From IMG/VR virus record IMGVR_UViG_3300032213_002454, positions 1-64,000 of that record: a DNA stretch of 64,000 nt. One strand, written 5' to 3'. This DNA comes from a virus. Every line of letters starts with the position of its first letter. The first letter of the stretch is position 1. The notes beneath the pieces were generated by a model. That model worked only from the letters and a program-made list of their open reading frames with translations. It made no database searches and was not told the DNA's origin. The position numbers and the translations under genes were made by a program. This document shows, piece by piece, positions 1 through 64,000 of this stretch.

Positions 1-353
1 CTTTGACCACTTGTTCCTGATGTTCCGTTTGTGCCGGAAGTACCATTGGTGCCAGACGTTCCATTAGTACCCGAAGTACCATTCGTTCCTGATGTTCCGT
101 TTGTGCCGGAAGTACCATTGGTGCCAGACGTTCCATTAGTACCCGAAGTACCATTCGTTCCTGATGTTCCGTTTGTGCCGGAAGTACCATTAGTTCCCGA
201 TGTTCCAGTTGCTCCTGAAAGATTTCTAGTAACAGATGAAAAATAAATTGCACTTGTAACTCCAGTAACGGCGCCACTATAATTTACAATAGCTAGTATT
301 GAATTTGGTGCCCCGGAAGTGACAAAAGGTAGTTGTGAAATTCTTAAATCCAT
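1..353 (-). CDS. Collagen-like tail fibre protein (partial, C-terminus outside window)
   Basis: Only the first ~117 residues are visible because the reading frame leaves the window at base 1. The ATG at 351-353 opens a non-repetitive head (begins [10 protein letters not shown], about 46 residues), followed by Gly-X-Y triplets, mainly GTS and GTN alternating, encoded by a 72-bp tandem repeat. Collagen-like triplet repeats are common in trimeric phage fibres, where they form a rod between the attachment domain and the receptor-binding tip; that role is inferred here. The gene is last in a long minus-strand late cluster, directly after a 92-residue protein whose stop is 2 nt away. A TATTTATA element ends 3 nt before the ATG, so any transcript from it would have almost no leader. 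The true length and C-terminal domain cannot be seen. Confidence 0.75.
17..200. repeat. 72-bp tandem repeat encoding collagen-like triplets
   Basis: Two nearly identical 72-bp units begin at about 19 and 91, and a third, diverging unit begins at 163. Each unit encodes eight Gly-X-Y triplets on the minus strand. The near identity of the first two copies suggests recent duplication or repeat-number change. Confidence 0.85.
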
Positions 354-355
354 AC

Positions 356-634
356 TTATAAATATATTCTAAAACCGTTTTCTTGTAATATATAAAATCC
401 GTTCTCTTGTAATAAATACTCAGGAGGGCAACTTACTATTTCAAAATATTCACATAAAGTAGAATCGACAATTTTGAACATCAAAGTATCTGCCGTTTGA
501 AATAGTGATGAAAGTACAAAAGTTCCTCCTGTTGAGCCGAGTAATTGACAATTATTACCATATTCATCACAAACATATAAAGTGTATGGTGGAGTTCCTC
601 CTGTAATTCCTGATATTGTTACGTCATATGCCAT
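356..634 (-). CDS. Small virion-associated protein with SprB-like fragment
   Basis: A 92-residue protein beginning MAYDVTISGITGG. Its first half (GITGGTPPYTLYVCDEYG) looks like one SprB-type repeat, the module repeated in the 763-residue neighbour upstream. The C-terminus carries a short internal duplication (LQENGFYI / LQENGFRI). The stop of the upstream gene and this ATG are adjacent, so the two are almost certainly co-transcribed and perhaps translationally coupled. A function as a fibre tip, cap or adhesin accessory is plausible from position but unproven. It could also be a detached terminal domain of the upstream adhesin. Confidence 0.6.
   Translation of the reverse strand: MAYDVTISGITGGTPPYTLYVCDEYGNNCQLLGSTGGTFVLSSLFQTADTLMFKIVDSTLCEYFEIVSCPPEYLLQENGFYILQENGFRIYL
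357..364 (-). promoter_or_regulatory. Late-promoter-like element TATTTATA
   Basis: Minus strand reads TATTTATA, 3 nt before the collagen-like fibre ATG. It overlaps the stop codon of the preceding gene, so part of the match is coding constraint. The same TATTTATAAGTATG context recurs upstream of the 171-residue neck candidate at 51659. Confidence 0.45.
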
Positions 635-2926
635 CTATACACCACAAACAATGTCATATGTTATTTCTAAACCTAAAGTAAAATCTTCATCGGCTAATGG
701 GTCGTCATCTCCACTACACGTTGAAATAACAGTTAATGTGTTATTTAACAAATCAATATTGTAACTTGAGATTTCTGGTATAGTGTCTAATATTTGTTCG
801 ATTGTTGATTGCCATAATGAATCTTGAGGTACATCATTAAGTGTTGTGGCGGTGTAAAATGGTTGTGAATATGTAACCCCACTTACGATTATTTCACACA
901 CCAATTCAGCACTATTAAAAACACAATTTCTATAACCTGAAATTAAATCCAAATAACCTTCATTTAACATTTCGGCCAAACCTCTTTGGTTACCTGTTGA
1001 TGTTATAAACGTATTTGAACAAACATTAAATATTTCATAGTTTGTAACGTTTGTACCTAAACAAGTTATATTAAAATATTGTGTTAAAGTGCAACCCGTA
1101 CTATCTGTAATATCAACACTATATTGTCCCGCAGCTAAATTAGAAATAGAGGAACCCGTTTGACTATTTGACCATAGGTATGAAAATGGTGGTGTCCCTG
1201 CGTTTATCACTACAGTTGCTGTACCATCATTTAATCCCGTACAATTAGTGGTTGCCACCGAAGCCGTAATACCACCACCCGTGTTAATTGTAAAACCTGA
1301 AGAAACCGCACATCCATCCGTGTCTGTAACTGTAATTGTATAAGAACCTGAAGTTAAATTATTATAAGTTATAGAACTTAATGGTGTGTCAATAATTGTA
1401 TTACCATTACTTAAAACATAATCTAAAGGTGATGTATACCCCGTTGAAACATTAACGATAGCAATACCATTATTTTGACTACAAGTTGCACCTGTTGTTT
1501 GTAAACTTATTGAAAATTTAGGGATAGATGAAACGGTGTAGGTGTTTGTATATACACAGTTGGTTCCGCTCGCTGAAATTGTTAAATAATAAGTATCGTT
1601 AGGTAGATTTGTAAAACTTTCAGTTAAGTTTTGTGTTGTGGTGGTTGATAGTGTGTTTGTATTTTGTCCTGAAAGAGTGTAACTATAAAAACCACTAACC
1701 CCTTGTATTGTGACATCTATTTGACCATTACTCACATTACAATTAGACCCCGTTACATTTACAGACGCAACACTAAAACCATTTGGTGAACTTAGATTTC
1801 CGTTCAACAATATATTACATAAACTTGCATCCGTAACTAATACTTGATAATTACCACTTGTAAGTCCTGTTATTGTAAAAGTGTCGGATAATGTGTATCC
1901 AACTTGTGATGTATTGGCAGAATAATAATAAGGACCACTACCTCCACTTATTGTAAATGTTAATGAACCATCTGAAGAAAAACAAGTTGGGTTATTTGCG
2001 GTTAGTAATGCCAAACTCATGGGTGTTGCAACCCCAACAATTTCAGATAAAGTAGTTTGACATCCAAGACTATCTGTTACTGTACATGTATATACCCCTT
2101 GAGTTAAACCCGTAATAACTTGACTTGTTTGTCCATTGCTCCACAAATATGTGTATGGTCCAGTACCTGTAATTCCGGTGACCGCTAATTTACCCCAATT
2201 AGTTACACAATTAGAAGTATCTACTTTCCAAAAACCAAAATTTACAGCAGTACTTGCACTTATAACTCCGTTTTCTGTGTTTGCTGTTGTCGCACCGTAA
2301 TCAACAACCGTGGCGTAGTAAATACCATCTTGTAATCCTGTAAATGTATATGGTAATACACTTGTAGTTTCAACATCATATACAGAACCATTTTGGTATA
2401 ATATAATAGTATAAGGTGACCCTGTTGTTGATGCGCTTACTTGTAGTGAACCATTATCTAACCCACAAGTAGTACCTGAAGCAAATATACGTGCCTCAAA
2501 ACATTCAGTGACTGCGACATTTATATAGAGTTCATTATTTTGTAATCCAAGGGTATCATTTAATCTAAATACATATACACCTTCGGTTAATCCTGTAAAT
2601 GTTATTGGATTGTAACTTGTCTGAGCGGTGATGGTTCCGGGTATGATATTATCTATTGTGTAAGGAGCAGCACCTCCAAATGGATTAAATTTAACACTAC
2701 CTGTTGTTGCACTACATACTCCCGTTACTTGAAATGTGTAATCTAAAGCCCCTTGTATACAGTTCTGTGTACAGGTTTGACCTGTCGCAATGACAATACC
2801 AAATGAAGTTCCTGATAGAGCACTATCAATACAAACACTTTGAGCAAGTGATGCACCTGTTCTTGTAACTCCGCAACAATCTACGTAGTAAAAATATCCG
2901 TTAGTTAAACCTGAAACACACGCCAT
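635..2926 (-). CDS. SprB-repeat tail adhesin
   Basis: A 763-residue, Thr/Ser/Gly-rich, beta-strand-rich protein. It starts with a Cys-containing segment (YYVDCCG near residue 17) and then shows about seven imperfect repeats of 55-80 residues at roughly 70-137, 153-235, 240-289, 314-370, 395-457, 481-540 and 562-613. The best preserved are GPYTYLWSNGQTSQVITGL and PPFSYLWSNSQTGSSISNL, each followed by G-x-Y-x-x-x-x-T-D-x-x-G-C. This is the SprB repeat signature known from gliding adhesins and surface proteins of Bacteroidota. The last ~80 residues resemble the C-terminus of the preceding 978-residue protein. Its place in the distal tail/fibre cluster suggests host recognition (inference). It overlaps the upstream stop by 1 nt. 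Confidence 0.7.
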   Translation of the reverse strand: MACVSGLTNGYFYYVDCCGVTRTGASLAQSVCIDSALSGTSFGIVIATGQTCTQNCIQGALDYTFQVTGVCSATTGSVKFNPFGGAAPYTIDNIIPGTITAQTSYNPITFTGLTEGVYVFRLNDTLGLQNNELYINVAVTECFEARIFASGTTCGLDNGSLQVSASTTGSPYTIILYQNGSVYDVETTSVLPYTFTGLQDGIYYATVVDYGATTANTENGVISASTAVNFGFWKVDTSNCVTNWGKLAVTGITGTGPYTYLWSNGQTSQVITGLTQGVYTCTVTDSLGCQTTLSEIVGVATPMSLALLTANNPTCFSSDGSLTFTISGGSGPYYYSANTSQVGYTLSDTFTITGLTSGNYQVLVTDASLCNILLNGNLSSPNGFSVASVNVTGSNCNVSNGQIDVTIQGVSGFYSYTLSGQNTNTLSTTTTQNLTESFTNLPNDTYYLTISASGTNCVYTNTYTVSSIPKFSISLQTTGATCSQNNGIAIVNVSTGYTSPLDYVLSNGNTIIDTPLSSITYNNLTSGSYTITVTDTDGCAVSSGFTINTGGGITASVATTNCTGLNDGTATVVINAGTPPFSYLWSNSQTGSSISNLAAGQYSVDITDSTGCTLTQYFNITCLGTNVTNYEIFNVCSNTFITSTGNQRGLAEMLNEGYLDLISGYRNCVFNSAELVCEIIVSGVTYSQPFYTATTLNDVPQDSLWQSTIEQILDTIPEISSYNIDLLNNTLTVISTCSGDDDPLADEDFTLGLEITYDIVCGV

Positions 2927-5862
2927 TAATTACAATTTATACTAATGTTTATACCTATATTTAATCTAAAAGAACTATTTGTAAAGTTATCGTAACAAGT
3001 AGAGTTACTAACTATCAGTTCATTACCCGCCAAGTAGTAGTTTAACCCGTACTGATACAATACTTGTAACTCACTATTTATCGAATTGATTATTTGTGTT
3101 TGTGATGGGTAATCGTTCAAACCGTAACCTGTGTAAAAGTTGGACTGTACTAGTATTTGATTATCTAATCTACAATCAATAAACCAATTAGTTACCAAAC
3201 TATTTAAATCACACTGATTTTGAGTATACCCACTATTTTTTAATAATGCTGCTAAAGTTTGTTGTAGGATATCAGGACCATTACCCGATAATTGACAAGT
3301 CAATGTTTGGTCAATACAGTCATAACTGAATGGTTGTCCATTATATCGACATGGTATACATTCAACAGGTATAAAACTACACCCTCTTTGTCTTCTCCAA
3401 ACAAATTTTTGTCTATGAAAAATTGTGTTTTCCATTTTTTGTCCTGTCAACCATAATGTAGTTCCGGGTACAACTTGTTCTAACAATCGTTGCCAATGGT
3501 CACCCAAACCTAAAGTAAAATCAATCATTTTTTGGTAAGTAAACTTGTTGGACGGTAATCCAACTGTTTCTTCAGATTGAAGGTAATTCCAAAATACAGA
3601 TTGTAAGGTTGGGTATCCCCCAGTCTTACCATCGAATATCGTTTGTCTATTTCTAACGTTTATAAAATTATTATAAAAATCTTGAGCAAACTCAAAAAAA
3701 GTTTTTTCTTTTGGTTTTGGATTTATGAAGGTCCAATCAACATTTCCAGGATATGGATATGGTGATGTTAATCCACTATTTGGGATAGGGTAATTATATT
3801 TTACTGACATATCCCAAATGTCATAAGTTATTCCTTGACCAACATTTACATACAATTCAATATTTTTAGAATTAATAACCAATTTATCATCATTAACTTT
3901 ATAATTAACCCCATTAAAATTAGAGTTGTCTTTTCTAGTTCCTGTTTGGTCAACCGCCCATGATTTTTGATTATCGGCAATTCTTGTTAAAGTATAACCA
4001 ACTCTCATGTCAGGGAATTTTCTAAAATTATTCATATACTCTTGTCCAAAAGAAAATGGTTTTAAAGTAGAAACTAAGAAAGGGTTGCTAGGGTCAAATG
4101 ATGAGTTTGCGGTGTCTGCCACTTCTGGAGACCTATGTTGTGGAGATTTTTCAAACCATCCCGCACCTTTTTGAAAAAAGTCAGTTTCTGTTGGTGTGGG
4201 ATTTTTAGGGTATCCATCTGAGTCGATACCATAATCACCTAATGTTTTAGGAGTTAATTTAATTAATCCTGATGTTGTGTATCCTGTGTATGTTACTCCT
4301 TGTATACTAAAAGTGTTAGCGGCATCTAAAGTGGGTTCTTGAATGAAAGTTGTTCCACCAGAAATAGAAGCAAACTGTTCATCAAACTTTGTGGTGTTGA
4401 TTTTTGTGTCTGCTAAATATATTACTTCATTAAATTCTAAAAGTGCGTCAGGAGCCCCAATAAATCTCATTATATATTCTAAAGATTTTCTAGTCCCCTT
4501 TGTTTTAAACATATACGCCGAATTTAAAATTACATTTCTGTAGTATTGATAGTTAAGTTCTGTTGGTGTTGGTGTTTCTGATTGACCAGCATATATTTGT
4601 TGGGGATTTGGATTGAAAACTGAATCGATAAAATTTTCTGTAGTAATAGGTGAGATGTTGGGATTAATACCTAATGTTTGAGCTAAATTAGATAATAGTT
4701 GTGAAGGTATATCATTTCCAACTTGATAATTTACAGAGTTCATGTGAGCCAATGCGTCTATAAACTTTTTAACTTCATCAAATTCTCTACCGTAAATTTG
4801 TAATACTTTTTCAATTTTTTGGTCGGGGGTATCAAATTCTTTAATCGAGCCCGTTACTAAAAATCTACTTATCAGGTTAGTTTTATACTCATCTAAAATT
4901 GCGGATATTCTCTGTAAATCATTTAGATATTTGTCAAATATTTGTCCATTTATTTCTAAATTCCAAAAACCTGAAAGTGGCCAAACTATTTTTTCAGTAT
5001 AAATTGTTTTTTTACCATTAGACCCATAATCAGGATATACAAAAGTTGACATGTATTTTGGGGTAGTATTTCTATTCAATAAAAACTTTTCTACCTCATC
5101 TAACTCTTCGTCAAATATTTGTTGTGTTAATTCGTTCGATGGTTTTAATATTAAAGGTCCTCCATAAAAAGTTTGACCACTAAATGGATTACCCTGTACA
5201 ACAATATCAATTGTTTTTGCACTTAATGAAGATGCCGCGACAAAGTCTGTTAAAGGATATTCAACTTGTAGGTCTTCAAAATACAAAGAATATTTTTCAT
5301 AATATTCGATAAGTGCTCGATATCGACTTATTGGGAATGGTTGTACTTCAATATTTCTTTTAGCGTTTACGGTATAGTCAATTTGAAATGGGTTTCTAAA
5401 TAAGACACAGTCTAACGTCATACTTGTCTCGTCATTTTTTGCATCATATGAAATATTGAACGCAGTTGGTCCTGAATATAAATTCGAAACAGGTGTGTTA
5501 TATATTTCTATACCCGCAGGAAAGTTGTTGAGTATTCTAATTGCGGAAGCTGACATTCTTTTTGCTAATGAACCATACAGCGAAAAACTTGTGATTTCAG
5601 ACAAGTCAAAATTTGGATATACTTTGAAATTTTTCTCTACAATTTTTTTTGCCTGTTGTATATCATCGATTTTTAAATTTTCTAAGGTGTATGCGTCCGA
5701 GAAAATTCCAGTATCGAAAGTTCTATTAGCCTTTTCGTATATTGCTGTTGTAAATTGAAAATTACCTTGCGTAAGTCCTCCGCCGTCAACTATCTGAAAG
5801 CCGACTAAGTTATCTGAAAAGGTTTTAACACCACCAGGAGGAAAAAAAATCTTATTAGCCAT
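2926..5862 (-). CDS. Large virion protein, baseplate/fibre region, unassigned
   Basis: A 978-residue protein beginning MANKIFFPPGGVKTFSDN. I do not recognise a named family. The middle (about 400-820) is rich in aromatic and charged residues (e.g. EYIMRFIGAPDALLEF, GDHWQRLLEQVVPGTTLW), as in long phage baseplate-to-fibre connector proteins. Near residue 830 there is a Cys cluster (CSFIPVECIPC). The final ~80 residues (FYTGYGLNDYP to the end) share a pattern with the C-terminus of the 763-residue adhesin next door. Its ATG overlaps the following gene's context in a tight minus-strand chain. A structural role is inferred from size, position in the late cluster and the shared terminal domain. 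Confidence 0.6.
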   Translation of the reverse strand: MANKIFFPPGGVKTFSDNLVGFQIVDGGGLTQGNFQFTTAIYEKANRTFDTGIFSDAYTLENLKIDDIQQAKKIVEKNFKVYPNFDLSEITSFSLYGSLAKRMSASAIRILNNFPAGIEIYNTPVSNLYSGPTAFNISYDAKNDETSMTLDCVLFRNPFQIDYTVNAKRNIEVQPFPISRYRALIEYYEKYSLYFEDLQVEYPLTDFVAASSLSAKTIDIVVQGNPFSGQTFYGGPLILKPSNELTQQIFDEELDEVEKFLLNRNTTPKYMSTFVYPDYGSNGKKTIYTEKIVWPLSGFWNLEINGQIFDKYLNDLQRISAILDEYKTNLISRFLVTGSIKEFDTPDQKIEKVLQIYGREFDEVKKFIDALAHMNSVNYQVGNDIPSQLLSNLAQTLGINPNISPITTENFIDSVFNPNPQQIYAGQSETPTPTELNYQYYRNVILNSAYMFKTKGTRKSLEYIMRFIGAPDALLEFNEVIYLADTKINTTKFDEQFASISGGTTFIQEPTLDAANTFSIQGVTYTGYTTSGLIKLTPKTLGDYGIDSDGYPKNPTPTETDFFQKGAGWFEKSPQHRSPEVADTANSSFDPSNPFLVSTLKPFSFGQEYMNNFRKFPDMRVGYTLTRIADNQKSWAVDQTGTRKDNSNFNGVNYKVNDDKLVINSKNIELYVNVGQGITYDIWDMSVKYNYPIPNSGLTSPYPYPGNVDWTFINPKPKEKTFFEFAQDFYNNFINVRNRQTIFDGKTGGYPTLQSVFWNYLQSEETVGLPSNKFTYQKMIDFTLGLGDHWQRLLEQVVPGTTLWLTGQKMENTIFHRQKFVWRRQRGCSFIPVECIPCRYNGQPFSYDCIDQTLTCQLSGNGPDILQQTLAALLKNSGYTQNQCDLNSLVTNWFIDCRLDNQILVQSNFYTGYGLNDYPSQTQIINSINSELQVLYQYGLNYYLAGNELIVSNSTCYDNFTNSSFRLNIGINISINCN

Positions 5863-6770
5863 TAAGTTATAATGTTTGTAAAGTTTTTACTAAAGTCTAT
5901 ATTATTACCTCTATCTTGTCGTACTTCATAAAGAAGTTCATTAAAGTTGTCTCTAACCTCAAATAGATTGTATTGTTTATAAATGTTACCTGCACTATCA
6001 TATAAAGTATAGATACCATCCTCAATACTTTTAGTTTGATTTCCATAAAGAGCAATTGCAATAGTATCCAAGTCGTAGTCAGCCATTTGAATGTCTATTG
6101 TGATTGGGTTAAAAAAAGTATTTGTTATAATTATACTTTGGTTTGGTTGACCAATAAAAGGTGTTGATGATGGTTTGTTTGTCGGTGAAGACGAGGGTGA
6201 TAATGTACAAAATATTAAGTCAGCACCACCGTCAACATATCTATATCTTATATTTTTTTGAGATGAATTAACCTGTTCTGTAACTACGGGTTCACAGAAA
6301 AATGAAGAGGTAATTATTCTATAAAAATTAGGTATTTTAGTTCCGTCTTGATTTAAGTATTCAACTCTATACCCAACCAATCCTTGATTTGTAAATCTAC
6401 TTCTAAATTGTGCGGGAACTTGATTTATATCTATTATAATTCCCTTAACATTTGGTAAAGCAGATAAAACTCCACAGTCTGAAATTGTGGTTCTTATTTC
6501 CGCGGGTCTTATATAAACAGTATATATTCCTTTTTTATTAAATTCAGTTGCCGGTAACTTGAGGTTATATAACCCCCCTAATAGTTCAACGTTTGCATTA
6601 CCACCAGTATCTGAATTGTGGAAGTAAGGTGTAAGAATACTTTGTGAGTTTAATTTTTTTAATAAAAAATTATCTGTCACGTCTCTCGATGCGGTGTAAT
6701 GTAAAATAATATCAACATCGTCAGGAGATACATCAGCGGGTCTTACAATTCCATATGTGCCAAGTGCCAT
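5862..6770 (-). CDS. Virion protein, unassigned
   Basis: A 302-residue protein starting MALGTYGIVRPADVSPDDVD. The N-terminal ~190 residues form a mixed alpha/beta region without a recognised motif. A Ser/Pro/Thr-rich linker (SPSSSPTNKPSSTPF, near residue 190-205) separates it from a C-terminal ~100-residue segment. The same linker style occurs in the 894- and 2211-residue virion proteins of this window, which supports a structural role. A TATTTATA element lies 10 nt upstream in the 32-nt gap to the preceding gene, so this may head its own late transcript. It overlaps the next gene by 1 nt. Confidence 0.55.
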   Translation of the reverse strand: MALGTYGIVRPADVSPDDVDIILHYTASRDVTDNFLLKKLNSQSILTPYFHNSDTGGNANVELLGGLYNLKLPATEFNKKGIYTVYIRPAEIRTTISDCGVLSALPNVKGIIIDINQVPAQFRSRFTNQGLVGYRVEYLNQDGTKIPNFYRIITSSFFCEPVVTEQVNSSQKNIRYRYVDGGADLIFCTLSPSSSPTNKPSSTPFIGQPNQSIIITNTFFNPITIDIQMADYDLDTIAIALYGNQTKSIEDGIYTLYDSAGNIYKQYNLFEVRDNFNELLYEVRQDRGNNIDFSKNFTNIIT

Positions 6771-6780
6771 TTTTTTATTT

Positions 6781-6788
6781 TATAAATA
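6781..6788 (-). promoter_or_regulatory. Late-promoter-like element TATTTATA
   Basis: Sense-strand CTATTTATA in the 32-nt gap before the 302-residue virion gene; 10 nt separate it from the ATG. Confidence 0.55.
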
Positions 6789-6802
6789 GTTTATTTAGTT
6801 TT

Positions 6803-7945
6803 TTATGCTCTATTAATTTTGAAGAAACCGTAACCGTACCTCTCCATATCCCCAATGTTATCTACCTCCCCAAGTCTTTGAAGTTGTTCAAACGCCGTGT
6901 ATTTCCCCCTTTCTATAAAAACATCTGACTGCACTTCAGGTGCCATTACAAAATCCAAAAGGTATTCATTTTTTGTAATTGCTGACGCAACTATGTCGTT
7001 TGCAGTAATACCACTACTATTAACAACATAGAAAGTTTTTCCATTAGATAAATCGTAATAGTCAATATTATTTATTGTGTACCCTGTGAAGTCAGGAGTG
7101 ATTGTATTTATTTGACCAAAAACCTGATTGTTTTTTGAAAAAACATATCCAACAGTATAAGGGTTTGGACCATATCTTTTAAGGTCTAACAATCTTGATG
7201 TGGTATACCCTGAGACAACAAAAGGTACCGTAGTCCAATTGCTTGACTGTTGGTATTGTACACTTATGTCTGAATCTAAATCATAAATGTAATTATAGGA
7301 TAATGGAGTATTGGCCCAACTACCTTGTTGTGGTGTAAAAACAATATTCCCACTTGGATTTGGTACATTTGCCAATTGGTAAGGTATTGTAACAGGTTTT
7401 TGAATTACTGTAACTCCCCAAGGATTTGACCCCGAAAGAGTTATCGTAAAGTTTCCAGTATTAATGTAATTATGATTTATAGTCGTAGAAGTTAAACTAT
7501 CAATTGGTGAACCATCTCCCCAATCTACACTGTATGTTGTAAAATCTAAATAACTTACTGTAAAGTCACCTGAAGTGTTATATAATGTAATTAAGTTAGT
7601 ATTGTTAATGTTTGTTCCAGAAAACAAAAAGTTTGTAACAATATCTTTTTGATACATCAACCCATCAAACTCAGAATAAAACCCAATATCATTATAAGTT
7701 TGATTAAATAATATTGGTATTGTAAGACCTGTTAATAGTGAGGAACCATTTGTACCACCACTTAAAATGTAAGATAGACCAGAGTATGTTATTACTGTTT
7801 GTGTATTTGCAGTATATGGTGTGCTTGGTGTAATACATTCGTTTTCGCCTAAAGCGTAAATTGTACTTGCCGTATATACGGTAGTTAACAAATCTGATGA
7901 CAGATTTTCAGGGGAAACAACTATACTATATTTTTCAGCTTCCAT
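6803..7945 (-). CDS. PKD-domain virion protein
   Basis: A 380-residue protein. Residues ~115-187 match the PKD fold pattern: YSVDWGDGSPIDS (WGDGS at 142-146), then INHNYINTGNFTITLSGSNP. PKD domains are immunoglobulin-like beta sandwiches used as spacers or binding modules in cell-surface and phage proteins and are abundant in Bacteroidota. The N-terminal part contains several Thr/Gly/Ser beta-rich segments; the C-terminal ~50 residues (DFVMAPEVQSDVFIERGKY) look like a separate attachment domain. It lies between two unassigned late genes with 1-nt stop/start overlap upstream. A role as tail fibre or baseplate decoration is inferred. Confidence 0.6.
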   Translation of the reverse strand: MEAEKYSIVVSPENLSSDLLTTVYTASTIYALGENECITPSTPYTANTQTVITYSGLSYILSGGTNGSSLLTGLTIPILFNQTYNDIGFYSEFDGLMYQKDIVTNFLFSGTNINNTNLITLYNTSGDFTVSYLDFTTYSVDWGDGSPIDSLTSTTINHNYINTGNFTITLSGSNPWGVTVIQKPVTIPYQLANVPNPSGNIVFTPQQGSWANTPLSYNYIYDLDSDISVQYQQSSNWTTVPFVVSGYTTSRLLDLKRYGPNPYTVGYVFSKNNQVFGQINTITPDFTGYTINNIDYYDLSNGKTFYVVNSSGITANDIVASAITKNEYLLDFVMAPEVQSDVFIERGKYTAFEQLQRLGEVDNIGDMERYGYGFFKINRA

Positions 7946-8787
7946 TATGGATTAACATATTCATACCACATTATGGCTTCAGTAGCCAAAGGTCCTTCCC
8001 CTTTTCTTGTAAGTGCAGGACTTTCTTTATAAACTTTATATTCGTAATTGTTATAATCAAAATCTACTTTATAATAAAAAAACAACTCTTTATCAAAATT
8101 GTACGCACCTCCACCAACAAAACTTGATTGAGGTTCATTCATCATTCTTACAAACTGACCTTTTTTTGCGTTAAAAAACTTACAGGTCATGTAAAAAGTA
8201 GTCTGATTTATATAACTAGTATTCTTTAACCAATAATAAAAGAAACCTTCTTTATCTGCACCCACATAGTCCAAAACGTATTTAGGTTTTTTAACTTGCA
8301 CTGTTGTTGGGTTAAGTGCCGGTCCAATTGTTCCAGGTTCTTTTAATCCTTGTTGAGTTGGTAATATTACGCTAAAAAGAATTTTTTGATTTTCGTTGAT
8401 TTTTGTATCATAGAAATCCAATTTGAAAAATGAACCTTTAAAGGAATTAGAAAAATAATATATTTCAGAATTTGTAAATGTCGCATACTCATAGTCGTCC
8501 AACCAATCAGTTGAGCTTGGTGGGTTTGTAATAAAATCTGTTGGTGATTGTGGATTAAAAAAATTAAACTGGTAATAAATTTCTGTTTTATCGGGATTAT
8601 TGTCCCAAGGTGCGTGAGCAAATCTTGTGATTTCAAAATCATCAACTCCATTAATTATATCTTGTATAATTTCATTTTCAAAACTTTCAACCCCTTGGTC
8701 TCTACCTTCCATGTCGAATTTGATTTCAATAGGAATATTGATTTCTTGGTCATTAACATTCAAAGTAAATCTATAATGGTTACTCAC
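7945..8787 (-). CDS. Virion protein, unassigned
   Basis: A 280-residue protein starting MSNHYRFTLNVNDQEINIP, rich in Phe, Tyr and Asn with alternating beta patterns. No signal peptide, membrane segment or catalytic motif is visible. The recurring aromatic segments (FYYWLKNTSYINQTTFYMTCKF) suit a beta-sandwich structural protein. It overlaps the upstream 583-residue gene by 8 nt and the downstream PKD-protein gene by 1 nt, so it belongs to the same late operon. Function unknown; a baseplate or fibre-connector role is inferred from position only. Confidence 0.5.
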   Translation of the reverse strand: MSNHYRFTLNVNDQEINIPIEIKFDMEGRDQGVESFENEIIQDIINGVDDFEITRFAHAPWDNNPDKTEIYYQFNFFNPQSPTDFITNPPSSTDWLDDYEYATFTNSEIYYFSNSFKGSFFKLDFYDTKINENQKILFSVILPTQQGLKEPGTIGPALNPTTVQVKKPKYVLDYVGADKEGFFYYWLKNTSYINQTTFYMTCKFFNAKKGQFVRMMNEPQSSFVGGGAYNFDKELFFYYKVDFDYNNYEYKVYKESPALTRKGEGPLATEAIMWYEYVNP

Positions 8788-10531
8788 AGTTATCGTTTGT
8801 TAAATTGTTTATCAAAGTAGTATTAACTTTTGTTGTTCTTTGAATTGGTTTTTGAAGTAATAATATATCTTGGAATGGGTAGTGAGCCCCATTTATAAAT
8901 GGGTAGTCCAACCCTAATCCGTCACCATCAATATATCCATAAGTGTATAGGTCTTTCCAAAAAAATGTATTCTCATATGTTGAAAACCAAGCGTAGTTTG
9001 GGATATTATCCACGTCTTCGGGATTACCAAACTCTAAATAATCACTAAACACTCTAATTTTTATAGAGTGGTGTGGTTCATATACATATCCACTTGGATA
9101 ATTTGGAGTTGCCGTATCATAAAAGTATGAATTGTTAAATGAATATTTGTGATACATTTTAGAAATAACATATTCCTGTTGTTCGATATTGTTGTATTCG
9201 CAAAAGTCACCCTTTATTATATCACCATCTTTCAAAAAGTCATTAAAGTAAAAAAATTGTCCACTACCCGATGGAAATTCATAGTTACCCAAAGGTATGG
9301 AGTCTTTGTTGTTAGTAGAAGAATGGTCCCACCATGTATCAATAGAATTTTCTAAAAAGTTGAACCCCCATCCGATATCGATTGCGGTTTGTTGGTTAAA
9401 TTGGTTTATTGCTGGAGGATTAAACCAACCCATATAACCTCTTTGTATCATTGTAAAAAACAATTCAGTTATTGGTTTTCCGTTATTATCTTTGAACCCT
9501 GATATTGTTATATCTTTATTGATTGTGTATGAAAAAGTTTTAGAACCTTCTTTCATCGACACTCTTTGAACTTTATTTGGTGTAAGTGCAGAATATTCTA
9601 ATTTTGTTTTGGTGCTAAATGGATTGTTTTCAAAACCAGCTTGTGATATGTTACAATCAGATATATTAGTTATGATTTTGTGTAGTCTAACGTAGTACAA
9701 TGACTTTGATTCTGAAACATTACTTATATTAACAATTCTTTTGAAAGTACCCATAGTACCTGTTGTGGTTTGCGCCGATGGAAACTTCAAATCATAAATT
9801 GCAAAAACATTATCTTCTGTTCCATAATTTCCATCACCCAAGAGATAAACTTGAAAAATTGTTTTACCCCCAAGTCCTGTTGGATTTGATGGAATATTTA
9901 ATTCTACGTAATCACCAACACTCAGATTGTGAATTGTTCCACAATAAAAATATACCAAGTTTTTCCCATTAAAAGAATTTGTGTCAATAACAAATGGTAT
10001 ACCGTCACCCGCTATGAAATTGTTAGTTACATTGTATGTTTCATTTGTAGATGACATCAATTGTTGTGTATCACTACTGAAAGGGTAAGACACATAACAA
10101 GACCAGTTATATGTTGTTGAACTTTTTGGTACAAATGGTACATGACCTGTTATACCTGAAGTTCTCAAAACTATAAATTCATCAAACTGTGGGTAACCTT
10201 CCCAAGCAACATTAGGGTTTGGTGGTATATTTGAAGTCGCGTTTGCAATTGCATTTGTATAGTATAGTGAATTTCTGTACGGAGTATAAGTCGTTTTACC
10301 ACTTACGGAATTTTGAAATATATTTGTAATTTTACCTGAAATTCTAAAAACATCGCTACTTTGTCTTTCTTGGTTGAATTGTTCCTCTAAGTTGATAGTT
10401 CTTGTTCTGTCACCCTCAACCATAGTTCTTCTGTCTCCGATTAAAGGAGCTTGAATCCAAACGTCTTTGTCCGTGTTAGACGCAAACCTTTTAGAACCTA
10501 AAACAATTAATATTTCATCACTATTAGACAT
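8780..10531 (-). CDS. Virion protein in gp8-like position, unassigned
   Basis: A 583-residue protein starting MSNSDEILIVLGSKRFASN. It follows the 1685-residue gp7-position gene with an 8-nt overlap, so by T4 order it sits where baseplate wedge gp8 would be, but it is far longer than T4 gp8 and I see no diagnostic motif. It is rich in aromatic and Asn/Gly residues with many predicted beta strands (e.g. ITELFFTMIQRGYMGWFNPP). No hydrophobic membrane segment or catalytic signature was found. A baseplate-wedge or baseplate-peripheral role is a positional inference. Confidence 0.5.
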   Translation of the reverse strand: MSNSDEILIVLGSKRFASNTDKDVWIQAPLIGDRRTMVEGDRTRTINLEEQFNQERQSSDVFRISGKITNIFQNSVSGKTTYTPYRNSLYYTNAIANATSNIPPNPNVAWEGYPQFDEFIVLRTSGITGHVPFVPKSSTTYNWSCYVSYPFSSDTQQLMSSTNETYNVTNNFIAGDGIPFVIDTNSFNGKNLVYFYCGTIHNLSVGDYVELNIPSNPTGLGGKTIFQVYLLGDGNYGTEDNVFAIYDLKFPSAQTTTGTMGTFKRIVNISNVSESKSLYYVRLHKIITNISDCNISQAGFENNPFSTKTKLEYSALTPNKVQRVSMKEGSKTFSYTINKDITISGFKDNNGKPITELFFTMIQRGYMGWFNPPAINQFNQQTAIDIGWGFNFLENSIDTWWDHSSTNNKDSIPLGNYEFPSGSGQFFYFNDFLKDGDIIKGDFCEYNNIEQQEYVISKMYHKYSFNNSYFYDTATPNYPSGYVYEPHHSIKIRVFSDYLEFGNPEDVDNIPNYAWFSTYENTFFWKDLYTYGYIDGDGLGLDYPFINGAHYPFQDILLLQKPIQRTTKVNTTLINNLTNDNCE

Positions 10532-13500
10532 CTTGGTTCAAAATATATTTTTTGATATAAGTGTTTATTGAAGTTTTGCCGACATTTAATCCAAAATAAA
10601 AATGGTAAGGGGCACCAACTAAGAATGATATGGACTGTCCTTGTGGGAACGATTCATCAGTCGCACCTGCGGGTGTTGAATTATAAATGTAACCTCTTTT
10701 ACCTGTATTTAAATTATTAAAATATTGTGAAAATGGTGCCTGACTGAAACTTAGTGCTTGGTATTTTTGTTTATAAAAACCAGTTCCAATTAGATTGGTA
10801 TTCCAATTATTAGTATCTGAACCAAAAATTGTAGGGACTTGTTGTTGGTTTAGTTGCCATTGATAAAATGGTACTTCTTGGGTCTTTGGAAACCCATAAA
10901 AATTAGTTAGTTGTGGTGTAAATGTTGTAATACCAGGACTAACAACTATTCTATTTTCTGTTGATGATGTAAAAAATACACCTAAAGTTGCGGGACCTGA
11001 TGTTGATATGTATACATCACCAGTTCCATCGTATTCATCTTCACTAAACCCCGCAACTCCAAATTCAGAATTTATACTGAAAAGTTGTGTTATATCTCCG
11101 TCTAACCTGTCGCCAGTTCTTGAAAACATTTTATTTATCGATGCGTCTCCTAATCCTACTAACTGACTTAAAAAATTTGTATTTATTAATCTTGATATAA
11201 TAAATAACTGAAGTAAGTCCGATGTGTCTTGATAAGAAGTAGATTTTATTAAATCAATAATATAACCTTGAAATTGTGGGTTTGCACAAATTTGTTGGGT
11301 AAACTCGTCACGAGGTCCTAAGTCCATTATTGTAGTTGGGAACATAATATTTCTATCATTAACCGCATCAAAATTAACAGGTTGTATTGTTGGATTTGTA
11401 AACGTTCCTTGTTGTGGTATTTGACCAACAAAATCGGTTCCGTTGTAAGGGGTTGCTCTGTAAAAAAATGAATTTGTTGAACCTGATGTGTAAAATATAG
11501 GTCCTTGTCCTGGTCTTGTGGTTGAGTCGTATGTACCACAAAACTTATATTTTTTTGGTTGCCCTATTATAGAAAAGGTAGTTTGTTTTTTGAATGAGTA
11601 CATGTACAACGAACCATTAACCCAATTGTTTTGAAATACATGAGAAAAAATTCCTCTACACGCCCCAAACATCATTCTAAATCTTGATTTCCATTCTGAA
11701 AAATTTTGTAAATCTTTTCCAATAGAAACTAAATAAGGTTTTTGTATAAACTGATAACAACCTGATTTTACTCTAACAGGATTTTCATTATCAGGACAAG
11801 GCGTTTCAACGGTAAAACTATTTGTTACAGGGTCTACTTCATAACATTTTAAAGGTACCATACCCGCACAATCAAATGTTGACAATACACTACTCGCTTG
11901 AGTTGGAGGTCCATCAGGACTTAAATCTTGAGCATTATTTGTGGTATCGGTAGGTTGCATCGCAAAAGTAGAAAGAGGTCCTGATGTATTCAGTACGTAA
12001 ATACCAAAATTATCGTTTTGATGTAATAAGTGTGATATTCCTCCAAATACCTGTGTTTTATCAGAAGTTGGTAATCTATCTGACCTCATTACTAATTTAG
12101 GGTTTGGTCCTGAGATAGATACAAATAATGATGAGTCTGTTACGTGATAAGCCGGTGAGTAATTTCTACCATTGTAACTACTTAATGAATTTACAGTTGT
12201 ATTTGGTTGTGAATTTGCTTGTAAACTTTGAGCCATAAGAGAACCACCTTCAACATTACCTTGATATGTTGTACCAAAAAATCTTAATTTTTGTGTACTG
12301 TTTCCATTATCATTTACAACACCCCCATTAGTATATTGCCCAATACCTAAACCACCCGCAGAAGTATAATTTATACCTCTTGATTTGTCCATAGACGAAT
12401 AAAATCTTATCGCCGTTGACGTTACCGCGCTAAATAGTGAGTTATCAACTTGAAAATTGTATGGTTGGTGATAAAGTTTAGACGTACTATATGGAACCAT
12501 AATTGAATCGTGTGACTCTGGTGACTTCGCATTAGTAACAAAAGTTGTGTTATTTGAGTTAGGTTGAACCGGTACATTCAAGTTAAAATTACCGTTTACT
12601 TTTACTGAACCGTTAAATGATGGGTGACCAAAAAGTTTGGATAAATCGTATGTAATATTCTGTGGGTCACTATACATATCAACACCTCTTACTAAAAATA
12701 TAATTTCTAAATTTTTCCAAGTTTCACCAATTAGTGTTAATGGGTTTATTAGTTCTGTTCTATCAGTACCGTTAGACCCATTAGCGTCTTTGTAATAAAT
12801 TAATTGACGTTTATTTAAAAAATATTTTCTTAATAAACTTGAAGTATCTCCGTGGTTTGCAGGATTTGGGACTTGTGATATTTTAGTACCTAACGCCAAT
12901 AAATCAGCCTGATAAGTAGTCATACCTGTAATAACTTGAAAGTACTCCATACCTGTTTTAAATTCGTATTGTTTTTCTGCAGATGTACCTGATAATGCTA
13001 CCGAAACTGTTTGGATGTTTCCATTAGTTGGATTTGCAAAAGTTATATTTGTTTGTGTTAGTGCAGTTGTACTTGTACCTGTAATTGAGTTGGACCCGAA
13101 CTGATTTTGGTTTGTCAACCCTGAAATATTTATGTCTGTAATATTAGTTGGGTCATTAAACGTTACTATCGACCCTGATGATAATTGTGACGAAACTCCT
13201 TGGTCAACCAACAAAATTAACATATTATCAAAAATAGGTGCACTTCCGTTAATTGTTGTTTGAATTATGTTAGGAGCTGTTGAATCAAAATACCTCGCCT
13301 TTAAGTTAGCCAAATTCAAAGATTGTGAATAAGGAACATCTCTTTGAATTATAAATTTATCACCCGAATAATTATTTACTATCGGCATTCCTATTTCTGG
13401 AGCGGTTGGATATCCAGCTATTCCGTATCTTATACCGTAACTATCCGCTTGGTATTTTTGATTTCTTTTTTGTTCATTACCGCTATAATCTTCAGGATTT

Positions 13501-15581
13501 AAAAAACAAAAATATGTTGGTCCAACAGGTGCAGGATTGGTATATCCACCTTGTTCTATTTGGTCACCACTATTGTCATAATTACAATTATTCACATTTA
13601 CCGCATTTCCATAAAAATCATTGGAATTGATGTCGGCCAATTGTGAACCACTACTTCTTGAATTTACGGTATATTTACCAATTTTAGTACTTTGGGTTCC
13701 ACCACCACCAAATATACCACCTTGTATTTCTTCTGTCTCAATGTCAGGTATATCACAAGGACAAGCTTCACAGTCTGGATATGACATCATAGGTAAAGTT
13801 AAACCTTTAAAGTTAAACTTGGTTAACATCGGTGATACTTTAATTGCAAATAACACAGCTGCGGCCGCAAAAATTAATGCGACTGCGGCGTATAATACTA
13901 TTAGACCAACAGCCGGGAATGCCACTGCCGCCGCAATACCATATTGAATCGCAAAGTATAATAACAAACCAGGGAAAACTATAGCTATAACCCATTTTAA
14001 TATTGGCCAAACAAGCGATAATAAGTGAAGAACAGGTATAAGTGCAACAAATATTGGACTAAAAATTGTAACAAGTAAATTAAATAAGAAAAATATAAAA
14101 TCAAAATTTCTAACACCATCGTTAACCGGAAATCTGTTTGTGGTTGTGGTACATCTTCTATCTGTTATTTCTTTTATACCTAAATGTCTACTTCTATTAA
14201 ACCCCCACTTCCATCTGTCTATAAAGTTTGCAATTGTATAAACTTTATTATAATTCATTTCATAAAAACGGTCTTCACAATTAATAGCCTCTTGTATCAT
14301 CTGTTGACCTATTGATGTTGTAGAATCACCATAATCATCCCAATCCAAACTGAACGCATATGATTTAAGTTGTGCTGCTGAACCTGTTGGTGGATTTATA
14401 CCTGTCCACCCCCACTCTTTTATGTTGGGAACTAAATAGTCAGCCCTTAAAATATCATTATTTAAACCATTTTCATTTTGGTACTGTATTCTAAATCTAT
14501 ATTTACCCTTTGTTGGAATACCAACCGCAGGGTCATTTGACAAAATTTGTTCTCCAAATTCATTAGTGGTAACAAAATCTAAATTCATTGGTACTTCCAC
14601 CAACCATGTACCATTATCATCAATTACTTTACCTCCTTCAGGAAGTGAAAATTGTTCTAATATTGGTCTACCATTAACATCATAATTAATTGTTTGTCTA
14701 AGTGCCAATATTGTTCCTCCGGCAGTTACTAAGTCACAAAGATTTCCTGAATCTTTTTTTGGTTTACAATTTGTTTTAAGAAAATCTTCTTCAGCTGTTG
14801 AAAATATTGACCCCATAAATATCGCATGAGGTTTAATATCTATACCAAAATCTCTTAAATCAAAATCCGCTCTTGTTATACCGATGTTACATAAATCAGT
14901 TTCACCCCAAAATGAAGTAACATCTATATTGTTTTTAATATTTACTAACTGCGGTAAAGACCCCAAATCTGTTGACGATTTAAATTGGTCCCCATTAAAT
15001 TGTTCGGGACCTGCAAGTCCTGCCCTTATGAAATCTGATGGTCTGAGTGAGAAACACCCAATGTTAGATAAATCAACGTCTAAAACTAATGTTTGAATAC
15101 CGAGAGGTGCTCCTACAATCATAAAGTCACCACTTTCATTTGTTTTTACTGTAAACTTGAAGTATTTTTCATAAACTTCCAATACTTCAGTTCTTTTAAG
15201 TACATCTTCTCTATCAGGAAAAGTTCCTGTGGGTACATGTCCATCGTATTCTTTTCTATAGGGAAGAAGATTGTATCTATAACCGTCTTCGTTTTTTTCA
15301 TCTACGTTTTTATAAGGATATAGGGTTGAAATTACGGGGTCATTTTCATCTATTTCATCTAAAGGTACAAATATTGAAACATTAGCGTTCGGAACTCCGT
15401 ACCCTCCGTTGACAATAACTCGGCCGGCAACTACACCATAGTCGGCACAAAAACGTGTATATACATCTTCTTGTCTTAGTTTTAAAGACAAAATTTCTAA
15501 AAAATCAAAATCTTGGTTTATGTCGACTCTGACGTTTCGGTCTGTTCCTATGGAGGTTCTTATTCTATAGCTTTTGCTCAT
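10524..15581 (-). CDS. Giant baseplate wedge candidate (gp7 position) with hydrophobic segment
   Basis: A 1685-residue protein directly downstream of gp6; T4 gene 7 occupies the equivalent position and encodes a large wedge protein. Residues ~45-175 resemble a carboxypeptidase regulatory-like beta sandwich (AGRVIVNGGYGVPNANVSIF, later TNESGDFMIVGAPLG). Residues ~487-580 form an unusual long run of hydrophobic residues with Ala/Gly-rich stretches, enough for about four membrane-spanning helices. Just after it lies a Cys cluster (CEACPCDIP). The remaining ~1000 residues are Asn/Thr/Gly-rich and beta-like. The start is preceded by AAAGGTAG, one of the few Shine-Dalgarno-like leaders here, and by a TATTTAT element. 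Assignment to gp7 rests on position, not on a motif. Confidence 0.55.
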   Translation of the reverse strand: MSKSYRIRTSIGTDRNVRVDINQDFDFLEILSLKLRQEDVYTRFCADYGVVAGRVIVNGGYGVPNANVSIFVPLDEIDENDPVISTLYPYKNVDEKNEDGYRYNLLPYRKEYDGHVPTGTFPDREDVLKRTEVLEVYEKYFKFTVKTNESGDFMIVGAPLGIQTLVLDVDLSNIGCFSLRPSDFIRAGLAGPEQFNGDQFKSSTDLGSLPQLVNIKNNIDVTSFWGETDLCNIGITRADFDLRDFGIDIKPHAIFMGSIFSTAEEDFLKTNCKPKKDSGNLCDLVTAGGTILALRQTINYDVNGRPILEQFSLPEGGKVIDDNGTWLVEVPMNLDFVTTNEFGEQILSNDPAVGIPTKGKYRFRIQYQNENGLNNDILRADYLVPNIKEWGWTGINPPTGSAAQLKSYAFSLDWDDYGDSTTSIGQQMIQEAINCEDRFYEMNYNKVYTIANFIDRWKWGFNRSRHLGIKEITDRRCTTTTNRFPVNDGVRNFDFIFFLFNLLVTIFSPIFVALIPVLHLLSLVWPILKWVIAIVFPGLLLYFAIQYGIAAAVAFPAVGLIVLYAAVALIFAAAAVLFAIKVSPMLTKFNFKGLTLPMMSYPDCEACPCDIPDIETEEIQGGIFGGGGTQSTKIGKYTVNSRSSGSQLADINSNDFYGNAVNVNNCNYDNSGDQIEQGGYTNPAPVGPTYFCFLNPEDYSGNEQKRNQKYQADSYGIRYGIAGYPTAPEIGMPIVNNYSGDKFIIQRDVPYSQSLNLANLKARYFDSTAPNIIQTTINGSAPIFDNMLILLVDQGVSSQLSSGSIVTFNDPTNITDINISGLTNQNQFGSNSITGTSTTALTQTNITFANPTNGNIQTVSVALSGTSAEKQYEFKTGMEYFQVITGMTTYQADLLALGTKISQVPNPANHGDTSSLLRKYFLNKRQLIYYKDANGSNGTDRTELINPLTLIGETWKNLEIIFLVRGVDMYSDPQNITYDLSKLFGHPSFNGSVKVNGNFNLNVPVQPNSNNTTFVTNAKSPESHDSIMVPYSTSKLYHQPYNFQVDNSLFSAVTSTAIRFYSSMDKSRGINYTSAGGLGIGQYTNGGVVNDNGNSTQKLRFFGTTYQGNVEGGSLMAQSLQANSQPNTTVNSLSSYNGRNYSPAYHVTDSSLFVSISGPNPKLVMRSDRLPTSDKTQVFGGISHLLHQNDNFGIYVLNTSGPLSTFAMQPTDTTNNAQDLSPDGPPTQASSVLSTFDCAGMVPLKCYEVDPVTNSFTVETPCPDNENPVRVKSGCYQFIQKPYLVSIGKDLQNFSEWKSRFRMMFGACRGIFSHVFQNNWVNGSLYMYSFKKQTTFSIIGQPKKYKFCGTYDSTTRPGQGPIFYTSGSTNSFFYRATPYNGTDFVGQIPQQGTFTNPTIQPVNFDAVNDRNIMFPTTIMDLGPRDEFTQQICANPQFQGYIIDLIKSTSYQDTSDLLQLFIISRLINTNFLSQLVGLGDASINKMFSRTGDRLDGDITQLFSINSEFGVAGFSEDEYDGTGDVYISTSGPATLGVFFTSSTENRIVVSPGITTFTPQLTNFYGFPKTQEVPFYQWQLNQQQVPTIFGSDTNNWNTNLIGTGFYKQKYQALSFSQAPFSQYFNNLNTGKRGYIYNSTPAGATDESFPQGQSISFLVGAPYHFYFGLNVGKTSINTYIKKYILNQDV

Positions 15582-15594
15582 CTACCTTTTGAAA

Positions 15595-15601
15595 ATAAAT
15601 A
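15595..15601 (-). promoter_or_regulatory. Late-promoter-like element TATTTAT
   Basis: Sense strand CTATTTATT, 13 nt before the ATG of the 1685-residue protein, inside the 72-nt gap after gp6. A second, weaker-placed TATTTAT lies at 15644-15650. Confidence 0.55.
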
Positions 15602-15653
15602 GTTATGTTACTTATTTTCTATATTAACACAGTTCAACTAAAAATAAATAAAG

Positions 15654-17492
15654 TTAGATGAAGTCTACTGTTTTTAAGTTCTTAACTCGAACTTTTATGT
15701 CTTTATTATTAAATCTGATTTGATAGATTTGCGTTGGTTCCGCAAATATTGTGTCATCAATTAATTGTATTTCTTTTGTTGCCGTATCAACGTATCTTTG
15801 TGAAGTTTCAGATGTCGAATATAAACCTCCTACCTTATTGTATACTTTTAAATCTGATAAAGTAGTAACTCCAGCAGTATTTTGAATTAATCTTCTTACA
15901 TCTGAAATATTAACATTTTGACCTAACTCTCTATTCTCAGGAGACATATAGTTTGAAACTTCATTTATAATTTGAGTGATAACTTGACCTTGGCTTCTAT
16001 CAGACTCTAAAACAACAAATATATCAAACTCCAAATCAATTACTTTTGCAACATCAATAGAAATATAGTCATTAATCATTCTGTATTTTGACAAGTAAGT
16101 CGCCAAATTACTTTTTAGATTATTAGATACGACTTGTGTTAATTTACCACTATCGTCGTAAGATAGTATTTGAATTGTTATTTTGTTATTGTTTTCTGTG
16201 ATTGCAACTTTTGCAGGTGCACCAAACCTACCTGGCATCGTATCAATAATTGATTTATAATCATTAATAGTTACGGCTCTTTTTTGTGCAGCAAAATTGA
16301 AACTTACCATGTTTCTAACTTCTTCAGTTGACGGTGGATTTGAACCTCCAATTGCTGCGGTAACATTATTACTTTTTAATGAATTAACCACATTTGCGTT
16401 AATTGTGGCGGATGGTCCGTTTACTGCAAAATCTATAGTACCCACTTGATTTATTACGCCAACCCCTACGTTTGAAGCAAGTCCACCACCTATTCTATAT
16501 TGTACAAAAATTGTTGTGTTTGGTTGTACAGTTAATCCTAAACCAATATTGTTTTGATAATTTGCCAAATCAAGTCTAATACCATCTCTTGCAAATTTTT
16601 CAAGTTGTTGATTAGGTGTTGTGGTACCTCCTCCAAATTGTAACTTCATAAAACCTTCGGGTGTGTATTCAGTTACAAATCTATTGTCAGTTTTAATATA
16701 CGTACCAACTTTAACCCCTGCGTTATCTGTAGGTTTGGTAGTATCTTCTATGAATACGGTGTCTTCTGCCAATGCGTCAACCTCATACCACTTATTTGTT
16801 GAAGTGACAAAGTCTTGGTAACCAGGTACGTTAGGATAACTTGTACCATCTTTTTGAATGACTCCGGTTACGCCTAATACATTTCTTTCAGGTAGAAAAA
16901 AGTTAAAAAACGGTACAACATCAGTGGGATTTATTACCCTTTTAAATACTTTAGTTGTTCCATTAACAACTACTTCTCTTTTTGTAATAATGTAGTTTAT
17001 AATTTTATTATTAGCGTCAAATGTTGGTATTTTAGTTCTATTAACAAAACCTTCCTGATTATATTGTGTTGAGAAATCAATATCATATACAGTTTCAAAT
17101 GTGGTTCCTCCTCCATTAAACTGCGAGCCTGCCCTTAAAATACCTAAATATCTATAGTCTTCACTATCTCCAAGTGGTGGGACAGTAATAGAAAAATCAA
17201 CTACAGCAACAGATGGTCTAAATCCAGGTATTTTTAATCCATAAGTTCTTGCAATATTAAAAATTGAAGACCGTTGTTGTGCATATTGTAATACTGTTTC
17301 TTGAATACTTCTATCCATATGAAAATGTAGATTGTCCGCAACAGCCGCGTTCAAATCCATTAAAACTGAAAATATCGAGGCATCATTAAAGTTTTGTACT
17401 AAATCGGGGTAATATTGTTTTGTATAATCAATTAATCCCTGTCTAATCGATTCAAAATCTCTAGAAGTGTAATTTATTTTATTATTAGCCAT
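15654..17492 (-). CDS. 6: Baseplate wedge protein gp6-like (baseplate J family)
   Basis: A 612-residue protein, near T4 gp6 in length (about 660). The N-terminus (INYTSRDFESIRQGLIDY, then DASIFSVLMDLNAAVADNLH) is the characteristic start of gp6/baseplate J proteins: a helix pair after the YTSRDF motif and the asymmetric domain that pairs wedges. Gp6 dimers link six wedges into the inner ring of the contractile-tail baseplate. The central region contains a conserved-looking segment with NNVTAAIGGSNPPSTEEVRN, typical of the J-like core, and the C-terminus is beta-rich. It follows gp25 with a 1-nt gap, the same gp25-gp6 pairing found in many contractile tails. High confidence in family; wedge role is from established family knowledge. 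Confidence 0.92.
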   Translation of the reverse strand: MANNKINYTSRDFESIRQGLIDYTKQYYPDLVQNFNDASIFSVLMDLNAAVADNLHFHMDRSIQETVLQYAQQRSSIFNIARTYGLKIPGFRPSVAVVDFSITVPPLGDSEDYRYLGILRAGSQFNGGGTTFETVYDIDFSTQYNQEGFVNRTKIPTFDANNKIINYIITKREVVVNGTTKVFKRVINPTDVVPFFNFFLPERNVLGVTGVIQKDGTSYPNVPGYQDFVTSTNKWYEVDALAEDTVFIEDTTKPTDNAGVKVGTYIKTDNRFVTEYTPEGFMKLQFGGGTTTPNQQLEKFARDGIRLDLANYQNNIGLGLTVQPNTTIFVQYRIGGGLASNVGVGVINQVGTIDFAVNGPSATINANVVNSLKSNNVTAAIGGSNPPSTEEVRNMVSFNFAAQKRAVTINDYKSIIDTMPGRFGAPAKVAITENNNKITIQILSYDDSGKLTQVVSNNLKSNLATYLSKYRMINDYISIDVAKVIDLEFDIFVVLESDRSQGQVITQIINEVSNYMSPENRELGQNVNISDVRRLIQNTAGVTTLSDLKVYNKVGGLYSTSETSQRYVDTATKEIQLIDDTIFAEPTQIYQIRFNNKDIKVRVKNLKTVDFI

Positions 17493-17493
17493 A

Positions 17494-18036
17494 TTATATA
17501 TTAATTATTACAAAGTTTCTACTTCCAAATGCAGATGACTCATCTATGTATTCTATTTTTATTTTTGCAGTATAATCTGCAGTATTTGGGCCAGGTATTC
17601 TAATTATATCATATTGAGCACTTTCTTTGTCTGTAAGTGTTTCACCCTTCTCAAGTAGTTCAAAAAACTCACCTGTACTAACAAAATCTTTAGGATTATA
17701 AGCAAGTCTTGGTCTAGGTTCTTGAGCGTCAGGTACTTCAGTATATGGTGTGATTGATATATTAGTAATGGTAAGATTTGGTATGTAAGTTCTTACTTGT
17801 TCGTAAATTTCATCTTTCATCGCATTAAACGTTTGAGCGTCCAATGGTTCAAAAATAAATTCATATAGTCTTGTTCCAAAATCAGGTAAATAATATCTTG
17901 TTCCTCTTCTTGTCAACAATAAATGTAGTAAGTTACTTTTTATTTCATCTTCAGTATTTTCTGTTGCCCTTACATAACTACCGACAGGACTTTTTAAAAA
18001 AGGAAAATGTAAACCATATGTAATTCCGTTTGCCAT
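17494..18036 (-). CDS. 25: Baseplate wedge protein gp25-like
   Basis: A 180-residue protein with the GPW/gp25 core: ENTEDEIKSNLLHLLLTRRG (about residues 26-45), YLPDFGTRLYEFIFEP (54-69), then IYEQVRTYIPNLTITNISI. The motif of a helix ending in L-L-x-T-x-x-G followed by a conserved P-x-F-G is diagnostic. Gp25 is the inner wedge protein that initiates sheath assembly by interacting with the first sheath ring. It is longer than T4 gp25 (132) owing to a C-terminal extension containing FFELLEKGETLTDKE. It heads a minus-strand transcript after the nrdA terminator, with two TATTTAT elements 5 and 31 nt upstream. Confidence 0.93.
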   Translation of the reverse strand: MANGITYGLHFPFLKSPVGSYVRATENTEDEIKSNLLHLLLTRRGTRYYLPDFGTRLYEFIFEPLDAQTFNAMKDEIYEQVRTYIPNLTITNISITPYTEVPDAQEPRPRLAYNPKDFVSTGEFFELLEKGETLTDKESAQYDIIRIPGPNTADYTAKIKIEYIDESSAFGSRNFVIINI

Positions 18037-18041
18037 ATTAC

Positions 18042-18048
18042 ATAAATA
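18042..18048 (-). promoter_or_regulatory. Late-promoter-like element, proximal copy
   Basis: Sense strand ATATTTATG, 5 nt before the gp25 ATG. It may be a chance match beside the better candidate at 18068. Confidence 0.35.
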
Positions 18049-18067
18049 TAGTGTCGTGATATTTTCA

Positions 18068-18074
18068 ATAAATA
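18068..18074 (-). promoter_or_regulatory. Late-promoter-like element TATTTAT upstream of gp25
   Basis: Sense strand CTATTTATT, 31 nt before the gp25 ATG and immediately downstream (minus direction) of the nrdA-side terminator, as expected for the first gene of a late operon. Confidence 0.55.
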
Positions 18075-18080
18075 GTTATT

Positions 18081-18110
18081 AAATAAAAAATCCCAACGTT
18101 ATGTTGGGAT
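18081..18110 (-). terminator. Intrinsic terminator after nrdA
   Basis: Perfect 8-bp stem (18090-18097 with 18103-18110; ATCCCAAC/GTTGGGAT), 5-nt loop, followed on the minus strand by a T tract (18081-18090). It separates the nucleotide-metabolism unit from the gp25 late operon. Confidence 0.85.
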
Positions 18111-18118
18111 TATTAGAT

Positions 18119-20539
18119 TTAAGATGAACATCCAAAACACTCAAACTCAGAGTCCTCGGGTCTTGTTGGTAAAACACCTTCTTTTAATATTCTGTCAGGT
18201 GGTGGAGGTGGAGTTTGTTTTTTTGTCATATCTAATGCCAAATGTTTTGCCCCTGTTGATATTGCCTTTGTTCTAACATAGTAACACAACGTTTTAAGAC
18301 CACTTTCCCAACCATGGAAATGTGATGAAGTAATTTTAGACAACGTTGGGTTTGACATGTAAATATTCATAGACTGTGATTGGTCGATAAATGGTGCTCG
18401 TTCCGCCGCCATATCAATAAGTTGTTTTTGTGAAATTTCCCAAATTGTTTTGTACTTAGGTATTAAGTGTTCAATTCGTTTAACTTTCTTATTGTAATTT
18501 TTATCCTCGGTATCCAAATAATTATTGAAATTAATATTTTGAATAGAACCTTCATTCATTATAATTTCATTTTTTAAATCTTCTGACCAAATACCGATTT
18601 TTTCAAAGTCGTTTATAAGATACTTGTTTACAATCATAATCTCACCACCAACAACCCTTCTATTGAATAGTGCGGAATGTGCGGGTTCAGTCATTTCAAA
18701 TGAACCTGTAATTTTAGCAGAAGACGCAACAGGCATTTGAGCGGTAAATAAAGAATTACATACTCCGTACTTTCCTACATTTTCTTTCAATGTTTTCCAA
18801 TCCCACATTCCTGATAAATTATCTTCTTTGAACCCCCACATGTCGTATTGAAATACTCCTTTTGACATTGGCGACCCATTAAAAAATTCATACGGTTTGT
18901 ATTTACCCTCAATACAAAGTTGGTTACTTTCATAAATTGCAGCGTAATAAATTGTTTCAAAAATTTCTTTGTTTAATTTTTTTGCTTCTTCTGATGTGAA
19001 GATATAATCCATTAAATAAAATACATCCGCTAATCCTTGAGTGCCAATCGCAATCGCTCTTTGTTCAAGACCTCCTTTCAACCCTTTTTTGGTTGAGTAG
19101 TTGTTAACATCTACAACTTTATTTAAAGCTCTAACAACTTTTTTTACCTCGTTAAATAATTTTTCAAAATCAAATTTATTTCCATTAACAAAGTTTTTTA
19201 AAACCATTGACGATAATGTACAAATAGCCGTTGTGTTTTCATCTGTATATTGATAGATTTCATTACAAAGGTTTGATTGTTTAATAACTCCAATATTTTG
19301 ATGATTAGTTTTTTTATTTGCACTGTCCTTTGAACACAAGTAAGGTACTCCCGTTTCTACTTGAGACTCTATAATTTTAGTCCAAATACTTTGGGCTGAA
19401 ACTTTTTTACCTAAACCTAACTGAACTGCGTTTTTATAGACCTCTTCGTACTCATCACCATAACATTCTTGTAACGGTTTTAACCCAGCTCTTTTAATGT
19501 CGTTAGGACAAAACAAGTACCAATCATCATTATTTTTTACCGCCCTCATAAAATTATCAGGTATCCAAAGAGCAGTAAATAAATCACGAGCTCTCAATTC
19601 TTCTGCACCTGTGTTCTTTTTGATATCAAGTAAATCAAAAATATCTTTGTGCCATGGTTCCAAATAAATCGCAGCAGAGCCAGGTCTTCTTCCTTGTTGA
19701 TTAAAAAATCTTAATGACTCATTAACAATTTTAAGATATTTTAATAATCCACCAGCAAATCCACCTGAAGTTGAAATTCTACTTTCTTTACTTCTAATGT
19801 TAGACATCGATAAACCAATTCCAGCAGCATCAGAAGAAAAGGTAGATATATCATTTAAAGTCCCCAACAAACCTTGTCTTGAATCGGAATCATTGTAGTG
19901 TAAAACACAAGATGCCAATTGAGGGACTTTTGTTCCTGAATTAATCATTATAGGTGTTGCCTTTGAAATTAATTGTCTGGATAGTGACTTGTAGTATTCA
20001 ACCGCATCTTCAAAAGTGTCCGTAACCCAAAGCGCAACTCTCATATACATGTGTTGTGGTCTTTCAATTACTTTACCGTTTGGTTTTTTTAACAAATACA
20101 TTTCTTGTAGTGACCTCCAAGCAAAATAGTCAAAATTGTAATCGTTATCGTGATTGATTACTGCATCTATCAAATTTTCACCATATCTATCAATTTTTTC
20201 AATTAAATCTTCGTGGATTATACCGTCTGAATATAATTCTTTCATAGTTTGTGAAAAACTATCAAGTGTTTCTTTATGATATGATGATATGGCCACTGAC
20301 GACGCCAATCTAGAATAATCATGGTGACTACCTGTGTACGCGGCCGCAATTTCATAGATTAACTTATCTAATTCTTTTGTTGTGACTTCACCTTCGGTAG
20401 GTACTGAAGTAATTACTTTAATAAAAATTTCATCTGAGTTTACGTTTAAACCTTTTGCTGAACGTTTTACTCTATTGTAAATTTTTTGTGGATTAAAGGC
20501 GACATTCTCCTCACCTCTTTTAATAATTTTTAATGACAT
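18119..20539 (-). CDS. nrdA: Class Ia ribonucleotide reductase large subunit (NrdA)
   Basis: An 806-residue protein that converts ribonucleoside diphosphates to deoxyribonucleotides for phage DNA synthesis. An N-terminal ATP-cone (about 1-95, begins MSLKIIKRGEENVAF) suggests allosteric activity control by ATP/dATP. Catalytic residues are visible: C211 in LASCVLHYN, the N423-x-C425-x-E427 triad in NLCNEI, and C440 in CTLSS. A Tyr pair in LCYYVRT suits the radical-transfer path. The C-terminal C801/C804 pair (CFGC) fits the shuttle cysteines that are re-reduced by thioredoxin or glutaredoxin. It lies 10 nt after nrdB and ends just before a strong terminator, so nrdB-nrdA form one unit. Length is slightly above the E. 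coli enzyme (761). Confidence 0.96.
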   Translation of the reverse strand: MSLKIIKRGEENVAFNPQKIYNRVKRSAKGLNVNSDEIFIKVITSVPTEGEVTTKELDKLIYEIAAAYTGSHHDYSRLASSVAISSYHKETLDSFSQTMKELYSDGIIHEDLIEKIDRYGENLIDAVINHDNDYNFDYFAWRSLQEMYLLKKPNGKVIERPQHMYMRVALWVTDTFEDAVEYYKSLSRQLISKATPIMINSGTKVPQLASCVLHYNDSDSRQGLLGTLNDISTFSSDAAGIGLSMSNIRSKESRISTSGGFAGGLLKYLKIVNESLRFFNQQGRRPGSAAIYLEPWHKDIFDLLDIKKNTGAEELRARDLFTALWIPDNFMRAVKNNDDWYLFCPNDIKRAGLKPLQECYGDEYEEVYKNAVQLGLGKKVSAQSIWTKIIESQVETGVPYLCSKDSANKKTNHQNIGVIKQSNLCNEIYQYTDENTTAICTLSSMVLKNFVNGNKFDFEKLFNEVKKVVRALNKVVDVNNYSTKKGLKGGLEQRAIAIGTQGLADVFYLMDYIFTSEEAKKLNKEIFETIYYAAIYESNQLCIEGKYKPYEFFNGSPMSKGVFQYDMWGFKEDNLSGMWDWKTLKENVGKYGVCNSLFTAQMPVASSAKITGSFEMTEPAHSALFNRRVVGGEIMIVNKYLINDFEKIGIWSEDLKNEIIMNEGSIQNINFNNYLDTEDKNYNKKVKRIEHLIPKYKTIWEISQKQLIDMAAERAPFIDQSQSMNIYMSNPTLSKITSSHFHGWESGLKTLCYYVRTKAISTGAKHLALDMTKKQTPPPPPDRILKEGVLPTRPEDSEFECFGCSS

Positions 20540-20549
20540 AATTTATAAT

Positions 20550-21497
20550 TTAGAAATCTTCTGTAAATGTTATTGTTTCGTTCAATTTTGCTTTTTGATA
20601 CTCTACCGTTCTGGACTCAAAGAAATTTCCTTTTGTTTCAACCGCAATCTGTTCCATGAATTTAAACGGTTGTTCCACGTTAAATTCTTTACTACATCCC
20701 ATCTTAACCAACAAACCATCAACAACAAACTCCAAATATTGTTTCATTAGGTTTGAGTTCATACCAATTAAAGACACTGGAAGTGACTCAGTGATAAATT
20801 CTTTTTCAATTTCTAAAGCTGAGAGTAGAATTTCTTTGATTCTTTTTTCTGATGGTCTTTCTTCTAAGTGATTATTTAATAAGTGAATTGCAAAATCACA
20901 ATGTAAGTTTTCATCTTTAAAGATAAGTGAGTTAGCATTACATAGTCCTTGCATAATTCCTCTTGATTTCATCCAAAAAATAGAACAAAAAGAACCTGAA
21001 AAGAAAATACCTTCGACAGCCGCAAACGCAACTAATCTTTCTGCAAATGATGCATTTTCAATCCATTCTAATGCCCATTTTGCTTTCTTTTGAACTGCAG
21101 GTAATCTATCAATCGCGTTGAAACACTCGTCTTTTTCTTTTGCGTTTGAAATGTAAGTATCAATCAACAAAGAATACATTAATGAATGAATATTTTCCAT
21201 AGCAAGTTGGAATCCATAAAAGAATTTTGCTTCAGGATATTGAACCTCGCGATAAAAGTTTTCTGCCAAATTTTCATTTACAATACCATCTGAAGCCGCG
21301 AAAAACGACAATACATTCTTGATAAAGAATTTTTCATTCTCTGTTAAATTTTCCCAATCTCTAATATCGTTGGTTAAATCGACTTCTTCTGCGGTCCAAA
21401 ACGCGGCTTGGTGTTGTTTGTAGTATTCCCAAATGTCGTTATGTTCGATTGGGAAGATGACAAAACGTCCAGGATTTTCTGTTAATATTTTTTCCAT
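20550..21497 (-). CDS. nrdB: Class Ia ribonucleotide reductase small subunit (NrdB)
   Basis: A 315-residue ferritin-like protein that carries the di-iron centre and tyrosyl radical used by NrdA. Putative metal ligands are in place: D70, E101 and H104 (MENIHSLMY), E162 (VEGIFF), E196 and H199 (KDENLHC). The radical Tyr is Y108, four residues after H104, so this is a conventional tyrosyl-radical enzyme rather than a Tyr-less variant. The C-terminal tail, which docks into NrdA, is present. The gene follows the helicase gene by 12 nt and precedes nrdA by 10 nt, giving helicase-nrdB-nrdA in one operon that couples precursor supply to replication. Confidence 0.96.
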
Positions 21498-21509
21498 AGT
21501 TTAATTAAA

Positions 21510-22889
21510 TTAAGATTGTTGTTCTTTTAACCTCTTTTTTTCTAAGAGTTCTTTTACACGATTTTTGTTTCTTTCTTCTTTTTGTTCTTCCAAACCTAAG
21601 AAAGTCATACTTTGTTCTGTGTCTATTTCTAACATTGCATTATCAAACTTACAGTTTTCAAATACAATTCCGTCTTTGCCAATTCTTGACTTTGTTATGG
21701 CAATTGTTGCTAAGTTCATTTCTTTTTGTTGTAAACTTTTTGCAACTGTAATAATTACGTGACCCACTTGTGCTTTTTTGATTGAGCCACCCATTTGGTC
21801 TGTGGTGACAACTTCAGATGATATCGAGTTACGATTGCCTTGGGTTGCTGTCCATCCTGCGATATCTAATTCATGACACATAGCTTCAAATGCCCTCATG
21901 ACTGACCCCTCACTTTTCCATTCATCACCTAACATTTTATCAGGTACAACACAATCAATATAATCCAAAATAATCATATCAACTTTGTTCCCTTCAGCAA
22001 TCATTTTTCTAACTTGATTTTTAATTTGGTTCATAGTGACTGTATCTGAAGGTAACTTTTTCAATATTAATTTATTTTTTCTTGTAGATTGGATGTGTCT
22101 AACTTTTTCGATAACATCTTCTCTATTTTCAGTTAAATCGTCAGGGTGCATTCCAGTCCAAAGAGTAATATGTTTTCTTTGAATAATTTTTGGGTTGTCT
22201 TCAAAAAATATTTGTAAAACACTATACCCCAAGTTAAATGCGTGATTAGCAATTTTAGTAGTAAAAGTTGACTTACCTACACCTGTGGGTGCTAAGATAA
22301 CACCAATTTCTCCTTTTGCCAAACCTCCTCTCAATAAATTATCAATACCAGGCACTCCAATTGGAATTGGGTGTCTGTAATCATCATCTAAAACTTCATC
22401 TAAGTTAAAAAATACATCGGTAGTCCCTTTATCAACCTCACCAACTTGTAATGCCCCTCTAACCATTTCCTCTAAGTGGTCATAACTTTCAAAATCACCC
22501 TTATCAATAATTGATTGAGCTTTAGTCATAACCTTCTGTAATTCTTGTTGTTTACAGAATTTTAATGATTTTTCTTGAACGAAAGAAGAACCTTCATCAG
22601 AAACATTTTTTACTTGTTCAATAGTATCTAAAATACTTTTTTGAGCCATCGGTGAAGAAATTTCTGATTTTGTAAGTTGTTCTAACGTATCAAAAGTTGG
22701 GGCGTGCTCATATTTTGAATAGTATTCTTTTACCATTTGGCAAATGATTCGAAAATACTGATTATCGAAATAATGAGGGTCGATTACTTCTAATATTGAA
22801 TTAGAAAAATCTTTATAAAGAATGATATTATTAAGTAGTTGAATTTGAAATTTATTACCAAGATATCCAAAGTTTTTTTTGTCTGACAT
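21510..22889 (-). CDS. 41: Replicative DNA helicase (DnaB/gp41-like)
   Basis: A 459-residue RecA-fold hexameric helicase, close to T4 gp41 (475). An N-terminal helical domain (about 1-150) precedes the motor domain. Walker A is APTGVGKST at 200-208 and Walker B is MIILDYID at 305-312. The QMGGS segment (after TTDQ) and the GNRNSISSE region fit DnaB-family motifs H3-H4. The enzyme unwinds the lagging-strand template and recruits primase at the fork. No primase gene is seen in the window. A TATTTAT element lies 25 nt upstream, unusual for a replication gene. The C-terminus is charged (ENKNRVKELLEKKRLKEQ-like). Confidence 0.93.
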   Translation of the reverse strand: MSDKKNFGYLGNKFQIQLLNNIILYKDFSNSILEVIDPHYFDNQYFRIICQMVKEYYSKYEHAPTFDTLEQLTKSEISSPMAQKSILDTIEQVKNVSDEGSSFVQEKSLKFCKQQELQKVMTKAQSIIDKGDFESYDHLEEMVRGALQVGEVDKGTTDVFFNLDEVLDDDYRHPIPIGVPGIDNLLRGGLAKGEIGVILAPTGVGKSTFTTKIANHAFNLGYSVLQIFFEDNPKIIQRKHITLWTGMHPDDLTENREDVIEKVRHIQSTRKNKLILKKLPSDTVTMNQIKNQVRKMIAEGNKVDMIILDYIDCVVPDKMLGDEWKSEGSVMRAFEAMCHELDIAGWTATQGNRNSISSEVVTTDQMGGSIKKAQVGHVIITVAKSLQQKEMNLATIAITKSRIGKDGIVFENCKFDNAMLEIDTEQSMTFLGLEEQKEERNKNRVKELLEKKRLKEQQS

Positions 22890-22914
22890 GTGATTTAATT
22901 TATGTGATTTTTCA

Positions 22915-22921
22915 ATAAATA
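22915..22921 (-). promoter_or_regulatory. Late-promoter-like element upstream of helicase gene
   Basis: Sense strand GTATTTATT in the 35-nt gap before the helicase gene, 25 nt from its ATG. It is one of only two matches in front of probable non-structural replication-region genes, so it may be fortuitous or may give extended helicase/nrd expression. Confidence 0.4.
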
Positions 22922-22924
22922 CTA

Positions 22925-23377
22925 TTAGACTAAGGAATAATTTAGGTAGTTATGAGATAATTTTTTTGATGAAAAAATGTCAGTCAACTCCTTTAGTATT
23001 GTTTTTATGGATGGCCTAACGTCTAGGGTATATCTTACCTTTGGTGGGTACAATTTAGCATCTATAATACTATGACAAATTGTCTCATTTCCAACCTTTA
23101 AAATAATGTTAAATATTTCAGTCCCATCGGTATTTGAAGTGTTTAAAACTGTTTGGTCTTCTTCTATTTGGTATCTATTTTCCAACATATAGAATACTGA
23201 CTTGTTTCTAAGTTTGGTTTCTAATTCTGTTCTTAAACTTTTAATGTAATTCATTAACTCAACACTACCTTTAGCGTTTGTGTTAAATCCTTTTACATTA
23301 AAAAACCTTTGTACTACGAAATTATTGTTCAAAGTAATTAAAAACTCAACTTTAGTTATGTCATTTGAATCTTTCAT
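22925..23377 (-). CDS. Hypothetical protein in replication operon
   Basis: A 150-residue protein beginning MKDSNDITKVEFLITLNNNF. No recognised domain. It has an alpha/beta profile with a helical middle (AKGSVELMNYIKSLRTELETKL) and no membrane segment or Cys pair motif. It sits 8 nt after the exonuclease gene and 35 nt before the replicative helicase gene, which is where T4-like genomes often encode small replication accessory proteins such as a helicase loader (gp59) or similar. I see no motif that would support that specific assignment. Confidence 0.6.
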   Translation of the reverse strand: MKDSNDITKVEFLITLNNNFVVQRFFNVKGFNTNAKGSVELMNYIKSLRTELETKLRNKSVFYMLENRYQIEEDQTVLNTSNTDGTEIFNIILKVGNETICHSIIDAKLYPPKVRYTLDVRPSIKTILKELTDIFSSKKLSHNYLNYSLV

Positions 23378-23384
23378 AATTTTT

Positions 23385-24392
23385 TTAATTTTTTCTTTTA
23401 AATTTTGTTTTTTCTTTTCTTGTTAACTTTAAAAATGGTTTTAAAAAATAAATCCAATTATCATCTGTTTTTGGTAGATACTTAAATAGCCCGTCTTCCA
23501 TCATCATACGTATTAGGTTTTTGTATCCTCTACCATCAGGGTCCAATGATTCTGAATAATATGCCTCAACTAAATCTTTACCTTCTTGATTTATTAGTGG
23601 CTCATTTAAATCAATTAGTTTTTTATTAATCACATAGTACTCATCACCAAATACCCCCTCTTTTGTTTTACCAGACAAAAGATTTTGTAATGATTTGTTG
23701 TCTTTATTTTCTTTAAGGAGTTCTTCCCCTTTCGATAAAATATCGAATAATTCTACTTCTTTTTCAAGTAGCTCAGGAAAAAACTTAATTAAAGTCTTTT
23801 CACCTAAATAAAAAATACCGTCGATATTATCAGATGAATCACCCGTAAGGATTTTAATCGTTTTGACATTATAATGGGGAACTTCAAAATCGCTCATTTT
23901 GATAGTGTCCCCCATCTTATAATATCTTTTTGTGGATGGTGAATAAATAGTTACCTTTTCAGAAATAAGTTGTGTAAGGTCTCTATCGCTTGAGAAAATT
24001 GTTTTATTCTCGTCTTCAGAAATTTGACAGTAATACGCAATTAAATCATCCGCTTCTGAATTTTCAACTTCAAGTTGTCTAACAAACATCTCTTCAAGAT
24101 ATTGTTTGACTCGTTGTTTTTGTTCTTCATAAGAATCTTGTTTAATCTCATTAGAAAGGGCTCTACGGTTTAATTTATACTTGGGGTATATCAACCTTCT
24201 CTGTGATGAGTTCGTGTCGCTATCCCAAAATACTACAACTTTATTATAGTTGTTCTCCTCCAAAAACTTTCTTAAAGTATTTAAAAAGTGCCAAATGGCC
24301 CCAATATGTTTTCCTTTGTGGAAATAATCTTTCACACCATGAAAACCAATTTTCATCAAATTGTTCCCATCAACCAATAAGGTTTTTGTCAC
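23385..24392 (-). CDS. rnh: 5'-3' exonuclease / RNase H (FEN-like, T4 Rnh type)
   Basis: A 335-residue flap-nuclease-family enzyme, similar in length to T4 RNase H (305), which removes RNA primers and flaps on the lagging strand. Metal-binding acidic residues appear in order: D8 (LLVDGNN), D57/D59 (FWDSD), E113/D115/D116 (NSEADD), D136/D138 (SSDRD), and D185/D188 within GDSSDN (184-189) opening the helix-hairpin-helix region. The C-terminus is basic (KLTRKEKTKFKRKN). It lies in the replication cluster between the recombinase (21 nt upstream) and a small hypothetical gene. DNA polymerase I-type 5' nuclease domains share the fold, but no polymerase domain is attached. Confidence 0.9.
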   Translation of the reverse strand: MTKTLLVDGNNLMKIGFHGVKDYFHKGKHIGAIWHFLNTLRKFLEENNYNKVVVFWDSDTNSSQRRLIYPKYKLNRRALSNEIKQDSYEEQKQRVKQYLEEMFVRQLEVENSEADDLIAYYCQISEDENKTIFSSDRDLTQLISEKVTIYSPSTKRYYKMGDTIKMSDFEVPHYNVKTIKILTGDSSDNIDGIFYLGEKTLIKFFPELLEKEVELFDILSKGEELLKENKDNKSLQNLLSGKTKEGVFGDEYYVINKKLIDLNEPLINQEGKDLVEAYYSESLDPDGRGYKNLIRMMMEDGLFKYLPKTDDNWIYFLKPFLKLTRKEKTKFKRKN

Positions 24393-24413
24393 TTTTTTTG
24401 TTTTTAATTGTTA

Positions 24414-25421
24414 CTACTCTACTTCTTCTTTTTCTGATTTCAAATCGAAGTCACCATCAACTCCGATTATTTCCTTCCAATATTCAGCATAATCTTTTTT
24501 GTATTGTTCGATAGACGCCTTTTCTTCGGAAGCTTCTTTTCCCGGTAAGAAACCGTGTGGTGTTACGATAATCTTTCCGTCTTCAAAACCAAGTCCGTTA
24601 ATGTGATTTTTCATAACAGACACCTTAGTTCTTGATGCAAACTTCACAGTTCTCTTATCTTTAGTTGCGGTAATTTTTGTAGTACCGGCACCTTTTTGAT
24701 TTCCAAATAAGAATACTAATGAAGAGTTTAACCAAATAGCCTCACCACCTTTTGCTTTAATTTTAGGTTGTCCAAATGGATTATCAGGTAGTTCAACCCA
24801 AGGTTGATTGACAATGATTAAGGTATTTTCGTATTTAGAGTCCGCTTTACGTGAACCTGAAATACGTTGGTTAATACCCATACCAATCTTGTCGGCCAAA
24901 ACACTTGCGTTGTGTTGTTTACCTCCTTTACCTTCGTAAGTCATTTTACAAGGAACAGAACCTACTGAGTCCCACATAATACACAATGAATAATCAATAT
25001 CACCCTTTTCTTGAGCGTCTAATAAATCATTAATGTAATCTGTGATTTGTTCAATATAATCAAAGTTATTATTGAATATATAAAAACCATCCCACTCTAA
25101 TTCTCCTGTTTCTGTATCTACAACTTCTTCACATTCAAACCCCATCAACTTAGCGTGGTCAAACGACCATTTTTGTTCAGTTATGATGAATACAGGTAAA
25201 ATACCTTTCTTTTGAGCATCAACCGCAGTTTTAACTAACGCTGTTGTCTTACCCGTATCTGAATGTCCTAAGAACATATTGATGTGTCCCATAGCAGGAC
25301 CAGGTAAACCAACCGCATCCAAAAACGGAGAACCAAGGTCAAAGAATCTTTGTGGTTTATACTTTGCCGATGTGGAAAACTTTTTTTTCAAAGACCCGAA
25401 GTCGTTCTTCTTAATAGCCAT
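24414..25421 (-). CDS. uvsX: UvsX/RecA-like recombinase
   Basis: A 335-residue RecA-family protein. Walker A is GHSDTGKTT at 52-60 and Walker B ends at D151 (SLCIMWDSVGS). The region IIVNQPWVELPDN fits the RecA/UvsX core around motif L1, and the segment QPKIKAKGGEAIWLNSS resembles the L2-flanking strand. UvsX forms filaments on ssDNA and drives strand exchange for recombination-dependent replication and repair. The C-terminus is acidic (SEKEEVE), as in RecA-family proteins that modulate DNA access. The gene's ATG overlaps the stop of a 73-residue protein by 1 nt and is followed by the exonuclease gene. Confidence 0.92.
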   Translation of the reverse strand: MAIKKNDFGSLKKKFSTSAKYKPQRFFDLGSPFLDAVGLPGPAMGHINMFLGHSDTGKTTALVKTAVDAQKKGILPVFIITEQKWSFDHAKLMGFECEEVVDTETGELEWDGFYIFNNNFDYIEQITDYINDLLDAQEKGDIDYSLCIMWDSVGSVPCKMTYEGKGGKQHNASVLADKIGMGINQRISGSRKADSKYENTLIIVNQPWVELPDNPFGQPKIKAKGGEAIWLNSSLVFLFGNQKGAGTTKITATKDKRTVKFASRTKVSVMKNHINGLGFEDGKIIVTPHGFLPGKEASEEKASIEQYKKDYAEYWKEIIGVDGDFDLKSEKEEVE

Positions 25422-25642
25422 TACAGTTCGTAAATTTTAAAGTTGTTAATGGTTTCCAACTTGTCGTTTGCATTAGTTAGTTGTTCAACCAAATTATCCA
25501 TTTCTTCGGTATGTTGTGGGTGCTCACCAATACCTACAGGGTTTGTAAAATATACATATAATCTTGCTTCTGCATCTGCAATTTCAGACTCGTATTTTTT
25601 TACAAGAGCATCTTTTAATTTTTCTGCTAAAAATGTGTTCAT
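25421..25642 (-). CDS. Small hypothetical protein upstream of uvsX
   Basis: A 73-residue protein, mostly helical with a predicted hairpin (EKLKDALVKKYESEIADAE and EEMDNLVEQLTNANDKLE), separated by a short loop with YFTNPVGIGEHP. No catalytic or metal-binding pattern. It overlaps uvsX by 1 nt, so it is translationally coupled to it. T4 UvsX works with the loader UvsY (137 residues, helical); a mediator role is conceivable but there is no sequence evidence for it here. Confidence 0.6.
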   Translation of the reverse strand: MNTFLAEKLKDALVKKYESEIADAEARLYVYFTNPVGIGEHPQHTEEMDNLVEQLTNANDKLETINNFKIYEL

Positions 25643-25663
25643 TTTTTTAATTTTTTAAAGTTA

Positions 25664-25694
25664 ATAAAAATCGGGCTTAGGTAGAAAGCCCGAT
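25664..25694 (-). terminator. Intrinsic terminator after gp32-like SSB gene
   Basis: Perfect 9-bp stem ATCGGGCTT/AAGCCCGAT (25670-25678 with 25686-25694), 7-nt loop, followed on the minus strand by TTTTATT. It isolates the SSB message, in keeping with high and separate SSB expression. Confidence 0.87.
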
Positions 25695-25708
25695 TATGTT
25701 TGTTTGAT

Positions 25709-26563
25709 TTAGAATGGTAAATCTTCTGATGGTTCTTCGTTTGCTTGTGGGTCAACAACAGGAGCGGTTTCTTGTTTTGAACCTCCAAGTGAAGTCTCAG
25801 ACTCTTCTCCGTAAACATATTTTTTTAGTTCAGATGACCAAATTGGAGTTTCTCCAACAGCAACTGCCTCTAAATATTCTACAGGTTTTTTAGAATATAC
25901 ATCATTCCATGTAAGTTCATCTTGAATCCATCCTTCCATGATTGCCTTATCTTCATGTAGTGGTTGTGGGTCATCATACATAATAGTTTGAATTACTGTG
26001 TACTCTTTTCCTTGTGGTGTTTTTGCCCTTGTAAGTTCAATAATTAAATCACGACCTTTTTCGGCATTGGTTACGTCACCTTTTGCTTTCCAAATAGGTA
26101 AAATTTTATCTAAAACACCTTCTTGTTTGTAGTTGTGTTTGAATCTCCAAAACTTAACCCCGTCTTGTTCATTATCTCGGTCAATAACTTTTACAATGTA
26201 AAATAAACGTGAACGGTATTGTGATGCCAATTCTTTGTCTTCTTTTTTACCTGTCGAAATCAATTCGTTATAAACTTCACTTAATGGTGAACGGTCATTG
26301 TCGTTTTTCTCGGGGTCATACAACTTAACCCACTGTCCGTTTACTTGGATTTCATGATACCAAACTTCAACAAATGGTGATGAACCATCTTTTGTAGGTA
26401 AGATACGGATTCTCCGTGATGCGGATTTTTCATTCTTCTGAAGAATTGCAGAAAAATACTTCTTCAATCTGTCTTCTTGAGAAATATTTGTTTTTTGTGA
26501 ACTCGATGATGTTGAGTTCTTTTCGTACTGCGCAAGTACTGAATCTAATACTGAATTTGCCAT
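25709..26563 (-). CDS. 32: Single-stranded DNA-binding protein (gp32-like)
   Basis: A 284-residue protein, close to T4 gp32 (301). It has a basic N-terminal segment, a core with RRIRILPTKDGSSPFVEVWY and SRLFYIVKVIDRDNEQD typical of the gp32 OB-fold region, and an acidic tail (QANEEPSEDLPF) like the protein-recruiting C-terminus of gp32. It coats ssDNA and coordinates polymerase, helicase loading and recombination. Unlike T4 gp32 it contains no cysteine, so the zinc-binding subdomain is absent or rebuilt. The gene is monocistronic: it lies between two intrinsic terminators (26630-26655 upstream, 25664-25694 downstream). No TATTTAT element precedes the start, consistent with early/middle expression. 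Confidence 0.85.
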   Translation of the reverse strand: MANSVLDSVLAQYEKNSTSSSSQKTNISQEDRLKKYFSAILQKNEKSASRRIRILPTKDGSSPFVEVWYHEIQVNGQWVKLYDPEKNDNDRSPLSEVYNELISTGKKEDKELASQYRSRLFYIVKVIDRDNEQDGVKFWRFKHNYKQEGVLDKILPIWKAKGDVTNAEKGRDLIIELTRAKTPQGKEYTVIQTIMYDDPQPLHEDKAIMEGWIQDELTWNDVYSKKPVEYLEAVAVGETPIWSSELKKYVYGEESETSLGGSKQETAPVVDPQANEEPSEDLPF

Positions 26564-26629
26564 AAATAAATTTTTAATTATTACTCTTTTATCTATGAAA
26601 AATATAAGTGAAAATTAAAGTTTGTCAAA

Positions 26630-26655
26630 TAAAAAAGGGAAGATAATTCTTCCCT
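26630..26655 (-). terminator. Intrinsic terminator after the 226-residue protein gene
   Basis: 6-bp stem GGGAAG/CTTCCC (26637-26642 with 26649-26654), 6-nt loop, followed on the minus strand by TTTTTTATTT. It ends the unit carrying the second late cluster before the SSB gene. Confidence 0.85.
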
Positions 26656-26680
26656 CAATTTTGTTGTAAAAGTTTGATTT

Positions 26681-27361
26681 TTATTCAGAATCTTCTTCAG
26701 TATCGTATAGGTTAAAAGTTTTTTTAACTTCATTTGGTGAATAGTTTTCAACTTCATCAGAAGTTAAAATATATTCGTTCTTTCCACTTTTTTCCATTTC
26801 ATCTTTTTTGACATCAAAAAAGTCTGTAAGTTTTTGATTGTATGGATAAGAATCTAATGAACGTAATTCTAATTTTTCTTCAGGACTTTTTTGTCTATAC
26901 TTTTCTAACTTAGTTTCAAGACTATTAATTTTATTCATTATTTCATCCATATTAGATAGTTTCGACTCTAAGTCATCTAATTTTGTGAAAATTCCATCCA
27001 TAAACTCATCCTGTTTTGCTTGAATTTCTTGTTGGGTAGTTACTAAATCTGTGATATCGATTTCCTCAGTTTCTTCTTCACCTTCATCTTCAGGTGTCAC
27101 TTCTTCAACATCGGGGTCATTTTCAACATCTACAGGTTCAGGAACTTCGGTTGCTCCTGCCGCTGCGGGGTCCGCAGCTCCTGCCGCTGCGGGGTCCGGT
27201 GCACCTCCCGCCGCTGGGTCGACAGCTGTAGGGTCAGCCGCCGCTGGGTCGGCTGCCGGGTCTGCCGGTGGTGGAGGAGGAACATCTTGTTCTCTAAGAA
27301 TATAAGAATTAATTTGATTGAATCTTTTTAATTCTTCTAAGATTTTTCTATCTAAACTCAT
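26681..27361 (-). CDS. Ala/Pro/Asp-repeat and coiled-coil protein
   Basis: A 226-residue acidic protein. Residues 1-26 form a basic/amphipathic leader (MSLDRKILEELKRFNQINS) ending ILREQD. Residues ~27-80 are a low-complexity Pro/Ala/Asp segment (poly-Pro then repeated DPAA units). Residues ~80-110 are strongly acidic (EVTPEDEGEEETEEID), and 110-160 form a heptad-like coiled coil (FTKLDDLESKLSNMDEIMNK). The Ala/Pro repeat is encoded by locally GC-rich DNA in an otherwise AT-rich genome. Function unknown; acidic coiled-coil proteins in T4-like phages include scaffolds and internal head proteins, but placement after baseplate genes does not settle it. A terminator follows. Confidence 0.6.
   Translation of the reverse strand: MSLDRKILEELKRFNQINSYILREQDVPPPPPADPAADPAAADPTAVDPAAGGAPDPAAAGAADPAAAGATEVPEPVDVENDPDVEEVTPEDEGEEETEEIDITDLVTTQQEIQAKQDEFMDGIFTKLDDLESKLSNMDEIMNKINSLETKLEKYRQKSPEEKLELRSLDSYPYNQKLTDFFDVKKDEMEKSGKNEYILTSDEVENYSPNEVKKTFNLYDTEEDSE
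27150..27262. repeat. GC-rich low-complexity repeat (Ala/Asp/Pro codons)
   Basis: Degenerate short repeats built from GCTCCTGCCGCTGCGGGGTC-like units, encoding DPAA-type residues on the minus strand. Base composition contrasts sharply with flanking sequence. Confidence 0.7.
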
Positions 27362-27371
27362 TTTTAAAAAT

Positions 27372-27596
27372 TTATCCGTTTAATAATGTCTTGACTCCTG
27401 TTGGTGTTTCAACTTTTAAAGTTTTATTTGTTTTCATAGTATTGTCAACTCTTTCAATTAAACCGTCTTTCATTCTAATTGTATAACAATCACCAGTGTC
27501 CAAATCACAAACTTGTTGGTACCCATTACCATCTTCTTTTGTGGTAATTCTAGTATTTTTTTTCAAATAGTTGTCTAATAATAATTTGATGTCCAT
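27372..27596 (-). CDS. Small hypothetical protein
   Basis: A 74-residue protein (MDIKLLLDNYLKKNTRITTK) with a short N-terminal helix and then beta-like strands including CDLDTGDCYTIRMKDG and KTLKVETPTGVKTLLNG. Two cysteines six residues apart could form a disulphide or bind metal. It has a TATTTATA element 12 nt upstream and lies 10 nt before the 226-residue Ala/Pro-repeat gene, so the two probably form a late unit. No family recognised. Confidence 0.6.
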   Translation of the reverse strand: MDIKLLLDNYLKKNTRITTKEDGNGYQQVCDLDTGDCYTIRMKDGLIERVDNTMKTNKTLKVETPTGVKTLLNG

Positions 27597-27608
27597 GTCT
27601 TTTTTTTA

Positions 27609-27616
27609 TATAAATA
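27609..27616 (-). promoter_or_regulatory. Late-promoter-like element TATTTATA
   Basis: Sense strand ATATTTATA, 12 nt before the 74-residue gene, in the 39-nt gap after the 2423-residue gene. Confidence 0.55.
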
Positions 27617-27635
27617 TATGTTTATTACGTATTTG

Positions 27636-30600
27636 TTAAAATATCTCGTAAAAATTAGTATATGTTGCTATGTATGTTTCATACAAGTTTGTATTGTCTT
27701 TGAAAGTGTTGTCAACAAAATCAATTATTTGTTGGGCGGTCAATGCTGGTGGTCCATAAGCGGCCGGAGTCAACCAAGTTGAATATGCGAATTGAAATGC
27801 CGCTTTTCCATGTTTTTTGTTTATATTTGTTTCAGTACTTTTATTTACTAGTTCATTTAACATAGGTAAAAGTGGATTCAATATTTTACTAATAAATGTT
27901 GTCGATTCAACAAATGTGTTGAATTTTGCAATTGGAACTGGGTCTCCTCCCAACTTAACACAAGATTGAGATGTAATTAAAGAATTTAAAGCTCCAAAAG
28001 TATTTGTAGTGGAAATTTCATAAGGGTTATAATTTACATTATCCCAAACGCCAACACCCGCGCTTTTGGATATATATGTTGTTCCTGCAATTCCCATTAA
28101 CACCGTTCTCATCGTTTTATCTGTAACGACTTGTTTAATTACTTCTGATAATTCTTGTACGGTAAATGGTGTTTCTACGATATCAACAAATGGGGTTGAT
28201 GTAAAAACAGAATTAAGTTTGGTTGTACATTGGTCTTGTGGTGCCGCATAAAAATTCAATTTAGGATTTTCTTTTAAAGATGTTTCTGTGGCAATTCTAT
28301 TTTCGTCTTTTTTTGGATTTTTGTCTGCCGCTTGTTTTTTGTATGTCTCTAATATTTTTTTATTAACGTTTGTCAATAAATTATTAACTTGCGGTAAAGA
28401 GTATTTTGGTATTCTCGAACCTTTGAAACTAGTATTAAAACCTCTAGTTGAGACTTCATGACTAACCTCAAAAATCCAATATGGCCCATAAAACATCGGT
28501 ACGTGTCTTAGTATAAAATACATTGTTGGTTGTATCATAACATTACCCATAGACTCCACAGTACAAGAATATGAACGACTTTTATATAGACTATACAAAG
28601 AAACTGACTGTTGAGCAACTTGGTCTCCCGCCACGGAACTTCCTAAATCGGCATTAACTTTAAAAGTTTCAGAAGTATTTTTCATTTCTGACATATCTAA
28701 ATCTAACCCTTTAAAGACACTTTGGTTTTGGATTCCAAAATCAACACTAAACCCGACCACTCTATTGGTTTGAGAATAATTCCTATTTGGGTCTGAAACT
28801 TCTAAACAGTTTCCGGGCGTTCTTAAATCAAAACTATCATCACCAAATCTTATGAAAGAATTTTCTTTAGGTTTTGGATATTCAGAAGGATTTCCCATAT
28901 AAATGCACAAAAATTTTGGGCTAGCTTTTGTATAATCTACTTCTAAATATGTTCCAAACAGTGAATTACCAATTTCGCTATCTTCTAATGGAACTCCATT
29001 TTTCAAAGCCTCTTGTAACCCATAAAAGTTAATATAAGCAGGCATGGCCATAAACATAAATTTATTTTCATCTAATATCTGACTTATAATCGACATTAAA
29101 CTACTAGAAGGATTAATTTTTGGGTCCAAAATTCTTTTTACCATTTTTAAATCTAATGTAAAATCATTACCCAAATCACTATTAGACCTGTCCATAAATA
29201 AAAAATCTTCAAATAGTGTCGTGTTTTTTAAATCAGAACCCGCAATCCATTTATCGTTGAAACCTTTTAATGTGTTATAAGTACTAAGTTTGTTAACATC
29301 TCCATTTACCGCAGTATTGGTGGTTTGTTCTTCAACTTGTATATCTTTTAGTATTCTGTTAAGATTAGAAAAAGTTTCATTAACAACTTTATCTAATAAA
29401 GATTGTCTATCTTGTAGATATGAATTAATGAAAGACGTAAACTTTGTTTTATTATATGACGGGTCATCAATTTTTTGAGTCACGTATAACTTTATTAAAG
29501 GGGATAGTAAAGTAACATTTTGAGCGGTAAATTCAATGTCATTATCAATAAAAAATTCACTTACAAATGATTTTTGTGTTCCTGGTAATGGTTGAGTATT
29601 ATTTTGTGGATTGTTTGTTTGTTGTGGTGAAGTGTTACTTCCGCCAGGTAATGTTGTAACGGTTGTTGTTAATTTTGTGGTACTACCGTTTGGCGTTAAA
29701 TAATCAATAACCATTATATAATTTCCAGCAATGTTATTATTGACTTGTATTAAATTTGAAAAGTTTGTGTTCGCCCCTAATGTTCCTGAGCTTGGTAAAG
29801 GAAAATTGTTAGGGTCATTAATATTTGAATTAATATTATAAAAACGTTTACTACCAACATTAGTTGCTATGAAATTAGGGTCCCCTTCTATTTTATAGAC
29901 CGAATATCCCCCGTTTGGTTTTTCTAAATTAAAATACCTATTACTTTCAACCCCTAAATTTGAAGTGGGTAATATGGTTGATGAATGACCAATAAATACA
30001 ATACTAACATTTGGATTATTTGATTGTGTACAATTTATTAGTGAATTGAAAAAAGAAAGACAGTAACTTTCGGGCGTTACTCCAACAGCGTCTGTTTGTG
30101 GCGCATTGTCATCCACTAATAAATTATATGTTGTTGTTTGTGCACTATTAGGAACTTTTCTGGCGCAAAAGTTTTTAGGTTGCGATGAGTTATCAATTGT
30201 TTCTAAATAAATTATATGCCCATTAGTATAGTTTAAAGACGATTCTGAGTAATTATTTGGGTCAGTGATATTAAAGTACTGACCGGTACATAAATCTTGA
30301 AAAGTTCTAAAAGTTGATGTGTTTGATGGTTGGACATATTGTGTTGGTGTATTTTGATTTGTAATAGGTACTGAAGGAAATTGTGGTTGTACTTGATTTT
30401 GGTAATCAACTGATGGTATTTCACTAAATCCAACATAGTTTCTAACTGCCGCCCATGCCGTAGGGTTTTGAGCGAGACTTAGTAATAATGAAATGTTAGT
30501 TCCGTCTCCAGGTAATTTACCTTTAAGATATGAACCAAATCTATATTTATCTTCAGGTACAAACTCATTAAGATTAGAAAAAGAGTTAAATAGTTTTCTT

Positions 30601-33600
30601 TCAAAATCATACGGGTTACTCAATTTAATAACACAATCAAAGTTCAAAAAGTTTTTTATTGATTCTGTTAAATTAGAAATTTGTAATTCTGCCAATCTTT
30701 TTCCGTCTACGTCTTCATTTGTTTTTACAAAACCAGCATTTGAAAAAACAAACAAATTACTAATTTGATTTTTTAGAAGTTTTTGTTCAACATTCGGAAC
30801 ACCATTACTATTTGTATATGTTGCCGTAGTAACTTCATCGTTAAGTTGTAAATCTTTAATTTCAAAATTGTATTTACAAAAACCTAAAAACTTTTCTTCA
30901 AATTTATCTAATAATTCTTTTGGGAAAACACTGAATATTTCGTCTATAGAACTGTACTTTAATTCGTTTGAAACTAAATCGAAATCATTTTGTCTGTTAG
31001 TGTTTGTTTTTATAACTTTTAAATATTCCGTAGGTTTTGGTTTTGTTAGTAAACTATTATCAAAATATCCAAAGTTAGATGCCCCCCAAACTGACCTTAC
31101 AGAACCATTATACAACGCTTTGTTAAAAAATGGTTCAATTGTTTTTTGATTGTTTGAGTTTATACACTCATATATTGATTGGTCAATTGGTATACCCCCC
31201 ATCGATGGATATAATACAATTCTGTTACCCCCACTAGGACTATTTGACGTTCCGGCAAAAGTTCTATATTGGTAGTAGTTTCTTTTAGTCAGGGTTCTAT
31301 TAAGTGACGATGTATCAAACCCTACATTTAATATTGTTGATGATGTGTTATTTTTTCCAATATTAAAATTATCAACAGTTACGGCATTTTGAAAGGCGGC
31401 ACTTGTATAACCGGTAAATAAATCTTTACCAAACAAATAATAATTTACATCATCAATTAATTTTGGATAAAACCCAACGTTTTGAGTATCATATATATTG
31501 GCAACTATTAAATTTGAACCTTGTAAACTAATTGTCTGTGTTGTTGTTCCTGTATAGTCAAATATTTGATATTGTTTTGTAATATCTGATGTTGTGGGGT
31601 CATAACTTTTAACATAATCAAAGTCTTTCCAAACATCGTCAAGTATGTCAACGTTAGAGTTAACAAACGTTTTGTATCTATGCCATATAGAACCATATTT
31701 TAATACCCAAGCGTAAGGAACTTGATGTACAGCCGAGTATTTTTTAAATGTTGCCGCTAAATATTCTAAGTCAGTAATTGTATTATTATCGACATTTATA
31801 ATTTTTTCTTTTGTAGTAATTAAAGGTAACGAATTTAAAAATAAATAACCTAATTGAACATAAGATTGTGTATCTCCTGATTTTTGTTTTTTTACACCTT
31901 CGACAATTGAGTTTATAAAATATGGTGTATTCAATAAAGAAGTTGTTTGAATTGATGTTCCCACATTACCACTATATGAGTTTCCATAGTTTATAAATGA
32001 CTCGGTAAAAAATGTCTTTTCATTTTTTCTATTGATATAAAAATTCTTAAGAGTGTCTCTTGTTGATATTTGAACATTATTTGATTGGTCTGTTAAATAT
32101 GTTTGATTACCATTATTAAAACCATAAGGTGTGGTAAAAAGTTTAATATTAGAATACTTGTCGGTTTGATTTATTCTCGCGATTGTTTTTTTATCATCGA
32201 GATATAAAAAAGTTTTTGTAGTATCGTTATAATCTTTGAAGTCTTGAATTGAGTCCCCGTTTGATAAATTTTTCTTTAACCAATCTAAATTAGTAAACGG
32301 ATACGTATCTAAAGTATTTTTTTTAGATGAGTCACTACTTGTCAAATAGTCTGTAAGATTTTTTGCTAAATCTATTTTACTTGAGACCTCAACGGTTCTA
32401 TTAGATAAAGTATCTATGCCGTATATTTCGTTTGGATTTTTAGTAAGTGTTTCAATATACGGAGTTACATAATTATTTTTTAAATAAAAGTTCCATAATT
32501 CTCCTTGCCCATTATTAGACACCTTTTTCATGTAGTCCAATAATTTTTGTAAGTTGAATTTAAAATTTTTTAAATCTTGGTTAATTGCAATATCTTGAGG
32601 GGCAACTAAACTTAAATTTTTACTTTCAATATCACCATAAAATTTATCAACTTGTTTTTGTGATGCTAAGTCGGATAATAAGTTTCCGTAGTAGGTTGAA
32701 ACATATGCCCTTTCAAAGATTTCGTAATACAATTTTTTTGCATCTAAATTTTGATAAGGGGTTGTTTTAAATGGAAATTCTATTGCATTTGACGATATGT
32801 ATTCTGAAACATCTTTGATATTATTATATGTAAAGTTTTCTGTAGGTGCGGCCGTTTGTGTTTGAGCCTTTAAAAAAGTTTCTGTAAATCCAATTTCAGG
32901 CCATATATTGTAATTAAACGCCTTTGTTTGTTTTATTATTTTAGGGTCACCAGGATATTGAATTACATATAACTCACTTTGGTTACTTTGTTTTTCTTTT
33001 GTAAAATACAGCGGCCATGGATAAACCACATTATCATTATTCAAACTACCGCTAGATGTCTGTATTGATTTGAACGCATCGGGTGAAATACTCTCAGGAG
33101 GAATTACGGCCATAAGTCTATCTTTGTCCGCTCTTACTTCCCATGCTTTTTCATGTACATCCTCCATAAGTCTGTAAAAAGTGTCCGCACCTGCTAACAA
33201 CACGGCAAATATGTTTCTAATAGTTGGTTTAAATCCTAACCCTCCTTCTGGTGATATAACTGTTTGTGCGTAAAATTCAGTCAATTCATCCTCTATTTGT
33301 TTTTGAAACGCCTCTAGCGTTTTTGTCATTTTATCTAACTTATCCAAGTAAGAGTTAGGTATATAAGAACCATCCGCAACAACTTTGTTACCAAAAAAAT
33401 AATAATCGGGTTGTACGTCGATTATGTTATTATTTGCATCTAAAACTTTTTGGGTTGTACTAAGACTTGCGTTTATATCTAATACAAATTTTTCAAACTC
33501 CGCATTTGTGTTTGGGTCACCGATATTTACTTGTTTACCTGTTCTAAAGAAAAAAGTTTCTTGTAATGCTTGATTGTTTTTTTTGAAACTTTCTACATCG

Positions 33601-34907
33601 ACTTTTTTTATAATATCATTTACATCTTTGATTGTAATAGGTATTTCAAATTTTTCGTCTTTTTTTTCTCTTTTTTTCGGTGGTTTTGTTCCAAAAGTTT
33701 GATTAATGGATAGAAAATTAACATATCCTTTAATTCTTTCATCTATTTTTGTTTTTACTTTTACTTCTTCACCAATACCCAACTCTTTTTTGTATGGATA
33801 ATATATGTTATTGTCTATAACAATAAAATTACTATCATCAAGAGCGGTACTAAGTGCGTATTCAAAAACATCTTTATTTAAATTTATTAGGTTTGTAGAG
33901 TAATCTTGAATGTCATTAAGTTTTGTAAAATCTCCCTTTTTTTCTAATTCGGCCTGTGAGTTAGCGTCAAAGTTGTCTATTCTATTAATTAACTCCGTTA
34001 ATGATAAAACAGGAAAATTATCAGGAATTAATCCCTTTCTTTTATATGTGTTGTAAACTTCTTCAAGTTTTTGTCTTCCTTTATATGTGTTAAGAGTTTT
34101 TTTGGTGTTTGTAACTGGGTCAGTAATGGTAATGACACTATTATACATGTACGGTGAAGTTGAGCAATATGATAGTGGTGTATCGAATAGTAGTGCTGTA
34201 AACTTACCAATTAATTTTAAATCTATCTCATAGTTTCCATTTTCAGCATTGAACTTAGCGTTAAAAGATGTGAGTGATAGTCTATATCTTATGGCCTTTC
34301 CATAGTAACCTTTTAAAGTCAAATAGAACAGAGGATATGGAAAATTAAAAAAAGCCGAATATAACGAATTTTCACCCTGCTCAAATAAAGACCTTCCTTG
34401 TATGTCTGTCATCGATATTGACACTTCAGGCACACCAGTTCCTTTTATTCTAACACTAATTCTATTTATTCCTAATAGTTGGGTATCTTCATATCCACCA
34501 ACAGACTTTTCAAATCTTTGCACCTTTTCTGTTTCAACAACTCTTTGAATATTTCGATTTACTCCTCGAAAGTCTCTTGAATCTTTACCCGTTATTTGGT
34601 CCGTCCAACTTGAATCAAATGCGGTTTTACCTTTTGGTTTTAAAAAGTTAATTTTCAAATCGTCTTCTCCTTGAAATAAAGTTGCAATGGCGGTACTTTG
34701 TACATCAAAAGACTCACCAACCGCCAACTTTGTTCTTGGAATTATGAATGTTTCCAAATTAGCATAGTAAACCAAATCTTCTTGGTCTACAAACCTTGGT
34801 TCTCTTTTTCCTGTACTATCGTATACTTCATTAGGATTAACAACAACGATGTTGTTATACTCAGTTTCTATGAATATTTTTTTATTTTGTTTTAATCTAG
34901 CGGCCAT
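27636..34907 (-). CDS. Giant baseplate hub-like protein (2423 aa)
   Basis: A 2423-residue protein. Its N-terminal ~280 residues contain a tube/hub-like beta module (ISVRIKGTGVPEVSISMTDI, then FFNFPYPLFYLTLKGYYG). The C-terminal part (~2029-2160) has a phage late-control-D/gp27-like pattern: YSCTVESMGNVMIQPTMYF followed by FYGPYWIFEVSHEVSTRGFN, where the final domain of hub proteins closes over the tube. Between them lie ~1700 residues of unassigned, Asn/Thr/Lys-rich sequence. A hub role is inferred from these end modules and from position right after gp53 and the 2211-residue protein; T4 gp27 is only 391 residues. No lysozyme active-site motif was found, so peptidoglycan cutting cannot be assigned. 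It overlaps the gp53-like gene by 11 nt. Confidence 0.6.
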   Translation of the reverse strand: MAARLKQNKKIFIETEYNNIVVVNPNEVYDSTGKREPRFVDQEDLVYYANLETFIIPRTKLAVGESFDVQSTAIATLFQGEDDLKINFLKPKGKTAFDSSWTDQITGKDSRDFRGVNRNIQRVVETEKVQRFEKSVGGYEDTQLLGINRISVRIKGTGVPEVSISMTDIQGRSLFEQGENSLYSAFFNFPYPLFYLTLKGYYGKAIRYRLSLTSFNAKFNAENGNYEIDLKLIGKFTALLFDTPLSYCSTSPYMYNSVITITDPVTNTKKTLNTYKGRQKLEEVYNTYKRKGLIPDNFPVLSLTELINRIDNFDANSQAELEKKGDFTKLNDIQDYSTNLINLNKDVFEYALSTALDDSNFIVIDNNIYYPYKKELGIGEEVKVKTKIDERIKGYVNFLSINQTFGTKPPKKREKKDEKFEIPITIKDVNDIIKKVDVESFKKNNQALQETFFFRTGKQVNIGDPNTNAEFEKFVLDINASLSTTQKVLDANNNIIDVQPDYYFFGNKVVADGSYIPNSYLDKLDKMTKTLEAFQKQIEDELTEFYAQTVISPEGGLGFKPTIRNIFAVLLAGADTFYRLMEDVHEKAWEVRADKDRLMAVIPPESISPDAFKSIQTSSGSLNNDNVVYPWPLYFTKEKQSNQSELYVIQYPGDPKIIKQTKAFNYNIWPEIGFTETFLKAQTQTAAPTENFTYNNIKDVSEYISSNAIEFPFKTTPYQNLDAKKLYYEIFERAYVSTYYGNLLSDLASQKQVDKFYGDIESKNLSLVAPQDIAINQDLKNFKFNLQKLLDYMKKVSNNGQGELWNFYLKNNYVTPYIETLTKNPNEIYGIDTLSNRTVEVSSKIDLAKNLTDYLTSSDSSKKNTLDTYPFTNLDWLKKNLSNGDSIQDFKDYNDTTKTFLYLDDKKTIARINQTDKYSNIKLFTTPYGFNNGNQTYLTDQSNNVQISTRDTLKNFYINRKNEKTFFTESFINYGNSYSGNVGTSIQTTSLLNTPYFINSIVEGVKKQKSGDTQSYVQLGYLFLNSLPLITTKEKIINVDNNTITDLEYLAATFKKYSAVHQVPYAWVLKYGSIWHRYKTFVNSNVDILDDVWKDFDYVKSYDPTTSDITKQYQIFDYTGTTTQTISLQGSNLIVANIYDTQNVGFYPKLIDDVNYYLFGKDLFTGYTSAAFQNAVTVDNFNIGKNNTSSTILNVGFDTSSLNRTLTKRNYYQYRTFAGTSNSPSGGNRIVLYPSMGGIPIDQSIYECINSNNQKTIEPFFNKALYNGSVRSVWGASNFGYFDNSLLTKPKPTEYLKVIKTNTNRQNDFDLVSNELKYSSIDEIFSVFPKELLDKFEEKFLGFCKYNFEIKDLQLNDEVTTATYTNSNGVPNVEQKLLKNQISNLFVFSNAGFVKTNEDVDGKRLAELQISNLTESIKNFLNFDCVIKLSNPYDFERKLFNSFSNLNEFVPEDKYRFGSYLKGKLPGDGTNISLLLSLAQNPTAWAAVRNYVGFSEIPSVDYQNQVQPQFPSVPITNQNTPTQYVQPSNTSTFRTFQDLCTGQYFNITDPNNYSESSLNYTNGHIIYLETIDNSSQPKNFCARKVPNSAQTTTYNLLVDDNAPQTDAVGVTPESYCLSFFNSLINCTQSNNPNVSIVFIGHSSTILPTSNLGVESNRYFNLEKPNGGYSVYKIEGDPNFIATNVGSKRFYNINSNINDPNNFPLPSSGTLGANTNFSNLIQVNNNIAGNYIMVIDYLTPNGSTTKLTTTVTTLPGGSNTSPQQTNNPQNNTQPLPGTQKSFVSEFFIDNDIEFTAQNVTLLSPLIKLYVTQKIDDPSYNKTKFTSFINSYLQDRQSLLDKVVNETFSNLNRILKDIQVEEQTTNTAVNGDVNKLSTYNTLKGFNDKWIAGSDLKNTTLFEDFLFMDRSNSDLGNDFTLDLKMVKRILDPKINPSSSLMSIISQILDENKFMFMAMPAYINFYGLQEALKNGVPLEDSEIGNSLFGTYLEVDYTKASPKFLCIYMGNPSEYPKPKENSFIRFGDDSFDLRTPGNCLEVSDPNRNYSQTNRVVGFSVDFGIQNQSVFKGLDLDMSEMKNTSETFKVNADLGSSVAGDQVAQQSVSLYSLYKSRSYSCTVESMGNVMIQPTMYFILRHVPMFYGPYWIFEVSHEVSTRGFNTSFKGSRIPKYSLPQVNNLLTNVNKKILETYKKQAADKNPKKDENRIATETSLKENPKLNFYAAPQDQCTTKLNSVFTSTPFVDIVETPFTVQELSEVIKQVVTDKTMRTVLMGIAGTTYISKSAGVGVWDNVNYNPYEISTTNTFGALNSLITSQSCVKLGGDPVPIAKFNTFVESTTFISKILNPLLPMLNELVNKSTETNINKKHGKAAFQFAYSTWLTPAAYGPPALTAQQIIDFVDNTFKDNTNLYETYIATYTNFYEIF

Positions 34908-35214
34908 AATAAAATATATGTGTATCTACTGCGGATTTGTAGTCTTGTAATGCACTAACTAATGGAAATGGTATACGTAAAATAGCACCATCAGGAATAT
35001 TTGATTCTAAACCACCGTATTGAGGGTTGGCGGTTAAAATTAACCAACCGAAATATGGAGTACTGTATTTTTCAAAACTAATTTTATCAAGACGGGATTT
35101 ACCAACTAAATAAAGGTATTGTTGGTCAGTAGGTCTAATTGGTAAATTTACATAAAAAACTACCGTTTGTTGCCCGTTGATTAAAAAGTCTTTATATCTA
35201 TTGTAGTAATCCAT
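34897..35214 (-). CDS. 53: Baseplate wedge protein gp53-like
   Basis: A 105-residue protein starting MDYYNRYKDFLINGQQT. The segment YLVGKSRLDKISFEKYSTPYFGWLILTANPQYGG matches the gp53 pattern of a LysM-like turn (DxIS...Y..P.Y.W.I..aNP) followed by IPDGAILRIP. T4 gp53 (196 residues) ties adjacent wedges together during baseplate completion; this version is the compact form with little beyond the LysM-like core. Its ATG overlaps the stop of the 2211-residue gene (TAATG) and its end overlaps the 2423-residue gene by 11 nt, so the three baseplate proteins are translationally linked. Confidence 0.82.
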   Translation of the reverse strand: MDYYNRYKDFLINGQQTVVFYVNLPIRPTDQQYLYLVGKSRLDKISFEKYSTPYFGWLILTANPQYGGLESNIPDGAILRIPFPLVSALQDYKSAVDTHIFYYGR

Positions 35215-38200
35215 TATGGGAAAGATTTTTTCAAATTAAATTTATTACCTCCAGAATTAACTTGTGAGTATAAGTCTTTCATATTAGAATCTGAAGGGGC
35301 TAATGGTGGTAATTTAGTTACTAACGCACAAAGTCTTTCTTTAGAAACATCATAAGGTCTATAGTTTGTATATTTGTTTGAATAATAATCGTCTCTAAAT
35401 TTTTTCAAATTTGCATCTTGAGTATTTTTGGAAGTCAAATAATCAGCACCTAAACCTGTTTGTGGTGTTGTAATTATATTTGTGAAATAGGTGTCCCAAG
35501 CATCTTTATCGGCCTGACCCGCATTTGGTATTGCCACATTTATAATACTATTTATAAAATCTTGAGGTTTTTTCAAAATGTCGGTACCGAAAAGTATGAA
35601 GAATCTATTTTTAGCCGGGGTGTAATTTGGGATATAAGTGTCAAAAGAAAATGAATCATTGTACTCATAACTGCCCGATGGAATTACATTAAAAGTACTT
35701 AATTGTTGTATAAAATCGTTAATGTCATTTTTCACTAAATAAGATTCTTGAGTTAATTCTTGTAAAGTATTTGTAACTCCTTGTGGATATGGTGCAGTAA
35801 TTTGAGTGGTTCCTGATATATTATAAACATAAGCGTTACCTTGTTTTGTTATGTAACCATCATTACCGTTCATAATATAATTCAATTTGTCAACAATACC
35901 TATCCATTCTAATTCTTTTGCTGTAATCGTACTATTGTTAACCTCCAATACCCCTAAAATTTGACCAGCTTTATCATCTATCAAATCTTGTATTCTTCTT
36001 TTTACTTTTCTTATTTGTATATCACTAAAATTAGAGTTATCAACTAATGCGAGTATTGGACAATCGTTGTTATCAACATCTTCTTTTGCTTTAGTTTTTA
36101 GGTTGTTAACTCTTGTTTCAATATTTATTGATTTACCATAAATTGTACACGATTGTGGACTACCTAAAGCGTTAAAACTTCCTGAAGTATATTCTCTTTC
36201 TTTTGTTAATAATTGTAATCCACCTATGAATAATTCATCATTAACTTTAGAAAGTGTTTGTTCTACAACTTCAAAGTATTCTTTACTCTTATCAACTAAA
36301 CTTTGCATTACATTCTGATATCTGATATTTCCTGTTACAATATTTGTTTGAATATCAAGTTTTTGTTCCCCCATCGTACCAATTGGAACTCCCCCGTCAT
36401 TTTGAGTACCTCTATTACTTGGGTTAGCAACAACCCCAAATCTATTTAAAGCTTCCTCTTCAATTAATTTGTCATAGGTATCAAGGGTTTCGTTTTTAGC
36501 AGTATCGTCAGCTCTATCATCGTACATTTCTGTATTGGCGTAGTAATTAAAAGATAGCGCGTTTTGTAATTTAGATACAGGACCTGCTAGACCATGTGCA
36601 CCTATAAAGTTAAAACCTATATTTACATCAGCTATCATGGGTTGCACACCTATACCTTCGGGATTTAAATCAAATTTTCCATCCTCGTATTTAAATGTAA
36701 GCGAATCGATTACAATTTTTGTGTGGAAAAAGTCTCCAATCCTTAATACACAAATAGGTGGTGAACCAAATACGCTGTTTGTCACGTCATTAAAAAGTAG
36801 TTTAACTTCACCTTTTAATGATTCGCTAACAGTAGGGATGGTATCGCCAGGTCTCATACATTGTTGTAAGAATGTTAATCTAGAATTTAAACCTTCAGGT
36901 GTGATTGAGTGAAATGCAGGATTAAAAAATTTGAATTTTTGTTTTATTCCGTTATAAATCATTTCATCAGAATCTTTAATCATGTCAAAGTAATTACACT
37001 CAGTTAATAATTTTCTACCTAATTTTTTTGTTAGTTCTTTTTTTCTTTGTGATGTTAATTGTGTTGTTCTTTCAGTTCTTGTTCTTGTTACTGTTTCGGG
37101 TGTTTGATTTTGTGGTCCTCCGCTTGGTGTCTGACTAACAAAAGTATTATTAGATTCTACCGGTTGTGGATTATTCTGATTATTAGATTCCAATTCAACA
37201 TCATCGTTTACTTCAGATGTTAAATAACTTGTATTAGTATTATTAGTTTCTTGCGATGCATTAAAATCCCCCTCTACAGAAGTACTTCCATCTCCATTTG
37301 TTCCACTATTTTCTACGTTATTTACATTAGAGTTGTCATTACCCGTATTGTTTAATGTGTTATCAACAGGGTCAAGTATTTCAACATCAACAATTCTAAC
37401 TCTTCTACACGCCATTGCGTTTACTGAGGACACACCTTCACTACTATTATTTTTAAATGATTTAGAACAATCAATATATTTGTATGGGTCTTGGTCTAAC
37501 TTACCTCCCTCACCTTGATAAGTTTGAACTTTTACTACAATACTTCCGTCTTCAGCATAATCCCCAATTTTTTTAGAACCTGCTGGTTGAGCATATAACC
37601 ACTGTCTAACACTATCCCCTCTTCTTGTTGATAGTTTTATATTATAGTCAGGATTGTGTACCGATGATGCAGTACCTGACAAACTAAATTTAACTTTTTT
37701 TCCTTGTGATAAAGCGTCCCCAATTACAACGGCCAATTTTTTTGCGTCATTAAATTCACTATCAATATAATTAAAAAACTCACTAACTTTATCTTTTCTT
37801 GCGTCTATGAATGAAGATAGATATTGAGTTTGTGCTGCGGGGCTTAAATTCTGAATTTGTGCTTGTGTAAATTGTGCATAGGTAGCGTCATTATATTTAA
37901 AAATAAAATTTCTAGCCTTAGTAAAAGTCTTACCAAATAAGTCTGTTCCTCCTGTTTCTAAATAACCTTGTTTAAGTGCTAAATAATCCTGATAAACTTC
38001 ATCAAAAGGTTTATTGGCTTGTAATGGGTCAAATACACCATTTACGGTTTTTTGTCCAGGATAATCATTATGGAAATAAAATCCAATATCTTGTAAATTA
38101 GGTTGTATAATTGTCGGAGTAAATGTAGGTGCTGGTGTCACACTAGGTGTTGGTGATGGTGTAGGTGGTGGTGTTGTAGTAGGTGTTGGTGATGGTGTTG

Positions 38201-41200
38201 GTGGTGGTGGAGTAGTTGATGGCGTTGGTGATGGTGTTGGAGTAGTTGATGGTTGATTACAAGGTTTTCCAGTTGGTGTAATTGTTCCGTCAATCGCATT
38301 TGTAAAATAAGGTACAGTATTTTTTTCAACGCAAACAGTACCAGTCGCACCACTTGATAATGGTGTTGAAGTCAGTGTTGTTTGCCCGCAACCTGTATAA
38401 TTTATAGTTGTGGCACTATTTCCTACGGCATAATCGTATTGTGAACAAGGGTCCGGTGGTAATGGTGGTATTGGTGGTGGAATTTTTGTAATAAATTCAG
38501 TTTCTGTTATTTCTCTAACTAAAACTTGAGTTTCAAAAATTTCTTGAGGTGTGAATGTTACCCATTTTTTAATTAAGTCATATATATCATACTTTGTACA
38601 TCCCGCAATAAATGAATCTATTACTTGAGTAATTGAACCTTCACCTTCTCTTTCTAATTCCCTATCAACCAAAACATTCATTACTGATGGGTGGTCAACT
38701 AAAATCTTAAAACTAATGTTTCCCTTTCTTGAAGTATTTGTGTAAGTATATATTGGCTCAGGTCTTCCTAAAAATGTATTGTCTTGCCATCCTGTTTGTA
38801 TATTTTCGTCGAATGATAAATCATAAGGAGGGAACCACATAATTCTACCCCCATTCGGTCCTTTTTCACAAGTTGGTAAATCCTCATATGTAAATCCAGG
38901 AGTATTTGATGTTCTCCAAGCCAAATTTTCTAAAGAAAACATATATTTTTTTACCTTATCTTTTCCAAAGTCTAAACTACTTGAACTTGCGTCACTATAA
39001 GGTACAATATTTAAGTTATATGTATTTGTTAATACCGAGTCAGGATATTTTCTAATGTTACCATCTGTTTTTTGTAATTCTCTATATGTGTAATAGGGTC
39101 TATCCTTTGTAAACACTCTACAATATTCATATCCAACTGGATTTTCTGATTGTTCACCAACTGAAGTTTTTGTTGAATATCTTACAACTCTTGAACCTTT
39201 AGTTAATTCTTGGTAACCATCATTAAAAATTTTAGAAACTTGATTGATTGCGTTTCCTACGTGTTCAGTTTTGTACTGAGATTTGTTACCGGCATCAACT
39301 AATTTTTGAGTTGTGTCTAATAATGAGCCAGGTGTAAAATCGTATGAACTTGAGTCGTCTTCTCTATAACTTGGTGGTGTTCCCCATTGTGTTAAATCAG
39401 CTCCTCCTCTTTGTGGTAGTTTTCCAGGTTTAGTATAGTTATCGCTGCTTGTCCATGTAAATCCTCCAAAAACTGTAGAATTTACTAATGTGGTTCCGTC
39501 TGCCGCTGCACCTGCACTATAGTAGTTTCGACTATTGATTCCAAATTTGGTTTCATCTAATTGATTTGTTTCATAAGTTTTTCCTAAGTTTGAGTAGGAT
39601 AAAACAGGACCATAAGAAGATGCATTATCATTGTACTTTGAAAGTGGTAACTCTGAAACGTCAGGTGTTACTAATTTTGTAATAGAGCTTTTATTATCGC
39701 CTATGTAAAATTTTGATTGTGGTGCAAGTAAACTAAGTCCTTTACCGTAGTCGGGTCTAAAATAGTTATATGATAATTGTTGAAATATTAAACTTCTTGT
39801 TGGTATTGATGTATAAGTCATCAATAATTCTGATGCGTTGTTATTTGCAGGTTCTTTGTAGTTAAAAATAGGACCACCTTGACCTCCTAACGCAGAAAGT
39901 GTGTTTTGTAAAAAAGTGTTTTGATTATTAATTCTTGTAGGATAATCAAATAACTCACCAATAATATATGAATATGGACTATATAGTCCGGCCAATCTAC
40001 CTGCAAAATCTACAACGTCTAATGGTGTTGGTACCCCTGCAACATCAGGTGGTGATGTAATCTTATAGTTCATAGCGATTACAGGAATGTTTCCTGTCGC
40101 CATACCTAAAACATCAAATGGGTCTAAATTTGGTTTTGCAGAAATTCCACCTGTTTGTGGGTCAATTGATGAACTAACAGCATTTACTCTACCAACTGTT
40201 TGTTGTAATAATTCTAACGCAATTCTAGATTTAAACTCCTTTTGTAAATTTTTTGCACTTATTTTAGCTAAGTTTGAATCTTGAGATAACGGTCCATCAG
40301 ACCCTGTTGGATTATTCTGCAATAAAATACTATATGGTGTATATGTTGAAGGTAGAAAAATAAACGTATTATCTGAATTGGCGTAAGGTAGTTGTAATGC
40401 TTGAATTACTTCATTGTCAAAATCAATATCAGAATATGAACCAGTTCCTGTTGAATATGTATTTGATAGATATGCCTGTGTTTCACTTTGACCGGCTTGT
40501 ATTTCTAAAGTACTACCAATAGTGTCATCGATACCATATGGACCAACATTATCTGCCGGTAATAAATCATCATTTATAACGACAGAATCACCATATGATG
40601 TAGTACTACCTAAAGCCGGTCTTGGTCCATATTTGTTATTTATATAAGTTCTATTTTCAACCGTCTGTCCTATATTTTCTAATTCACTATTTACAGTATC
40701 AGGAAAACCATATTCACCTTCATTTGATTTTGTTTGAAAATTAAGATTTATATCAGATTGTCTTCTTTCGGTTTCAGAACCGTATTGATTTATTGTAAAT
40801 AAGATTGGTCTTTGTTCTTGTGATACTCTTTCTAGACGATTAGAAACTGTGTCTTCGATTGTATAATTTCCTTGTGATAAAAATAATATTCTTAAAGTTC
40901 TATACATTTCGACCTCAAACTCACTTTGTCCATTTTCAGGTCTATATAAATTTAATTTAAATAATTGTGGTCTCTCATCTACACCTTCTAATTCTAATCC
41001 ACTTTGAATTGTATCTGTAAAGTCATATTCGCCAGTTCCAATACTAGAACTTATTCTATATTGTTGTAGGTCATTATTTATTGACCACAAAGTTGTTCCA
41101 TAAATTTCATCACCTTGCGATGTGGGAAAATATTGATTACTTGCGTATAATAATCCTTCTTGAGTATTACCAACAAACTCCAATTCATTTCCAATTGTAT

Positions 41201-41849
41201 ATGAAATAGAATATGGTGATTGTGTTCTAAATGATGAAAGTGTTAATACATCATTAATATTATAAACAGTTTGTCCAAAATCTTCACTTGCAAAAACACC
41301 CCATTTATTTAATATTTTTAAATCTATTTCTTTTTGGTTTCCTATTCTTTCCAAATAGTTGTTAAATGTATCAACAATTGTATATTCTCCTTCACCGATT
41401 GTTAAAATATTTTTGTCGTCATTAATAAAATAAACCGAACTTCCAAACCCTGCAATATTATTTTGAGGTTTGTAAACATTTTTTACTATATGATATAATT
41501 CTGAATTATCGCCAATCGTTTCTAAATCACTTAAGATGGTGTCTGTTAAGTCATATTGGCCTTCGTTTGATTTGTAGTTTAAATTTTTATTAATTTGAAC
41601 CATGTCACCGTATTCTTCACTATCTTCGGGACCATACTGATTTATTGGAAATAATATTCTTTCTTGTCTGTCTCCAATTATTTCGATTGGTGTTGAATCA
41701 ACAGGAGTTAGGTCTGTGTAAGTAAATTCACCTTGAGCGGGTTTATCGTCTGTTCCAAAAAAATTGACAACACGATATGCTGGCAGATTTCTTGCCAACA
41801 ATTTTTTTCTAAAGTTTTCTGTAGAATTGAATGAAAGTGGGCTTTCCAT
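35214..41849 (-). CDS. Giant modular baseplate protein with eight-fold repeat and OmpA-like domain (2211 aa)
   Basis: A 2211-residue protein with several modules. Residues ~37-490 hold eight ~57-residue repeats with the pattern GxYxxxDTIxxxLExIG followed by N-x-Y-x-P. Residues ~1040-1110 resemble a tail-tube-like baseplate module (MWFPPYDLSFDEN, RKGNISFKILVDHP). Residues ~1133-1200 are a Cys-flanked domain also found in two other virion proteins, followed by a Thr/Pro linker (~1196-1243). Residues ~1250-1492 look OmpA-like (FYFHNDYPGQ, then YNIKLSTRRGDSVRQWLY). Residues ~1693-1750 are another tube-like segment (VLRIGDFFHTKIVIDSLTF). It follows the tape measure gene and precedes gp53, the area of T4 genes 27-29-48-54. 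A baseplate role is inferred. A TATTTAT element lies 13 nt upstream. Confidence 0.62.
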   Translation of the reverse strand: MESPLSFNSTENFRKKLLARNLPAYRVVNFFGTDDKPAQGEFTYTDLTPVDSTPIEIIGDRQERILFPINQYGPEDSEEYGDMVQINKNLNYKSNEGQYDLTDTILSDLETIGDNSELYHIVKNVYKPQNNIAGFGSSVYFINDDKNILTIGEGEYTIVDTFNNYLERIGNQKEIDLKILNKWGVFASEDFGQTVYNINDVLTLSSFRTQSPYSISYTIGNELEFVGNTQEGLLYASNQYFPTSQGDEIYGTTLWSINNDLQQYRISSSIGTGEYDFTDTIQSGLELEGVDERPQLFKLNLYRPENGQSEFEVEMYRTLRILFLSQGNYTIEDTVSNRLERVSQEQRPILFTINQYGSETERRQSDINLNFQTKSNEGEYGFPDTVNSELENIGQTVENRTYINNKYGPRPALGSTTSYGDSVVINDDLLPADNVGPYGIDDTIGSTLEIQAGQSETQAYLSNTYSTGTGSYSDIDFDNEVIQALQLPYANSDNTFIFLPSTYTPYSILLQNNPTGSDGPLSQDSNLAKISAKNLQKEFKSRIALELLQQTVGRVNAVSSSIDPQTGGISAKPNLDPFDVLGMATGNIPVIAMNYKITSPPDVAGVPTPLDVVDFAGRLAGLYSPYSYIIGELFDYPTRINNQNTFLQNTLSALGGQGGPIFNYKEPANNNASELLMTYTSIPTRSLIFQQLSYNYFRPDYGKGLSLLAPQSKFYIGDNKSSITKLVTPDVSELPLSKYNDNASSYGPVLSYSNLGKTYETNQLDETKFGINSRNYYSAGAAADGTTLVNSTVFGGFTWTSSDNYTKPGKLPQRGGADLTQWGTPPSYREDDSSSYDFTPGSLLDTTQKLVDAGNKSQYKTEHVGNAINQVSKIFNDGYQELTKGSRVVRYSTKTSVGEQSENPVGYEYCRVFTKDRPYYTYRELQKTDGNIRKYPDSVLTNTYNLNIVPYSDASSSSLDFGKDKVKKYMFSLENLAWRTSNTPGFTYEDLPTCEKGPNGGRIMWFPPYDLSFDENIQTGWQDNTFLGRPEPIYTYTNTSRKGNISFKILVDHPSVMNVLVDRELEREGEGSITQVIDSFIAGCTKYDIYDLIKKWVTFTPQEIFETQVLVREITETEFITKIPPPIPPLPPDPCSQYDYAVGNSATTINYTGCGQTTLTSTPLSSGATGTVCVEKNTVPYFTNAIDGTITPTGKPCNQPSTTPTPSPTPSTTPPPPTPSPTPTTTPPPTPSPTPSVTPAPTFTPTIIQPNLQDIGFYFHNDYPGQKTVNGVFDPLQANKPFDEVYQDYLALKQGYLETGGTDLFGKTFTKARNFIFKYNDATYAQFTQAQIQNLSPAAQTQYLSSFIDARKDKVSEFFNYIDSEFNDAKKLAVVIGDALSQGKKVKFSLSGTASSVHNPDYNIKLSTRRGDSVRQWLYAQPAGSKKIGDYAEDGSIVVKVQTYQGEGGKLDQDPYKYIDCSKSFKNNSSEGVSSVNAMACRRVRIVDVEILDPVDNTLNNTGNDNSNVNNVENSGTNGDGSTSVEGDFNASQETNNTNTSYLTSEVNDDVELESNNQNNPQPVESNNTFVSQTPSGGPQNQTPETVTRTRTERTTQLTSQRKKELTKKLGRKLLTECNYFDMIKDSDEMIYNGIKQKFKFFNPAFHSITPEGLNSRLTFLQQCMRPGDTIPTVSESLKGEVKLLFNDVTNSVFGSPPICVLRIGDFFHTKIVIDSLTFKYEDGKFDLNPEGIGVQPMIADVNIGFNFIGAHGLAGPVSKLQNALSFNYYANTEMYDDRADDTAKNETLDTYDKLIEEEALNRFGVVANPSNRGTQNDGGVPIGTMGEQKLDIQTNIVTGNIRYQNVMQSLVDKSKEYFEVVEQTLSKVNDELFIGGLQLLTKEREYTSGSFNALGSPQSCTIYGKSINIETRVNNLKTKAKEDVDNNDCPILALVDNSNFSDIQIRKVKRRIQDLIDDKAGQILGVLEVNNSTITAKELEWIGIVDKLNYIMNGNDGYITKQGNAYVYNISGTTQITAPYPQGVTNTLQELTQESYLVKNDINDFIQQLSTFNVIPSGSYEYNDSFSFDTYIPNYTPAKNRFFILFGTDILKKPQDFINSIINVAIPNAGQADKDAWDTYFTNIITTPQTGLGADYLTSKNTQDANLKKFRDDYYSNKYTNYRPYDVSKERLCALVTKLPPLAPSDSNMKDLYSQVNSGGNKFNLKKSFP
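38120..38260. repeat. Short tandem repeats encoding Thr/Pro-rich linker
   Basis: GGTGTTGGTGATGGTGT-type units encode a Thr/Pro/Ser linker on the minus strand between the shared Cys-flanked domain and the OmpA-like domain of the 2211-residue protein. Confidence 0.75.
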
Positions 41850-41862
41850 TAAACTTTATTTG

Positions 41863-41869
41863 ATAAATA
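41863..41869 (-). promoter_or_regulatory. Late-promoter-like element TATTTAT
   Basis: Sense strand CTATTTATC, 13 nt before the 2211-residue baseplate gene, in a 39-nt gap. Confidence 0.55.
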
Positions 41870-41888
41870 GATTATAGTTCAATTTTTT

Positions 41889-43745
41889 CTAAAGAACACC
41901 CTGTTGTTTTTGATAATCTTTCATTTTGTATAGGACCATATCCATCAATTGTTTTTGAAATTGTGGGCTTGAAAATATTTTACTCATGTCTGCATTTTTA
42001 TCACCATCAACTCTTCCTCCAACATTTATATCTATTTTTAAATTTCCATCAATATTTTGAGACACACCTTCTTTACTTTTTGCTGACATTAAATCTTGTA
42101 ACGTAGATACTTTGGTGAAAGCATCTGATAAATTCGTTCCCATAGCGACTTCATCTCCTACAATACCTTGATAAATTTTTCCTTCTGATAAAACTTTGGG
42201 TCTTCCTCCTTCTGGAAGAAATAAGTCTTGCACTCCAGAAACTTGAATTTCTTCTTCCGACTTGGTTTTACCTGTAATTTTATTTTTTATACTATCAATT
42301 GCATTATTAAATTGCTGAAGTGATGTTACAGTAATTTCAAATTGGTCAGCAGTATTATTTAATGCCGTATCTATTTTTTGTACTGCAACAATTCCAATTG
42401 GAGCAGCTCCCTCTGCTGCACTTTTTGCCGATTCGCCCAATTTATTATTTGTGTCTTTAATCTGATTGATTAAGTCCGTTCTTTGTGTATCGGTCATTGT
42501 ATTTAAGAGCATTTCTTTAATAATATTAATATCTTTGGCTTGGTTTTCTGTTATCGTCATTTGTGAAATTGCTAATTCTTTTTCAGATTGTTCGGAGGCT
42601 TTTTGATAATCTTTTAATGCGTCATTAAAGTCTTGGTCTTCCATTAACTGGGCTAAATCACGATTACCTTCTTCAAAACCAGGTAAATCTACGGTTACTG
42701 TTCCTCCTGGTTCAAATTGAGCTAATCCTGCAATTAAGTTTTTACTATCTTCATCTATTCCCTTTAAACTAAATTTTTCTTCTAACATATCTAATTTGGC
42801 CGCTTCTCTTCCTGTGTTTACTAAATCTTCTAAATTAGCGCCAGTCAAATTAGCTTGTTCTCTTAATCTATACATGTCCTGTGTTGCAATATCAAACTGA
42901 CCCGTTTCTTTATTAAATTTAAAAGCCGATTTTGTTGACTCAATAAGTGCATCTTGTATTCCTGCTACGTCGGTTTGAGCCATATGTAATAACTGAAATG
43001 GGTCTGACAATTTACCAACAGCCCCTCCCATCATCTGAAAGGCGGCTGCCAGTTCAATTGCTTTTTCGGGGTCTAAAGCATCGCCCGCTATTTTCTTTGA
43101 CCCTATAGATTCCATATTAGTTCTTAAAATAGCAGCCTGTTTTGCCATCTTTGTCAAACCTTCCACACCAGATTTAAAACCGAATCCACTAATCTTGTTT
43201 AAATTTTTCCCCACTTCCGTTATTAATGCTTTTGAATCTAGTCCAGACTTTCTAGCCGCCACAGCAACGTCATGTATTTTTTCTAAAGTTTTTTCTTGAT
43301 TAAGTGTGTATCTACTCAATTCTGCCGAAAGTGTACCTAATTCTTTAGTTGTCAATCCAGTTGCCTTGGACGTTGCAATTGTGTTTTCTAAAAATTTTTG
43401 ACTAGGATTAACCATTTTACCCATACCTTCCGCTAAACCATCAACTGCGTCTGTAACGTCTTTAAAAGATGCGTTTAGGTCTAAACTGTTATGATATGAT
43501 TCTATAAGTTTTTCCCTGAATCCATTAGCACCAACAACAACTCCACCCATACTTCTTTGTAGTGTCAATGCACTATCATTCATACTAATAAGTGCTTTAT
43601 TTGCGTTTTCAATAATGGTTTTTGCTTTAGTGGAGCTGACTACAAATTCTTGTATTACTGTTTTTAAATCGTTTGCCTGCTCTATCAGACCTTGAGCATC
43701 CGAATAAGAAGTACTTGATGGGGTTGTTGGGGTAGTAGTAAACAT
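41889..43745 (-). CDS. 29: Tail tape measure protein candidate (gp29-like)
   Basis: A 618-residue, almost wholly helical protein rich in Ala, Lys, Glu and Leu (e.g. ALISMNDSALTLQRSMGGV, KMAKQAAILRTNMESIG). T4 gp29 has 590 residues and sets a ~100 nm tail; the similar length and the position after the tube gene and the gp26-family chaperone support a tape measure/hub function. No long membrane segment is visible, though a hydrophobic AAAFQMMGGAVG stretch exists. The C-terminal ~110 residues are less helical and may contact the baseplate. A TATTTATA element lies 4 nt from the ATG. An alternative is another helical tail protein, but no better tape measure candidate exists in the window. Confidence 0.72.
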   Translation of the reverse strand: MFTTTPTTPSSTSYSDAQGLIEQANDLKTVIQEFVVSSTKAKTIIENANKALISMNDSALTLQRSMGGVVVGANGFREKLIESYHNSLDLNASFKDVTDAVDGLAEGMGKMVNPSQKFLENTIATSKATGLTTKELGTLSAELSRYTLNQEKTLEKIHDVAVAARKSGLDSKALITEVGKNLNKISGFGFKSGVEGLTKMAKQAAILRTNMESIGSKKIAGDALDPEKAIELAAAFQMMGGAVGKLSDPFQLLHMAQTDVAGIQDALIESTKSAFKFNKETGQFDIATQDMYRLREQANLTGANLEDLVNTGREAAKLDMLEEKFSLKGIDEDSKNLIAGLAQFEPGGTVTVDLPGFEEGNRDLAQLMEDQDFNDALKDYQKASEQSEKELAISQMTITENQAKDINIIKEMLLNTMTDTQRTDLINQIKDTNNKLGESAKSAAEGAAPIGIVAVQKIDTALNNTADQFEITVTSLQQFNNAIDSIKNKITGKTKSEEEIQVSGVQDLFLPEGGRPKVLSEGKIYQGIVGDEVAMGTNLSDAFTKVSTLQDLMSAKSKEGVSQNIDGNLKIDINVGGRVDGDKNADMSKIFSSPQFQKQLMDMVLYKMKDYQKQQGVL

Positions 43746-43749
43746 ATAT

Positions 43750-43757
43750 TATAAATA
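43750..43757 (-). promoter_or_regulatory. Late-promoter-like element TATTTATA
   Basis: Sense strand ATATTTATA, only 4 nt before the tape measure ATG, implying a leaderless or very short-leader transcript if it is a -10 box. Confidence 0.5.
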
Positions 43758-43770
43758 TGTCCTGATTTGA

Positions 43771-43890
43771 TTATTTTTTTGATTCATCTATTAGTTTGTT
43801 TATGTAATATTTTCTTTCGAATGTTGGCATATTTACACAATCATTGTACGTAAAATTGCAATATTTACATAAATAATAAATTTCATCCAT
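43771..43890 (-). CDS. 39-residue Cys-containing protein between gp26-like and tape measure genes
   Basis: A short frame starting ATG at 43888-43890: MDEIYYLCKYCNFTYNDCVN, then MPTFERKYYINKLIDESKK. It carries C-x2-C-x6-C and a C-terminal M-P-x-x-E-R-x-Y-Y motif. From memory, short proteins ending in a similar MPxxER-Y motif occur beside tail chaperone genes in other contractile-tailed phages. It begins 10 nt after the gp26-like stop. Its reading frame stays open upstream through the end of the gp26-like gene in the +1 frame, so a frameshift fusion product is possible. Position between chaperone and tape measure matches lambda G/T-type organisation. Confidence 0.6.
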   Translation of the reverse strand: MDEIYYLCKYCNFTYNDCVNMPTFERKYYINKLIDESKK

Positions 43891-43900
43891 CAAGATTTTT

Positions 43901-44659
43901 TTATACTGTGAAGAAAGGACGAAAAAACTCCACCCCAAAAGTAACTTCAAAAGTCACCTTTTCTCCTGATGGGGCGTTAACTGTTCTTTTTAAATCAATT
44001 GTTGGTTCACAATCTTTTATGAATTTTCTTATTTCTTTAGAGTCCATGATTGGTAATTGATTGACTATTGTTGATATTTCACCTCTGTTATTATTACCAT
44101 CTATTTCTATTATGTGTTTTTCTAGTGTTTTGGTAATCACAGGAGCAACCATCCCTATTGGGTAATCACTTTTTATTTTTTCAATCTCTAAACTTTCACC
44201 TATGGATAATAATTTTAGTAAAACTTTCTTTTTTGTTTTAGGTAATATTAATTCAAAATATCCATCAGAATTTGGTAAATGTTTTGGTTCATTATATGAT
44301 ATATTTTCTAATAATATTGTTACTTCAAAGGGTTTTCCGTTAGCAGGGTCTTTTAATTCAAAATTATATTCAGGTCCAAAAGAAGTGTTCCTTAGAAAAA
44401 TTAATATAACTTTCGCGTCTACATCTAAAAGTTGGTTTACGTCAAATCCTGGTTCGTATATTTTTTTTTTCAATAAAGAATTTATTATACCGTCATTCAT
44501 TATTGCGGTAGACATTAACATATTTTCGTCATTTGCAGTTAGATAACCAACTTTTAAAGATTCTTTTTTTGGTTTATAAAAAATACCTTTAGATGGTAAG
44601 TTTACAACATCATGTGGTAAATTAAAATCCATTTGTCCATAAATTTGTGATTGCTCCAT
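43901..44659 (-). CDS. 26: Baseplate hub/tail chaperone gp26-like
   Basis: A 252-residue protein with the T4 gp26-type baseplate pattern: VVNLPSKGIFYKPKKESLKV (about 18-37), then YLTANDENMLMSTA, GIINSLLKKKI, and a segment with LRNTSFGPEYNFELKDPANG. T4 gp26 acts in hub assembly and is thought to correspond to the tail assembly chaperones of other phages; it is 208 residues. It has no Cys-rich zinc site of its own, but the adjacent 39-residue gene supplies a CxxC. Located between tail tube and tape measure genes, as expected for a tail assembly chaperone. The upstream leader contains a CTATTTTTA sequence, one mismatch from the late element. Confidence 0.8.
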   Translation of the reverse strand: MEQSQIYGQMDFNLPHDVVNLPSKGIFYKPKKESLKVGYLTANDENMLMSTAIMNDGIINSLLKKKIYEPGFDVNQLLDVDAKVILIFLRNTSFGPEYNFELKDPANGKPFEVTILLENISYNEPKHLPNSDGYFELILPKTKKKVLLKLLSIGESLEIEKIKSDYPIGMVAPVITKTLEKHIIEIDGNNNRGEISTIVNQLPIMDSKEIRKFIKDCEPTIDLKRTVNAPSGEKVTFEVTFGVEFFRPFFTV

Positions 44660-44702
44660 AGTTTTTTTATTTTAAAAATAGTTTTACAATAATCAATGTA
44701 AA

Positions 44703-44731
44703 TAAAAAATCCCACCTGAAAAGATGGGATT
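44703..44731 (-). terminator. Intrinsic terminator after tail tube gene
   Basis: Stem AATCCCA/TGGGATT (44708-44714 with 44725-44731), extended by an imperfect inner stem, followed on the minus strand by TTTTTTATTT. It can give a short, abundant tail-tube message. Confidence 0.8.
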
Positions 44732-44752
44732 GTAATATATTTTATTTTTATT

Positions 44753-45241
44753 TTAGTATACTAAAATACATCTGTCAGGTCTTAATGTTGCTTTTACTGT
44801 GATAAGTCCATCTTCACTATAACCTAACGAGTCAAAATCAACACTTGTTAAAAATACCCCTTGTAATATCCATTTTTCAACCGCCACACCTGTTGGGTCT
44901 AACATTTCTAAATCAATATCTTTTTTGTATCCTGCAGCATAACCCATACGTCCTGTAACTGACTCAGCGTGTAAACGAACCCACTCCATTAACGCTTGTG
45001 ATGCTGATGGTCCAATAGGGTCACGGAACGTAACATCAATCGTACCCCAAGTAAATCTACCTGCAACATATGTTGATGTGTTTAAAAATGGAATTTCCAC
45101 TTCTTTGATTTCAACTTTTGGTCTTGACGTGGATTCAACATACCAAGAGTTAATCCCCAAAGAAGAAGGGAAAGTAATGATAAACCTATTTTTTCTTTTA
45201 GGTTCATACTGAAAGGGCATTTTCATTAATAAATCAGCCAT
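44753..45241 (-). CDS. 19: Tail tube protein gp19-like
   Basis: A 162-residue protein, essentially the length of T4 gp19 (163). The opening MPFQYEPKRKNRFIITFPSS and the later FTWGTIDVTFRDPIGPSAS and ALMEWVRLHAESVTGRMGYA are typical of the gp19 tube family, which forms stacked hexamers through which DNA passes. The C-terminus VKATLRPDRCILVY completes the beta barrel. It is followed by an intrinsic terminator and preceded by a TATTTATA element 31 nt from the ATG, as expected for a highly expressed, separately regulated structural gene. Confidence 0.93.
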   Translation of the reverse strand: MADLLMKMPFQYEPKRKNRFIITFPSSLGINSWYVESTSRPKVEIKEVEIPFLNTSTYVAGRFTWGTIDVTFRDPIGPSASQALMEWVRLHAESVTGRMGYAAGYKKDIDLEMLDPTGVAVEKWILQGVFLTSVDFDSLGYSEDGLITVKATLRPDRCILVY

Positions 45242-45272
45242 ATCTTTTGTTTTAAGTTTGTTTTATTTATTT

Positions 45273-45280
45273 TATAAATA
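45273..45280 (-). promoter_or_regulatory. Late-promoter-like element TATTTATA upstream of tail tube gene
   Basis: Sense strand ATATTTATA, 31 nt before the tube ATG in a 99-nt non-coding gap. The spacing leaves room for a normal leader, making it one of the most credible sites. Confidence 0.65.
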
Positions 45281-45340
45281 TCTAAAAATAATTTTTTTTA
45301 TTTACTTTTTATTTTTTTTAAAATATTCTATAACTAGAAC

Positions 45341-46231
45341 CTAGTATTTAACTTTTTCTCCTCCCTTAGTTAAATATAAGTTTACTGGATTTTCTTCATA
45401 TTCTTGATTTAACAATTCAGATATTTTCTCAATATTTCTTAGGTCATCATCTGAAAAACCAATTAATGGTTCCCATATAGGATTTGCATTAACATCATTT
45501 TTAAACATCGGTGTCCCCCTTAATTCCATATTTTTTGACAGTTCTTTTGCCAAATCTCTGCAATAAGAAATAAAGTTTTTAAGTGCGTTGAATTTTTCTA
45601 TTTCAGGGTTTGATGCACTACCTTTATTAAACGATACCGGTTCAAAAACACACATGTCTAAATATTCATTTAGTTCTGATGGTGATAAAGCTTCAATTTT
45701 TGTGTCATTTGATACTTTGTTTCCTATTTTTCTGTACTCATTTAAATTTTTCGCCAACTCTCGAGTGTTAATACCTTCTTTATTACTCATTATAAGGTTG
45801 TATGTCGCCTCTTTAAGTGTTTCAGGACTATGACCCCTTGCTGTGATGATTGCAAATATTGAACCCCCGTTAATACACTCCACAAAGTCTTTCCAAGCAG
45901 GACCTGTTTTAGCCATCATGGAATCTAATATGAATCTTTTATTACCTGGTTCTTTAAAATTTCTAAAAGCCCCCAAAGCATACCCTATGATTTTTTTTCC
46001 TCTATAATCAAAAGGTTCAACCCCGATTTCTGACCGATACTCTGCAAAGTCTTCAGTTGACATTGGGACTTCATTTTCATCTTCATCCACAACCATAATA
46101 GATGTTGGCATAAACATGATGTTGTCGTCCCAATCAAACGCATAATATTTCAAGTCAGGTCGTCCTACCTCATCAAAACCTTCTTTTATGAATTTTTTAA
46201 TTCCCCTTTTAACCAAACCTTTTAAATTCAT
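45341..46231 (-). CDS. HAD-like phosphatase-fold protein
   Basis: A 296-residue protein. After a basic amphipathic leader (MNLKGLVKRGIKKFIKEGF) the segment YYAFDWDDNIMFMPT (D33, D35, D36) fits haloacid dehalogenase motif I (DxD), and FAIITARGHSPETLKEA (T130) fits motif II. The region around D192 (LDMCVFEPVSFNKG) could hold later motifs, but a clear motif IV was not identified. HAD enzymes hydrolyse phosphate esters; the substrate is unknown. Its location between tail sheath and tail tube genes is unexpected for a metabolic enzyme. The ATG overlaps the stop of the 45-residue gene upstream (TAATG). Confidence 0.65.
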   Translation of the reverse strand: MNLKGLVKRGIKKFIKEGFDEVGRPDLKYYAFDWDDNIMFMPTSIMVVDEDENEVPMSTEDFAEYRSEIGVEPFDYRGKKIIGYALGAFRNFKEPGNKRFILDSMMAKTGPAWKDFVECINGGSIFAIITARGHSPETLKEATYNLIMSNKEGINTRELAKNLNEYRKIGNKVSNDTKIEALSPSELNEYLDMCVFEPVSFNKGSASNPEIEKFNALKNFISYCRDLAKELSKNMELRGTPMFKNDVNANPIWEPLIGFSDDDLRNIEKISELLNQEYEENPVNLYLTKGGEKVKY

Positions 46232-46368
46232 TACTTTTTAAGTATTTCTAATAGTTTTTCAAGTTGACTCTCAGTTAAAACAATATTTTGTTTTTTATTA
46301 GAAAATGTTTTTTTTCCTGTGTTTGTATAACCAAGAGATTCTTTTATTATTTTTTTTTCTATTTTCAT
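46231..46368 (-). CDS. 45-residue protein with LTESQL helix
   Basis: A small frame starting at the ATG at 46366-46368: MKIEKKIIKESLGYTNTGKK, ending IVLTESQLEKLLEILKK. It is very basic with a C-terminal amphipathic helix. The IxLTESxL pattern recurs, from memory, as a leader in many uncultured marine phage proteins. It is coupled to the HAD-like gene by a TAATG stop/start overlap and starts 18 nt after the tail sheath stop, so it is co-transcribed with the sheath gene. Function unknown. Stop/start coupling and clean frame argue that it is real despite its size. Confidence 0.6.
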   Translation of the reverse strand: MKIEKKIIKESLGYTNTGKKTFSNKKQNIVLTESQLEKLLEILKK

Positions 46369-46386
46369 TTTTTTATATTGTTATTT

Positions 46387-49300
46387 TTATAGGTCATCAA
46401 ATGAAGCCCCTGCCGGTGTAATTACAAATTCGATGTCAATATATTCTAACGCTCTTGTAGGTTTTATAAATATTTTACCTGTTAAAGTGTTAGAGTCTAA
46501 GTCTTCAGGTGTGTTAGATACTTGAACTCTAAAGTCAATAAGACCACGGTCTCTTCTAATTTGGTCTAATATTGGGTTTACTGAATCCAAGAAATCTTGT
46601 CTAACTTTAGCATCGTTTTGTTCAAACAATAATCTAACCGCCACAGCCGAAATTAACTTACGTGCTTGTAATAATAGTCTTCTAACATTAATTCTATCTA
46701 GTGCAGATTCTCTTACTTGTAAAGTTTTATTACCCCATATTACTGTACCAACATCATTAAAAGTGGCGATTGGGTTAATTCTTCCTTTATATAATGTATC
46801 TCTATCATCTTGAGTAAGATTTCTTCTTGCTCTAATTGCGTTTACCAAACCTCTTGTGTAACCAGCTGATGCGAACCATGGGAATGCAATATTATCAGTT
46901 AATGCGAAGTTTCTAACTACCTCTGATGTTGCTGGTATGTAAAGTTGTGTGTTTGATACACTATCTAATGTTAAAATCCAAGGATAATAAGTAGCCGTGT
47001 AGTTTGAATCAATTCCTGTTTGTTCCAAATTATCTACCGCCTCAGTTGGGAATATTAATCCTTCAGAAATATCATCATAAGATGGTAAAAATAAGTTAAA
47101 GTCTGGTGTTGTACAAACATAAAGTGAATCAGCTCTATCTATTTGTACCATTTCTATTGCATCTTCAACTAAATTTGAATTGTTTACATAATCAATACCC
47201 GGTGTTGCAAATACATTTATATTAGTTCTTTCAGGGTTAGCAAATGTATCTTGACCCCATCGATATGCGTAGTAGTCAGTATTTGCCCAATTTTCTTGAT
47301 TAGGTCCTGAAATGGATTTGAAAGCTCCCCACCCTGTTGCTGTTGGGTAAGTAACCGAACTTGCGGCACCATTTATAAAACCAGTTTGACCAAGTGCAAA
47401 CGTATCTCCGTTTGTTCTATATTCTCTATAAATGTCCCATCCATCAAAACCACCATAAGGTAAAACTGTGAACTTTCTTGTATTTAGTTTATAGTATGGA
47501 TTTGTAATATCAGTAGGTTCTGAGTCAAATGAACCAACTCCTACATAAAATGCACTTTCTCCTGACGTTACGTAGGCTGATGATATAGTAACAATAGTCG
47601 CTCCGCTATCTAAGTGGAAACCTTTTGTTTTATATCCCCACTCATCACCTGTTGTTGCTGTCGCCAAATTATTAGGAATTTGTTTTCCTTTATATTGGAA
47701 AAAGTCATAATCAAATCCAATTCCATTACTTATTCCTAAATAAGCTAAACGTGGATTTTCACCCGAAGATATTACTTGATTATTTCCTCCACTCGTGTTA
47801 CCAAACGGTGGGTCATAAACAACTTCACCAGGTGTAAAATATTTAGTTTTGTAAGGGACAAATGGTGGAGTAGCGTTAGCGTATTCTCTTGAAATATATC
47901 CTTCAAAACCACAAGGTAGTGAGTCTATTGGGGCGTCGTTGTTCATTTCTAACATAACATATTTAGACCTAACTTGATACTCACCATTAGATGTACCAAT
48001 CTTTTTAGCTATAAAACTATTTTGACTTGGGTTCATAGAACAACCACGGAAACTTTCTAAAACAACAACATTAGAGTCTGTATCGTAGAAATCACGAACT
48101 AATACGTCAAACGTTAAGTTATTGAATGAGATATTTGCGATTGATAGTTTTACCAACGTGTTAGCCGCGTTACCATCAGATATTAAAACAAATCTAAATA
48201 GGTTAAATACTCTACTACCACGTAATTCAGAGACTAAATAAGGGGTTTTAGGTGTTTGATATTGTTCCAAGTAGAAGGCAATACTATCTGAATAGTTCAA
48301 GTTATTAGAGTCTGTAACTCCAGGTAATTCAACTAAATCACAATATAGTCCTCTAATTTTTCCTTCGTTATATCCATAATTAAGTAGTGAACTATAGGTT
48401 TCTTCCACAAAAATTGGAACATCTGTTCTACTTTTTCCAAAATTACTTCCTCCAAAAACTTTTCTTAAAAAGTTTGGACTTAGACTGTTCATCGACGTTT
48501 CAAACGAGAAGTTTGTATTTTGATAAGTTGTTCCTGTAATAAGGAAAGTCGCTTTAGGATTTTTAGTAACTCCCGAATAATTACCTGAGCAAACCATTGT
48601 AACACCTGTAGTTGCTGAAACTTGAAATAAAGGTCCGTGTTGAGTAGAACTAAATGTTGAAATACCTCTTGACCTCAAAGTCGCAACAACAACTTCATCA
48701 TATTCACTGTATGGTGAACCTGAATAATTTGTGGTATAAACTGCAACAGTACCTGAGTAAACACCTGAAGCTGGTGTTGATGAAATACCTGACATTGCAA
48801 CCCCAAAACCAACACCATAGTAACTGTTGTTTGGTGGATTATGAGTATAGTTAAATAATGCATAGTACCAAGGGTCGTTTGTTGTTTGTGCGGATAACGA
48901 ACTTGCAGTTGCTCCTGTTAAATTACCAACACCAAATGTTTCTGAGTATAATGTAATTGTTCCTGTACCGTTTGTACTAACACCTGATACTGAATTGAAA
49001 GTAGAAGAACTTACACTACCCCAAAATAGAGCGGTATTTCCAGATGTTGCGGCTGAAGTTGCGAATGAACTAATTCTGTTTGTAACATAAGTTTGTAAGT
49101 CTTGATTTACTGAGGAAGTTCCACCATCAAATTGTGTGTACGTATTGTAGAAACTACCATTTACGTTAATTGCACCTGGTATAGCGGAAGTGAAAGTAAC
49201 AGTACCTCCAGTTGTTCCTGTAAATGTTATACCCAAAGGACCTGTTGTGCCTGTTGCCCTCATCGTTGATGGGTTAGGGTTTGCTATTGTAGTAATAGAC

Positions 49301-49620
49301 CAAGATGGTCCCGCATCATAACCAGATAATCCAAGTACTCTTGTTACAAATAATTGATTTGATTGTGTTAAATATGATTTAGCGATATAACCTAATTCAT
49401 ATTTTGGAATTTGTGTGTTTACAAATTTTTCAGGACTAGTACCTCCAAAATAAGTGGTAAACTCATCAAAATTTGTTATGAAAATTGGTTCAAATGCAGG
49501 ACCACGAAGTGTCTCTCCCGCTAAACCTAATGTAGTAACCCCAACACTTTGAGCTACAAATGTTAAATCTCTTTCTGAAGTATAAACTCCTGGCGAAACG
49601 AATATTTTATTAGATGCCAT
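46387..49620 (-). CDS. 18: Tail sheath protein gp18-like
   Basis: A 1077-residue protein. The N-terminus (MASNKIFVSPGVYTSERDLT, then GLAGETLRGPAFEPIFITNF) is the hallmark of phage sheath proteins, and the C-terminus (NKTLQVRESALDRINVRRLL, then QARKLISAVAVRLLFEQND and DRGLIDFRVQVSNTPEDLD) carries the conserved sheath core that contracts on DNA ejection. T4 gp18 is 659 residues; the extra ~400 residues lie mainly in the first half, in Thr/Ser/Gly-rich segments (about 110-370) probably forming added surface domains. It heads a late unit: a TATTTATA element is 32 nt upstream, bracketed by a perfect 12-bp inverted repeat, opposite a divergent ribbon-helix-helix-like gene. Confidence 0.95.
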   Translation of the reverse strand: MASNKIFVSPGVYTSERDLTFVAQSVGVTTLGLAGETLRGPAFEPIFITNFDEFTTYFGGTSPEKFVNTQIPKYELGYIAKSYLTQSNQLFVTRVLGLSGYDAGPSWSITTIANPNPSTMRATGTTGPLGITFTGTTGGTVTFTSAIPGAINVNGSFYNTYTQFDGGTSSVNQDLQTYVTNRISSFATSAATSGNTALFWGSVSSSTFNSVSGVSTNGTGTITLYSETFGVGNLTGATASSLSAQTTNDPWYYALFNYTHNPPNNSYYGVGFGVAMSGISSTPASGVYSGTVAVYTTNYSGSPYSEYDEVVVATLRSRGISTFSSTQHGPLFQVSATTGVTMVCSGNYSGVTKNPKATFLITGTTYQNTNFSFETSMNSLSPNFLRKVFGGSNFGKSRTDVPIFVEETYSSLLNYGYNEGKIRGLYCDLVELPGVTDSNNLNYSDSIAFYLEQYQTPKTPYLVSELRGSRVFNLFRFVLISDGNAANTLVKLSIANISFNNLTFDVLVRDFYDTDSNVVVLESFRGCSMNPSQNSFIAKKIGTSNGEYQVRSKYVMLEMNNDAPIDSLPCGFEGYISREYANATPPFVPYKTKYFTPGEVVYDPPFGNTSGGNNQVISSGENPRLAYLGISNGIGFDYDFFQYKGKQIPNNLATATTGDEWGYKTKGFHLDSGATIVTISSAYVTSGESAFYVGVGSFDSEPTDITNPYYKLNTRKFTVLPYGGFDGWDIYREYRTNGDTFALGQTGFINGAASSVTYPTATGWGAFKSISGPNQENWANTDYYAYRWGQDTFANPERTNINVFATPGIDYVNNSNLVEDAIEMVQIDRADSLYVCTTPDFNLFLPSYDDISEGLIFPTEAVDNLEQTGIDSNYTATYYPWILTLDSVSNTQLYIPATSEVVRNFALTDNIAFPWFASAGYTRGLVNAIRARRNLTQDDRDTLYKGRINPIATFNDVGTVIWGNKTLQVRESALDRINVRRLLLQARKLISAVAVRLLFEQNDAKVRQDFLDSVNPILDQIRRDRGLIDFRVQVSNTPEDLDSNTLTGKIFIKPTRALEYIDIEFVITPAGASFDDL

Positions 49621-49627
49621 GTTAAAT

Positions 49628-49686
49628 GTAAAGTTTTTTCTTTTATTTTATATATAAATACAATAATAAATTGTAAAAAACTTTAC
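49628..49686. promoter_or_regulatory. 12-bp perfect inverted repeat bracketing the sheath promoter (candidate operator)
   Basis: GTAAAGTTTTTT at 49628-49639 and its exact reverse complement at 49675-49686, separated by 35 bp that contain the TATTTATA element at 49653-49660. The arms lie on both sides of the putative -10 box, so the symmetry is suited to DNA binding rather than to an RNA hairpin in the leader. A divergent small DNA-binding-type gene lies 70 bp away. Confidence 0.5.
49653..49660 (-). promoter_or_regulatory. Late-promoter-like element TATTTATA upstream of tail sheath gene
   Basis: Sense strand GTATTTATA, 32 nt before the sheath ATG in non-coding DNA, between the two arms of the inverted repeat. 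Confidence 0.65.
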
Positions 49687-49696
49687 TACAAACCAA

Positions 49697-49703
49697 TATT
49701 TAT
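49697..49703 (+). promoter_or_regulatory. Late-promoter-like element, divergent copy
   Basis: Plus strand ATATTTATT, 52 nt before the 49-residue plus-strand gene and just outside the right arm of the inverted repeat. Confidence 0.45.
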
Positions 49704-49755
49704 TTCTAAGTAAGAAAAAATTCTACCTTTTTTCTGCCTAATAAAAATTAACATA

Positions 49756-49905
49756 ATGAAAAAAATTAAAAACTTAAAAATTTCAGAGGAAACCCATCAA
49801 ATCCTAAAAAAGTATTGCGAAGTGAATGGATTAAAGATGTATAAATTTTTGGAAAGTTTGATTAAAAAAAATTGTGAAAAGAAAAAAGACTTGTATGGTG
49901 AATAA
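49756..49905 (+). CDS. Small ribbon-helix-helix-like protein
   Basis: A 49-residue frame: MKKIKNLKISEETHQILKKY, then CEVNGLKMYKFLESLIKKNC, ending in a charged tail. The order beta strand (NLKIS), helix (EETHQILKKYCEVNG), helix (KMYKFLESLIKKN) fits Arc/MetJ/antitoxin-type ribbon-helix-helix DNA-binding proteins, which act as dimers. It is the only plus-strand gene inside a long minus-strand late cluster, divergent from the tail sheath gene and ending exactly one base before the stop of the facing 411-residue gene. A 12-bp inverted repeat in the shared upstream region is a candidate binding site. Regulation of the sheath unit or of itself is inferred. Confidence 0.62.
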   Translation: MKKIKNLKISEETHQILKKYCEVNGLKMYKFLESLIKKNCEKKKDLYGE

Positions 49906-51141
49906 TTAAACCAAATACGCAACTGTTTTTATTACAGAAGTTTGCGTAATAAGTTTTTTAAAAGCATTAACAACCAAAGTATCACCATCATTTATTTGGA
50001 TGACTGATAAATTATCACCTACGTAGTTACCATTTATAAAAACCGAAAACGAGTCGTTACAAACCGAACTTGTTGTTGATATGGTTACTCCCGTTGAGTT
50101 AGAAAAAGATGGTGTTGTTCCTCCTTGAACACAATACGTCGATGATGTTCCTGATGTAATACCTGAAATTGATATTGGAATACCATTACACCCCGTAAAG
50201 TTTAAATTGTTTGATGTATTAGATGTAAATGAAAAATTGTAACAACTTACCAAATTTTCAACTCCCGAAACTTTTAAATCAACCGTATATCTAAAAACTT
50301 CAGACAGAGTGGTAACACCGGGTAGAAAAGTCAAATCCAAATCAAAAAAATCGGGTCTTGGTGGTTGTTGTTGAACTCTTCTTGATTTGTTGATAGTATC
50401 CACTTCAAACATCGAAAGTTGTCTAGTAATCGCTGGTGAAACTTCAAACTCATCTTCATCAATCAACAAACCTTTCATGATAAAAGTATAACTTATGATA
50501 TAGTATTTTCTTTTTCCTATGTCTTTTGCTGACTCATCAGCGACACTTTCCATTATTAATGGAATATAATGTCCCTTTATTTGTCTATAAGCTTGCTTTG
50601 ATGTAAATTTTTCCATAACAATTTTATTGAACTCGTTAAGTTCTCTCATTCTGTTACAAAATATTTTCACATTATATGTAATGTCAACAGGAATTGGTTG
50701 TGGTATTTTATAAACGTCAGCACCTTTTCTTTGACCATCCCATGTTGGAACCGAATAGTAAAAAAATTGTCTTCTGTTTGGAATATTTGCAGCACCTCCC
50801 TGAAATGTTCCATATTTAACTTCAGGAGTTCTTACTGTCGCAATAAATGGTAAGGATATATTTTTGTCTAAATCTTGAAAGTCCCATGTTTCAGTAAACT
50901 GAGACCAGTTTTGATTTGTAATAATTCTATCTACGGTAGGTACAACCTTTTCTTCCATTACAAGTTTCAAGTCTTCTTTTACAAAATCCAACATACCTCT
51001 ATCTAAATCTGCATGTAAAACTCCTTTAGGTAAATAAGTACCATAGTCAGTAATATCATCAAGCATTTCTTGACGCCTTTCTCGACCTACCTTTTCAGGT
51101 ATTAATGGTAATGAATTTTTAACTTTTTTTGGTAATGCCAT
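49906..51141 (-). CDS. Tail completion/sheath terminator candidate (gp15-like) with added domain
   Basis: A 411-residue protein. Residues ~130-250 (VYKIPQPIPVDITYNVKIFC followed by helix NEFNKIVMEKF and later YYIISYTFIMKGLLIDEDEF) fit the tail-terminator pattern of T4 gp15: a strand with P-V-D-x-x-Y, then a helix, then a strand pair. Gp15 (272 residues) caps the tail and fixes the sheath for head joining. It lies directly upstream of the sheath gene, as T4 gene 15 precedes 18 at a short distance. Residues ~297-363 (CYNFSFTSN to TSSVC) form an extra Cys-flanked domain also present in two other virion proteins, attached C-terminally. Assignment to gp15 is moderate. Confidence 0.55.
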   Translation of the reverse strand: MALPKKVKNSLPLIPEKVGRERRQEMLDDITDYGTYLPKGVLHADLDRGMLDFVKEDLKLVMEEKVVPTVDRIITNQNWSQFTETWDFQDLDKNISLPFIATVRTPEVKYGTFQGGAANIPNRRQFFYYSVPTWDGQRKGADVYKIPQPIPVDITYNVKIFCNRMRELNEFNKIVMEKFTSKQAYRQIKGHYIPLIMESVADESAKDIGKRKYYIISYTFIMKGLLIDEDEFEVSPAITRQLSMFEVDTINKSRRVQQQPPRPDFFDLDLTFLPGVTTLSEVFRYTVDLKVSGVENLVSCYNFSFTSNTSNNLNFTGCNGIPISISGITSGTSSTYCVQGGTTPSFSNSTGVTISTTSSVCNDSFSVFINGNYVGDNLSVIQINDGDTLVVNAFKKLITQTSVIKTVAYLV

Positions 51142-51143
51142 TT

Positions 51144-51659
51144 TTAAATTCCTTTAAATTCGTCATCAACAACAGGTGCCGCAACAATTGACCGATAAAA
51201 TGGTCTATAACCACCGTATGTGTGTTTATTGTCTGACACTACACGACCATCGTCAACAACACTAAAATATCTCACTTTTGATTCTGTTTCGTAATAACCA
51301 ATATAGTCTCCATAAGAAATATCAATTTCTAAATTGTCTAATTCTTTTTGATAAACACCAATTTTTAAATTACCTGGTTCGCTTTGTGTTAATTTAGAAT
51401 TTCCATAATCAGTATTAGTTGGTGCCTCTATTTGTACGTAACCTTTAAATTCAATTGGAGCTAAAAACTGTATTCCATCTGATAAAGTTTCACCATAAAC
51501 ATCGTCGTTGTTTGTTTTCTGCTTATCCACTCTATATAAGACCAAAGTAAAATTCATATCACCACCTAACCATTCTTCACCCATGGAAATATCTAAATCA
51601 AAATCTTCTTCAGAAAAAAATTTGTTTAGTCTTGTTATAGGAACTCTTGGTTGTGTCAT
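51144..51659 (-). CDS. Neck/head-tail connector candidate
   Basis: A 171-residue protein beginning MTQPRVPITRLNKFFSEEDF. The segment VYGETLSDGIQFLAPIEFKG and the later YGDYIGYYETESKVRYFSVV suggest a small beta-barrel connector, as in T4-like gp14 or head-tail joining proteins, but no decisive motif is visible. It is 2 nt upstream of the gp15 candidate. A TATTTATA element ends 3 nt from the ATG, in a divergent intergenic region of 55 nt shared with the Snf2 helicase gene. T4 order (13-14-15-18-19) supports a neck role. Confidence 0.45.
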   Translation of the reverse strand: MTQPRVPITRLNKFFSEEDFDLDISMGEEWLGGDMNFTLVLYRVDKQKTNNDDVYGETLSDGIQFLAPIEFKGYVQIEAPTNTDYGNSKLTQSEPGNLKIGVYQKELDNLEIDISYGDYIGYYETESKVRYFSVVDDGRVVSDNKHTYGGYRPFYRSIVAAPVVDDEFKGI

Positions 51660-51662
51660 ACT

Positions 51663-51670
51663 TATAAATA
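51663..51670 (-). promoter_or_regulatory. Late-promoter-like element TATTTATA
   Basis: Sense strand GTATTTATAAGTATG, with 3 nt between the element and the ATG of the 171-residue neck candidate; it would give a near-leaderless transcript. Confidence 0.55.
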
Positions 51671-51714
51671 CTTTGATTGATTTTTTCTTGAATTTTATTA
51701 TATTTTAATATACT

Positions 51715-54609
51715 ATGGAAGATTTTGTGCCCAAAACACCCGAATCAAAAGCCCTTTTAATATTAGATGATTACAAAGGGTCAAATAACTATATCCTTAA
51801 TTTAAAACACAAAAAAGAGAATAGTAAGTCTTTTGTACCTACAAGACCACAGTCGGATTATATCAATAATTATAACACAACACAACCAAAAGTTGCAAAA
51901 AAATGGGTCAAATTAGATTCATATTTTGGTAAAAAACTTATGGAAGATAAGATGTATACCAAAGAACCGTCAGAAATTTATGTTGAAAAGTTGTTGGTTG
52001 AAAAGGATAAGGCTTATCATATTTGGGGTAAAATCTTTTCAGGTGAAACTTTACACGACTTTTGGATGCCAAAATCAGCATTACTAAAAGATAATGAAGT
52101 TAAAAATATTTCAATTGATTATAGTAAGTATGACGTTAGACCACCAATGGAACATCAAAAGGTAGCTATTGAAAAATTGGTTGGTAATAAAAAGTTTATT
52201 TTGGCGGATGATATGGGTTTGGGTAAGTTTTTACCGGTCAATACGCCTGTTTATACACCTAAAGGTACTAAAAAAATTGGTGATATAAAAATTGGTGATA
52301 AGGTTATTGGTAGTGATGGTAAATCCCATAATGTAATAGGTGTATTTCCACAAGGGTTTAAGGAAACATATAAAATTACATTTAATGACGGGTTTTCAAT
52401 TTTATCAGGAGATGAACATTTATGGTCTGTTTCATCCCCTAATTACGGTAAAAATAGAAAAAACGAAAGATTAAAAAAATCTTTAGTTTTATCAACAAAA
52501 CAAATGTATGAGGGAGGTAAAATTAAAGTTAAAGGCATTAACCATAATAAAAATAAGGAATATGAAATTGAAACTTATTATAAATCACCAAACGGAAATA
52601 ATAAATGGCAAATCCCAATAGTGAAACCAATACAATTTGAACGAAATGATAATCTTATGATTGACCCTTATTTGTTAGGACTTACATTAGGTGATGGTGG
52701 TATAACACAAAAAAATATTAATTTTACAACAAAAGACGATGAAATTGTGGGTTATATTGAAACCGCATTACCAAAAAATTCACAAATAGTTAAACAAAAA
52801 AATTCAAGATACAGTTATAGAATAACTAAAATCGATGGTTACACAAATGAAGTTATACAAATTTTAAAAAATTTAAACTTGATGGGATGTGGGTCAGACA
52901 CTAAATTTATTCCCGACATATACAAGTTTTCATCAGTTGAAAATAGATTATCAATTTTACAAGGGTTAATGGATACTGACGGGCATTGTATGTATAATGG
53001 TAATAGTTTTATTGGGACTGATTATTGTACAACATCAAAACAACTTTGTAATGATGTTGTTGAAGTAGTACAAACATTAGGAGGAGTTGCAAGAGTCAAA
53101 ACTTGTATCCCAACATATACTTATAAGGGTGAAAAAAAGAAAGGTAAGTTAGCTTATAGAGTTAATATTAAATTACCAAAGGGTATGAATCCGTTCAGAT
53201 TAAAACGAAAGGCTAACAAATACATTGAACCAAAAAAATACCCCACCGGAAGATATATTAAAAATATTGAAAAAGTTGGTTTTGAAGAAAGTGTTTGTAT
53301 ATCGGTTGATGCTCCTGATAAACTATATGTTACAGAACATTGTATTGTAACACATAACACCACTTCTACAATTATCGCTTCTTTAGAAACAGGTGCAAAA
53401 AAAATATTAATAATTTGTCCCGCATCTTTAAAAATAAATTGGCAAAGAGAGATTGCAAATTATTCAGATAGGTCTGTTTATATCGCAGAAGGTAAGAAAT
53501 TTTCAGATAAACATGATTTTGTTATTGTGAACTACGACATTCTAAAAAATTTCCATGACGCCAAAGAAAAAGATAAATCAGAAATAATGAAAATTGATTT
53601 TGATTTAGTAATCATGGATGAAGCTCATGTAATTGCTAATCCAAAAGCTTTAAGAACAAAAATCGCTAACGATATTGCAAGTAAATCAAATAGGGTTTGG
53701 TTATTGTCGGGAACACCAATGACATCAAGACCAATGAATTATTATAACTTATTAAATATCGTTGGAAGTCCTGTTGCCGCAAATTGGATGGCATATGCTA
53801 AAAGATATTGTAATGGATTTCAATTTAGTGTTGGAAAAAGAAAGGTGTGGAACGTTACAGGAGCATCTAATCTCGATGAATTAAGAGAAAGAACCTCAAC
53901 ACACATTCTAAGAAGATTAAAAGAAGAGGTTTTAGATTTACCTGAAAAAATTATCACACCTGTTTATTTGAGATTAAAATCAAAAGACTACGAAGAATTA
54001 ATGGGTGAATATTTTGATTGGTATGACAAAAATCCTGAAGAGTCATCGTCACTTACAATTCAGTTTGGTAAACTAATGAAAGTAAGAAAAGTAATCGCAC
54101 AAGAAAAAATTAATAACACAATCGAGTTAGCAGAGAACATTATAGAACAAGGTAAAAAGGTTATTATATTTACAAACTTTACCGACACATTAAATCAAAT
54201 CTATAACCACTTTGGTAAATCTGCAGTTTATTTAGATGGTAGTTGTTCTAAGTTTCATAGGCAAAATTCGGTTGATGAATTTCAAACAAACGATAAAATC
54301 AAAGTATTTGTTGGAAACTTAAAGGCTGCTGGTGTTGGTATTACTTTAACATCGGCGGAAGCGGTAATCATGAATGATTTATCTTTTGTTCCTGCTGAAC
54401 ATTCACAAGCAGAAGACAGGTCACACCGTATTGGACAAAAAAATTCAACATCAGTTTATTACCCTCTTTTTGAAAACACAATTGAAGGTGCAATTTACGA
54501 CATATTAAATAGAAAAAAGAAAATTATCTCAACAGTAATGGGTGACGATATGTTTGATGACGCATCCACAATAGAAGAAATGTTAAACATGATTTCTGTC
54601 AACCGATGA
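51715..54609 (+). CDS. Snf2-family helicase (SMARCAL1-like) interrupted by an intein
   Basis: A 964-residue precursor; removal of the 377-residue intein (172-548) leaves a 587-residue Snf2 ATPase. Extein motifs: Walker A split as GLGK (168-171) and TT (549-550), DEAH 635-638, SGTP 665-668, and motif VI QAEDRSHRIGQ 898-908, a sequence typical of the HARP/SMARCAL1 and related Snf2 proteins that anneal or remodel forked DNA. T4 UvsW is a different SF2 branch, so this may be a functional counterpart in fork reversal and recombination (inference). The gene is plus strand, divergent from the neck candidate. The first ~150 residues contain HKKENSKSFVPTRPQSDYIN and a lysine-rich region with no recognised domain. 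Confidence 0.9.
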   Translation: MEDFVPKTPESKALLILDDYKGSNNYILNLKHKKENSKSFVPTRPQSDYINNYNTTQPKVAKKWVKLDSYFGKKLMEDKMYTKEPSEIYVEKLLVEKDKAYHIWGKIFSGETLHDFWMPKSALLKDNEVKNISIDYSKYDVRPPMEHQKVAIEKLVGNKKFILADDMGLGKFLPVNTPVYTPKGTKKIGDIKIGDKVIGSDGKSHNVIGVFPQGFKETYKITFNDGFSILSGDEHLWSVSSPNYGKNRKNERLKKSLVLSTKQMYEGGKIKVKGINHNKNKEYEIETYYKSPNGNNKWQIPIVKPIQFERNDNLMIDPYLLGLTLGDGGITQKNINFTTKDDEIVGYIETALPKNSQIVKQKNSRYSYRITKIDGYTNEVIQILKNLNLMGCGSDTKFIPDIYKFSSVENRLSILQGLMDTDGHCMYNGNSFIGTDYCTTSKQLCNDVVEVVQTLGGVARVKTCIPTYTYKGEKKKGKLAYRVNIKLPKGMNPFRLKRKANKYIEPKKYPTGRYIKNIEKVGFEESVCISVDAPDKLYVTEHCIVTHNTTSTIIASLETGAKKILIICPASLKINWQREIANYSDRSVYIAEGKKFSDKHDFVIVNYDILKNFHDAKEKDKSEIMKIDFDLVIMDEAHVIANPKALRTKIANDIASKSNRVWLLSGTPMTSRPMNYYNLLNIVGSPVAANWMAYAKRYCNGFQFSVGKRKVWNVTGASNLDELRERTSTHILRRLKEEVLDLPEKIITPVYLRLKSKDYEELMGEYFDWYDKNPEESSSLTIQFGKLMKVRKVIAQEKINNTIELAENIIEQGKKVIIFTNFTDTLNQIYNHFGKSAVYLDGSCSKFHRQNSVDEFQTNDKIKVFVGNLKAAGVGITLTSAEAVIMNDLSFVPAEHSQAEDRSHRIGQKNSTSVYYPLFENTIEGAIYDILNRKKKIISTVMGDDMFDDASTIEEMLNMISVNR
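52228..53358 (+). other. Class 3 intein with LAGLIDADG homing endonuclease
   Basis: Insert of 377 residues (172-548 of the precursor) between GLGK and TTST in the Walker A loop. It begins FLPVNTPVYTP rather than CLP, so residue 1 is Phe. Splicing-block residues: block B GDEHLW (H235, W237), block F SVCISVD (C528), block G IVTHN (T546, H547, N548), with Thr549 as the +1 residue. W237-C528-T546 form the W/C/T triad of class 3 inteins, which do not use a position-1 nucleophile. The central domain has two LAGLIDADG motifs, LLGLTLGDGG (about 320-329, D327) and LQGLMDTDG (415-423, D422), so the homing endonuclease looks intact. Confidence 0.9.
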
Positions 54610-54617
54610 TATTTATA
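54610..54617 (+). promoter_or_regulatory. Late-promoter-like element TATTTATA upstream of SOD gene
   Basis: Plus strand ATATTTATA, 19 nt before the chosen SOD ATG at 54637. It starts right after the helicase stop. Confidence 0.55.
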
Positions 54618-54636
54618 TATCAACAAGTTGAACTTT

Positions 54637-55350
54637 ATGAAAAAATCAATATATGACATATTTTCAAGAAAAATAGATATCATAGAATCTCATCTGAAAG
54701 TAGAGTCCAGTAAAAAACAAAAAATTATTTCTGAAATAAAAAAAATTAGTGTAGATAAACTACCATATAGTTATGATTCATTAGGTGGGTTTATTGATGA
54801 TGTCACTATGAAAACACACTACAACAAACACTACAAAGGTTATGTTGAAAAGTTGAATGTTGAGTTAGAAAAAATTAAAGGAAAAGATTTAGAACTCGAG
54901 GAAATAATTTTAAAAATTTCAAAGTTTAATACAACAGTAAAAAATAATGGTGGAGGAGCTTTCAATCACGCACTTTTTTGGAAAATGTTATCCCCAAAAA
55001 AAACAACATTAAAAAACCCACTAAAAGGTAAAATCGAAAGTTCATTTGGTACCTTCGAAAAGTTTAAAGAAAAATTCGAAGAAGAAGCAAAAACAAGATT
55101 TGGTTCGGGTTGGGTTTGGTTAATTCTAACAAAACAGAACAAATTAAAAATTGTTACAACGGCAAATCAAGATAATCCTTTAATGAATACGGAAAAAGAA
55201 AATGGTTATCCCATTCTTGGGTTAGATTTGTGGGAACACGCATATTATCTTAAATACAAAAATAAAAGAGACGAATATATTTCTAATTTTTGGAAAGTTG
55301 TTAATTGGGATTTTTGTAATGAACTTTTCGAATCTCAAACAAAAAAGTAA
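54637..55350 (+). CDS. sodA: Mn-type superoxide dismutase
   Basis: A 237-residue Fe/Mn superoxide dismutase that converts superoxide to O2 and H2O2. Metal ligands are all present: H61 (THYNKHY), H111 (FNHALFW), D197 and H201 (GLDLWEHAYY). Y69 fits the gateway Tyr. GGGAFNH has Gly where iron enzymes have Gln, and Q178 in TTANQDNPLM supplies the second-sphere Gln as in manganese enzymes, so Mn or cambialistic use is likely. Residues 1-40 are an extra basic, helical N-terminal extension absent from ordinary SODs; there is no signal peptide. The ATG at 54637 was preferred to a TTG at 54628. It lies between the Snf2 helicase and the neck gene, each with its own late-type element. Confidence 0.93.
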   Translation: MKKSIYDIFSRKIDIIESHLKVESSKKQKIISEIKKISVDKLPYSYDSLGGFIDDVTMKTHYNKHYKGYVEKLNVELEKIKGKDLELEEIILKISKFNTTVKNNGGGAFNHALFWKMLSPKKTTLKNPLKGKIESSFGTFEKFKEKFEEEAKTRFGSGWVWLILTKQNKLKIVTTANQDNPLMNTEKENGYPILGLDLWEHAYYLKYKNKRDEYISNFWKVVNWDFCNELFESQTKK

Positions 55351-55370
55351 AATAATATTATTTGAAAAGA

Positions 55371-55378
55371 TATTTATA
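55371..55378 (+). promoter_or_regulatory. Late-promoter-like element TATTTATA
   Basis: Plus strand ATATTTATA, 12 nt before the neck protein ATG in a 40-nt gap after the SOD gene. Confidence 0.6.
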
Positions 55379-55390
55379 TAATAAAACATT

Positions 55391-56512
55391 ATGTCAACAA
55401 CAGTAATTATTAACGAACCTGAAAGAAGTAAACTTTATAAAAGAATAAGAAATCTTTTAGGTGCTCCTTTGAGAGGTGTTGAGTTGGATGATGAGATGAT
55501 GGACTCATTACTTGAACTCTCTATTGAAGACTATGAACAACACATTCAAGATTGGTTAATTGAGTCTCAGTGGACAAGTGTTTATGGATTAAATTTAGAT
55601 GAACAATCTGTAACAAGAGCCCTTACTGTTCGAGATATGAAATGGGAAGACTCTTACACTTATGCATATTCCAAAATTGTAGGTTTACAAGCAGGAGGTG
55701 ATTGGGTACTTAAAAAAGATTATATTGACTTAGTACCAAACCAACAAATATATGAAATACCCGCAGGTCGCGAGCTTAATGAGTTATTGTGGTTTGCAAG
55801 ACCTGAATTGGACGCCGCTTACTTTGACCCGTTTATGGGTGGGTTTGGAGGTTTTGGTGGTATCGGTTTAGGTGGTGGCGCTGGTTTTTCACAAATGGGA
55901 ACAACCGGTAACTATTTTATTACACCCGCATTTGATATTCTTTTGAGAATGGCGGACATTCAAATGAAAAGAAGAATCATTACCGGTGATTTAACTTACA
56001 GAGTTACGGCACTACCTGAAGGTAAAAAGGCGATTCACTTGATGAATGTACCTGGCGGTAAGTTTGATTTTGGAAACATGAGAAGAAACGAATATCGAGT
56101 TTGGTATTGGTACTACGATACTTACGATAGAGAAGATTGTTTAGAGGCGAACCCTGATGTTGTTAGACTTCCTTCAGACATACCTTTAGAAAAACTAAGA
56201 TGGGACAAAATTAACGCACCTGCAAAAACTTGGGTGAGAAGATGGTTTACGGCTTATTGTAAAGAAACTTTAGCAAGAGTAAGAGGAAAATTTAGTGGGA
56301 ACTTAAAAACTCCCGATTCTGAATTAACTTTAGAATATCAGTCTTTACAAACTGAAGCGAAAGACGAAAAAACAATGTTATGGGAAGAACTCAAAGCTAG
56401 GTTAGAAAGGTTAAGACCTGAAAAAATGATGGAACAAAAAGCATTACAGGCTGAAAATCTAAACAAGTTATTAAAATTCAGAGCATTTACTAGTCCGTAC
56501 AATGTGATATAA
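55391..56512 (+). CDS. 13: Neck protein gp13-like
   Basis: A 373-residue protein. The N-terminus (KRIRNLLGAPLRGVELDDEM, then MMDSLLELSIEDYEQHIQDW) is the four-helix connector signature of T4-like gp13 neck proteins: short helix, conserved G-x-P-x-x-x-V-E-L, then long helices. Gp13 (309 residues in T4) caps the filled head and receives the tail. A Gly/Phe-rich loop (MGGFGGFGGIGLGGGAGF, ~150-170) is unusual and may be a flexible surface loop. C-terminal helices (EELKARLERLRPEKMMEQ) follow. It stands on the plus strand apart from the other neck and tail genes and has a TATTTATA element 12 nt upstream. Family assignment is fairly firm from length and N-terminal pattern. Confidence 0.72.
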   Translation: MSTTVIINEPERSKLYKRIRNLLGAPLRGVELDDEMMDSLLELSIEDYEQHIQDWLIESQWTSVYGLNLDEQSVTRALTVRDMKWEDSYTYAYSKIVGLQAGGDWVLKKDYIDLVPNQQIYEIPAGRELNELLWFARPELDAAYFDPFMGGFGGFGGIGLGGGAGFSQMGTTGNYFITPAFDILLRMADIQMKRRIITGDLTYRVTALPEGKKAIHLMNVPGGKFDFGNMRRNEYRVWYWYYDTYDREDCLEANPDVVRLPSDIPLEKLRWDKINAPAKTWVRRWFTAYCKETLARVRGKFSGNLKTPDSELTLEYQSLQTEAKDEKTMLWEELKARLERLRPEKMMEQKALQAENLNKLLKFRAFTSPYNVI

Positions 56513-56522
56513 TTTTTATATT

Positions 56523-56864
56523 ATGTCCATATATAAATCAATACCGACAAAGTTAATCAAACAAACAAAACCACAAGAAATAAAAATGTTGGAGGATTAT
56601 GTAATTGTAACTGAAGAAAACTACGAAACCCAAGGAGAAAAATATGTCTTAGTTAAAGAAGTCGAATTTTGTAATTTAAAACTTAATGAAGAAAAAAATT
56701 CATATGTTGTTATTAAGTCTATGACTAATTTGAATGTTTACTCAGATTTACAAATTGACGAAGAATTTGATGTGGTAGAAATGCAAAAAGGAGCTTGTGT
56801 AGAATTTAAAAAAATTGGTGATTATTGGTACATACTTTCCTCTGATGGATTAAAAAACTCTTAG
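56523..56864 (+). CDS. Small hypothetical protein, convergent with DNA polymerase
   Basis: A 113-residue protein (MSIYKSIPTKLIKQTKPQEI), acidic with alternating strands, including a segment VVIKSMTNLNVYSDLQIDEE that resembles a small SH3-like barrel but is not diagnostic. It follows the neck gene by 10 nt and is probably co-transcribed with it. Its stop overlaps that of the DNA polymerase gene by 4 nt, within a hairpin that also works as the polymerase terminator. Late-gene location suggests a virion or assembly role; function unknown. Confidence 0.55.
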   Translation: MSIYKSIPTKLIKQTKPQEIKMLEDYVIVTEENYETQGEKYVLVKEVEFCNLKLNEEKNSYVVIKSMTNLNVYSDLQIDEEFDVVEMQKGACVEFKKIGDYWYILSSDGLKNS

Positions 56865-56877
56865 TCGAAACTAAGAG
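56852..56877 (-). terminator. Terminator hairpin spanning convergent overlapping stops
   Basis: Perfect 7-bp stem CTCTTAG/CTAAGAG (56858-56864 with 56871-56877), 6-nt loop, and a minus-strand T run from 56852-56857. It ends the DNA polymerase message. The left arm contains both stop codons: TAG of the plus gene and TAA of the polymerase gene. The plus direction lacks a T run. Confidence 0.75.
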
Positions 56878-59689
56878 CCATTAAATCACCATCTACATCA
56901 AATTCAAAGTAATCATCAATATCTATTTTCTTTTGTTGTATGACAAACTCTTCCATTAATTTTTTGTTATTTTCAACCCAATCGACATCCACTAAATCAA
57001 CAGTACCATCTAAATACATATAGTAAGGGTCAATACCTACGTTTTTCCAAAACGTTAATTCCATGTCAGATAAAGTTAATACTTCTTCTAACGTATCTTG
57101 GTGAGCCTCTTTCATGGGGTAACCACGTACTAATTCGGTTTGAGACTTAGTAAAGATAGGTCTATCTTTTGGGTCTTCAATTAAAATGTCTTCTCTAATT
57201 TCAGGTTTATAAACAACAAGTAATGGTTCAATTCTTTTATTAAATGCCGCTAAATATCTTGGAACATTATACTCACCTAATAAATCAGGATTCATTTCTA
57301 TATCACGTTCATCAATCAAATAACAATTTAAAACCAATTCATCTTTTTTCTTTTGAACATCTCCGTGTGATTTCTTCTCACCATTATTTACATAAAAAAT
57401 CGTATCACCAAGACCAGGATTTTTACCTTCTTTAATCAAAAGTTCCATGTGTGCTTGACGGGACATCATATTTCCAGCCTTTGTTGTTTTAGTGATGTGA
57501 ACTTTATAATCGTCTATTGATTGTTTTACCCGAGCTTTGTTTGCAATCTTTGCCAAAGGAATTTGTCTGTTATAAAGTTTGTCTACATATTCATAGTAGA
57601 AATCTAAAAACTCACCACCCTTACCATCCAATAACATTCGAAGACCTTTGTCCAAAAATTCAGCAACATACGTTTGAAGTTTTTTAGATTTAATTGTATT
57701 ACCTGTAAGTTTCACTTTACCCTTGTCTGTAAGAAGTGCGTAGTTTTTACGAGCCACATTAATCGTTGAAGGCCAAACCCCGTCAATATCTAATCCCATT
57801 TCACCTCGTAAAAATAAATCATTGTATTCTGCTACATCAGCCTCAGCTCCAACATATTCTTTACCTTCTTTGACCAACCCATTTAAACCCTTTCCAATAT
57901 ACTTATACTCTTCTCTATCTTGTGGTGTCTCGAAGTTTACACCATCCGTATCCATTACAAGAGGAACATAACCTCTTTTCATAAAGAACATAATCATTTG
58001 ACGTAGGTATTGTCTACCTGTACAAGTAATCTGTTCACCCATATCAATATCACCCCACGGAAATACTTGTGGTGCCGATAATGAACCAAAGAATGCGTTG
58101 ATAAAGATTTTAATTGGTAATTGTTTTCTGTCGTAAGAAATTGCAAGTTTTGGGTCAATAGATTTATATTCACTTGCTAAGTTCTTGTATTTAATACGAG
58201 TATCGCGGAAATACTTTAACATACTTTTCATTGCTCCTGTCACATCACACTTAGGGAACACATCGTGAACCAACTGAATAGATGGATATAGTGAAGAGTA
58301 GTCAAGTTTCAATACGTTTTTAGAGAACCCAACCTGAACCAAACGAGAAAGACCTCCTGTAAATTTTCTTTTTTCTAATTTTCTTGGTAATGCTAAATTA
58401 TGTTTATATGACCATGCAGCCATAATCATTTTCCATAATGTCGCAGTTCCCATAGTTGAAAGTCTTTCATATGTTGTTGGTACAAGTTTAGACAATAAGA
58501 AATTTGCTTGATTAAACTGTTCATCAACTATCATCGTTTCATAAAGGTCATCGTCCAAATAGTCCTCAATAATTTTTGAACCCGTAACTAATTTATAAAC
58601 ATCATCTCTTCTTTTACAGATTTCATCTATTTTTGAATCAAACCCAACTTTTTTGTAAGCTCCATTTTCTTTGTTCATCCAATATTCAAGATTATCAAAA
58701 TAAATTTTACCAATCTTATCCCCCTCAACGTAAACACGATTTGGTTTTTCTGCTTCAATAAATTTGGTGATGTACTTCAAAGACCAACTCTTAATGTCTG
58801 AGTTGATTGCTTGTGCTCTACGAACTGCGTGCGCAATATCCACAATATTATATCCCCACATCTGAGTCTGAACATATGGTTCCATTTCGTTTGCTAACTT
58901 TAAAATACCATCTTTTTGTTTTAGTGTATAATCAGGATGTAAGGTCTTTGAGATTTTTTTGATGTTAACTTTTAATATTTCAGCTCTTTTTAAAATAAAC
59001 GGGAAGTCAAAGAATGCTGAGTTGTAACCACCAATCAAAGATGGTTTTAACTCATCGATAGTCTTAAAAAAGTCGACAATCATTTGTCGTTCTTCATCTT
59101 CATTTTGTGCTGATAATAATTTTAGAAAACCACGATTGTCTTTCATCCCTATCAAGAATATCTTACTTGTTTTAGGGTCAAGACCTGTGGTCTCAATATC
59201 GAATACAAACCTGTGGATTTCATCGTATTCGTCAAAACCTTTGAATAGTCTTTTACTTTTTTGAATTAAGTATTGTTCTACGGGTGATAATATTTGAATT
59301 GAGTCTGTGTTGTCTCTACCCCACGGGTCTAATCCACCACCTTTAAAAAAGTTTACAAGGTTTGAGTATGACTTTGTTGTTTTTACTAAATACTTCAATC
59401 CGTTTTCTAAACGTTCGTCATCGTGAGTATCAAGTTTTTCTATGATAATACCATTTTCACTCATCGCACGTTTTTGTGCGTGTTTGTCGTTCTTGTAAAA
59501 GTTTTTACCTTTCAAGTCACCAACCCAAGCAAATGGAATAAATGTGTCGGGGCGTAATAATTTACCCTTAACAGGGTCTTGAATTACCTTATATATTTTA
59601 GATGATTTGTAGTCGTATTCGAGTGATACGATATATTTTTCGTCATCTTCGCCTAATAGGAAGCGTTCAATTTCTTCTTGTGGAACCAT
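56861..59689 (-). CDS. 43: Family B DNA polymerase (gp43-like)
   Basis: A 942-residue replicative polymerase with 3'-5' proofreading, close to T4 gp43 (898). Exonuclease motifs: Exo I DIET 164-167, Exo II around N223-D228 (NSAFFDFP), Exo III Y280-x3-D284 (YNIVD). Polymerase motifs: A DYSSLYPSI 463-471, B with K522, N531 and FG at 534-535 (NAFFGS), C DTDG 580-583. In most family B enzymes motif C reads DTDS; the Gly variant is noted separately. It is minus strand and convergent with the small plus gene, with an intrinsic terminator at its 3' end. A hairpin lies ~30 nt before the ATG. No TATTTAT element precedes it, in keeping with early expression. Confidence 0.95.
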   Translation of the reverse strand: MVPQEEIERFLLGEDDEKYIVSLEYDYKSSKIYKVIQDPVKGKLLRPDTFIPFAWVGDLKGKNFYKNDKHAQKRAMSENGIIIEKLDTHDDERLENGLKYLVKTTKSYSNLVNFFKGGGLDPWGRDNTDSIQILSPVEQYLIQKSKRLFKGFDEYDEIHRFVFDIETTGLDPKTSKIFLIGMKDNRGFLKLLSAQNEDEERQMIVDFFKTIDELKPSLIGGYNSAFFDFPFILKRAEILKVNIKKISKTLHPDYTLKQKDGILKLANEMEPYVQTQMWGYNIVDIAHAVRRAQAINSDIKSWSLKYITKFIEAEKPNRVYVEGDKIGKIYFDNLEYWMNKENGAYKKVGFDSKIDEICKRRDDVYKLVTGSKIIEDYLDDDLYETMIVDEQFNQANFLLSKLVPTTYERLSTMGTATLWKMIMAAWSYKHNLALPRKLEKRKFTGGLSRLVQVGFSKNVLKLDYSSLYPSIQLVHDVFPKCDVTGAMKSMLKYFRDTRIKYKNLASEYKSIDPKLAISYDRKQLPIKIFINAFFGSLSAPQVFPWGDIDMGEQITCTGRQYLRQMIMFFMKRGYVPLVMDTDGVNFETPQDREEYKYIGKGLNGLVKEGKEYVGAEADVAEYNDLFLRGEMGLDIDGVWPSTINVARKNYALLTDKGKVKLTGNTIKSKKLQTYVAEFLDKGLRMLLDGKGGEFLDFYYEYVDKLYNRQIPLAKIANKARVKQSIDDYKVHITKTTKAGNMMSRQAHMELLIKEGKNPGLGDTIFYVNNGEKKSHGDVQKKKDELVLNCYLIDERDIEMNPDLLGEYNVPRYLAAFNKRIEPLLVVYKPEIREDILIEDPKDRPIFTKSQTELVRGYPMKEAHQDTLEEVLTLSDMELTFWKNVGIDPYYMYLDGTVDLVDVDWVENNKKLMEEFVIQQKKIDIDDYFEFDVDGDLMALSFD

Positions 59690-59718
59690 AATATACTATT
59701 TAATTTTGGTGTATTTGC

Positions 59719-59736
59719 TGTCATATGAGCATGACA
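59719..59736 (-). promoter_or_regulatory. Hairpin in DNA polymerase leader
   Basis: Sense strand TGTCAT-GCTCAT-ATGACA forms a 6-bp stem with 6-nt loop, 29 nt upstream of the polymerase ATG. T4 gp43 represses its own translation through a leader hairpin; this one is further from the start, so similarity is only suggestive. Confidence 0.3.
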
Positions 59737-59777
59737 TTTACCTTTCTTTAAAAGTATAAGAGTAAGATTTATCCTTG

Positions 59778-60131
59778 TCAAATAATATTAATATATAATT
59801 CTTCTCTGATTGGAGAAATTAATTCGCCATTTTCTAAAACAACCAAAAATTCTCCGATAAATCTACCTTTGGTATTTGTATCTCTACCTCCCCATTTATA
59901 ATAAATGTAAAATTCCCACGGAGAGTCAGGGTTTCTTTTGTCTTTGGTTGTTAAATAAGCATCTTTCATAAAAATTTTATACAAACCGGTATCTTCATTA
60001 ACCATAGAGAATCTAAGTGTTGCGTTATCTAAAATACTATTCATTTCATCATAAGCATCAGTTCTACCGTCCATGACAACATCCATTTTAATTATTGGTA
60101 AATTGGTGTTTTGTTTTATATAAAATTCCAT
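59778..60131 (-). CDS. Virion protein with BppU-N-like fold
   Basis: A 117-residue protein (MEFYIKQNTNLPIIKMDVVM). The layout of strands with NATLRFSMVNEDTGLYKI, an FYIYYKWGGRDTNTKG segment and a final LISPIREELYINII fits a small upper-baseplate (BppU N-terminal) type beta domain seen in many tailed phages: a short polymer-like module with L-P-I-x-x-M near the start and L-I-x-P-I-x-E near the end. It is the last gene in a two-gene minus-strand unit after the 894-residue LamG-like protein, separated from it by 24 nt. A role in attachment or fibre anchoring is inferred; family match is from memory and moderate. Confidence 0.55.
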   Translation of the reverse strand: MEFYIKQNTNLPIIKMDVVMDGRTDAYDEMNSILDNATLRFSMVNEDTGLYKIFMKDAYLTTKDKRNPDSPWEFYIYYKWGGRDTNTKGRFIGEFLVVLENGELISPIREELYINII

Positions 60132-60155
60132 CTTTTATTTTATAATCATTTTTTA

Positions 60156-62840
60156 TTAACAACTGGTAATTATTTGTACAACTACACCACCTTGAACGTT
60201 CAATATCACATAATTCAAAGATACTATCGCGATATAATAACCGGTAAAGACATAATAATTACAAGTTGTTGTATTGGCATAGAAAACAGTACCAACTTGT
60301 ATTTGTGATGTGTCCATATACATTAATCCAATAGCACCATTCAATGTACATGCCGAAGTTTGTAAACATGAAAGAGTTGAACACGCCGAAGAATAATTTG
60401 TGGTAAAATCTTGATATAATGTTGAACTCACATACAATGTTGGTGAAACAAAATTATGCGTTGCCGAACATGGTATTGGTGTTGGGTATGGAGGACATTC
60501 CAAACATGAACCTTGACCATAAACTAATCCATTCCATGTAACTGTTGATGGACCTGTAGTTGGTCCTGTTATTAAGTAACATTCACCATTTGTACCACCA
60601 AGAACATAATAGTTGTCTAAATTTTGGTATTGAGGTGGTACTGACATTACCTCAGCATTAAATTCACCCGAACACGGTATTGCTTGTGCAAAAATGTATG
60701 AAGGTGTCGGTGAAGGTGTAGGTGTTGGAGTAGGCGTTGGAGTAGGTGTTGGAGTAGGTGTTGGAGTAGGTACAATGTCAGGAGTCAAACAATTAGGACA
60801 CCAGTAATTAAATAAGTTAAATTTTTCTTGTAAAATTCTAAAATTATGTTGAACCATTGGGCTACTCATAGGTTCAGTGTACATTCTAAACTGAGAAAGT
60901 CCCCCCATAAAAGTTCCCCCAAAAGTTTGTTCCATCAAAATCTCTGTTGTAAGTCCACTATAGGTTGTTGCAGATAAAATTTCATCAGGAAATAATTCGG
61001 GGTCTTGTCGGTATGGACCTTCAGTTGGGATATAGTTACCTGTGTAGGTTAAAGTACTTGCGGTTGAGGCGGTAGTAAAATAAGGTATAGTGTTAAATTT
61101 AGTATTTATCGTTCCCGACTGACCAGTTATTCCACTCAAAGTAATCACAGTGCCACTACAGGCGGTATAAACTAAATTTGTGTTTATATTTCCAACCGAC
61201 CAACTCCAAGTTGAGCATTCATCAAAAATTAAACTATCATGAAGCCCTTGAGTTCCTCCTCCCCATGAAATATTAAAAGGTACTCCAAGTTGTTTTTCTT
61301 TTTCTGTGTTTAGTTCACGAGGGATTATTTCTTCAAAATTTTCTATTACCATAAACAAGTAACCATTAACATAAATTTTTAATCTCCCCATTCTATACCA
61401 TTCATCATCAAACCATTTTTTGTCAAAAACTACTCTGTAAACTTTATTTTCTTTTGTTCCTCCTGAATGGGTTTCAGGTGGCATTATTAAATTGTATGAA
61501 GTTCCATTAAGAATAGACTGATATGTAACTTGCCTTATATCCCCTAAACCACCTAAGTTCAACAAATCACAATCTTCTATTGTTGTATACCGTTCAAATA
61601 CAGCCGTTACCATAACCCATCTATCGGTTAGAATATTTTGACAAACGTAGTCACATATGTCATATATTGGCGGGCTACAAACTTCAGTGATAGTATAACC
61701 TGTTTGAAAAGTAATGCCTGTTGTTGAACAAGTACCAGTCGTTACACAGTCTCCTGTAATTCTTAAAACTTTTACACAAATACGAGGGTCCGCAGGACAA
61801 CCACTAAACCTAATAGATAGTGCGTTTGAAAGTGTATCGAATTTAGGGTCTAATGGAGGTACAGGAATTTGTTCAGTACATGCACCACAACCACAACCAA
61901 TATTATGGTAAGCGGTTGTCGCACTTTGTGGGTATAACAACACGCAATTAGCATTAGTAAAAGCTGTTTGAGCACATGTACAACTACTAAGACTTGTTAA
62001 TCCCGAGGTTACTCTTGTGTACCCACTGTCAGATACGGGTGAACCCGAGGCAAAATGATAATATTTATTTTCCGCTCTTGTACCAAAAAAGAAAAAAGTA
62101 CCAGCATTATACGGATATCTCGTGTTAAGATATTCTTCCGTGTTAGTATTTATCGCATACTCGTCGGTAATTCTTGGTTTTATTACTGTTTCCATAGACC
62201 ATCCTTTGTTTAGTCTTTCTGGAAAAACTTCATAATCGTATCCAAATAATTTGTAGAACCCTTGATAAAAACCACCATAAAGTTCTTGATAATAGTTTAC
62301 GGTCGCACCTGTTTTAGATACGATATTATAAATAACATTTTTTGGTCGTCCTGAAAATACAGTATTTGGTGGTAAGGTGTATCCTGTAACCATATGCATT
62401 TTCATTCTTCTGTCATAATAGTGAGGATGAAATTTATAATCATCTCTAACTCCCATGGTATAATATAAAGTTTGACCAGTCATACCTGTATATAACCCAT
62501 TATCTGTAGCGGTTAAACCAATATCACAACTACCAGTGAACGCAGATATGCAAGTTAAGTCTACACTATTTGGGTTATAATAATTTTTTGACACTAAAGT
62601 TGCTCCCGTGTAAAAATTATCAAAACTCATTATTAACTGTGGTGTTGTTAACGTATTGTCCAAATCATAAAAAATTGGTAATCTATTTCCATCATCTTTG
62701 GCAATAACATAAGGAGAAAAAACTACTTCTTCATCATAGTCTCTTTCATCGGCAGCCAAAGTTAAATCAAAATATCTACTTGAATTTAACAAAGACTTGT
62801 ATCTTGGGTAATAATAGGTATTTAAATTTTGAGTTGGCAT
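60156..62840 (-). CDS. Cys-rich virion protein with LamG-like and shared domains
   Basis: An 894-residue protein. Residues ~215-560 resemble a concanavalin/laminin-G-like jelly roll (GWSMETVIKPRITDEY, FFFFGTRAENKYYHF, RLKIYVNGYLFMVIENF) interrupted by Cys-rich inserts (e.g. IGCGCGACTEQIP). Residues ~541-603 match the Cys-flanked domain shared with the 2211- and 411-residue virion proteins. A (Pro-Thr)n linker lies at ~688-711, followed by more Cys-rich beta segments. Cysteines in a phage protein of an AT-rich genome are unusually frequent. LamG folds often bind glycans, suggesting host recognition (inference). It has a TATTTAT element 11 nt upstream in the divergent promoter region with the 251-residue gene. 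Confidence 0.6.
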   Translation of the reverse strand: MPTQNLNTYYYPRYKSLLNSSRYFDLTLAADERDYDEEVVFSPYVIAKDDGNRLPIFYDLDNTLTTPQLIMSFDNFYTGATLVSKNYYNPNSVDLTCISAFTGSCDIGLTATDNGLYTGMTGQTLYYTMGVRDDYKFHPHYYDRRMKMHMVTGYTLPPNTVFSGRPKNVIYNIVSKTGATVNYYQELYGGFYQGFYKLFGYDYEVFPERLNKGWSMETVIKPRITDEYAINTNTEEYLNTRYPYNAGTFFFFGTRAENKYYHFASGSPVSDSGYTRVTSGLTSLSSCTCAQTAFTNANCVLLYPQSATTAYHNIGCGCGACTEQIPVPPLDPKFDTLSNALSIRFSGCPADPRICVKVLRITGDCVTTGTCSTTGITFQTGYTITEVCSPPIYDICDYVCQNILTDRWVMVTAVFERYTTIEDCDLLNLGGLGDIRQVTYQSILNGTSYNLIMPPETHSGGTKENKVYRVVFDKKWFDDEWYRMGRLKIYVNGYLFMVIENFEEIIPRELNTEKEKQLGVPFNISWGGGTQGLHDSLIFDECSTWSWSVGNINTNLVYTACSGTVITLSGITGQSGTINTKFNTIPYFTTASTASTLTYTGNYIPTEGPYRQDPELFPDEILSATTYSGLTTEILMEQTFGGTFMGGLSQFRMYTEPMSSPMVQHNFRILQEKFNLFNYWCPNCLTPDIVPTPTPTPTPTPTPTPTPTPSPTPSYIFAQAIPCSGEFNAEVMSVPPQYQNLDNYYVLGGTNGECYLITGPTTGPSTVTWNGLVYGQGSCLECPPYPTPIPCSATHNFVSPTLYVSSTLYQDFTTNYSSACSTLSCLQTSACTLNGAIGLMYMDTSQIQVGTVFYANTTTCNYYVFTGYYIAIVSLNYVILNVQGGVVVQIITSC
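60705..60775. repeat. 12-bp tandem repeat encoding (Pro-Thr) linker
   Basis: Units of GTAGGTGTTGGA type, slightly degenerate, encode alternating Pro and Thr on the minus strand. A similar repeat occurs at 38120-38260 in the 2211-residue gene. Confidence 0.8.
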
Positions 62841-62851
62841 CGTTTTTTATG

Positions 62852-62858
62852 ATAAATA
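62852..62858 (-). promoter_or_regulatory. Late-promoter-like element, minus copy of a divergent pair
   Basis: Sense strand GTATTTATC, 11 nt before the 894-residue gene. With the plus copy at 62871-62878 it forms an inverted repeat ATAAATAC/GTATTTAT. Confidence 0.55.
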
Positions 62859-62870
62859 CTTTGTATCGAG

Positions 62871-62878
62871 TATTTATA
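62871..62878 (+). promoter_or_regulatory. Late-promoter-like element, plus copy of a divergent pair
   Basis: Plus strand GTATTTATA, 13 nt before the 251-residue gene's ATG. Confidence 0.55.
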
Positions 62879-62891
62879 GGTAAACGATAGA

Positions 62892-63647
62892 ATGAAAACA
62901 TTTAAGTATTCAACTAAAGAAAGAGCAGAAAGAGTTGCCAAAAGTTTAGGATGTGTCGGCTCTCATTATCACAATGAAAATGGTGAAAGAAAATATATGC
63001 CTTGTAAGTCGCATGATATTTTTTTGAAAAAAAATAAAGAAGACAAAAAGGGTGAAGAAAAAGAAGTGACAGAATTGGTTGATACTGACGGAACATGGCT
63101 TTCATCTAAGGTCCCAATATTGTCAACGGCAAACAACGGAATCGGAACTAAAACTACTGACCAAATAGTCCCAGCAGCAAGAAACCCAAGAGACCCGTTG
63201 TTAAGAGGGTGGTATGGATATTATGGTGAAGGTCACGTAAAAGAAATAGATATGTCTAAAGCGTATGGGTATAAGGATACAAAAAATATGGACGCAAAAA
63301 CAACTTTAAAATATTTCAAAAAAAAATTAAAAATGGACCCTGAAGATGCCGAAGAAAGAGTCGACGACCAATTCGGTAAAAATGAAAAAAGAGATAAAAG
63401 GTCAAGGTTTAGAAATAAAAAAGGTTTTGTTGGTCGACCTATTTTAAAAGAAAAAGAAATTGACGAAAGTGATATTGCGGAAGATATTTTATTTGATAAA
63501 CCGTCTGATTATGAGTTTGAAAAAAATAAAGATAAAGAAGTTATCCACCCATTATTAGTAAGAAATATTAAAGCCTTAAAAAAATTAGCAAAAGAATATA
63601 ACATTTCAGTGAATGAACTTATTCAGATGATTAAAAATGAACAGTAA
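62892..63647 (+). CDS. Hypothetical protein with CxGxHxH and MPC motifs
   Basis: A 251-residue, highly charged protein. The N-terminus contains AKSLGCVGSHYHNENGERKY followed by MPCKSH, a Cys/His pattern (C-x3-H-x-H ... C-x2-H) that could bind a metal. Such short Cys/His N-terminal modules with Y-M-P-C-x-x-H appear, from memory, in other large uncultured phages without known function. The middle (KKKLKMDPEDAEERVDDQFG) and the C-terminus (NIKALKKLAKEYNISVNELI) are helical and may be interaction surfaces. It is preceded by a TATTTATA element 13 nt upstream and overlaps the following gene by 11 nt. No enzymatic signature was found. Confidence 0.55.
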   Translation: MKTFKYSTKERAERVAKSLGCVGSHYHNENGERKYMPCKSHDIFLKKNKEDKKGEEKEVTELVDTDGTWLSSKVPILSTANNGIGTKTTDQIVPAARNPRDPLLRGWYGYYGEGHVKEIDMSKAYGYKDTKNMDAKTTLKYFKKKLKMDPEDAEERVDDQFGKNEKRDKRSRFRNKKGFVGRPILKEKEIDESDIAEDILFDKPSDYEFEKNKDKEVIHPLLVRNIKALKKLAKEYNISVNELIQMIKNEQ

Positions 63648-64000
63648 CCTATATAACAGAATTGTAATAATTCCTGATTCACTAGTTAAACATCTTGGTG
63701 ATTGTTTTGGTGGCGTAGAGGGCAACCAAAATGTTGAGGGTTATAATAGGAACCAAGAATTAAGAAAGTCTAAGCAGGCGACATATCAACAAGTTAAAAG
63801 AATTAAAAGTTGGTTTGATAATTATAATGGAAATAAAGAGGACGCCCCGTTCATTCTTAATGGTGGAGATAGAATGAGAAATTGGTGTGATGAGGTTTTA
63901 AGAGTTTGGAGAGAAAATGATAAAGGTGGTAAAAAAACTAAAATGAATGCAGGTATGCAAAATCAATTTATAGACTCTCACACAAAAGACAATTTAATTA
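63637..64000 (+). CDS. Hypothetical protein (partial, 3' end outside window)
   Basis: The reading frame starts at the ATG at 63637 and runs out of the window after 121 codons. It begins MNSNLYNRIVIIPDSLVKHL, followed by helical, charged sequence (NQELRKSKQATYQQVKRIKS) and a segment DAPFILNGGDRMRNWCDEVLR. The start overlaps the preceding gene by 11 nt, suggesting translational coupling. No recognised domain in the visible part; nothing further can be said without the downstream sequence. Confidence 0.6.
   Translation, partial: MNSNLYNRIVIIPDSLVKHLGDCFGGVEGNQNVEGYNRNQELRKSKQATYQQVKRIKSWFDNYNGNKEDAPFILNGGDRMRNWCDEVLRVWRENDKGGKKTKMNAGMQNQFIDSHTKDNLI

Follow-up and report, generated by a model that had tools for sequence, protein, structure and literature searches.

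Does the gp26-like tail chaperone gene at this locus encode one product or two, and if two, how is the second one reached? The window, the whole 64,000-nt stretch of DNA analyzed here, belongs to an IMG/VR virus record of 66 kb and has a GC content of 32%. A sequence-only reading had noted a 39-codon frame that starts 10 nt past the stop of the gp26-like gene and stays open upstream in the +1 frame, and a GAG TTT TTT CGT stretch just before the end of that gene. Both were confirmed on the minus strand (ATG frame at 43890..43771; GAG TTT TTT CGT at 43930-43919). Our comparison of this junction with its relatives indicates that an additional, longer version of a protein that helps to build the tail is very probably made by a one-base reading slip near the end of the gene.

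Table 1 Features of the tail chaperone locus and its surroundings in the window
Feature	Coordinates	Strand	Basis or detail
gp26-like tail assembly chaperone, short form, 252 aa	43901..44659	-	PF12322 T4_baseplate, phrog_150
Slip site TTT TTT CGT	43919..43927	-	T6 43927-43922; rare Arg codon 43921-43919; TTTTTTCG in 79/79
Conserved RNA stem-loop 5' of the slip site	43931..43976	-	Window fold, covariation, synonymous resampling
+1-frame extension, 49 aa + stop, predicted C-terminal domain of the long form	43771..43920	-	Contains the 39-codon frame 43890-43771
Tail tube protein (gp19-like), upstream in operon	44753..45241	-	phrog_4542 E 7.1e-29; Pfam gp19 E 8.4e-4 (below its cut-off)
Tail sheath protein	46387..49620	-	phrog_23 E 7.6e-53; Phage_sheath_1C over cut-off
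Next gene, presumed tape measure, 618 aa	41889..43745	-	Position only

The short form matched PF12322 T4_baseplate with an E-value of 3.6e-8 (33.8 bits, over the cut-off of 24.5) and phrog_150, labeled 'baseplate hub', with an E-value of 1.1e-13. A gene of the G/GT type has its place between the tail tube and tape measure genes, and the tube gene was found on the upstream side. The 618-aa next gene had no significant family match in Pfam or PHROGs. In the Flavobacterium phage immuto, the gene at the corresponding place is annotated as tail tape measure, and only 36 residues of the two proteins were aligned by BLASTP (E 0.002). One of eight clade neighbors matched the 'tail protein' family phrog_788 (E 1.7e-4). 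Among solved structures, there was no sequence match at E-values up to 1 and no Foldseek match at E-values up to 0.001; the predicted structure of the window protein alone had a pLDDT of 84. A terminator-like stem of 10 pairs with a T-rich tail (44731-44708, minus strand) lies between the tube and gp26-like genes.

The gp26-like reading frame ends ...GGG GTG GAG TTT TTT CGT CCT TTC TTC ACA GTA TAA, with the stop at 43903-43901. In the +1 frame the nearest upstream stop is at 43956-43954, and the frame is open from there through TGG AGT TTT to its own stop at 43773-43771. On its own, one open frame in an AT-rich window is weak evidence. We collected 18 loci from a first search and the best 80 of at least 572 confirmed candidates from a second. 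Merging duplicates and dropping L016-L018, whose contigs end inside the gene, left 79 distinct sequences (the window and 78 relatives). All 79 carry TTTTTTCGN in frame with the same frame relation and a +1 frame open across the 0-frame stop, none being out of register or closed, a pattern that comparison places far beyond chance. This was the check on the T run and frame relation that the sequence-only reading had proposed. The site lies 18-24 nt from the 0-frame stop in the 79 sequences, and CCTTTCTTY follows TTTTTTCGN with few exceptions. The extension was encoded in the +1 frame in 79/79, never as a separate gene (T4) or in the -1 frame (cyanophage type). A search for relatives of the locus in prokaryotic genome contigs pattern-matched 96 stretches, of which none was confirmed.

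A complete +1 frame, encoding a conserved segment of 47-61 residues after the shift, is present in 74 of the 79 sequences; four of the remaining five are cut by contig ends and one (L051) continues into the next gene. The L051 extension is interrupted after LDEIYYLVK, its frame continuing into that gene, which reflects a deletion or a misassembly. The 53 aligned extensions have the rough consensus FF(V/A/G)LSSxYKKxLLDEIYYLxKYxNFSYSDxxxMPTFERKYFIDKLIEE, and the predicted fusion of the window has 246 + 49 = 295 aa (P0001). The extension is under purifying selection, with a dN/dS of 0.24 in the +1 frame versus 1.11 and 1.25 in the other two frames. Together with the constant frame relation, this value supports the earlier proposal of a programmed fusion between the T4-type tail chaperone and a +1-frame extension.

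If the 39-codon frame were instead a separate gene, its own start would be the ATG at 43890. The A-rich stretch before this ATG resembles that before other genes of the window, and annotators of related phages made the frame a gene. However, neither ATG, GTG nor TTG occurs between the site and the DE(I/F)Y motif in 46 of the 79 sequences (ATG in 24, TTG or GTG only in 9), and a separate 39-residue gene was rejected family-wide on this ground. The Met before DE looks like a replacement of Leu (L in 58, M in 19, Y in 2 of the 79), the L-S-S read in the +1 frame across the overlap is kept, and the homologous domain is fused in frame in T4 gp51. We consider a separate gene very improbable. The 39-residue frame is, as judged by these comparisons, the C-terminal part of a fusion and the T4-type counterpart of lambda gpG/gpGT. 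The description of this frame as a Cys protein in its own right thus fell away: its cysteines are not conserved among the 53 aligned sequences and are incidental to a fusion part. A zinc-binding Cys motif was rejected for the same lack of conservation. Several phages have small 'hypothetical proteins' annotated behind their gp26-like genes, and these are probably fusion tails as well. In named phages, second domains annotated as small genes of their own, likewise probably the ends of fusions, lie at L100 4854-4964, L104 3734-3853, L106 2591-2704 and L107 2510-2683.

The stops of one relative confine the shift to 20 nt: in L081, 2 nt separate the end of a +1-frame TAG from T6, and the stop of the 0 frame lies 18 nt after the T6 start. 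Within this interval, good re-pairing is offered only by TTT TTT C. Across the 79 sequences all six T are invariant, including the third base of the first Phe codon, and T6 is always followed by CGNCC. One sequence has CGTCCA, and in this one (L062, the only one with CCA) the corresponding +1-frame residue is His. The Arg codon at the site is CGN in 79/79 (CGG 39, CGT 26, CGC 14), versus 42 of 519 Arg codons in the same genes (CGG 3, CGC 0), where the other 477 are AGR. CGA, which would place Asp in the fusion, was never seen at the site. In the 32 window ORFs of at least 150 aa, CGG and CGC are used at 0.3 and 0.25 per thousand codons, and in-frame TTT TTT CGN occurs once in 19,918 codons, at the slip site. 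The +1 frame encodes L-S-S in the CCT TTC TTC that follows, which accounts for its conservation. In 51 lineages (sequences with <90% protein identity), scanning codon by codon found unusual synonymous conservation at GCC, GGA and GGG upstream and at CCT in the site.

The GCC and GGG codons are partners in the outer stem of an RNA stem-loop. On the minus strand of the window, the outer stem pairs 43976-43970 with 43937-43931, a bulge of TCAGGAGAA occupies 43969-43961, and the inner stem pairs 43960-43951 with 43947-43938. The window fold has a free energy of -19.1 kcal/mol (z -2.7), and single folds of six sequences gave z-scores of -1.2 to -3.7. RNAalifold found the outer stem unprompted; it pairs RCCCCG with YGGGGY, with the second stem inside. 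We specified both stems on an alignment of 46 sequences, in which L007 stands for L006 and from which L040, L053, L067, L071 and L097 were left out by hand. In this alignment 86.0% of cells were paired versus 79.9% in shuffles (sd 0.7), with 52 double-changed cells versus 22.6 and a covariation of 0.254 versus 0.167, and none of 500 shuffles reached the observed pairing, double-changed cells or covariation. Sliding the partner by 1-3 columns lowered the pairing to 38-59%. Pairs changed on both sides numbered 5 versus 4.1 in shuffles of the 46 sequences, which is not unusual, and the shuffle controls do not remove relatedness. The outer stem alone did no better than shuffles (98.9 versus 98.7% paired) and is uninformative because it hardly varies. 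Among 15 sequences of <85% identity, pairing was 84.6% versus 77.4% shuffled, a value reached in 0/1000 shuffles.

Synonymous-codon resampling gave a mean z-score of -2.57 for the stem-loop region, with all 51 lineages below -1 and 39 below -2, whereas twelve control windows in the same gene ranged from +0.14 to -0.91. The end of the stem is 2 nt from T6 in 35 of the 51 lineages, 3 nt in 5, 4 nt in 10 and 0 nt in one; in the window it is 3 nt. A conserved, base-paired hairpin thus lies just 5' of the +1 site, as established by comparison of the relatives. No downstream structure was seen in the window clade, where the mean z-score by simple shuffling was -0.50 over the 51 lineages (window +0.91, L022 +0.27). 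Pairing of GGAGAA with TTCTTC was also considered and set aside, as the L-S-S coding in the +1 frame explains TTCTTC. The invariant GGGG might act as a Shine-Dalgarno stimulator as in prfB, but it is paired in the stem-loop, and its distance to the P-site codon is 8 nt rather than 3.

We extended the comparison to named phages, using both the gp26-like protein and the second domain as queries. Reading at the junction places the domain in the +1 frame for the immuto phages, Mel-JY01, GXN1, SP-15, LIS04 and LR756508, and in the -1 frame for S-H38 and S-CREM1; LR756511 falls clearly into neither group, its second frame beginning at an ATG that overlaps the stop region. Exact duplicates and cut (L140, L205, L281, L282) or partial (L171, L172) loci were set aside before counting. 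Cyanophage-type sequences have the domain in the -1 frame in 48/48 distinct sequences, at T TTT TTN (heptamer read by eye). Sequences of the immuto and LR756508 types have it in the +1 frame in 72/74 distinct sequences, the exceptions being L273 and L278 with -1; the immuto (Flavobacterium-phage) sample comprised the best 80 of at least 599 confirmed candidates. Most immuto-type sequences have a -1 frame that closes shortly before the stop. L273 and L278 are neighbors of the immuto-type clade, and the direction seems to have switched in them. The viral sequence search returned one partial locus related to GXN1 (L284).

RNA structure also differs between these clades. Upstream of the site, the mean z-score of the window clade compares with -0.9 in the immuto type and +0.2 in the cyanophage type. 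The upstream hairpin is weak or absent in the immuto type (16/43 below -1), so it is not needed for use of the +1 frame in general. Downstream, by simple shuffles, the mean was -0.19 to -0.66 in the immuto type and -2.5 at +9 in the cyanophage type, where 17/24 were below -1. L273, which has no site by pattern, was left out of this clade comparison. Single folds of the cyanophage type contained a stable downstream hairpin in 4/6 (z about -5; the other two, L164 and L112, gave -1.59 and +0.37), yet RNAalifold found no common downstream structure in 26 sequences, so these hairpins differ by subgroup. In L120, L131, L149 and L167 they lie about +10 to +45 after the T run with z near -5, and their sequences differ between subgroups. 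By these measures, the side of the RNA structure changes with the direction of the shift in the window and cyanophage-type clades.

PF12322 matches were obtained for T4 gp26 (E 8.8e-64) and gp51 (E 3.9e-52), the latter ending at residue 201 of 249. By hhalign, the cyanophage-type domain matched both the gp51 family (P 4.7e-7) and the window clade (P 1.9e-7), and the immuto type matched the window clade (P 4.4e-13). The window-clade extension profile compared directly with T4 gp51 was not significant (hhalign P 0.11; best gp51 E 0.48 in hmmsearch). A merged profile found the gp51 end in 11/11 T4-type loci with E-values of 6e-8 to 0.014, the best decoy having 0.44. For the short forms, the window-clade profile matched the cyanophage type weakly (P 0.0014) and did not match gp51 (P 0.11). 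Profile comparison thus identifies the end of T4 gp51 as homologous to the +1-frame domain via the cyanophage-type domain; that gp51 ends in the shared domain confirms published work. In the structure predicted for a gp51 relative (from 8 sequences; mean pLDDT 80), this end consists of three helices joined by a low-confidence linker. In one T4-type locus (L181) the gp51 reading frame is broken, and the C-terminal domain was met in a fragment in another frame. This protein family has three routes to a homologous C-terminal domain: a +1 frame, a -1 frame or a second, fused gene (T4 gp51).

How would the long form be made? We infer a +1 shift by the ribosome, stimulated by the hairpin, and a role of the products as chaperones of the tape measure protein. 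Most translation would end at the TAA at 43903 and give the short form (TAC-N, like lambda gpG), while a fraction of ribosomes would slip one base forward at TTT TTT CGT. With the rare Arg codon CGN waiting in the A site, the P-site peptidyl-tRNA-Phe would move from UUU to UUC, and 49 more codons would be read in the +1 frame. The resulting long form (TAC-NC, like gpGT) would end in the helical domain also present at the C terminus of T4 gp51. The stem-loop before the T run may refold behind the ribosome, pull the mRNA out on the exit side and favor forward movement. Two products of a T4-type tail assembly chaperone, the long one arising by a +1 ribosomal slip with hairpin help, are probable from this evidence. 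We propose only tentatively, and with clearly less confidence, that an mRNA hairpin, by refolding just behind the ribosome, drives a natural programmed +1 ribosomal frameshift at this site. If this is true, it would mirror the usual -1 design, since the -1 lineages tend to have a hairpin downstream and the +1 lineage has one upstream.

Ribosomal +1 slippage fits the data best, hairpin-assisted transcriptional slippage is its main rival, and a -2 slip fits the wider family poorly. The sequence-only reading had likened the geometry to that of Mu. The likeness in frame holds, as the second ORF of Mu-type -2 frameshifts is also in the +1 frame, and the window clade itself fits +1 and -2 alike. In a -2 slip, tRNA-Phe would move back two bases within T6; T1-T5 permit re-pairing on UUU. 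This accounts for the invariance of base three in the first Phe codon, a base that a +1 slip at the second Phe codon does not need and that counts against it. LIS04, with TTT TTT AGT, offers poor +1 re-pairing and favors -2. However, -2 re-pairing requires five T and is impossible at the homologous +1-frame sites TTC TTT TGG, TTT CTA TGG, TTT CTT TGG, TTC TTT CGT and AAC TTT CTA, which include GXN1 (TTC TTT CGT), LR756508 (AAC TTT CTA) and many immuto-type sites, whereas +1 works at all five (P-site UUU to UUC or UUU). The likely step is therefore +1, not the -2 of Mu. An upstream hairpin has also been reported to attenuate backward shifting (PMC3639245). We regard a -2 slip as improbable. The two steps predict different tryptic junction peptides, ending in VEFFVLSSQYK for +1 and VEFFFVLSSQYK for -2, that is, two Phe (VEFFVLSS) or three, one extra.

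In stem-loop-assisted transcriptional slippage, the polymerase would drop one U of T6 and normal translation of the shortened mRNA would give the fusion. The stem end within 0-4 nt of T6 in the 51 lineages would suit this process, which explains the invariant T6 as well as or better than a ribosomal +1 slip. A precedent covered in a 2016 review (PMC5009743) is a Roseiflexus insertion sequence (IS630), in which a stem-loop adjoins T5C5 and transcripts lack one C. It resembles the window in a stem-loop just 5' of a run starting with T, one base being lost in Roseiflexus, but it has T5C5 where the window has T6 CG. The run here is only six bases, short of the 10-nt T5C5 and of a whole hybrid length, and the +1 frame is still used at sites of other clades without such a run (TTTCTTTGG, TTTCTATGG, TTCTTTTGG, TTCTTTCGT). 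Transcriptional slippage is thus unlikely, though a serious rival. The hairpin and T6 could also form a partial intrinsic terminator or attenuator that lowers the next gene, with the fusion arising from a bare slip site. This reading is compatible with fusion. In its favor, six T begin 0-4 nt after the stem, and the presumed tape measure gene lies downstream; but it leaves the CG after the T run unexplained, and a 9-nt bulge is unusual for terminators. The loop limit of 8 in our terminator scan excludes the hairpin, so its absence from the scan list is no test. We consider such a terminator doubtful.

Ribosomal +1 slippage with an upstream hairpin has partial precedents. According to the 2016 review (PMC5009743), +1 shifting leans more on a slow A-site codon than -1 shifting, a 5' stem-loop of T4 gene 60 is believed to exert a pull on the mRNA in the same sense, and the working of the single reported upstream hairpin was 'still mysterious'. 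In yeast, as reported in PMC3639245, an upstream hairpin stimulated +1 shifting at CUUCGGC and attenuated -1, with a 5'-directed pull as one model. That SARS-CoV-derived hairpin, like the putative stimulator here, lay a few nucleotides 5' of the site with CGG in the A site; it was a synthetic +1 test, whereas the window has a natural, conserved arrangement. The HSTV-2 myovirus, in the review's account (PMC5009743), very likely uses +1 for a tail assembly product, as proposed here. The shift of lambda gpG/gpGT is -1 while the window frame is +1.

T4-like tail assembly chaperones, with separate genes or polyT -1 slippage, have already been published. Vladimirov et al. reportedly named genes 26 and 51 in 2022 and found frameshifting to be kept in several T4-like groups. 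The PRFect paper (PMC10885494) describes T4-like phages with a short and a fused long gene, citing Vladimirov, Gautam and Davidson 2022. The Adele paper (PMC12846349) cites Vladimirov et al. 2022 for polyT as -1 signals in TAC-N genes of T4-like phages. The 2016 review calls the G-T frameshift widely conserved except in T4 (PMC5009743). The window shares with the T4-like chaperones (gp26/gp51) the PF12322 N-terminal domain, a short and a long form with a homologous C-terminal domain, and a place downstream of the sheath and tube genes. It differs in that T4 has two genes and the T4-like slippage described in those sources is -1, whereas the window has +1, TTT TTT CGN and a hairpin upstream. 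The combination of a +1 site with a conserved, covarying stem-loop 0-4 nt before the T run looks new; no +1 site with an upstream hairpin was found for phage tail chaperones in the PMC literature, a search outside which most subscription papers fall and which leaves absence unproven. The shift of the structure from one side to the other with direction in the two compared clades would provide a natural test of whether the direction of slippage is set by mRNA refolding at the ribosome's entry or exit side.

Elsewhere in the window, no tRNA genes were found. A 2211-residue protein with a Pro/Thr-rich stretch is encoded at 35214-41849 (minus strand) and has a weak OmpA-like match (E 0.0012, below cut-off). 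An ORF for an SNF2/DEAD-type helicase at 51715-54609 (plus strand) contains an apparent intein inside the Walker A region (GLGK ... VTHN TT), as judged by eye from the translation.
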